Shown: in pieces, positions 1 through 26,017 of the stretch
How positions within the stretch are numbered: position 1 is the stretch's first letter
How the letters are laid out: every line of letters begins with the position of its first letter
Virus record (IMG/VR): IMGVR_UViG_3300042906_000838
Coordinates: 1-26,017 of that record
Length of the DNA stretch: 26,017 nt
Strand: one strand, 5' to 3'
Source of the DNA: a virus
Program-made: the position numbers and the translations under genes
Notes under the pieces: model-generated
Database searches by the model: none
The model's input: only the letters and a program-made list of their open reading frames with translations
Told to the model about the DNA's origin: nothing

Positions 1-24
1 CACCCACCGGCAAACATCTCTTCT

Positions 25-555
25 TCAGGCGTCCTCACCGGAAAGCTCCTTGTACATCTCAACGAACAACCACTTGGCAGACTCGGGGTTTAGGACGTTC
101 TTGATCTGACGCTTGGACCGGGGCGGGAAATCCCCCGGCCACGGCAGCGCCTTGTCGAACAGGTCCATCTTCTCAATCATCAGGGCCTCCCGGTCTGCCT
201 CCTTGACGACATCCGGGATCGGCCAAGGGAGATTGAAGCGGGCGGCGATCATCTTCTGAACGCGCTCCTCCACCTCCCGGTAGTCCGGCAGCATGGCCTT
301 GAGTGGGGTCGAGACATCCCCGACGTAGGCCTCGCAGGCGTCGTGCATCAGCCCCCACAGGCGATGCTCGTCGGGGCACAGGTCCGCCACCAGCATGCTG
401 TGCTGGGCCACCGTGTAGGGGCGATTGGCGTGGCCGGTGAATCGCACGATGTGGGACAAGGCGTGGGCAATGTCTTCGAGGTAGACGTCCTCCTCTGTTA
501 TCGCAGCCAGGTCAACCATTCTTCCGCAGTGGGTCTGCATGCAATGGGCATTCAT
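25..555 (-). CDS. HD-domain phosphohydrolase (YfbR-like)
   Basis: A 176-aa protein of the HD superfamily, metal-dependent phosphohydrolases that in the YfbR branch dephosphorylate nucleoside 5'-monophosphates. A metal-binding set is visible: His52 in the AQHS stretch, His71-Asp72 in GLMHDA, and Asp80 in the YVGD stretch, followed by the TPLK that commonly follows in phage members. The frame stays open upstream to 642, but the ATG at 555 is preferred because it overlaps the preceding gene's TGA as ATGA (552-555), as at several other junctions here. It is the last gene seen in this operon, and the dATP/dGTP diphosphohydrolase-like gene upstream suggests a role in reshaping the nucleotide pool. 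The family call is solid; the exact substrate is inferred. Confidence 0.85.
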   Translation of the reverse strand: MNAHCMQTHCGRMVDLAAITEEDVYLEDIAHALSHIVRFTGHANRPYTVAQHSMLVADLCPDEHRLWGLMHDACEAYVGDVSTPLKAMLPDYREVEERVQKMIAARFNLPWPIPDVVKEADREALMIEKMDLFDKALPWPGDFPPRSKRQIKNVLNPESAKWLFVEMYKELSGEDA

Positions 556-824
556 TCGGCCTCGTCCTCGCAGCATGGACTCTGGATAAAGATCGGCGTG
601 TACTCCCCGACATACGCCGATAACACGTTGAAGGACATCCACTCTTCAGCCTCCTCTCGGGACATCCCCTGGCCCTCGAAGACTTCCAGGGCCTTCTCGT
701 AGGAGTAGCAGGCCACTGGCTTGTGGTGATGCCCGCAGGACAGCCCTAGGAAGGCGTCCTCCAGCCCGTCAGCCAGCAGGATCTCGGGATCCACCTCGGC
801 GATCACCTCCCACGGCAGTCTCAT
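552..824 (-). CDS. Conserved small phage protein of unknown function
   Basis: A 90-aa acidic protein. Its pattern (LLADGLEDAFLG near residues 18-29, PVACYSYEKALEVF in the middle, then MSREEAEEW, SFNV, YVGE and TPIF) resembles a small protein recurring in many tailed-phage early regions, whose function I do not know. A Cys/His-containing stretch (LSCGHHH) and a C-terminal CC pair are visible but do not form a clear metal site. The ATG at 824 was chosen over an upstream in-frame start at 857 because it makes an ATGA overlap with the stop of the preceding gene; its own stop overlaps the HD-domain gene the same way. It sits in a translationally coupled trio. Confidence 0.8.
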   Translation of the reverse strand: MRLPWEVIAEVDPEILLADGLEDAFLGLSCGHHHKPVACYSYEKALEVFEGQGMSREEAEEWMSFNVLSAYVGEYTPIFIQSPCCEDEAE

Positions 825-1114
825 GGCTTCTCCTTGAGCCTGTACCCCAATGCCCACAGGATCCTGGTCAGGTCATCCCCCTGCTGCGAGACATGCTCCT
901 CGCTCTGCGTGGGATTAGCCGCGTGCAGGAACTCATGGATCTCGGTATTGAGGCGGGCCCTTCCAGTAAGCCGTTCGTCTATCAACACCTTCTTCTTGAC
1001 GTTGGGGTTTTTGGGGTCGGGCATGAAGGTCCAGCCCTGGGCCTGACCCTTGAGCTTGGTGTACCGCCAGAGCCAACGAACTCCGTTGACCAGGAAGTGA
1101 TGGTCGCTGGACAT
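821..1114 (-). CDS. Mini zincin-like protein with HExxH motif
   Basis: A 97-aa protein with a perfect zinc-metallopeptidase signature HEFLH at residues 60-64, inside the helix-like context NTEIHEFLHAAN. An acidic EEHV stretch about 8 residues later could supply a third ligand (Glu72 or Glu73). The C-terminus (ILWALGYRLKEK) resembles the end of small phage proteins that follow a short HExxH helix. The N-terminal half is basic (Trp/Lys/Arg-rich) and may bind nucleic acid or a partner, which is inference. It lies 3 bp after the metallophosphoesterase stop and overlaps the next gene as ATGA. Proteolytic activity is unproven: the protein is much smaller than typical ImmA/IrrE or SprT proteins. Confidence 0.75.
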   Translation of the reverse strand: MSSDHHFLVNGVRWLWRYTKLKGQAQGWTFMPDPKNPNVKKKVLIDERLTGRARLNTEIHEFLHAANPTQSEEHVSQQGDDLTRILWALGYRLKEKP

Positions 1115-1117
1115 GGC

Positions 1118-1993
1118 TCACTCCGGTGGCGCGTCATGGAAGGTGGCGTGAATGACCCGGTTCCTGTCCACGCGCAACCGCAGCCAGTACGACGGGTTGG
1201 TGGTTGGCCTGGGGCCCTTGCCCTTTTCCAGATGCCAGCCCTCAAGGGGCGCGTATTCGTCCTTGTAGGTCGAGCAACGCACCAGGGCCGTCTCGTACAC
1301 CTTGCGGTTGCCGGCAGGGGTTAGCTTCTCCCGGGCGGACTTCGAGAGGTTCTTGATGTGCAGGTGTCCGCTTAAAATGCAGTCGGCGTCCACGAACTGG
1401 TTGACCCGAGACATGGCGATGGTGCCATGCGTGACCGGGGCATCCCCGCCCGAGCCGTGGTGGTAGTACATGCGGTACGCTTCGCCACCCTGCTTGCCGT
1501 CATTGCACATGTGGCGGAACAGAAGCCAGCCGTTGTATCCGCCCTTGCGGCACGGACTGCCCGAGGTCCGCAGCCGCTCAACCAGCCGTGAGGTCAGGCA
1601 GGTTTCGTGACGGCCATAGATCGCCGTCTCATGGTTGCCGACCGAGATCAAGCCCATGACTTCCTTGTAGGGCGTCAGAAAATCGGCGGCCGTTTCCACC
1701 AGGGCGTCCAGGTAGCTACCGGTCTGATGCTCCGGGCGGATCGAGTCCTTGCTGGACCGCTTGTCGTATTTCCCCTGCATAGCGCAGAAGTGGTCCCCGC
1801 AGGAGATCACCATGGCACCAATGCGCTTCGCCTCCTTGAGGTCGCGCTCGATGCAATCCAGCCGGCTCTTGGGGTTGTCCCAATGCCAGTCGGCTGACAG
1901 CAGCACCCACATCTCGGCGGTGCCCTTGCCCGTAAACGAGACGCGATGGACTCCGTTCTCGGTCGGCTCAATCGTCCAGTTGACTTTACCCAT
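1118..1993 (-). CDS. Calcineurin-like metallophosphoesterase
   Basis: A 291-aa member of the calcineurin-like phosphoesterase superfamily, whose two-metal site hydrolyses phosphomonoesters or phosphodiesters. The signature blocks occur in order: D35-W-H37 (SADWHWD), G-D-H at 66-68, GNHE at 119-122, a His pair at 178-179 (YYHHGSGG) and GHLH at 209-212. All expected metal ligands appear present, so an active enzyme is likely. The substrate cannot be read from the sequence; DNA end processing, like the Mre11/SbcD branch, is one possibility. An SD-like GGGAGG lies about 6 nt before the ATG at 1993. It is followed by the mini zincin gene and preceded by a 24-bp gap. Confidence 0.88.
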   Translation of the reverse strand: MGKVNWTIEPTENGVHRVSFTGKGTAEMWVLLSADWHWDNPKSRLDCIERDLKEAKRIGAMVISCGDHFCAMQGKYDKRSSKDSIRPEHQTGSYLDALVETAADFLTPYKEVMGLISVGNHETAIYGRHETCLTSRLVERLRTSGSPCRKGGYNGWLLFRHMCNDGKQGGEAYRMYYHHGSGGDAPVTHGTIAMSRVNQFVDADCILSGHLHIKNLSKSAREKLTPAGNRKVYETALVRCSTYKDEYAPLEGWHLEKGKGPRPTTNPSYWLRLRVDRNRVIHATFHDAPPE

Positions 1994-2017
1994 CTAGGCC
2001 TCCCTGCCTGCTAAGGG

Positions 2018-2242
2018 TTATTTATTCATCGAACGAACCGGCGTTTCAGGATGCTCGATCCCGTACATGGGATTGCCCATGACGCGGATCTCCGAGCTGT
2101 CTACATGCACGACGCGCCCATCCTCGAACTGATGCACCACCCAGATCGTGTTGACGCTGGGGCCATAGTCAATCAAGAACAGTGCATGCCCCTCACCGAG
2201 CGGCGTGGTGACCCAGATGGGCGGGTTGCATTGGAGGATCAT
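2018..2242 (-). CDS. Small conserved-looking phage protein, unknown function
   Basis: A 74-aa protein with an N-terminal block (NPPIWVTTPLGEGHALFLIDYG) rich in beta-strand residues, followed by IWVVHQFEDG and VHVDSSEIRV. The pattern of short strands ending in a DG turn suggests a small beta-barrel-like fold. I recognise the general style (PPIxVxTPxGEGxAxFxIDYG) from small phage proteins but cannot give a function. The ATG at 2242 overlaps the TGA of the preceding gene (tcat at 2239-2242), which fixes the start. The stop lies 24 bp before the metallophosphoesterase start, so it probably belongs to the same operon. Confidence 0.7.
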   Translation of the reverse strand: MILQCNPPIWVTTPLGEGHALFLIDYGPSVNTIWVVHQFEDGRVVHVDSSEIRVMGNPMYGIEHPETPVRSMNK

Positions 2243-2415
2243 GGCTTCACCTTCACTGGCTTGCCTGCGTACAGGGGCGTGATCGTGGAGGGCTGCCCGA
2301 GCCAGCGGCAGTATTGAGCTTCAGCCAAAGCCTCTTTCTTGAACCGAAAGATCTCCATGTATTCCGAGTAGCCGCGCTGTTGGAACAGGTAGGCGACGGG
2401 GCGCTTTTGCTTCAT
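2239..2415 (-). CDS. Small hypothetical protein (58 aa)
   Basis: A 58-aa basic protein that I do not recognise. It starts MKQKRPVAYLF, carries a central FKKEALAEAQYCRW helix-like stretch, and ends in a proline/lysine-rich TPLYAGKPVKVKP. The TPLY ending recurs in small phage proteins. The upstream in-frame Met at 2481 was rejected because that segment is a shadow of the preceding gene. The ATG at 2415 overlaps the TGA of the dATP/dGTP diphosphohydrolase-like gene as ATGA, and its own TGA overlaps the next ATG at 2242. Double coupling at both ends is the main evidence that this short frame is translated. Confidence 0.65.
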   Translation of the reverse strand: MKQKRPVAYLFQQRGYSEYMEIFRFKKEALAEAQYCRWLGQPSTITPLYAGKPVKVKP

Positions 2416-2699
2416 GGCTGATCCTTCCCGGGGGCCTGATTGATTGCCGGCCAAGCCTCCTCCGAGTGGCAGGCCATGCACATATTGGCGGCGGCGTGCC
2501 CGAGATGGTCTTCGCTGCGGTCGCCCGACAGGTACTCAAAGATGTGGGCCAGGGCATGGTTCAGCAGGAACTTCACGGGCATGCCCTTGGTCCAGTTCCC
2601 CTCGCCATACCGCTCGGCCCCGTGCGCCATGGCTTCGGCTACGCGCCTGGCTCCGGCGGAGGGGATGAGGTCGAATCGCTGGGGCAAGTGGGAGCGCAC
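2412..2699 (-). CDS. dATP/dGTP diphosphohydrolase-like domain protein (DUF5664-like)
   Basis: A 95-aa protein matching the phage dATP/dGTP diphosphohydrolase N-terminal/DUF5664 pattern: RFDLIPSAG near the N-terminus, HGAERYGEGNW in the middle, then GMPVKFLLNHALAHI, GDRSEDHLGHAA and CHSEEAWPAIN. Members are expected to act on deoxynucleotides, affecting phage DNA composition or nucleotide supply; the reaction is inferred from the family. The frame is open to 2999, but residues upstream of VRSHLPQRF are a Gly/Pro/Arg-rich shadow of the overlapping nuclease gene. I therefore chose the GTG at 2699, a few residues before RFDLIP as in the family. It overlaps the 3' end of the preceding nuclease gene by 61 bp and is coupled downstream by ATGA. 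Confidence 0.78.
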   Translation of the reverse strand: MRSHLPQRFDLIPSAGARRVAEAMAHGAERYGEGNWTKGMPVKFLLNHALAHIFEYLSGDRSEDHLGHAAANMCMACHSEEAWPAINQAPGKDQP

Positions 2700-3043
2700 C
2701 GCCCCACTTGCATAGCGCTCGATTGGGTGACCATCCGGCAGAGTTCCATCAGGTCGGCAAGACGGATCGTGAGCAGCCACGGCTCCCGGTCCCTCCGGTG
2801 GAACAGGCACGGCAGCTTCGAGCCCGCCTGCCGCACCGCCGTCTCCATCGCCTTCGAGACCGACAGGCTCTGGACCCGCTTGCACTCCAGGAACATGGCC
2901 GGCATCTGCCGGACAAGCAGGTCCGAGTCCCCCGCATTTCCGTTGTACTGGACGCTTCTCTCCGCATCCCACCCGAACGATTCTTTCAGCACATGACATA
3001 GTTCAAGTTCCCCCCTCTTCCCCTTTTGTTTTCCGTTTACCAC
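2639..3043 (-). CDS. PD-(D/E)XK nuclease, Holliday-junction-resolvase-like
   Basis: A 134-aa protein with the layout of small phage PD-(D/E)XK nucleases resembling archaeal-type resolvases. It has an N-terminal basic KGKRGELE helix (Glu12/Glu14), a GDSDLL strand (Asp39/Asp41) and an LECKR strand (Glu53, Lys55). After these the chain has a Lys/Arg-rich helix and a WLLTIRLADLMELC ending typical of the compact fold. It probably cleaves branched or mismatched DNA during recombination or packaging. The start is a GTG at 3043 with a GGAGG-type SD about 9 nt upstream. The last 20 residues (Ser/Pro-rich) overlap the next gene out of frame. Nuclease superfamily confidence is high; the resolvase role is inferred. 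Confidence 0.78.
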   Translation of the reverse strand: MVNGKQKGKRGELELCHVLKESFGWDAERSVQYNGNAGDSDLLVRQMPAMFLECKRVQSLSVSKAMETAVRQAGSKLPCLFHRRDREPWLLTIRLADLMELCRMVTQSSAMQVGRCAPTCPSDSTSSPPPEPGA

Positions 3044-3236
3044 TGATGAATCCCTCCAGGACGTACCTGCGCCTGACGATGAACTCGCCCTTCTGTGGCG
3101 TTATCTGCTTCAGGGTGTACCGATAGGCTTTGTTTCCGCTTACATGCGTGAACCCCATTCGCGTCTCTTCCACGAACTCCATCCGCGATCCGTCGAGCGG
3201 GCCGCCGACGACCTCGATGAACTCACCGTTCGTCAT
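3003..3236 (-). CDS. GGPLDG-motif small phage protein
   Basis: A 77-aa protein beginning MTNGEFIEVVGGPLDG. A GGPLDG turn near the N-terminus followed by a YRYTL strand is a recurring feature of small, widespread phage and actinobacterial proteins of unknown function. The chain ends in a strongly basic tail (SGKRKTKGEEGGT). The frame is open to 3326, but the ATG at 3236 was chosen because residues upstream look like out-of-frame coding from the HNH gene. It overlaps the HNH gene's 3' end by 14 bp and the following nuclease gene by 41 bp, so this is a densely overlapping cluster. No function is claimed. Confidence 0.7.
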   Translation of the reverse strand: MTNGEFIEVVGGPLDGSRMEFVEETRMGFTHVSGNKAYRYTLKQITPQKGEFIVRRRYVLEGFISGKRKTKGEEGGT

Positions 3237-3633
3237 TCTCGGACCTCTCATCGAGATAAGCCTTTGGGATTGGCTCCGGGTCGTAGCCCAGGTGCTTCTT
3301 CCTCCTGCATCCAGCCAGGTACACAAGGTCCACCTCGCCGTCCTCTTCCTCCTTGGCAGTGAGAACGTGCGCGTTCTTGAGCCCGTCGAATGGCGGCGGG
3401 ACCCGGTTGTGGACCGCGTGGTGGCAGGTGTTGCACAACATCACCAGCCCGCGATGGTCGTGCGGGGTGGCGCCGAACCGGCCGACGATATGGTGGATTT
3501 CCATTCGCCGGCCCGGCCGGTACTTCCTGAAGTGGCAGATGGCACATCGGTCGTGCGACTCCGCGTAGGAAGCCAGCAGCCTGCGGGCTTCCTCCTGTGC
3601 CAGCCTCTTCTTGTTGGGTGCCTTCCGTGGCAT
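3223..3633 (-). CDS. HNH endonuclease
   Basis: A 136-aa protein with a complete HNH/beta-beta-alpha-metal core: a first zinc knuckle CAIC (Cys30, Cys33), the MEIHHIVGR strand with His47-His48, and LVMLCNTCHHAVHN, which contains the second CxxC (Cys67, Cys70), Asn68 and His75. Such enzymes nick or cut DNA; phage copies either assist terminase-dependent packaging or behave as free-standing homing endonucleases. No terminase gene is nearby, and it sits in an early operon, so a homing or recombination role is as plausible as packaging. The ATG at 3633 follows the zinc-ribbon gene by 9 bp. The N-terminus is very basic (PRKAPNKKR). Confidence 0.88.
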   Translation of the reverse strand: MPRKAPNKKRLAQEEARRLLASYAESHDRCAICHFRKYRPGRRMEIHHIVGRFGATPHDHRGLVMLCNTCHHAVHNRVPPPFDGLKNAHVLTAKEEEDGEVDLVYLAGCRRKKHLGYDPEPIPKAYLDERSENDER

Positions 3634-3642
3634 CTCGATCTC

Positions 3643-3990
3643 CTAGAACGGGCTTTCGTCGCCGTCTGCATCGCGGGGCGACCACTTGACCCAGCCGCCG
3701 TTGGGCAGCCAGTTGCCGTCCTTGTCCTTCCGCTTCGGGAACAGGCTGCCGTCCTGCTTCTTCTGGCCGAACGCCAGGACCGAGCCGCAGTCCATGCACT
3801 TCAACTCGAAGAAGGTGTTGCCCTTTACCTCCCGGACGATCATGCGGACCCGCTCGCTGTCGCAGGCCCCGCACCGCCGGGTCTCGTAGATCTCCTGGAA
3901 CAGGGCTAGTTGAGCGAACACGTCCTTGTTATCCTTGCCCTCCACCTCCACGGTCAGCCGTCCATCAGCAGTCTTGTAAGAAACCTTCAT
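3643..3990 (-). CDS. Zinc-ribbon phage protein
   Basis: A 115-aa protein with an N-terminal beta-rich region (MKVSYKTADGRLTVEVEG), a helix (VFAQLALFQEIYE) and a four-cysteine zinc ribbon: Cys40-x2-Cys43 and Cys65-x2-Cys68. It ends with a Lys/Asp/Gly-rich tail containing LFPKRKDKDGNWLPNGGW. This architecture (short strands, helix, CxxC...CxxC, then LFPKR and GW) recurs in phage replication/recombination regions, but I cannot assign a biochemical role; single-stranded DNA or protein binding is possible. It is the first gene after a 315-bp non-coding stretch, and an SD-like TGAGGA lies about 8 nt before its ATG at 3990. It may lead the following early operon. Confidence 0.78.
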   Translation of the reverse strand: MKVSYKTADGRLTVEVEGKDNKDVFAQLALFQEIYETRRCGACDSERVRMIVREVKGNTFFELKCMDCGSVLAFGQKKQDGSLFPKRKDKDGNWLPNGGWVKWSPRDADGDESPF

Positions 3991-4305
3991 CGCTTAATCC
4001 TCAGGTGTTACTTCCGGGCGCACCGCTTCCGTGCTGAAAAGGGCCCGGGTCCCTTCCTCAGCAACCCCAGAGGGGTAGCCACGACAGCCTTATTTGGCCC
4101 TAGTTTCAGCGTTCCACCGGGGCGTAGCGTCCATGCAGGATCTAACACCTGCCCGTTGCCCGGATTTCGTGCTGTCGTAACTCGGCCGCCCGATCAAGTT
4201 CAGGGCGGATTGTTTAGGCTGGCGTTTTTTCATTTCGGTGCGGTGGTCCCGGCCAGTAAATAAAACACCGCTGATTTCGTTGTAAATGCTCTGTCAATAC
4301 TCGTT
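3991..4305. other. 315-bp non-coding gap with several hairpins
   Basis: This is the longest gap between minus-strand genes in the window. It holds three clear inverted repeats: 4033-4062 (GCTGA.AAGGG paired with CCCTT..TCAGC), 4064-4076 (ACCCC-AGA-GGGGT) and 4186-4208 (CCGCCC with GGGCGG, 11-nt loop). On the minus strand a TTGACA hexamer lies at 4297-4292, but I see no good -10 at normal spacing. A minus-strand ORF of 47 codons (4233-4090) has no SD. It could be a structured 5' leader of the zinc-ribbon gene, a terminator/promoter region, an origin or a small RNA. No known RNA family was recognised. Confidence 0.55.
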
Positions 4306-4776
4306 TCAGCCCAGCAAACGATTGGGCGGGCAGAAGTGGACCCAGCGCTTGTCAACCTGATAGTTGACGATCAGGCGCCCCTCCTCCTTGCTGGGCCTGC
4401 GGTCGAGCGTCCAGCGATGCCGCGTGAATCCGTAGACGACTGCGGCACACTTCATGTCATGGCTTAGGTTCACATAACAGAGCAAGGGGATGTCGGCCTT
4501 GGCATCGAACTTGTACTTCTCGTCTATGAACACAGTCTTGTGTGGATAGGAATCCCTATCCTTGAAGTTAAAGCCTCGATGCTTTACCTCGACCCTTAAC
4601 CCAGAAAGGATCAGGTCGCCTTTGTCGGCGAATGCCATCCGCTGGTCGGCCGACGGGCGAACCTCGACGGGCGGAACGAACACCCCCACGCCCTCGCCGT
4701 GCAGCGATGACGCAAGGGCGCGGACAGCCTCTTCGCTGGCCGCCAGATTGGACAGGAACGTGGCGTCATCCTTCAT
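4306..4776 (-). CDS. PD-(D/E)XK-type nuclease
   Basis: A 156-aa protein. The catalytic core appears as DKGDLILSG (Asp54) followed by RVEVKHR (Glu63-x-Lys65), the spacing and strand character of a PD-(D/E)XK nuclease, with Gln/Arg-rich residues just upstream. After the core come PLLCYVNLS, AAVVYGFTR and a basic tail. The specific family is not recognised. It may be a helicase-partner nuclease in recombination or a restriction-like enzyme. The frame is open to 5019, but residues before MKDDATFL are a shadow of the helicase gene. The ATG at 4776 overlaps the helicase 3' end by 11 bp, which suggests co-translation. A 315-bp non-coding gap follows it. Confidence 0.7.
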   Translation of the reverse strand: MKDDATFLSNLAASEEAVRALASSLHGEGVGVFVPPVEVRPSADQRMAFADKGDLILSGLRVEVKHRGFNFKDRDSYPHKTVFIDEKYKFDAKADIPLLCYVNLSHDMKCAAVVYGFTRHRWTLDRRPSKEEGRLIVNYQVDKRWVHFCPPNRLLG

Positions 4777-6370
4777 GGGCGGCAATCCATTGGCCGGTGG
4801 CTGAATCAAACACCTTGGCCCCGGGGCTTCTCCGGCGCTCCACGGCGGCCGTGACGGCGCACCGCCACATGGGAGTGAGCTTGGATTCCCGGAGCATCCA
4901 CTCCAGATAACTGGTAGGGATAACAGGAGAATCCATGGGCTGGCCCTTGAACTTCCCGAAGGGCATGCGCCATGTCCGCCGCCTAGCGTCAGTCCGGTCT
5001 GCTGCGGCAAATGGATCACGGTCCTCGGAGCCGAACTCCACGCCGACGACTAGGGCCGCTCGGCGCCTTCGCTCAGCCTCTCGCTCCAGCCTTGCGGCCT
5101 CTGCCTCCGCCGCCATCTCCTCGGCAACGGCTGCGTCGATCTCCTCCAGGGACGCCTCTTCCGTGAGCTTGTCCCTGACCTTGACTTTTATGTCCTTCTT
5201 TTGCTCGGACAGGACGTCCAGGGCCGTGCAAAGTTGGTGGCACCGGCTGGAATCCGTCAGGTCGTGGATGACGAAGTAGGGCTTCTGGCTGGCCGCAATA
5301 GCCGCCTTCCGCTGCTCGACCGTCTCGCAGCCCTCCAGGACCCCAGCGAGGGTTCTGGTGCCTCTCCCGACCATCTGGGTGTACTTGTTCAGGGCCTTCG
5401 TTGGCTTAGCAATGAAGATCTCTGAAACAGGTGGATGGTCCCAGCCAGTGGTTAGGATGCCTACGTTGATAATCAACTCCCGATTGCCTGACACGAAGGC
5501 CTTGAGTTCAGACCGATACTCCTCGTCTGACTGATAGGCATGAACCACACTGGCCTCGATGGCGTGCCGGTCCAGCAGCAGATCCCGCAGCAGGACCGCC
5601 TGCTTGACGCTGTGGGCGAACACCAGAGCGGGCTGTCCCGGGCGGTGGTTCTGCTTGATGAGCCCAGCGATGTCGTGCAGGGCCTCCTCGGAGCGGAGGA
5701 TGCGGTCCAGTTCCTCGGCCTGGAAGTCGGACGCTGCCTTCTTGGCCAGCTTTGAGAGGTTGATGCTCTGGACGTAGTGGACCTTCACCCGGGGAGGGCA
5801 GAGCCAGCCATCGTCAATAGCCTTCCGCAGGGACAGGCAGTAGGAGATCTTCTCGTAGAACCCCAGCAGGCTGACCTTATCCGCCCGGTACGCCGTGGCC
5901 GTGCAGCCCAGCACCCTGGCTCCACCGTCCACCAGTTGCTGGAGGATGTCCCTGGCCTGGGCGGTGAAGCCCCAGTGGGCCTCGTCCACCACCACCAGAT
6001 CCACCTTGCCCACGAACTTCTTGTAGCGGTCGTTCCGCACCAGCGTCTGCCATGACGCCACCACGAACTCCGTCTCGGGAACGGCTGACAGGTCCGCCTG
6101 CTCGACGTCTGGCTCGCAGTTCCGCAGCGAGCGGATGGTATTGACCGTCTGCGTGATGAGTTCGATCAGCGGGACGATCACCAGCGTCCGGGCCCCCTGC
6201 CTGGGAAGCAGGCAAAACGTCCTTGTCTTGCCTGTCCCAGTGGGGATCTCCAGCAGCAGCTTCTTGAGCCCCAGCCTCCAGTCCCTTCGGAGAGCTTCAA
6301 TCGCCTCCTTCTGGTAATCACGAAGCAGGTGATCGAACAGAGGCAGGGCCTCGCATTGCTGGGGTTTCAA
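4766..6370 (-). CDS. Superfamily 2 DEAH-box helicase with DUF3820-like C-terminus
   Basis: A 534-aa SF2 helicase of the type III restriction/XPB-like group. It has a Q-like LRDYQKEAI at 16-24, Walker A PTGTGKT at 43-49, DEAH at 129-132, motif III TAT at 157-159, an NVGILTTGWD segment near 302-311 and motif VI QMVGRGTR at 332-339. A long Glu/Ala/Arg coiled region (about 400-440) leads to a C-terminal module with MPFGKFKGQ (469-477) and TSYLEWMLRE (486-495), the pattern of DUF3820 and of exonuclease-X C-termini. It probably remodels DNA or branched intermediates with the exonuclease/ERF pair. The start is a TTG at 6370, overlapping the previous TGA as TTGA; there is no ATG before residue 419. 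Confidence 0.88.
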   Translation of the reverse strand: MKPQQCEALPLFDHLLRDYQKEAIEALRRDWRLGLKKLLLEIPTGTGKTRTFCLLPRQGARTLVIVPLIELITQTVNTIRSLRNCEPDVEQADLSAVPETEFVVASWQTLVRNDRYKKFVGKVDLVVVDEAHWGFTAQARDILQQLVDGGARVLGCTATAYRADKVSLLGFYEKISYCLSLRKAIDDGWLCPPRVKVHYVQSINLSKLAKKAASDFQAEELDRILRSEEALHDIAGLIKQNHRPGQPALVFAHSVKQAVLLRDLLLDRHAIEASVVHAYQSDEEYRSELKAFVSGNRELIINVGILTTGWDHPPVSEIFIAKPTKALNKYTQMVGRGTRTLAGVLEGCETVEQRKAAIAASQKPYFVIHDLTDSSRCHQLCTALDVLSEQKKDIKVKVRDKLTEEASLEEIDAAVAEEMAAEAEAARLEREAERRRRAALVVGVEFGSEDRDPFAAADRTDARRRTWRMPFGKFKGQPMDSPVIPTSYLEWMLRESKLTPMWRCAVTAAVERRRSPGAKVFDSATGQWIAAHEG

Positions 6371-6696
6371 GCGTCACCCCCGAGTTCGCGGAGAGCCTTC
6401 GATAGGGAGGATCCCAGGGACTCCGGCCTCGACAGGTAGCGGCCCACCCACCTCAGCCTTGCCTGCTCCGGCGTCCACCTCTCCTTGATCTCGTCCCTTC
6501 TTGCGACGAGTTCCTCTTCGCTGAGTTCCTCCCTGGACGGGCCGCCCCCCGGACGAATCGTCCCCTCCAGCACGCTCCTCAGGTCGCGCTTCGTTACCCA
6601 GTGGTACTTCAGCCCCACTTCCAGCAGGGTCATTCCAGACTCGTAGTCCCTCCGGATCCACTCCTGCACTTGCGGGCTCATCGCTTCGGCAATCAT
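6367..6696 (-). CDS. Small protein with helix-turn-helix-like N-terminus
   Basis: A 109-aa protein. Residues 9-40 (EWIRRDYESGMTLLEVGLKYHW...TKRDLRSVL, discontinuous) look like a resolvase/Hin-type helix-turn-helix: a first helix, GMT turn, second helix and recognition helix. The C-terminal half has ERWTPEQARLRWVGR, a motif I associate with small phage or mobile-element DNA-binding proteins. It could be a regulator or a replication accessory protein. The ATG at 6696 has a GGAGG SD 9 nt upstream; frames open further upstream to 6735 were rejected for lacking such a site. It overlaps the neighbouring frame 6374-6865 almost completely, which is odd. Its stop overlaps the helicase TTG start. Confidence 0.65.
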   Translation of the reverse strand: MIAEAMSPQVQEWIRRDYESGMTLLEVGLKYHWVTKRDLRSVLEGTIRPGGGPSREELSEEELVARRDEIKERWTPEQARLRWVGRYLSRPESLGSSLSKALRELGGDA

Positions 6697-6865
6697 CCGT
6701 GATTCCCTCCAGGAAAGAGTTAACGCGGGCATCAAGCGCCGCCCGCACAGTGCGCAACTCAGAGAACAACAGCGGGATGGCCCGCGACAGAATCAGCGGG
6801 AGGTTGTCCAACGTGCTGTACACGATGGCCCGCTCCAACTCGTCAACCTGCTGGTCAGTTAGCAA
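6374..6865 (-). CDS. Hypothetical protein, largely overlapping the next gene
   Basis: The first ~55 residues look genuine: MLTDQQVDELERAIV, then IPLLFSELRTVRAALDARV, an amphipathic helix pattern. The start is TTG at 6865, supported by a strong AAGGAGG SD 6 nt upstream inside the ERF gene's last codons. After about residue 57 the chain becomes Gly/Arg/Pro-rich, as expected of a shadow of the overlapping helix-turn-helix gene in the +1 frame. Either the gene really ends late, or a frameshift (natural, programmed or an assembly error) near 6700 joins the two frames into one protein. I favour translation from 6865 but am unsure of the true C-terminus. Confidence 0.45.
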   Translation of the reverse strand: MLTDQQVDELERAIVYSTLDNLPLILSRAIPLLFSELRTVRAALDARVNSFLEGITDDCRSDEPASAGVDPEGLRVWNDPAGSGAEVPLGNEARPEERAGGDDSSGGRPVQGGTQRRGTRRKKGRDQGEVDAGAGKAEVGGPLPVEAGVPGILPIEGSPRTRG

Positions 6866-7526
6866 CTGCTACCTCCTTCTTGGCTGCCTTCTCTGGCAGC
6901 GGGTACTCGTCCTTGAACTTCTTGGCGTCCTCCTCCTTGAGCCGCCCGTCCTTGACTGCGGCGTCGATCTTTCCCAGCACGGACTCCAGCTTCTGCCGGT
7001 TGCCCTTCACCAACTCCAACTGGCCCTTCACCTTCTCCAGCAGCGCGATCTCCTCCTTGCTGCGCTCGACCTGCTCGACGGCAGCCTGCTGCTCCTGGGC
7101 CTCGTCGCCTTCCTCCCACCCGCCGGCCATGGCCTTGAGCAAGGTCTTCTTGGCGTAGGTGGTGGCGATCTCGAACGACTGGCTGTCACCGCGAATGCCG
7201 AGGTTGTCGGCAATGACGTCGCGGATCGGAGCCGTGGAAGAAACCCACTGGCCGCTCTCCCCGTGCAGGAGCATGCCCATCATCACGAACGTGTCGCCCT
7301 GCCTTCCTTGCAGGGGCATGAACACGATCCCGTTCTTATGGAGCGCCGGATACAGGGCGTCACAGATGTCGGTCCAAGTCGAGTAGCGATAGCGGTGATC
7401 CCGCATCTCCATGACGCCACTCTTCTTGATGGCCTTGAACTCCATCTGCGCCTTGCACAGCGCCTTCACGATCTCCGCAATCTCGGGTGAACTACTGCAC
7501 CCAGGCAGTTGATGGTCGATAACCAT
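6855..7526 (-). CDS. ERF-family single-strand annealing protein
   Basis: A 223-aa ERF-superfamily recombinase, the single-strand annealing partner of a phage exonuclease. Recognisable blocks are EIVKALCKAQMEFK, YRYSTWTDICDALYPAL, GIVFMPLQ, the MLLHGESGQWVSS strand pair, and DSQSFEIATTYAKKTLL near 130-145. The C-terminal third is a lysine/glutamate-rich coiled segment ending in a Lys-rich tail, as is usual for the variable C-termini of this family. The ATG at 7526 was chosen over an upstream start at 7556 because GGAGGAG lies about 4 nt before it. It overlaps the 3' end of the exonuclease gene by 35 bp, and the exonuclease-ERF pair is a classic phage recombination unit. Confidence 0.88.
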   Translation of the reverse strand: MVIDHQLPGCSSSPEIAEIVKALCKAQMEFKAIKKSGVMEMRDHRYRYSTWTDICDALYPALHKNGIVFMPLQGRQGDTFVMMGMLLHGESGQWVSSTAPIRDVIADNLGIRGDSQSFEIATTYAKKTLLKAMAGGWEEGDEAQEQQAAVEQVERSKEEIALLEKVKGQLELVKGNRQKLESVLGKIDAAVKDGRLKEEDAKKFKDEYPLPEKAAKKEVAVAN

Positions 7527-8547
7527 TCCGCTCCTCCATGTACTTCTCGGGAACAAACAACTCAGTCACCTGCCCGGAATCAGCGGGCAGCCAGTAATCC
7601 AGTTCGATCCGCGACTGGATCTCGTCCAGCGTCCGCCGCCACTGCTTGCGGGCCCGTGCCACCAAACGCGCAGGCAGGGTCACTGCATGGCAGGCGTAGG
7701 GCGGGACGGTGCTGGTCACCAAGAACACGAACCGATCAACGTCGAACCCAGCCGCCTGGACCCCGGCGAGGTAATGCACCTGCTGCATCGCGTAGCCGTA
7801 GTCCACGACGCTCTTCCAGAACGTCTCCAGCGGGGCCTGCTCCTTGGTGGTCTTGATGTCCCACAGGCAGGCGTCCGTCATCGCGTCGGGGCGGCACTTC
7901 AGGGGCAGGCCGGTCGCCTCGTCCCGCCACCGCACCGATGCTTCCCGGTGGGTGGTGGAGGCCGAGAGTTCCCCGAAGATGGGGTTGGCCAGGATGGAGG
8001 CGAACTGCGACCGATAGGACGCAATCTCGTCGCCCTTGAGCAGGATGGCGTCTGGCCGGTTCGCCAGAGTGTCCTGCTCCCATTCGTCGGTGGCTTTGAC
8101 CCGCCGGCCACCAGACCCCAAGGCGGACTCAGGGATCTCTATTACCCGAGACCACCAGGCCTTCTCCCCTTGCTCTGCCCATTCATGGACAAGCGTACCC
8201 CTACTCAGGGCGGGGTGGGCGAGCCTACTGTTGTCTGTGCAGGCAATGTGCCGGGCACAGAACACCTGCGGGCCTCGGGTGACGAGGTCCCACAGTTGGC
8301 TCTTCGAGAACCAACCTTTGTCGGCGTGGTAAGCGCCGATTGTTTCGGTTAGGGAGAAAGTAGCAGCGGCCGGACTTGAACCGGCGACACCCGGCTTATG
8401 AAGCCGGTGGCCATTAGAACCGACAACCCCGTCATAGGTGGACCCCACAGTGGGGCACGCTTGGTCCGGGGACCCCAAGAGAGGGGTGTTGGTTTCTAAA
8501 CGCTGTGATATTTCTCCCTTTCCGTTTTGGGCGGAAAGGGATGACAT
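7492..8547 (-). CDS. PD-(D/E)XK exonuclease, RecE/DUF3799-like
   Basis: A nuclease whose conserved region begins near residue 70 (IGAYHADKGWFSKSQLW), as in DUF3799/RecE-type exonucleases. Catalytic motifs are visible: Glu202 in REASVRW, CRPD (Asp221), D230-I-K232 and the QxxxY helix motif Gln255...Tyr259. It probably resects double-stranded ends for the following ERF protein. No ATG, GTG or TTG lies between the tRNA half (8361-8408) and the conserved domain. The only in-frame starts are upstream: GTG 8448, TTG 8478, or ATG 8547, which has AAGGAGG 11 nt upstream. Translation would thus run through the attP core. The next internal start, GTG 8265, would delete the conserved N-terminus. Function is strong; the start is unresolved. 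Confidence 0.72.
   Translation of the reverse strand: MSSLSAQNGKGEISQRLETNTPLLGSPDQACPTVGSTYDGVVGSNGHRLHKPGVAGSSPAAATFSLTETIGAYHADKGWFSKSQLWDLVTRGPQVFCARHIACTDNSRLAHPALSRGTLVHEWAEQGEKAWWSRVIEIPESALGSGGRRVKATDEWEQDTLANRPDAILLKGDEIASYRSQFASILANPIFGELSASTTHREASVRWRDEATGLPLKCRPDAMTDACLWDIKTTKEQAPLETFWKSVVDYGYAMQQVHYLAGVQAAGFDVDRFVFLVTSTVPPYACHAVTLPARLVARARKQWRRTLDEIQSRIELDYWLPADSGQVTELFVPEKYMEERNGYRPSTAWVQ
8361..8408 (-). other. tRNA-Met(CAT) 3' half, probable attP core
   Basis: Read on the minus strand, this is the 3' half of a tRNA. The anticodon arm is CCGGC-TTCATAA-GCCGG (8407-8391, anticodon CAT), the variable loop GTGTC, and the T arm GCCGG-TTCAAGT-CCGGC (8385-8369). The acceptor 3' strand CGCTGCT and an A discriminator end at 8361, with no encoded CCA. 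The complementary 5' acceptor strand (AGCAGCG) and a proper D arm are missing upstream, so it is not a complete tRNA. Because a tyrosine integrase lies directly beside it, the simplest reading is the attP core matching a host tRNA-Met gene. A degenerate phage tRNA is the alternative. Confidence 0.65.
8441..8492. repeat. Imperfect direct repeats with internal dyads
   Basis: Two related units lie at 8441-8464 and 8471-8492. Each runs GACCCC, a short A/G-rich spacer, GGGG, then TTGG. The first contains the near-perfect palindrome CCCCAC-A-GTGGGG at 8443-8455; GGTCC/GGACC (8463-8467 and 8470-8474) forms a further dyad between the units. They sit between the proposed attP core and the integrase start. 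They could be integrase arm-type or excisionase sites, or operators for the divergent promoters. The role is inferred from position and symmetry only. Confidence 0.5.
8515..8541. promoter_or_regulatory. Perfect 10-bp hairpin covering the integrase RBS
   Basis: TCCCTTTCCG (8515-8524) pairs perfectly with CGGAAAGGGA (8532-8541) around a 7-nt loop. The right arm contains the purine-rich Shine-Dalgarno-like GGAAAGGG about 5 nt before the integrase ATG at 8546. In a plus-strand transcript the stem would hide the ribosome-binding site, suggesting translational control of the integrase; as duplex DNA it could equally be an operator dyad. There is no U-tract, so it is not a typical intrinsic terminator. 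Confidence 0.55.
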
Positions 8548-9514
8548 GATCGAAATCGCCTCCTTGTACTGCGATGAGCGAGCGGTGACGGCCGACTACG
8601 AGACGGCCCTGCACCGCGTAGCCCGCTCCATGCGGGCCGCTGGCATCACTCCAATGACGCTGAAAGACTCCTTGGTGAACCGCTGGCTGGCCTCGCTCGG
8701 CCAGTCACCCACCACGCGGGCCAACTACCGACGAATGGCCTTGACGTTGTGGCGTCACGCCTGCGATCTCGGGCTGGCGGCGGATTATCCCAGGCGCGTC
8801 GTCAAAGTCAAGAATCGCCCGAAACCCGCTGTGGCGTGGACGATGGCTGAGTTGTCGGCCCTGATCGCTGCGACCCGCTCGCTGACGTACTCCTTTAAGC
8901 GGAGCCGCTGCCCGGCGGCGGTGTTCTACGAGGCGTTCGTCCGGGTCGGCTTCGAGACGGGCCTCCGGTTCTCGGATCTGCTCAACCTGCGGTGCGAGCA
9001 GTTGCGGGGCGAGCGGCTGTATGTCGTGCCGAACAAGACGGGCGAGCAGGTTCCGAAGCGCCTGTCGCAGCCGTGCCTGGACGTTCTCACGAAACTAAGT
9101 GTCCTAGGAGGGGGCCGAACTTTCTTCCGCTGGGCCATCGCAAAGAAGCAGTGCCGGGAGCATTTCAAGGCCCTGTGCAAGCAGGCCGGCATGTCGGGCA
9201 CCCCGCGCTGGCTGAGGCGCTCCGGGGCCACTCATTGCGAGATTGCCCAGCCTGGGTCAGCCGGGCGGTTTCTCGGGCACCTGAGCCCCGGGCTGGCCTA
9301 CCGCTTCTATGTGGACCGCACCTTGCTCGATGAGCAGTGCCCGTCTCCGCCGCCGATCCCTACTCAAAGTAGCTCAGCGGATCGGTCTGGCGGCTTCGCG
9401 TGCGGCGGGCAACGGGGCGTCCTTCCCGGGCCATCCGTTCCGCCGACGATTCCCGGGCCATCTGCCGGTCGAGGTCGAGCAAGTCCAGCATCATCGGGTC
9501 AACGTATGGCATAG
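8546..9514 (+). CDS. Tyrosine recombinase (phage integrase)
   Basis: A 322-aa protein and the only clear plus-strand gene. An N-terminal core-binding-like domain (about 18-85, with TTRANYRRMALTLWRHA) precedes the catalytic domain. Visible catalytic positions are Arg141 in ETGLRFSDLL, Lys164 in NKTGE, Arg224 in RWLRRSGATH, His245 in LGHLSP and a nucleophile Tyr in AYRFYVD (Tyr255 or Tyr252). The usual His of HxxR is Arg221, an uncommon but tolerated change. The ATG at 8546 was chosen because a GGAAAGGG SD precedes it, inside a hairpin. It lies beside the tRNA-Met half, as integrases do beside attP. The last ~50 residues are Pro/Ser/Gly-rich and overlap the convergent structural gene by 155 bp. 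Confidence 0.87.
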   Translation: MIEIASLYCDERAVTADYETALHRVARSMRAAGITPMTLKDSLVNRWLASLGQSPTTRANYRRMALTLWRHACDLGLAADYPRRVVKVKNRPKPAVAWTMAELSALIAATRSLTYSFKRSRCPAAVFYEAFVRVGFETGLRFSDLLNLRCEQLRGERLYVVPNKTGEQVPKRLSQPCLDVLTKLSVLGGGRTFFRWAIAKKQCREHFKALCKQAGMSGTPRWLRRSGATHCEIAQPGSAGRFLGHLSPGLAYRFYVDRTLLDEQCPSPPPIPTQSSSADRSGGFACGGQRGVLPGPSVPPTIPGPSAGRGRASPASSGQRMA

Positions 9515-12500
9515 CCTCGTCGGGGACCCACGGCTGGGTCATCGAACGGATGAGCGGATCCTCCTGGGCCATCTCGCCGATCTTGCGGCGGATGTCGATT
9601 CGCCTCGCCTCGGGGCTGACGTTCTGGAACTTCACCCCGGTAAAGGCGTTGACGCCCATCTGATAGAGACGGTCCCGGAAGTCTGGGATCTTCTCCGAGT
9701 CCATCAGGCGGTTGGCGATTTGCATAGGCCGAGAGGCGAAGGGAATGAGATCAATGGCGGGCGCCACGGTCTTGATCCACTGGCCGTACATGCTCTCGGG
9801 CGGGATGATCGGGCGAAGGATTTCATTGATGGCGGGCGTGAAGTCCTTCTTTGGCCGCTTGGTGTAGAGGTTCATGCCGGTCCCGGCCTCCACGCCAGCC
9901 CGCACCACGGGATGCAGCGACCGCCCGGCGAAGTCGAGGACGGTGTTCCAGCCCGTCTGAGAAAGGTCGAGCGTGCCGCCTGCTCTGAACCCAGGGCGGA
10001 ACATGTTGAGCGTGTCGATGCCCGGGAGGTCAATGTCGGTGAGCCATGGCGTGGCCCCCTCGGCCTGCTTACCAAACGGCCTGGCCAGCCCGGGGCTGAC
10101 GGGCATGCCGTAGTTGGCCCGGATGGACTCGGGGGTGTACTCCTCGTCCCTAGAGAGGATCGCGTCGGGAGCCCGCAGGCCGAACTGCGTGAACCGCCCG
10201 CCCGGATTCTCATAGAGCTTGGTCGCCACCCACTTGCCGATCCTTGAGGTATAGGACCAGAAGGGGATGAAGCGGCGCATGGTGTTGCGCTCGAAGGTGG
10301 TCAAAGAACTGTAGTCCACATGGGCGGCCTTCATCCGGCGGGCCGCTTCCAGAGGGTCGATTCCCTTGAGCAGAAGCCCCATGTACCCGGCAGCGCGATT
10401 GATGCTGTCGGTGGTGTCGCCCAGCTTTTGCGACCAGCGCAGGATCGGGTTGCCCACATCGCGGGGGCGTTTCCACCCGGTCTCAAAGAACTTCGTCCAG
10501 TCTCCGCCCAACTCCGAATACGCCGCCTTGTCCGCCCCGAGCGGAGTCCGACCCTTTAGTGCGTCCCCTATCTGATAGCCAACCGTCGTGCGGGGGTTCA
10601 TGCCCGGCATCAGCTCGTCGGCGACGTCCACGCCGGACTGCATGGTGTTCGCGGCATCGGCAAAGTCCACGGCTCGCCGCCCGCCCAGCAGTCCCGAGGA
10701 AGCAAGGTCACGCTCGAACAACTGCTTGCGGTCGAGCGGGTTTGTCAGTCGCTTGTAGCGCGGCATCTGATTCAGGATTTCATCCAGCCGGTCGAACTGG
10801 CCTTGGATCAGATACTTGGCCCCGGCGTAGCCGCGAACGAGGTCCGACCCCACGCCAACTTCAACGGCGTTGGAGAAGCCGCCCGAGTACCAGTCGCGCG
10901 TGAACCGGGCGGGGAAGGCGAGGATTGAGCCCTTCCAGATTCGCGTGAAATCATCCCACATCTTGATCCACCCCTTCTGAACCTGGGGGTAGTCATAGAA
11001 GTCGGCGATCCGCGTGAGCCGCTCCAGCATGCGCTTGTCGAGCGAGAAGCCCTTCATTTCCTGGGCGGCGTTCGGGAACCGTGCCGAGAGTCGGCTCAGG
11101 AGTTGTTCGGCAGCACCAGCGAACAGCATCGTGTTCTTGGGCGCCCCCGTCTGCGCCAGTGGCCCGATCAGCTTGCGGTTGTCGATGGTCTTGAGGCCGA
11201 GCGCCTTGACTGCGTTCGACAGGGGGATGTGCCCGCCCTGGTTGACCTTGCCGGCCGGGATGTTCTTGGCTGTTCCCCCCATGAAGTCGTACATGACGTT
11301 GGCTACGGCCATGGCCCGCTCGTTGCCGCGCACGTACCGCCGGAGATCGTCGGCAAAGTGCGAGCCGAAGATTGGCAGGCCCGACTTGATGGAGTTCTCA
11401 TCGACTTGATGCAGAACCCGGGCTAGTGCTTTGGCGGAGGAGAGCCTGTACTGAGGGACCTCCTGCCCGTTCGGCATCACCCGGACCTGCTTGCCGCCCA
11501 CGTTCTGTAGAGGGAAGCGGCGGGCGATCTCCTGGTCGATCTCGTCCTTGATGTACTGGGCAGCGGCGTCGTCGGTGATCTTCGTGCGGTTCGGGCCGGC
11601 TACGTTGGTGTCGAGCGACAGGCGATTAAGCATGTCCTCGGCGCCCGGAACGTCCATGAATCGCTTACGCGGAAGCTGGTCGGCGGTGGTGGTGCCGAGC
11701 GCCCGACCGGATCCGGCGCCCTTGGAGTGCCTGGCCGCCCCGGTCGCCATGCGGTCCTCGATCTTGGACAAGAACGAGAGGTCGTCTATGCGGCGAGGGA
11801 AATACTTCGAGCCAAACCGGCTTTCCCAGAGCTTGCTGCTGAGCCCGGCTTCCGCTCTCCGGTCCAGGAACTCGTCGCGCAGCCCGCCGGGGGCGCTCCA
11901 GGAGTCCACGAAGTCCTTGATGTCTTGCCGGAACCCTGCCGCCCCGGGCGTAACTAGATCGAGGTCCGCGCCCTTGGTGGAGTTCGTGAGAATGCGGCGG
12001 ACCCGCTTGGAGAGGTCGGCGTCGTTGAATACGTCCGGCAGAAGTTTGCCAAGGATTTCCTGGATCTCGGCCCCGCTCTTCTCGTCGGCCGCCCGGATGG
12101 CGGTGGCTGCCTCCTTGCCGATGATCTGCCCGGCTTCCTCGGTGGCCCCGAAGGTGTCCTTGTCGAACGCGGCATAGAGTTGCCGGCCGGGGCCCGACCA
12201 GCGGGCGATCTGCCCGAGCCGGTCCAGGCCGCTGGCGAGCTTGCCGCCGCCCGGGATGTTGAAGCCAATAGAACTGTAGTCCGAGAACGGCAGGCCCAGC
12301 CCGACGTCGTAGCGGAGCGTCTGCTTAGCGAGGTCATCGTACTGCTGGCCCTTGCCAAGCTGATTCTCGATGGACTTGATGATCTCTGGCTGGGCGGCCT
12401 GGTCTTGGGCCTGCACCAAATCCTCAAGGGTCAGTTCCCGCCTGGCCCTGCGCGATCCCGCCAGTGGCCGTGCGATCAGGTCAGGGTCCGTGAGATCGTC

Positions 12501-13040
12501 TACGCCCTTGCCGATGTCCTGCCAGGTGTTGAGTGCGTTCTGGGCAAACGCCCCGCCCAGGTCATTGTTTTGGATAAGTCTCCGGGACATGACCCGGCTG
12601 GCGTCATCGAGCAGGTTCCGGCCGCCAGCCAGCGACACGCCCCGGGCCACCTTGGCGGCCTTGTTCATCCCGCCCACGCCGACGAGGTTCAGCGGGTCCA
12701 GGGCCGCCCCGGCTCCGAACTCAGCAAGCGGCCTCCCCCACCCGCCAAGAGCATCTTCGCTAGGCCTCAGGTTGTAGGCGTCGAGCAACTGCCCGCTGGT
12801 CGTCCCGCTTCCAAGAGGAACTCCAGAAAGGACGTCCCTGAGATAGGATGCCGGCGCGTCAACGGCGTCGAACAGCAGCTCGGCGGCCGGGACAGAACGC
12901 GACTCCACCTGGCGGAGCAGTTCTTCCTCGACCTCGGGCGACAGGGCCTGTGCCGTCCGTCGCCCGGAAGGGGCAGGGAAGTAGCTATACCCGTAGTTGC
13001 GGGCCTGCTTTGGGCTCAGCGAGTCGAAGTAGCTGTACAA
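9360..13040 (-). CDS. Large virion protein, probable internal/ejected protein
   Basis: A 1226-aa protein, the last gene of the structural module. It is largely helical with Lys/Arg-rich segments and no signal peptide. Two aromatic, membrane-like blocks stand out: around 690-725 (WDDFTRIWKGS, LAFPARFTRDWYSGG) and around 918-945 (RRFIPFWSYTSRIGKWV). Blocks of the R-x-I-P-F-aromatic type recur in very large phage proteins thought to be injected with the DNA, such as podovirus internal virion proteins and large polyvalent proteins. I therefore infer an ejection-type role. The start is TTG at 13040, the first possible after an in-frame TGA at 13046; no strong SD is seen. It follows the 487-aa gene by 8 bp. 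Confidence 0.6.
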   Translation of the reverse strand: MYSYFDSLSPKQARNYGYSYFPAPSGRRTAQALSPEVEEELLRQVESRSVPAAELLFDAVDAPASYLRDVLSGVPLGSGTTSGQLLDAYNLRPSEDALGGWGRPLAEFGAGAALDPLNLVGVGGMNKAAKVARGVSLAGGRNLLDDASRVMSRRLIQNNDLGGAFAQNALNTWQDIGKGVDDLTDPDLIARPLAGSRRARRELTLEDLVQAQDQAAQPEIIKSIENQLGKGQQYDDLAKQTLRYDVGLGLPFSDYSSIGFNIPGGGKLASGLDRLGQIARWSGPGRQLYAAFDKDTFGATEEAGQIIGKEAATAIRAADEKSGAEIQEILGKLLPDVFNDADLSKRVRRILTNSTKGADLDLVTPGAAGFRQDIKDFVDSWSAPGGLRDEFLDRRAEAGLSSKLWESRFGSKYFPRRIDDLSFLSKIEDRMATGAARHSKGAGSGRALGTTTADQLPRKRFMDVPGAEDMLNRLSLDTNVAGPNRTKITDDAAAQYIKDEIDQEIARRFPLQNVGGKQVRVMPNGQEVPQYRLSSAKALARVLHQVDENSIKSGLPIFGSHFADDLRRYVRGNERAMAVANVMYDFMGGTAKNIPAGKVNQGGHIPLSNAVKALGLKTIDNRKLIGPLAQTGAPKNTMLFAGAAEQLLSRLSARFPNAAQEMKGFSLDKRMLERLTRIADFYDYPQVQKGWIKMWDDFTRIWKGSILAFPARFTRDWYSGGFSNAVEVGVGSDLVRGYAGAKYLIQGQFDRLDEILNQMPRYKRLTNPLDRKQLFERDLASSGLLGGRRAVDFADAANTMQSGVDVADELMPGMNPRTTVGYQIGDALKGRTPLGADKAAYSELGGDWTKFFETGWKRPRDVGNPILRWSQKLGDTTDSINRAAGYMGLLLKGIDPLEAARRMKAAHVDYSSLTTFERNTMRRFIPFWSYTSRIGKWVATKLYENPGGRFTQFGLRAPDAILSRDEEYTPESIRANYGMPVSPGLARPFGKQAEGATPWLTDIDLPGIDTLNMFRPGFRAGGTLDLSQTGWNTVLDFAGRSLHPVVRAGVEAGTGMNLYTKRPKKDFTPAINEILRPIIPPESMYGQWIKTVAPAIDLIPFASRPMQIANRLMDSEKIPDFRDRLYQMGVNAFTGVKFQNVSPEARRIDIRRKIGEMAQEDPLIRSMTQPWVPDEAMPYVDPMMLDLLDLDRQMARESSAERMAREGRPVARRTRSRQTDPLSYFE

Positions 13041-13048
13041 GTGTCACG

Positions 13049-14512
13049 TTACTTCTTGCCTTGGCCGGCGGCCTCGGCGTGCGATGGGACGGCATTGAAA
13101 ACGTCCCAGCCCGTCACGCCATGCAAGAACTCAGCCGGCCTTTCCCAGAGCTTTCCGCCCGGGTTCACGCCGGTCATCTTGTGGTACAGGGCCATGGACT
13201 CTTCGCTCTTGGGGATTCCGAGCTTGCGGATCCAGCCCTCATAGGATCTTGTGCCAGTTCCGGCGCCGGACGCGACGTATGATTGAGTCCATTCTTGGAG
13301 GAACGCCATGGCCTCGGGGGTTTGGTTTCCGGCCACGGCAGCCATTGCTGCCTCTGAAGCACCCTGCGCCCCGTTGTTCACCACGTAGGCGTTCTCTTCG
13401 TCCATTGACCGGGGTTGGCCGGGCGGCACGCTCGCCCGATACATCTCTCGATAACCATTGAGCCGTTCCCGGCCCAGAGGCATCTGGTCGATCTTGGCCC
13501 GATCCGCTGCCATGCGGTCAAGCGGCCCGCCAGCATTGCCCTGAGCATTGGCCACAGCCCGCGCGTCAGCATTGGCCTGGCCCTGTAGCACTCCGGCGTT
13601 GCCCCATCCGGCATTCGGGTCGAGCGCATGGGCAGCGAGCATGGCCTTCTGCAAGTCCTCGGGCGTCTGCGCGCCGAGGATCGTATTCGCCATCATCGCT
13701 CGCCCCTGGGGCCCTGCCAACTTGCGGGCTTCGTTGTACTGCTTGGCGTTGGCCTCGACTGCGGCCTTGCGGTCTGCGAGAGATGCCTTGGGGCCCTCGT
13801 AGTTCTTGGCCGACCGAAGCTCACGAAGCGCTCCGGTTCCAACGATAGCCTTGACGGTTTCTTGGTGAGTCTTGCCTTCCGCGAACTGATCGTAGAGTGC
13901 ATCAAAGTGCGACGGCGGCATCCCGAAACGGGCCGACATGGTGTCAACCCACTGGCCGCGAAGGATGTCCCTGCCGCCCACCGTCTTAGACTCAAGCGTG
14001 GCATCCTGCTGATGCTGCTGGCTCTTGTAGCCCCTTGCCCGCGCGGCCTCGTCTCCCCTGCGGAGGGCGTCGGCTTGCCCAGCCAACTGTTCACGGGCGT
14101 TGGCCCGCTCGGCTTCCCGCCCCGCGACAACTCCAGACCACGGCACGTTCGCCTGCGGCCGGAGAACGCCCCCCTTAAAGCCGTCTCCGCTTGCCACTTC
14201 GATGTCGGGTTTGCGCTTGGGTTCGCGGGTTGCTGCGTTGTAGTCCTCGGCGAATCCATCCATGCGGGCGTCGTCGGCCCTGCCCTTGGCGATCCGCTCC
14301 CTGAGCGCCCGATTGGATTCCGGCGTGTTATCTCTGGCCCATAGTCCTTCAGGCAGTGGGCCAGCCACGCGCGCCTGACGCTCGACAATGCGCTGAGCCT
14401 CGGCGGGGTCCATGTCGGCATCAACAAGCCGCGCGACCTGGGCGTCGATTAGCCGACGCATGCGCTGCTCGCCTTGCCCGCGATCCATCTGCACCATCGA
14501 AATGCGATCCAT
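13049..14512 (-). CDS. Ala/Gln-rich structural protein, probable virion component
   Basis: A 487-aa protein of low complexity: alanine, glutamine, arginine and asparagine dominate, giving long predicted helices (for example AQRIVERQARVAG and ANAREQLAGQADALRRGDEAARA). The C-terminal ~100 residues are more globular-looking (TRSYEGWIRKLGIPKSEESMALYHKMTG). I recognise no catalytic motif. Lying between two giant putative ejection proteins suggests a virion-internal partner. The ATG at 14512 was chosen over TTG at 14527 because GGAGGG lies 9 nt before it and it overlaps the preceding TGA by one base (TGATG). It could also be a scaffold, though scaffolds usually sit beside the capsid gene. Confidence 0.55.
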   Translation of the reverse strand: MDRISMVQMDRGQGEQRMRRLIDAQVARLVDADMDPAEAQRIVERQARVAGPLPEGLWARDNTPESNRALRERIAKGRADDARMDGFAEDYNAATREPKRKPDIEVASGDGFKGGVLRPQANVPWSGVVAGREAERANAREQLAGQADALRRGDEAARARGYKSQQHQQDATLESKTVGGRDILRGQWVDTMSARFGMPPSHFDALYDQFAEGKTHQETVKAIVGTGALRELRSAKNYEGPKASLADRKAAVEANAKQYNEARKLAGPQGRAMMANTILGAQTPEDLQKAMLAAHALDPNAGWGNAGVLQGQANADARAVANAQGNAGGPLDRMAADRAKIDQMPLGRERLNGYREMYRASVPPGQPRSMDEENAYVVNNGAQGASEAAMAAVAGNQTPEAMAFLQEWTQSYVASGAGTGTRSYEGWIRKLGIPKSEESMALYHKMTGVNPGGKLWERPAEFLHGVTGWDVFNAVPSHAEAAGQGKK

Positions 14513-17500
14513 CAATAAACCCTCCAAAGAGTTTGTCTTGGATACGGATTTGATTCGGGCTGCATGCCTCGCTGCCTGGCCATCATCCGGATGCGTTGCT
14601 CCGGCGTCATGGACTCGGCTTCTGGCGCCACTGCATCTCCGCCTTCAGGCGGCACACCGCCGGCAGGATTTCCATCTAGAACACCAGGGAAAGGATCTGA
14701 GGTAGTGGCGGAGTTCCATGCCGCCGCAGCTCCAAGCAGTCCGCCAGCGCCAAGGGCTGTCTTGACCTTATTGCGCATCGGCCATGTGACTGCGCTGCCG
14801 ATAGCACTGCCGGCCCGCGCCATCATGCCTGGCTTGTCGGCGGCGGGCTTGCCCTTGCCGGCAGTCTTAGTCCTAGGCTTGAAGCCTCCGTAGGGGTCGG
14901 AGTTGGGATCCCAGTCGTCTGCCTCGGCCCCGGCGGCCGTCTCCTCGGCCTTGGCGGACTCGGCGTCGGATGCCTGCTTGCTGGCGTTGGCGTTATCTTT
15001 GGCTGCGCCTTCGGCTTCAGGCCTGGGAGATTGCTGCGGCTTTCTGTTGTCAGGGCTGTTGGCGCTGGGCTGATCGTCAATGGGGCTGGCCGCCGCATCG
15101 AGCGCGGCGTTGACGTCGTCCATGGCGCTGGCCGCCTGCGGCCCAGCCCATGTCGCGGTTCCCGCTGGCCAGCCCCGTTTATCTATCGGAAGAGATCGCC
15201 CGGTAGCGTCGTATATGGCTTCGGGAGATGTTGTGGTGCCGCGACGGGCGCCCGCCGATGTCACGACTTCTGGATCCGGGTTACCGATCTCTGCGGCGGT
15301 GGGCGTGACCGGACTAGGAGCGACGACCGGCCCCGACTCCTCTGGCTCAGAAGCCCCAAGGTCCATCGGATCCCCGCCTGCGGCGGCGAGGTCGGCTGTT
15401 ACGTTGCCTGGCTCTGGGGCGATTCTTGCTGCCGCCGCCTGGTCGAGAGGGTCAAGGAGGACTTCCTTGGCCATCTGGCGAAGCTCGGGGTCCGGGATGG
15501 CCTCGATGTGCTTCTTGGTTTCAGCGTGGTGCTTGAGGGCACGCTTGAGTGCCGCCGGGCTGGCATTGGGGTCGCGGATAATGGCGGCGGCACGCTGGGC
15601 CATATCCGGCGCGCTGGTGGCCTGGTCGATGTCATCGGCCTCGAAGCCAAACCGGCTGGCCACCACCTGGCCGTCGGGCCTGGTCACGAAGCCAGGCGGA
15701 ATCCGGTCGCCAAGGCGGAGCCCAAGGTCTTCGTACTTCTGCCGCGCCCGCTCAACAGCGTCGGCGTCCCCTTGCCGCATCTGGGCCAGGGTTTCCGCGA
15801 TCTCGGCGCTGTCGTCCACCGGGCGCGCGTCATCGCTTGACATGCGCGCCACCGCAGACTCTTGAGAGGGAGTCAGGCCCTGCGGGCTAGTTGGGTCAAC
15901 GCTGTTCGCCCAATCAAAATACTGCGGGAGAGGAAGATCGCCCTCTGGCCACATGTAGTTGAACTCGGCTTCGAGCTTGGCCTCGGCGCCAGGGTCCCGC
16001 ATCTTGGCTTGATCGCTGACCTGGGCCAGCATTCGCTGCATGGCGCTTGATCTAATAGCCTGAACCCTTTCCGGGCTCTTTTCGAGCATTCTTTCATCGA
16101 CATTCTGGGCAATGACATTGCCCTCGCCGTCATCGAACACCACCTTGCCCCTGCTGTGGGCGTAGGCGGCGGAGTTCCTCAGGGCCTTTTCCTGGAACTC
16201 GTTTTCGTTGATCTGCGAAAGCTCGATATTTCTTTCGTCGTCCGCATAGACGCGATACGGATCCTCCTCAAGCTGATCTTTTCCGCGAAGTCGAATCGGA
16301 TCTCGGCCGGCTCGCTCGGTCAGGTTCTCCCGGCCGCCAACGGCATCGACGTCTTTGTTGGCGGCAGAGCCCTTCCTGGGCCCGCGCCCCTCGATGGCGG
16401 AGATCGGGCGAAGGTTCTGGTCGAGGCCCTGGGGAAATGCGTCCGCAGCCTGCGACTGCTGGCGAGATTGCGGAGCGCCAGCGCGGCCGACGTTACCGCC
16501 CGGGACAATGGGCGTAGGCGGAGGAGCGGGGCGCGGAGGAACGGGCAGTGGCATGAACGGCTGGCCATACGGGCGGCTCCAGCCTAGGCCGGAAATCGGC
16601 TGGCCACCGGCATCAAGAGCCACCCTCTGGCCTCTGCGTGGATCAAGAACATCGGACAAAACTGTGCCCAGATAGCCCGACCCACGGCCCGTTGCGCGCT
16701 CAAAGGCCTCCCGGCGGGCCTGGTATTCAGCCATCTGCTCCGGGGTAACTCCGCGCTGGACGTCTGGCCGGTAGCCCACCTCGCTGGCCGGGTCGATTGC
16801 CTGGGCGTCGAATGCCGCGTCCTCGGCCGCTACTTCTTCTGGAGTAGGAGTTCTGGTTCCGCCGCCTGAGAAGAATCGTTTGTTGGCTGCATCAACCATC
16901 CGCGCCCTGGCCGACTCAGTCCCCATGCCCGAAAGCGCCTTGGCCAAAGAGTCGGGGTCTTTCCTCAGCAGATACAGTGCGTGGCCAATAAACTCATCGG
17001 CGCTCGGCGGGGAAGCGGGCCGACTGTCTTTCTTGGTGATGCGGTTCCAGGCCCGCTCGGCTGCGGCTGTGTCGCCACGGAGGACCATGGCTTGCAGGTC
17101 GTCCGCCAGCTTTTGCGTCTCGCTGGTGTTAGAGCGAAAATCCGCGTCCGCCCTCTGAGGGTCTGAAGTGAAGTACGGTCTACGGCCAGCGGCGACTGCG
17201 TTGAACTTGGGGTTGTCGTGGGCGCCGACGGTCGGCTTGCCTTGGGCCCGACGAACAGGCAGTTGCTCTCCGTCCGGGCCCTCAATAAAGAAGGTGTCGT
17301 ACCGCTCACCTTTGCCGACCTTTTCCCCCTCAGAGAAAGTCTTCTCAAATCCCGGTCTGGATTCCGGGCGATCATCTATGTCGTCGTTCCGCAATCCCGG
17401 GATTGGCTTCTCCGGCTTGTCAATGCGCACTCCGGCGTTGGCCGTCAGCAGCATGTCTCCAGGGGCCGGCAAATCCAGAACATTGGTCTCTGGCGGGAAC

Positions 17501-18117
17501 TGGTCAATGGCTTCGGCGTCAGGATCGGCTTCAATGGCCATCTCGCCGCCAGGCACACTTCGGCGAACGCTCGGGACTGATGCCGAGTCCTCAAGGGAAA
17601 GAACGTCTTCGATGGGCCCTGTTCGGCCCTCGCCGGGCTGTCCGGACTTCAGGAAGTTGACAAGTTCCCTGGCGTCGTCAGACCATCCAACAGCCATGCC
17701 CGACTCATCTGCGCGCACGTTGGGATGCGCTTCGGCTATTTCCTGAAGAATCCTCTGCTTGATTTCGGGATCGGCCTTTGCCCACTGATCGGCAAAGAAC
17801 TTCATCAACTCCGGGTCGCCGCTCAGCATGACCTGCTGGATAATCGCGGCCCGGTTTCGCGGCACCTCGGCCGGGGACGCCTCGACCCATTGGCCAGTGC
17901 GAGCGTCAATCTTGCGGACTTTCTGCTGGCGCAGCGGCGACTTAACCCCGAACACATTACGCGCAAGCATGTCCGCATACGAAACGCCCGGAGGCGTGGC
18001 CGTGGGCGGCTGGATCCGGTACTCAAGCGGGTCAGTCCGGCTGGTGTTGGTGCGGACCAGGCTCGAAAACGGATTGATCGGCGACTGCGGGCGAACGCCA
18101 CGGGGAGGCTGGGCCAT
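14512..18117 (-). CDS. Very large disordered virion protein with C-terminal hydrophobic segment
   Basis: A 1201-aa protein. Much of it is Pro/Ala/Asp/Gly-rich and likely disordered (for example the region near 490-560 with PVPPRPAPPPTPIVPGG, and the Glu/Ala/Pro-rich 900-1060). Short helical islands are interspersed (KFFADQWAKADPEIKQRILQEI near 105-125). Near residues 1100-1125 a Gly/Ala-rich stretch (KTALGAGGLLGAAAAWNSA), flanked by Lys and Arg, could insert into membrane. No enzyme motif is seen. Size, disorder and a late hydrophobic patch fit an ejected or channel-forming virion protein, but this is inference. The ATG at 18117 overlaps the preceding TAA as TAATG, and the stop is coupled to the next gene. 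Confidence 0.55.
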   Translation of the reverse strand: MAQPPRGVRPQSPINPFSSLVRTNTSRTDPLEYRIQPPTATPPGVSYADMLARNVFGVKSPLRQQKVRKIDARTGQWVEASPAEVPRNRAAIIQQVMLSGDPELMKFFADQWAKADPEIKQRILQEIAEAHPNVRADESGMAVGWSDDARELVNFLKSGQPGEGRTGPIEDVLSLEDSASVPSVRRSVPGGEMAIEADPDAEAIDQFPPETNVLDLPAPGDMLLTANAGVRIDKPEKPIPGLRNDDIDDRPESRPGFEKTFSEGEKVGKGERYDTFFIEGPDGEQLPVRRAQGKPTVGAHDNPKFNAVAAGRRPYFTSDPQRADADFRSNTSETQKLADDLQAMVLRGDTAAAERAWNRITKKDSRPASPPSADEFIGHALYLLRKDPDSLAKALSGMGTESARARMVDAANKRFFSGGGTRTPTPEEVAAEDAAFDAQAIDPASEVGYRPDVQRGVTPEQMAEYQARREAFERATGRGSGYLGTVLSDVLDPRRGQRVALDAGGQPISGLGWSRPYGQPFMPLPVPPRPAPPPTPIVPGGNVGRAGAPQSRQQSQAADAFPQGLDQNLRPISAIEGRGPRKGSAANKDVDAVGGRENLTERAGRDPIRLRGKDQLEEDPYRVYADDERNIELSQINENEFQEKALRNSAAYAHSRGKVVFDDGEGNVIAQNVDERMLEKSPERVQAIRSSAMQRMLAQVSDQAKMRDPGAEAKLEAEFNYMWPEGDLPLPQYFDWANSVDPTSPQGLTPSQESAVARMSSDDARPVDDSAEIAETLAQMRQGDADAVERARQKYEDLGLRLGDRIPPGFVTRPDGQVVASRFGFEADDIDQATSAPDMAQRAAAIIRDPNASPAALKRALKHHAETKKHIEAIPDPELRQMAKEVLLDPLDQAAAARIAPEPGNVTADLAAAGGDPMDLGASEPEESGPVVAPSPVTPTAAEIGNPDPEVVTSAGARRGTTTSPEAIYDATGRSLPIDKRGWPAGTATWAGPQAASAMDDVNAALDAAASPIDDQPSANSPDNRKPQQSPRPEAEGAAKDNANASKQASDAESAKAEETAAGAEADDWDPNSDPYGGFKPRTKTAGKGKPAADKPGMMARAGSAIGSAVTWPMRNKVKTALGAGGLLGAAAAWNSATTSDPFPGVLDGNPAGGVPPEGGDAVAPEAESMTPEQRIRMMARQRGMQPESNPYPRQTLWRVY

Positions 18118-18398
18118 TATGCCTTGCCCTTCTTTTTCTTCTTGGGCTCTTCGATCTCAATGCCTTCGGGAAGGTCGTCGGCAGCCACCTCGGGGGCCTT
18201 GCTCTTGCCCTTCTTTTCTTCCTGGAGGTCAACGAGCTTCTCGTTTTCCTCGGCGGCCTCGTCGGACTCCTTCTCGTCTTTGTCGCCCTTCTCGCCGCGC
18301 GGGGCGCCACGACGGGCTGACATGCGCAGAAGTTGTCGAAGCTGCCGTGGGGTCAGGTCTTCGAGGTCGAGGCCGACAAGCTCTTGTGCTGAGGACAT
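18117..18398 (-). CDS. Small highly charged protein
   Basis: A 93-aa protein with a helical N-terminus (ELVGLDLEDLTPRQLRQLLRM) followed by a very charged Glu/Lys/Asp region and a poly-lysine C-terminus (EEPKKKKKGKA). No known family is recognised. A leading LDLEDLTPRQLRQLL helix with a flexible charged tail could be a scaffold-like or DNA-binding accessory virion protein. The ATG at 18398 follows the stop of the previous gene by 9 bp with a weak AGGA SD, and its TAA overlaps the start of the 1201-aa gene, so the two are probably translated together. Confidence 0.65.
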   Translation of the reverse strand: MSSAQELVGLDLEDLTPRQLRQLLRMSARRGAPRGEKGDKDEKESDEAAEENEKLVDLQEEKKGKSKAPEVAADDLPEGIEIEEPKKKKKGKA

Positions 18399-18407
18399 GG
18401 GTAGATC

Positions 18408-19055
18408 CTAGGGTCGCATGAGGGACTGCATGAGGTTCATCGCTGACTGCTGCATGGCGAGCTGGGCCTGCATCTGTCCGTAGTTGATGCCAAACTGGGC
18501 TCCGGCAATGGCCAATGCCTCTGACTCTCTCGCCTTCTCGTAATCAGCCCGCATCTGAGAGTTGGTCTTTTGGTCCTGGGCCCGGGTCTCGGCAGCCTGG
18601 TTGGCGGCAGCGGCCATTTCCTTGGCCGATTGCACGGAAGCGGCGGCCTGCTGCCCCTTACCGCGCGATACGCCGGCCCGGTCCATTTGCTTAACTTGAT
18701 AACGCTTGTCGCCGGCCTGCATGCCAGCGGCCAGCGTGTTGTTGACCGAGTCCTCGGTGTCGTTGATGTCGATGTACTTGGGCGGCTTGATGGTTGACTG
18801 GCCCGAAAGTCCTCCAGCAAACTGGCCACCACCGGATGGCGTGCCCTGCCCGCCGCCCGGGGTGTCCCAGGTTGGCATTGGTCGTGGCGCCGGGCCCTGC
18901 CCGCCGCCCGGGGTGTCCCAGGTTGGCATTGGTCGTGGCGCCGGGCCCTGCCCGCCGCCCGAAATCACTGGCTTGGTGGTATTGCCGCCGCCGAGGTACA
19001 TGCGGTTGGGCCCGGGGCCTCCGGTCTTCCCGGGCTGAGAGCCAGCAGCAATCAT
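18408..19055 (-). CDS. Gly/Pro repeat protein with Met/Gln-rich helical tail
   Basis: A 215-aa protein in two parts. The N-terminal part is Gly/Pro-rich and carries a 17-residue repeat with core PAPRPMPTWDTPGGG in two full copies plus a fragment. The C-terminal half is Ala/Gln/Met-rich (for example SAKEMAAAANQAAETRAQDQK, discontinuous, and QAQLAMQQSAMNLMQSLMRP at the end), giving a long amphipathic helix. No catalytic motif is seen. It resembles its neighbour 19057-19647, which has the same layout and a related MMQNLMRS end. The ATG at 19055 was chosen because the preceding TGA ends 1 bp before it (TGACATG). A flexible virion or tail-linked protein is likely; the function is unknown. Confidence 0.6.
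   Translation of the reverse strand: MIAAGSQPGKTGGPGPNRMYLGGGNTTKPVISGGGQGPAPRPMPTWDTPGGGQGPAPRPMPTWDTPGGGQGTPSGGGQFAGGLSGQSTIKPPKYIDINDTEDSVNNTLAAGMQAGDKRYQVKQMDRAGVSRGKGQQAAASVQSAKEMAAAANQAAETRAQDQKTNSQMRADYEKARESEALAIAGAQFGINYGQMQAQLAMQQSAMNLMQSLMRP
18844..18961. repeat. 51-bp in-frame tandem repeat
   Basis: An exact 51-bp unit occurs twice (18844-18894 and 18895-18945) with a 16-bp third partial copy (18946-18961). It lies inside the 215-aa gene and encodes 17-residue repeats containing PAPRPMPTWDTP. Exact identity between copies suggests a recent duplication. Copy number could vary between related phages by slippage. Confidence 0.9.
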
Positions 19056-19056
19056 G

Positions 19057-19647
19057 TCAGCCCCTCCCGCCAGAAGAAGAGTCGGCAACCAGAGAGTTCA
19101 TCAGGGCCCCACGGGATCGCATGAGGTTCTGCATCATGCCGGCCGCCATTCCGGCCTGCGTGGCGCGCATCTGGGCCATCTTGTTCATCATGTCTGCCTG
19201 CATGGAAAGACCGGCCTGAAACATCTCTGACCGATTGGCCTGCTCTACCATGTTCTGCTGAGCGTTCTCCAGCGAGATGCCGCGATTCATTTGGGCGCGG
19301 TCATTTGCAATCTGGCCCCGCGTAAAGTCCGCCGCAGCGCCCGAGCCGCCAGCCATGCGCGCTTCTTTTGCGGCTCTCCCAAAAACATGGCTGGCGTTGA
19401 TTGCCGGCCTGTCCGGATTGATGCCCGTTTGGTAAGTGATGCCTGCATCGGCAGCCGGCTGTGCGGCAGGTTGCGCGGCCGGCTGCCGAGTGACCGCTGG
19501 CGAAGACGGCTGAGGGCTGCCCGCCGGCCTCTGCGAGGGGGAGTTATTGGTTGGGCGAGGCGGGGGAGGGCGGTACGGATCTCCCATTCCCCAAATGGTG
19601 TACGCCTTTCTTTGCTCGGCAGATTGTGAATCCCAGCCGCTTCTCAT
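19057..19647 (-). CDS. Pro-linker protein with Met/Ala-rich helical C-terminus
   Basis: A 196-aa protein. A Pro/Gln/Ala linker (YRPPPPRPTNNSPSQRP, then PAAQPAAQPAA) precedes a long helix rich in Met, Ala, Gln and Asn (FTRGQIANDRAQMNRG, MFQAGLSMQADMMNKMAQM, MAAGMMQNLMRSRGALMN). The C-terminal helix resembles that of the preceding-in-coordinate gene 18408-19055, so they may be diverged paralogues or partners. No enzymatic motif is seen. The ATG at 19647 lies 3 bp after the preceding TGA. I infer a virion-associated protein, perhaps an ejection-apparatus component able to contact membranes; this is not demonstrated. Confidence 0.6.
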   Translation of the reverse strand: MRSGWDSQSAEQRKAYTIWGMGDPYRPPPPRPTNNSPSQRPAGSPQPSSPAVTRQPAAQPAAQPAADAGITYQTGINPDRPAINASHVFGRAAKEARMAGGSGAAADFTRGQIANDRAQMNRGISLENAQQNMVEQANRSEMFQAGLSMQADMMNKMAQMRATQAGMAAGMMQNLMRSRGALMNSLVADSSSGGRG

Positions 19648-19650
19648 GGG

Positions 19651-20178
19651 TCACCCGCCGGGGGCCAGAAGGGAGGAGCGGAGGCTGAAGTTTTGTGGCT
19701 TATACGGCCGCGAACCGACCCCACCCCCAATGGTTCCGCCGATGCGATTGCCGCTGGAGTCGTGCAGCGAAATGTTTCCCGCCCCCCCGGCCCCGCCCAT
19801 GGCGCCACCAAACATCCCCGAAACCTTGTCCATTCCGTAGCGAGTTGTCTCGTTGCCCATCTTGGCTTTCTCGAAGTCGTAGGCCTGGCTCTGCCTCTTG
19901 GTGTCTTCGCCGTACCTGCCAAGCTCGAAGTTCTTGTTGATTCCAAGCTCTTCGTTGGCGCCCCGCCTGTCGGACTCACGGCCGCGACGAGACTGCTCCT
20001 GCTGCAAAATGCCTTCCTGAAACCGCTGCCGATCACGCTCCCACTGAATCTGATCTTGCCTCCGGCGCGCCATCTCCTGCTCGTACATTTGCTGCTGGCG
20101 ACGACGCTCTTGCAGTTCGGCATCATTGGTCGCAAAACCGTATGCAACCTGCTGCTGGGTCATGTTGCCGTAAGCCAT
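19651..20178 (-). CDS. Gln/Arg-rich coiled-coil protein with Gly-rich segment
   Basis: A 175-aa protein. Residues 20-75 form a strongly charged coiled-coil-like helix rich in Gln, Arg and Glu (LQERRRQQQMYEQEMARRR and following). Around 120-135 a glycine run (MFGGAMGGAGGAGN) makes a flexible or membrane-compatible segment. The C-terminus is Ser/Gly-rich. I do not recognise a family. The composition fits a small structural or tail-tip/ejection accessory protein. The ATG at 20178 has AAGGAG about 8 nt upstream. The downstream gene starts 3 bp after its stop, so they are probably coupled. Confidence 0.6.
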   Translation of the reverse strand: MAYGNMTQQQVAYGFATNDAELQERRRQQQMYEQEMARRRQDQIQWERDRQRFQEGILQQEQSRRGRESDRRGANEELGINKNFELGRYGEDTKRQSQAYDFEKAKMGNETTRYGMDKVSGMFGGAMGGAGGAGNISLHDSSGNRIGGTIGGGVGSRPYKPQNFSLRSSLLAPGG

Positions 20179-20200
20179 TCCAATGCTCCTTCAATCAGGT

Positions 20201-20443
20201 CTAGACAGTGTGAGAAATGCCAGCCATCCGCTGGCGTGGAATGACTTCCGTGCCGTCGTAGCCGCCGGCCTGGAGGTACTTCTGGATGTCGCGGATCCGG
20301 TTGGTGGACGCCATGACGGAGCCGATGTCCATGTCGTACAGGTCGGCCATCTGCTTGGCCTTGAGGGCCGACTGCTCCTGCCCCATTTTGTGGGCGGCGT
20401 CCTGGCCAGAAGCCAGGTCCCATGAGTAGTTTGTGCTTGCCAT
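20201..20443 (-). CDS. Small virion-associated protein (80 aa), unknown
   Basis: An 80-aa protein beginning MASTNYSWDLASGQDAAHKM, with helical segments (EQSALKAKQMADLYDM and TNRIRDIQKYLQAGG). No known motif is seen. It starts at 20443 with a good CAGGAGG SD about 7 nt upstream and stops 22 bp before the next gene. It opens the block of small structural genes that follows a 95-bp non-coding gap. Size, position and Ala/Gln/Met content fit the small accessory virion proteins beside it, but no function can be stated. Confidence 0.6.
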   Translation of the reverse strand: MASTNYSWDLASGQDAAHKMGQEQSALKAKQMADLYDMDIGSVMASTNRIRDIQKYLQAGGYDGTEVIPRQRMAGISHTV

Positions 20444-20538
20444 AAACGGCCTCCTGACTCTTTTATGTCGGCCCGCAGCGCCACTGAGGCACCGGAGTCC
20501 GGCACGAATCGCCTATCCCTAAACTGCCTGTAAAAGCC
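20444..20538. other. 95-bp intergenic region with short repeats
   Basis: The 95 bp between two minus-strand genes include a small inverted repeat (CCGGA-G-TCCGG, 20492-20502) and two copies of CCTATCCCT (20512-20520 and 20538-20546, the second running into the neighbouring gene's stop). On the minus strand TTTACA (20534-20529) could be a weak -35, but no convincing -10 was seen. This may be an internal promoter or processing site before the small virion genes; the evidence is weak. Confidence 0.3.
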
Positions 20539-20820
20539 CTATCCCTCTTGCCCTATGCCTATCTTTCGGCCCAGTTGGTTTAGGAACTGCTTGCGCTTCG
20601 AGCAGCCGCAGTCCCCGCCTACAAGCTTGCTGACCCGCTCCTCGGTAATGCCCAGGGCCGACAGGCCGGCGGCCACCATGTCCCCAAGCCCGCGCTTGCG
20701 GGCCTTGCACCAGTGCAGCACAAACCCTTTCTCGGGCTGCGAGGCGGTGGCGCCACAGGCTGGGCAAGCGCACTTCCCGGACTCGCAGGACATTTTCGAC
20801 AGCGGTACGCCTTGGTTCAT
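20539..20820 (-). CDS. Cysteine-rich zinc-finger-like small protein
   Basis: A 93-aa protein with an N-terminal cluster of cysteines (Cys12, Cys17, Cys19, Cys22) and a later Cys38, compatible with a zinc knuckle, followed by a helical middle (GLGDMVAAGLSALGITEERVSKLVGG, discontinuous). A GDCGCSKRKQFLNQLGRKIG ending resembles the C-terminus of small metagenomic phage proteins I have seen near tail genes. Its role is unknown. The ATG at 20820 overlaps the TGA of the cysteine-rich 153-aa gene as ATGA. It is placed among tail/virion genes, so it may be a structural or assembly accessory protein. Confidence 0.68.
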   Translation of the reverse strand: MNQGVPLSKMSCESGKCACPACGATASQPEKGFVLHWCKARKRGLGDMVAAGLSALGITEERVSKLVGGDCGCSKRKQFLNQLGRKIGIGQEG

Positions 20821-21278
20821 GGGCAGTAGAAGTAGTTAAAGCCTGATGTGTCCGATATTTCCTCTGGGCATTCGCATGAATCCGCAATCACGGTGACAGT
20901 GACGGCCGAGAGCGTGCAGTCAGACCCGCAGCCTGTTTCCTCGTCTATGGTGTTGCAGGTTATTTGGGCGCAGATGCTCACGGCCCAAGAACAGCTTCCG
21001 GACTCGCCCGGGCACTCAAAGACCCCGTTGGAGGATGCGTTGTAACTGCACTCGGCTTCGCAATAGATAGAGGCCGGGCCAACCGCAAGCTCGCCCGGCC
21101 AGCCCGTGATAAACAGCGGCGGCTCGCCAGACGTCGGGCATGGGCACAGGCCGCCCGGCGGGCAGCCACCTCCGGCGCAGCAGCACCCCGGATCCGGTTC
21201 TCCGATGTCGCCGGCATCCCGTTGCAGGTTGCCGTCCTTGATCAGAAGTCCATCGCTGTACTTGACGAGCCGCGACAT
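20817..21278 (-). CDS. Cysteine-rich virion-associated protein
   Basis: A 153-aa protein with about 17 cysteines: a CCC triplet near residue 32, C-x4-9-C spacing afterwards, and pairs such as YCEAEC and SCEC near the end. A short hydrophilic N-terminus (MSRLVKYSDGLLIKDG) precedes a Gly/Pro-rich stretch. Such density suggests a disulphide-stabilised surface domain or several metal sites; no signal peptide is seen. It sits between the tail genes and the small virion genes, so a virion-exposed role is plausible. The ATG at 21278 was preferred over GTG 21290, which lies in the previous gene. The gene ends with an ATGA overlap. Confidence 0.62.
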   Translation of the reverse strand: MSRLVKYSDGLLIKDGNLQRDAGDIGEPDPGCCCAGGGCPPGGLCPCPTSGEPPLFITGWPGELAVGPASIYCEAECSYNASSNGVFECPGESGSCSWAVSICAQITCNTIDEETGCGSDCTLSAVTVTVIADSCECPEEISDTSGFNYFYCP

Positions 21279-21280
21279 TG

Positions 21281-22186
21281 CTACGGGCACTCAGCCAAGG
21301 GAATCGTGGCGTCATCGCCTTCGTCGGTCTTAAAGACCCAGACCTTGGTGGCCGGGAAATCCAAGGACTCTGATCCGAGCGTTGCTTCGTTGAGAGTGTT
21401 GACGTCCTCCATGACGAATGTTTCGTAGGTGATTGGGCCCGGGGCGAATACGTGGGCGCTGCGCTTGGTAAACTGAAGCTGCCAAGCGTCGTCACTGTTT
21501 TTGATAAGCTCTACGCTAGTCAGGATCTGAATAGATTCCAGGTTTCTGACCTTTAGGGTCCAGGTGGTGTCGTCCCGTTTGTCCTCTACCTTGAGTGTGA
21601 TTTTCGCGTTTGGGTCTTCGGCATTTACTAGCTGTTCGTTCTCGTAGTTGACGGCAAAAAAATCGACGCTGTGAATGGTGTTGCCCTTGTTGAGGTCCAG
21701 GGGGAAAACCGAGTGGCGCTTTAGGTCGTTGGCTCGCACCGAGATCGTGCGCTCACGCTTATTGATTCGGATAAAGTGCGACTCGTAGTAGTCCCTGGTT
21801 CCGGGCCAGGTCACTGGCGCGCCTTCTCCGGGCCCGTCGGGCGGCGGAGGCTGCGGGGTCTTATGCTCAGTAGGGGCTGGTTCCTTCGGAGGCTTCGGAG
21901 TATTCCCGTCCCGTGGGCTGTCGCCCCCTTCGTCTTCATCGGGCCCGGGATCAACGGGCGGGAAACTCTCGGGCCCAGGTCCGCTTCCGCCGCCAGGGGC
22001 CAGCGGGGCAAGCGGTGGCGTGATGAGCTTGAAGTTCGGGTTCGTGTAGTCGAATCGCACTGGGCCGCGATGCTCAATGGTCGCCCGGCACTGGCCGAGC
22101 AAGTTCTGCGCGGCGGCGGCCGAAGCCTGCGAAAGCCCAGAAAGATACAGCGCTTGAGAGATGTTCGCGGCCTGTCGCGTGAACAT
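21281..22186 (-). CDS. Tail-region protein with proline-rich linker
   Basis: A 301-aa protein. The N-terminus is helical (QAANISQALYLSGLSQASAAAAQ). Residues about 56-125 form a long Pro/Gly/Asp/Glu linker (APGGGSGPGPESFPP and KPPKEPAPTEHKTPQ). The C-terminal ~170 residues are beta-rich (RERTISVRANDL, NTIHSVDFFAVNY, ITLKVEDKRDD, WTLKVRNLESIQIL), fitting a folded virion domain. No enzymatic motif is recognised. Coupled to the tail-nozzle gene by TAATG at 22186 and followed by the cysteine-rich gene, it is probably a tail or tail-fibre adaptor component. Confidence 0.62.
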   Translation of the reverse strand: MFTRQAANISQALYLSGLSQASAAAAQNLLGQCRATIEHRGPVRFDYTNPNFKLITPPLAPLAPGGGSGPGPESFPPVDPGPDEDEGGDSPRDGNTPKPPKEPAPTEHKTPQPPPPDGPGEGAPVTWPGTRDYYESHFIRINKRERTISVRANDLKRHSVFPLDLNKGNTIHSVDFFAVNYENEQLVNAEDPNAKITLKVEDKRDDTTWTLKVRNLESIQILTSVELIKNSDDAWQLQFTKRSAHVFAPGPITYETFVMEDVNTLNEATLGSESLDFPATKVWVFKTDEGDDATIPLAECP

Positions 22187-24696
22187 TAGCCACCCTTTTC
22201 GTTGACACCAAAGATGTCCAGGTTGTGCAGCACCACCCTGCCTCCATCCTGCTTCCCGGCCAGGGCAATGCTTACGTGCCTATCAGTCCCCATCATGTCG
22301 TCCAGGGCGCGGCCCGAGAAAAGAGCCCGCGCGACCCCGTGCGACTCGGCCTCCTGAAGGGGGAGTGCCTGCATGTCGAGAACGGCCGCCGGCACGGTGT
22401 CGGAATGAACGAATCCTGTGCCGCGATCCCGAGCGGCCACATTACTGCGGGGATAGGCGGAGTTATTGTAGTAGGCCTTGAGGTACAGGAGGCTCTGGCT
22501 GGCGGTGGGCTGGTATGTCACCGAGCAGTGGCGACTCTGGGTCTGCCCCGCTTTCTTGTCCTGGGAGTCGTTGGCGTACTCGAAGCACCCGGTCTTGTAG
22601 CAGTAGCGGACGGCCTGCGTGCTGTTGTTCACGACATAGGTGGCCGTCGCCTGGGTGCCGCCTGTTGGCGGGGCAGATATAGAAAGCGAGTCGGCAACGT
22701 ACTTTGTGCCCGGAGACTTGATGATGATGGAGGTGATCGACCCGTCGGAGTTCAGGCCGCACTCGAACTCGGCGCCATGGCCCCCCGTGGCCGTGATGGT
22801 CGGTGGCCGCTTATATCCCCGGCCGGGATTCGTGATCGTTATTGCGGAGATCGAGCCGGAAGCCAGGTCGAGAAGGCCGGTAGAAAGCGTCCTCAGCTTG
22901 CCTCCGCTTGTTCCGTAGACAAGCGACGTCTGCCCATCGTTTAGGCGAATCTCGCTGGCGCAGGTCAGTTCATCAGGATACCGCTCCTCCCACCACGTTT
23001 TGTAGTCAAAGGAGTAGACGAACATCCGGGTGGGAAACTTGGTGGAGCCGTCGCCCTTGATGGCAACGCATACCCGTAGAAATGCGTTTCGCTTGTCGGC
23101 CCTAACCGTGAACCACCGGCTAAGGGTGTAGTCAATCTTGTCTCGCCATACGTCATAAAGGGGCAGCGAGAGATTTTCGACGTCGCCGTTCGGGTCCATG
23201 GAGTACACGCCCTGGTCGTCCATGGCGTAGACCCGGCCCTCATAAATGTCCCAGCACCGATGGTTCAGGCAGCCCCGGTACGCCATCAAGAACACTGCTG
23301 TGTCCACGACGGGCTGGCTCACATAGGTGAGCCGATAGCAGTGCCTTGACTGCATAACGAGCAGAGCGCCGGCGAACGGCACAAGCGCTGTGATGTAGTC
23401 CGTTGCCCTGAGGTTGGACTGGAGGACGATCTCGTTCTCTTCTGGCATCGACTCAGGCTCGTCGGTCTCGCTGTACCGCAGCGTGTTGGGGTTTCCGCCA
23501 GCCGTGTCCCCCGCCATCCAAAGGCGGTCCTGGAACATCACGGCCACGGAGTAGTTGGTGGGCGGGACGCCAAACCGATTGGCATTGAGTTCGCCGTTCG
23601 GCAGCAGGATCGGCAGACCAGCAAACTCGGCGCGGTCGGGGTCTATAAGTTCCCAGTCAGTCAGGTCGTCCGTGTATGCCCCAAACCCCGAGGTGATGGT
23701 TGCGACCTTATAGACAGTCAGTGCCTGGTTCGAGGTCGTGCGCCACAGCTCGACATGCTTGCCAGAGGGCGGGGCGGTATAAGACCAAGTGATGTTCTGC
23801 TTTCCATCGCCACAGTTCACCTCCGCAACTGGAGAGAGGCTGCTGTAGAGAGGCCCGCCCTCTGAATCAGGAATACTGGCGTCCTTGTAGCGGTAGTAGC
23901 AGAAGTACGTGCCCCTAAGGTGAGGCCTGACAACCACGGAGGCTTCGGCAGTGGTCGGTTCCTTGACCACTTCCGAGCTTCCCGACCTGCCAAGTATCCA
24001 GCGGCTGACTGCGGATGAATACTCCAGCATAATGCTGCCATTAACAGGCACCGTGACATCAGCGGAGCCAAAGAACCTGTTGGCTGCTGCACTCAGCACA
24101 GAAGAAGCAACGAAAGTAATCGGGTGCTGGCCGACATTCTTAATGAGCCGACGAGTGCCGTTGGGCTGGGCAACTATGCCAGTAATGTTGATGGGAACCG
24201 TTGCCAGCAGATTTATGGCACTGGCGGTCGGGGCTGCCCAGTCGTTCTGGGAGGACGAGAGCGCTGCCGGGCTCGCTTGCGTTCCGTCTGCAAGCACTCC
24301 GCTCGGATCGCTGAGCCTTACGGTCGGCGCGGTTGGATAGTTTTTCCCATAAGCCTTGATGTCCACCGCGCCCAACCCTCCGTCACTCACTCTCGCCAGC
24401 GCAGCGGCGGGGGGCGATCCTCCCGCCGAGAAAGAAACGGCGGGCGCGACGTCGTATCCGTTTCCTGGATTCAATACGTCAACGCGGGCGACGTAGTATC
24501 GGACAAGTGCTGATTGAGTGATCACTGGCGCCACCGTAGGGGCATCAAGCCCCACCGGCCGCCATTCGCTAGCGCTGGCCTTCCAGGCCTTGCCGCGATA
24601 GCCGTGACCCTGAAAAACGTACACCGCACCCTTGCGGCCCTGGCAGAAGGACACGGGGTAGGTCGGATCAAAAGGGGGGGGCGCGATGGTTGTCAT
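22186..24696 (-). CDS. Tail nozzle (tail tubular protein B)-like protein
   Basis: An 836-aa virion protein whose central region has the repeated beta-strand, propeller-like signature of podovirus tail nozzle proteins: YSVAVMFQDRLWMAGD, TLRYSETDEPESM, DYITALVPFAGALLVMQ, YAMDDQGVYSMDPNGD and YDVWRDKI. Inserted at both ends are pairs of GxGYxxxPxV modules (about 70-133: NPGNGYDVAPAVSF; 614-689: NPGRGYKRPPTITATGG). The protein probably forms the tail tip and may contact the host. The family call is by pattern, not search. The ATG at 24696 lies 1 bp after the previous stop. Its stop overlaps the next start as TAATG. Confidence 0.72.
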   Translation of the reverse strand: MTTIAPPPFDPTYPVSFCQGRKGAVYVFQGHGYRGKAWKASASEWRPVGLDAPTVAPVITQSALVRYYVARVDVLNPGNGYDVAPAVSFSAGGSPPAAALARVSDGGLGAVDIKAYGKNYPTAPTVRLSDPSGVLADGTQASPAALSSSQNDWAAPTASAINLLATVPINITGIVAQPNGTRRLIKNVGQHPITFVASSVLSAAANRFFGSADVTVPVNGSIMLEYSSAVSRWILGRSGSSEVVKEPTTAEASVVVRPHLRGTYFCYYRYKDASIPDSEGGPLYSSLSPVAEVNCGDGKQNITWSYTAPPSGKHVELWRTTSNQALTVYKVATITSGFGAYTDDLTDWELIDPDRAEFAGLPILLPNGELNANRFGVPPTNYSVAVMFQDRLWMAGDTAGGNPNTLRYSETDEPESMPEENEIVLQSNLRATDYITALVPFAGALLVMQSRHCYRLTYVSQPVVDTAVFLMAYRGCLNHRCWDIYEGRVYAMDDQGVYSMDPNGDVENLSLPLYDVWRDKIDYTLSRWFTVRADKRNAFLRVCVAIKGDGSTKFPTRMFVYSFDYKTWWEERYPDELTCASEIRLNDGQTSLVYGTSGGKLRTLSTGLLDLASGSISAITITNPGRGYKRPPTITATGGHGAEFECGLNSDGSITSIIIKSPGTKYVADSLSISAPPTGGTQATATYVVNNSTQAVRYCYKTGCFEYANDSQDKKAGQTQSRHCSVTYQPTASQSLLYLKAYYNNSAYPRSNVAARDRGTGFVHSDTVPAAVLDMQALPLQEAESHGVARALFSGRALDDMMGTDRHVSIALAGKQDGGRVVLHNLDIFGVNEKGG

Positions 24697-24697
24697 T

Positions 24698-25003
24698 TCA
24701 GGTTATGTCTAGGCCCGTGAGCCGCACCAGCTCCCCGGCGTCAGTGAAGCCAAACATGACCTCGGAGGCGCCCGAGCCTGGGCTGTATCCCCAGATTTCA
24801 AGCAGTCCCCCGACCACATTTCCGGTGTTGCAGGCCGAGGCGTTGCCGTTGCAGACGTGCGCAACATCGCCCATACCGCCTCGCACGGTGAGTTGCCCAG
24901 GAATGCTGCTCTGGGCATTCATCTGCTCCACGGCAGCGCCCGCTGGAATCACATACGGGCTGGCGCCGGTAACTAGCCCCGGCCACTTGGAGATGCGGAT
25001 CAC
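24698..25003 (-). CDS. Small tail-associated protein
   Basis: A 101-aa protein beginning [20 protein letters not shown], then [23 protein letters not shown]. This pattern (SKWxGLVTxASPYxIPxGAA...PGxLxVRxG) is the N-terminal start of tail nozzle-like proteins, here as a separate gene just before the nozzle-like gene. It may be a split-off N-terminal domain or an independent tail protein. The start is GTG at 25003, chosen because it overlaps the preceding TGA as GTGA; an upstream frame to 25069 is a shadow. The Cys-containing middle ([14 protein letters not shown]) and a C-terminal beta segment ([17 protein letters not shown]) support a folded domain. Confidence 0.65.
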
Positions 25004-26017
25004 GGCGTTGCCCCCTGATCGGTGCCTGGGCGCAGATACCAGAACGAGTAGTAGCCGCCGGTATCCCACCGCCGCCCCGAGAGCGGAGCCAGCGTGTCCT
25101 GCTCGAACGCCATCCGCAGGTCGCGGGCGTTAATCGCCGCCGTGCTATCGACCGCCTTGCCAAGCAGCCTGGCGGCCCACATCTCGGCCCCAGACAGGAG
25201 CGCCGTGTACATCGTGGGTGCAATATCCAGAAGGTCGGTGATGATGTACTTGCTGCCGGTCACCCCGGTCGTGATCTCCGGGGAGTGGCAGGCCAGGGTG
25301 GTTCCGGTCGTGACGGAGGTGATGTAGGCCTCCATCGTGTACGGGTGCATTCCGGCCAGGCCTTCTGGGTGATAGGAGGCATTCCCGGACGCCCGCAGGA
25401 TGGAGCCGACCATGGGCGCACTGAACTGGGTGCTGGTTCCCGTGACCGAGAGGTAGGCCCCTGGTGGCGTAGAGGGCGGATTGGGGAGCGTCACCGTTGG
25501 GGTGCTGGTGTACCCGGATCCCCCATCGACAACATTGATGGCCGTGACGACGCCGTTGTTCACAACTGCGGCAGCAATGGCCCCTGTCCCCCCGCCGCCC
25601 GAGATCGTGACGGCAGGGGTCATCGAATACCCGCGACCGCCAGTCGTGACCGCGATTGAGGAGATGGCTCCGCCGGTTAATGTGGCACTGGCCAGTGCCT
25701 TGTAGGCAGGGGCTCCAACGACCGTGGCGGTGACCGTGCCGGCTCGGCTGCTCGGCTCCCAGCCCGTCAGCCGCAGATCCCGGGGCCGCCGTCGGTAGGT
25801 CAGGGTCAGGCTCTCGGTGTAGCGGTAGCCGTTGTAGATCTTGAGGTCGAAGTAGCCCTCTTTCTCAGCGGAGGGCAGCACCGTCCAGATAAGCCGGACC
25901 AACTGCTGGAAGGGCGAGTTCTCGATCCTGCGCCACTCGGTCTGGTCTACGTACTCAGCGGCGATGCGAAGCTGGGGCAGGTAGACCGAATCGACGCTTG
26001 CAACGCCCCAGGGCAGG
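25000..26017 (-). CDS. Head-tail/tail-tube adaptor-like protein, 5' end outside window
   Basis: The frame remains open to the window edge, so the 5' part is missing and at least 338 residues are encoded. The N-terminal visible part has [19 protein letters not shown], then [25 protein letters not shown], a pattern I associate with phage tail-tube/adaptor proteins. Two GxGYxxxPxV beta modules follow ([18 protein letters not shown] and [15 protein letters not shown]). The C-terminal region is helical and ends with [28 protein letters not shown]. The stop overlaps the GTG of the next gene. The precise family is not recognised; a virion role is inferred from neighbours. Confidence 0.62.

Follow-up and report, generated by a model that had tools for sequence, protein, structure and literature searches.

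A tRNA-Met attachment core inside the 5' part of a RecE-type exonuclease gene in Planctomycete phages: a probable integration-dependent switch

In integration-dependent immunity, described for mycobacteriophage BPs, for phages of clusters G, I, N and P, and for the MabN and MabB prophages of M. abscessus, the repressor gene contains attP, and integration cuts off a 3' degradation tag to yield the active form (PMC4557955, PMC9934374). Tn916 has genes that are expressed only after excision because integration parts them from their driver: its promoter is separated from the operon, a terminator is used, and an insulator guards against host read-through (PMC11658703). In the inovirus XacF1, a phage ORF for a possible regulator has attP within its coding region and is split by integration at the host dif site through XerCD, with no tRNA involved (PMC5666396).

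The locus analyzed here shares elements with each of these systems and departs from each. As in integration-dependent immunity, a phage reading frame encloses the attP core, its product would be changed by integration, and the same bases act as integrase site and as codons, with a frame that differs between phages (PMC4557955, PMC9934374). However, the gene is a nuclease rather than a repressor, and it is the 5' end with its start codon and ribosome-binding site that integration would remove, not a C-terminal degradation tag, so that the outcome should be inactivation. As in Tn916, expression would be confined to the excised state, but whereas Tn916 parts a promoter from an operon, the start codon here is parted from its frame within one gene (PMC11658703). 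The split ORF recalls XacF1, whose described site differs in the ways given above (PMC5666396). In its nuclease domain, fold and ERF neighbor the exonuclease resembles E. coli RecE (exonuclease VIII) with its Erf-like annealing protein; unlike E. coli RecE, it carries a tRNA-coded N-terminal linker and an attP inside its gene. We found no description of an attP inside a recombination exonuclease in the open-licence papers searched.

The window, a linear virus record of 26,017 bases taken at its full length, contains a leftward gene run encoding a RecE-type exonuclease, an ERF annealing protein and a DEAD/ResIII-type helicase, with a tyrosine integrase in the opposite direction. The exonuclease (7492–8547, minus strand), defined by its ORF and homology, is a 351-aa protein and would be the product of unintegrated DNA; the start of the ERF gene (6855–7526, minus strand) overlaps its end by 35 nt. 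The divergent integrase (8546–9514, plus strand) was recognized by its phage integrase matches, and its start codon overlaps that of the exonuclease on the opposite strand within CATG at 8545–8548; in several relatives of the same clade, the two starts lie a few bases apart at most. Just before the integrase start, a perfect 10-bp inverted repeat (TCCCTTTCCG / CGGAAAGGGA) with a 7-base loop occupies 8515–8541 and spans GGAAAGG, a possible integrase Shine–Dalgarno sequence (SD). A candidate promoter-like site, TTGACT-16-GATAAT (8784–8811, minus strand), lies inside the integrase gene and is aimed at the exonuclease; it recurs in the window's clade, a conservation for which the integrase codons may account.

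The exonuclease ORF is a homolog of RecE/exonuclease VIII: residues 71–330 match phrog_412 (E 7e-42), the ORF also matches Pfam DUF3799, and comparison with the RecE structure (PDB 3h4r) returned a profile E-value of 6e-28 and a Foldseek fold E-value of 7e-11. The D, D and K columns of the RecE-like PD-(D/E)XK domain are invariant in the alignment. In the predicted structure, residues 1–58 have a pLDDT below 50 and appear disordered, with order setting in at about residue 61; the ordered part has the RecE fold and begins directly past the tRNA-coded stretch. Both profile and predicted structure indicate that the nuclease domain of the window is complete without the leader.

That stretch corresponds to the 3' half of a tRNA gene. 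The initial annotation had located a 48-bp tRNA-Met 3' half (8361–8408) between the available start codons and the nuclease domain; the position holds, and the length is corrected to 49 bp, positions 8361–8409 (minus strand) being identical to the 3' half of a Planctomycetota tRNA-Met gene, the host attB. The identity runs from the anticodon stem, where it ends abruptly, to the discriminator base. No complete tRNA was found by ARAGORN in the 26,017-base window, as had been anticipated, and the Rfam match at 8361–8430 is marginal (29.9 bits against a cut-off of 29) and good only in its 3' half. In the exonuclease frame the core reads HRLHKPGVAGSSPAAA; an example of a core-encoded peptide is LHKPGVAGSSPAAATFSLTETIGAYHADK.

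We searched viral contigs with an exact 37-bp inner core and scanned bacterial genomes with a 47-bp core pattern. The former recovered 20 viral contigs, nearly all with the core immediately 5' of a RecE-like exonuclease; no viral contig contains the whole host tRNA-Met. The latter recovered 33 bacterial contigs, nearly all labeled Planctomycetes and many lake-derived by label, 32 of which have a complete tRNA-Met at the site (the exception being L107); the exact sharing of the core with bacterial tRNA-Met genes, on which the initial annotation depended, is thereby confirmed. Because the core recurs upstream of the exonuclease in viruses and within tRNA-Met in bacteria, its position is not due to chance. 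With ARAGORN, both attB and the joined attL (host 5' half plus phage 3' half) give a tRNA-Met, and neither attP nor attR gives one. As in tyrosine-integrase phages that integrate into tRNA genes, the integrase thus adjoins an attP that matches and rebuilds a host tRNA; that it recombines attP with the tRNA-Met attB is supported indirectly, by the two natural junctions (L178 and L107) described below. One viral contig (L011, position 3136) carries the tRNA-Met core with no such exonuclease found and a weak integrase match 4.6 kb away. On the bacterial side, gttgtgcacgagacggaacaatccc... stands just after tRNA-Met in many different Planctomycetes genomes (L110, L112, L115, L124, L128, L135 and others).

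All three in-frame start codons reported initially, ATG 8547, TTG 8478 and GTG 8448, lie upstream of the core, and reading of all three frames confirmed that no ATG, GTG or TTG occurs between the core and the YHAD motif of the domain. The likely start is ATG 8547: its SD, AAGGAGG (8559–8565, minus strand), lies within the integrase gene 11 nt before the ATG, and pairs at −11.3 kcal/mol; among the SD-backed starts in all frames up to 170 nt from the core, this ATG ranks first. The homologous exonucleases that have a tRNA at this place have SD-backed starts before the core and no ATG start after it. Walking upstream from the core in the exonuclease frame, one reaches an ATG before a stop in all 18 contigs tested; in the other two frames this is so in 5/18 and 3/18, and SD pairing exceeds that of background ATGs (p 1.7e-8, with related contigs treated as independent). 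When the start was chosen from any frame within 170 nt, which avoids picking the frame beforehand, 16 of 20 contigs had their best SD-backed start in the frame of the exonuclease. L204 is without an upstream ATG, and GAAGGA precedes an in-frame GTG there. The leaders vary in length from 25 to 154 nt, yet remain in frame. No ATG was found between core and domain motif in the contig set tested, and a scan for promoter-like sites returned almost nothing from the core to +240.

The shared order, namely divergent integrase, exonuclease start, tRNA 3' half and exonuclease domain, is found with tRNA-Met in 20 distinct phage contigs: the window, L007, L008, L010, L012, L013, L014, L015, L016, L017, L018, L019, L022, L023, L024, L029, L039, L043, L204 and L215. 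This set combines core matches with relatives found through the exonuclease, and the contigs are related, so that the counts are not independent. The layout also occurs once with tRNA-Pro(CGG), identified from its arms (L196/L041), and once with tRNA-Gly(CCC), named by ARAGORN (L192), and since these targets are also used, it outlives a change of target; no host tRNA-Pro or tRNA-Gly gene matching the L196 or L192 core was found in 147 genomes of the order. The core is read in one frame (HRLHKPGVAGSSPAAA) in 17 of the 20 tRNA-Met phages and in another in L008, L039 and L215. Among carriers of the layout, exonuclease identity to the window falls to about 32%, an integrase homolog stands divergently beside the exonuclease start wherever the contig extends that far, the sequence at the position of the tRNA 5' half is unrelated between phages, and most contigs have the ERF ATG at the exonuclease stop or overlapping it.

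Other RecE-like exonucleases have a different arrangement. In L189, L191, L201–203, L208, L210 and L211, no integrase homolog was found in the available flank and no tRNA is present there; the exonucleases of L201–203 begin with an ATG placed at the domain. In cyanophage KBS-S-2A and Rhodococcus phage Mbo4, too, the start of the published exonuclease is less than 60 nt away from the matched part. L190 has an integrase, no recognized tRNA, and an ATG adjoining the domain. In a variant, L206 (2860–2960), the exonuclease leader beside the integrase contains the 5' half of a tRNA-Pro rather than the 3' half, and the rebuilt tRNA would arise at the opposite junction upon integration. Finally, one genome (G236:C1, positions 541301 and 4896258; L155 and L174) holds two RecE-like exonuclease copies, neither beside a tRNA, that do not differ in the N-terminal region compared or in the DNA upstream.

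When the host tRNA-Met 5' half is joined to phage sequence, an in-frame TAG stands upstream of the exonuclease in all 20 tRNA-Met phages, in the context TAG CTC AGT in one frame and GGT TAG AGC in the other. In 16 of these 20 joined sequences, there is no ATG, GTG or TTG before the domain motif; the remaining four retain a start with a weak SD, either a GTG inside the core (L008, L039) or a TTG before the motif (L010, L023). In the window, joining leaves as the first start a GTG that has a moderate SD and lies 22 codons beyond the YH motif, so a truncated product of the integrated exonuclease is possible.

Natural counterparts of both joined ends were found once each, the attL-type junction in one metagenome-assembled genome and the attR-type junction in another. 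In G198:C271 (L178), the order is host DNA, complete tRNA-Met, startless exonuclease and ERF gene, so that the rebuilt tRNA directly upstream of the exonuclease, a prediction of the initial annotation, is seen at a real host–phage junction. The exonuclease here has the TAG followed by 309 open codons, with the first start, a GTG, at codon 169; because its frame is intact, it does not look decayed. ERF overlaps the exonuclease end by 20 nt, and the sequence upstream of the tRNA-Met is similar to that at empty sites of related genomes; neither an integrase nor a second junction turned up in G198. Together, the joined sequences and L178 place the attP core within a reading frame that integration alters. 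The opposite junction, G003:C205 (L107), contains the integrase, a leader with GAGGAG and a TTG in the exonuclease frame, the core, and host DNA resembling that after other tRNA-Met genes. At positions 1600–3666 of L107, two tandem integrases of the same family lie next to the tRNA-Met core, which suggests stacked elements at one tRNA. The junctions themselves could conceivably be chimeric assemblies at the shared core. Lysogens were sought in genomes with a domain-only exonuclease query, since a query with tRNA-coded residues matched the host tRNA genes themselves; a scan of genome contigs for the core, a short gap and TAYCAC returned no lysogen, and G198:C271 differs from that pattern in having another T-arm and YF instead of YH.

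The arrangement of the DNA, its conservation, its frame, its stop and start codons and one junction of each kind are thus matters of direct observation, and this genomic evidence is strong. We consider it quite probable that the exonuclease, and probably ERF with it, is lost on integration and regained on excision. In free or excised DNA, translation would begin at the start codon and ribosome-binding site beside the integrase and proceed through the leader, the tRNA 3' half, translated as a disordered linker, and the nuclease domain to give the full-length exonuclease. The integrase would exchange strands between the phage and host copies of the tRNA sequence, the crossover probably falling within the anticodon loop, and the nuclease domain (7492–8358, minus strand in the window) would come to lie directly behind a complete host tRNA-Met, with an in-frame TAG and mostly no start codon, while the leader (8410–8547, minus strand), with ATG 8547 and its ribosome-binding site, would shift to the other end of the prophage. 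With start and ribosome-binding site displaced and TAG upstream, exonuclease synthesis would therefore stop on integration and resume on excision, and would stay off in the prophage even if the host tRNA promoter reads in. We infer that no full-length exonuclease is made in the lysogen and that the arrangement is under selection. ERF synthesis would probably stop together with that of the exonuclease, a coupling made plausible by the overlap or abutment of ERF with the exonuclease stop in most contigs. The integration-dependent switch put forward in the initial annotation is thus supported, although the silencing of a whole exonuclease–ERF–helicase operon stands in part only: the exonuclease start is parted from its domain, the effect on ERF is plausible, and that on the helicase goes beyond the evidence.

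The separation of start and domain might instead be a by-product of an attP that merely lies in the gap between divergent integrase and exonuclease genes. The exonuclease would then have grown at its 5' end by chance until it met a ribosome-binding site, and its separation on integration would not be a product of selection, since the prophage is silenced by repression anyway. We regard this as unlikely, though it has points in its favor: an attP beside the integrase gene is usual, the leaders are variable in length and predicted to be disordered, and a repressor may act as well. It sits poorly with a layout that spans two frames, three tRNA species and exonuclease identities down to about 32%, with the absence of an ATG from core to domain among the contigs tested, and with the integrase-less L201–203, which retain a start at the domain. 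It is far less probable that the exonuclease starts downstream of the core, from a non-canonical codon or its own signals, and is unaffected by integration. The completeness of the window's nuclease domain without its leader, the existence of rare non-AUG starts and the GTG or TTG kept before the domain motif in four phages would fit such a start; SD-backed in-frame starts before the core in nearly all contigs, a frame open through leaders of 25–154 nt, and the almost empty promoter-like scan from the core to +240 argue against it. That the tRNA 3' half is an RNA regulatory element of the exonuclease mRNA rather than an attachment site deserves hardly any weight, for although the anticodon-arm and T-arm stems are kept and a few attP sites are recognized as a tRNA by ARAGORN or Rfam, the 49-bp identity to host tRNA DNA breaks off sharply at the anticodon stem, different phages have unrelated sequences in the 5' half, and the site adjoins the integrase and occurs at two natural junctions with host DNA.

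An integration-dependent switch thus remains the preferred reading, and we lean, with somewhat less assurance, toward a conserved class of such switches in Planctomycete phages, in which the host tRNA would supply the stop, integration would remove the start, and the exonuclease would be made only from unintegrated DNA. The arrangement would probably be of benefit by keeping harmless, until excision, a prophage gene that sits immediately behind a tRNA promoter. The core ties these uncultured phages to Planctomycetota, and the layout carries a warning for annotation, as a prophage exonuclease without a start codon need not be a pseudogene. A tRNA 3' half in frame at the 5' end of a gene offers a searchable signature for other phages. 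For the phages themselves, the arrangement would be a repressor-free way to tie nuclease expression to excision and would shield a prophage behind a tRNA gene from read-through; it would extend integration-dependent switching from a repressor to a lytic recombination gene, and from loss of a C-terminal tag to loss of a start codon.
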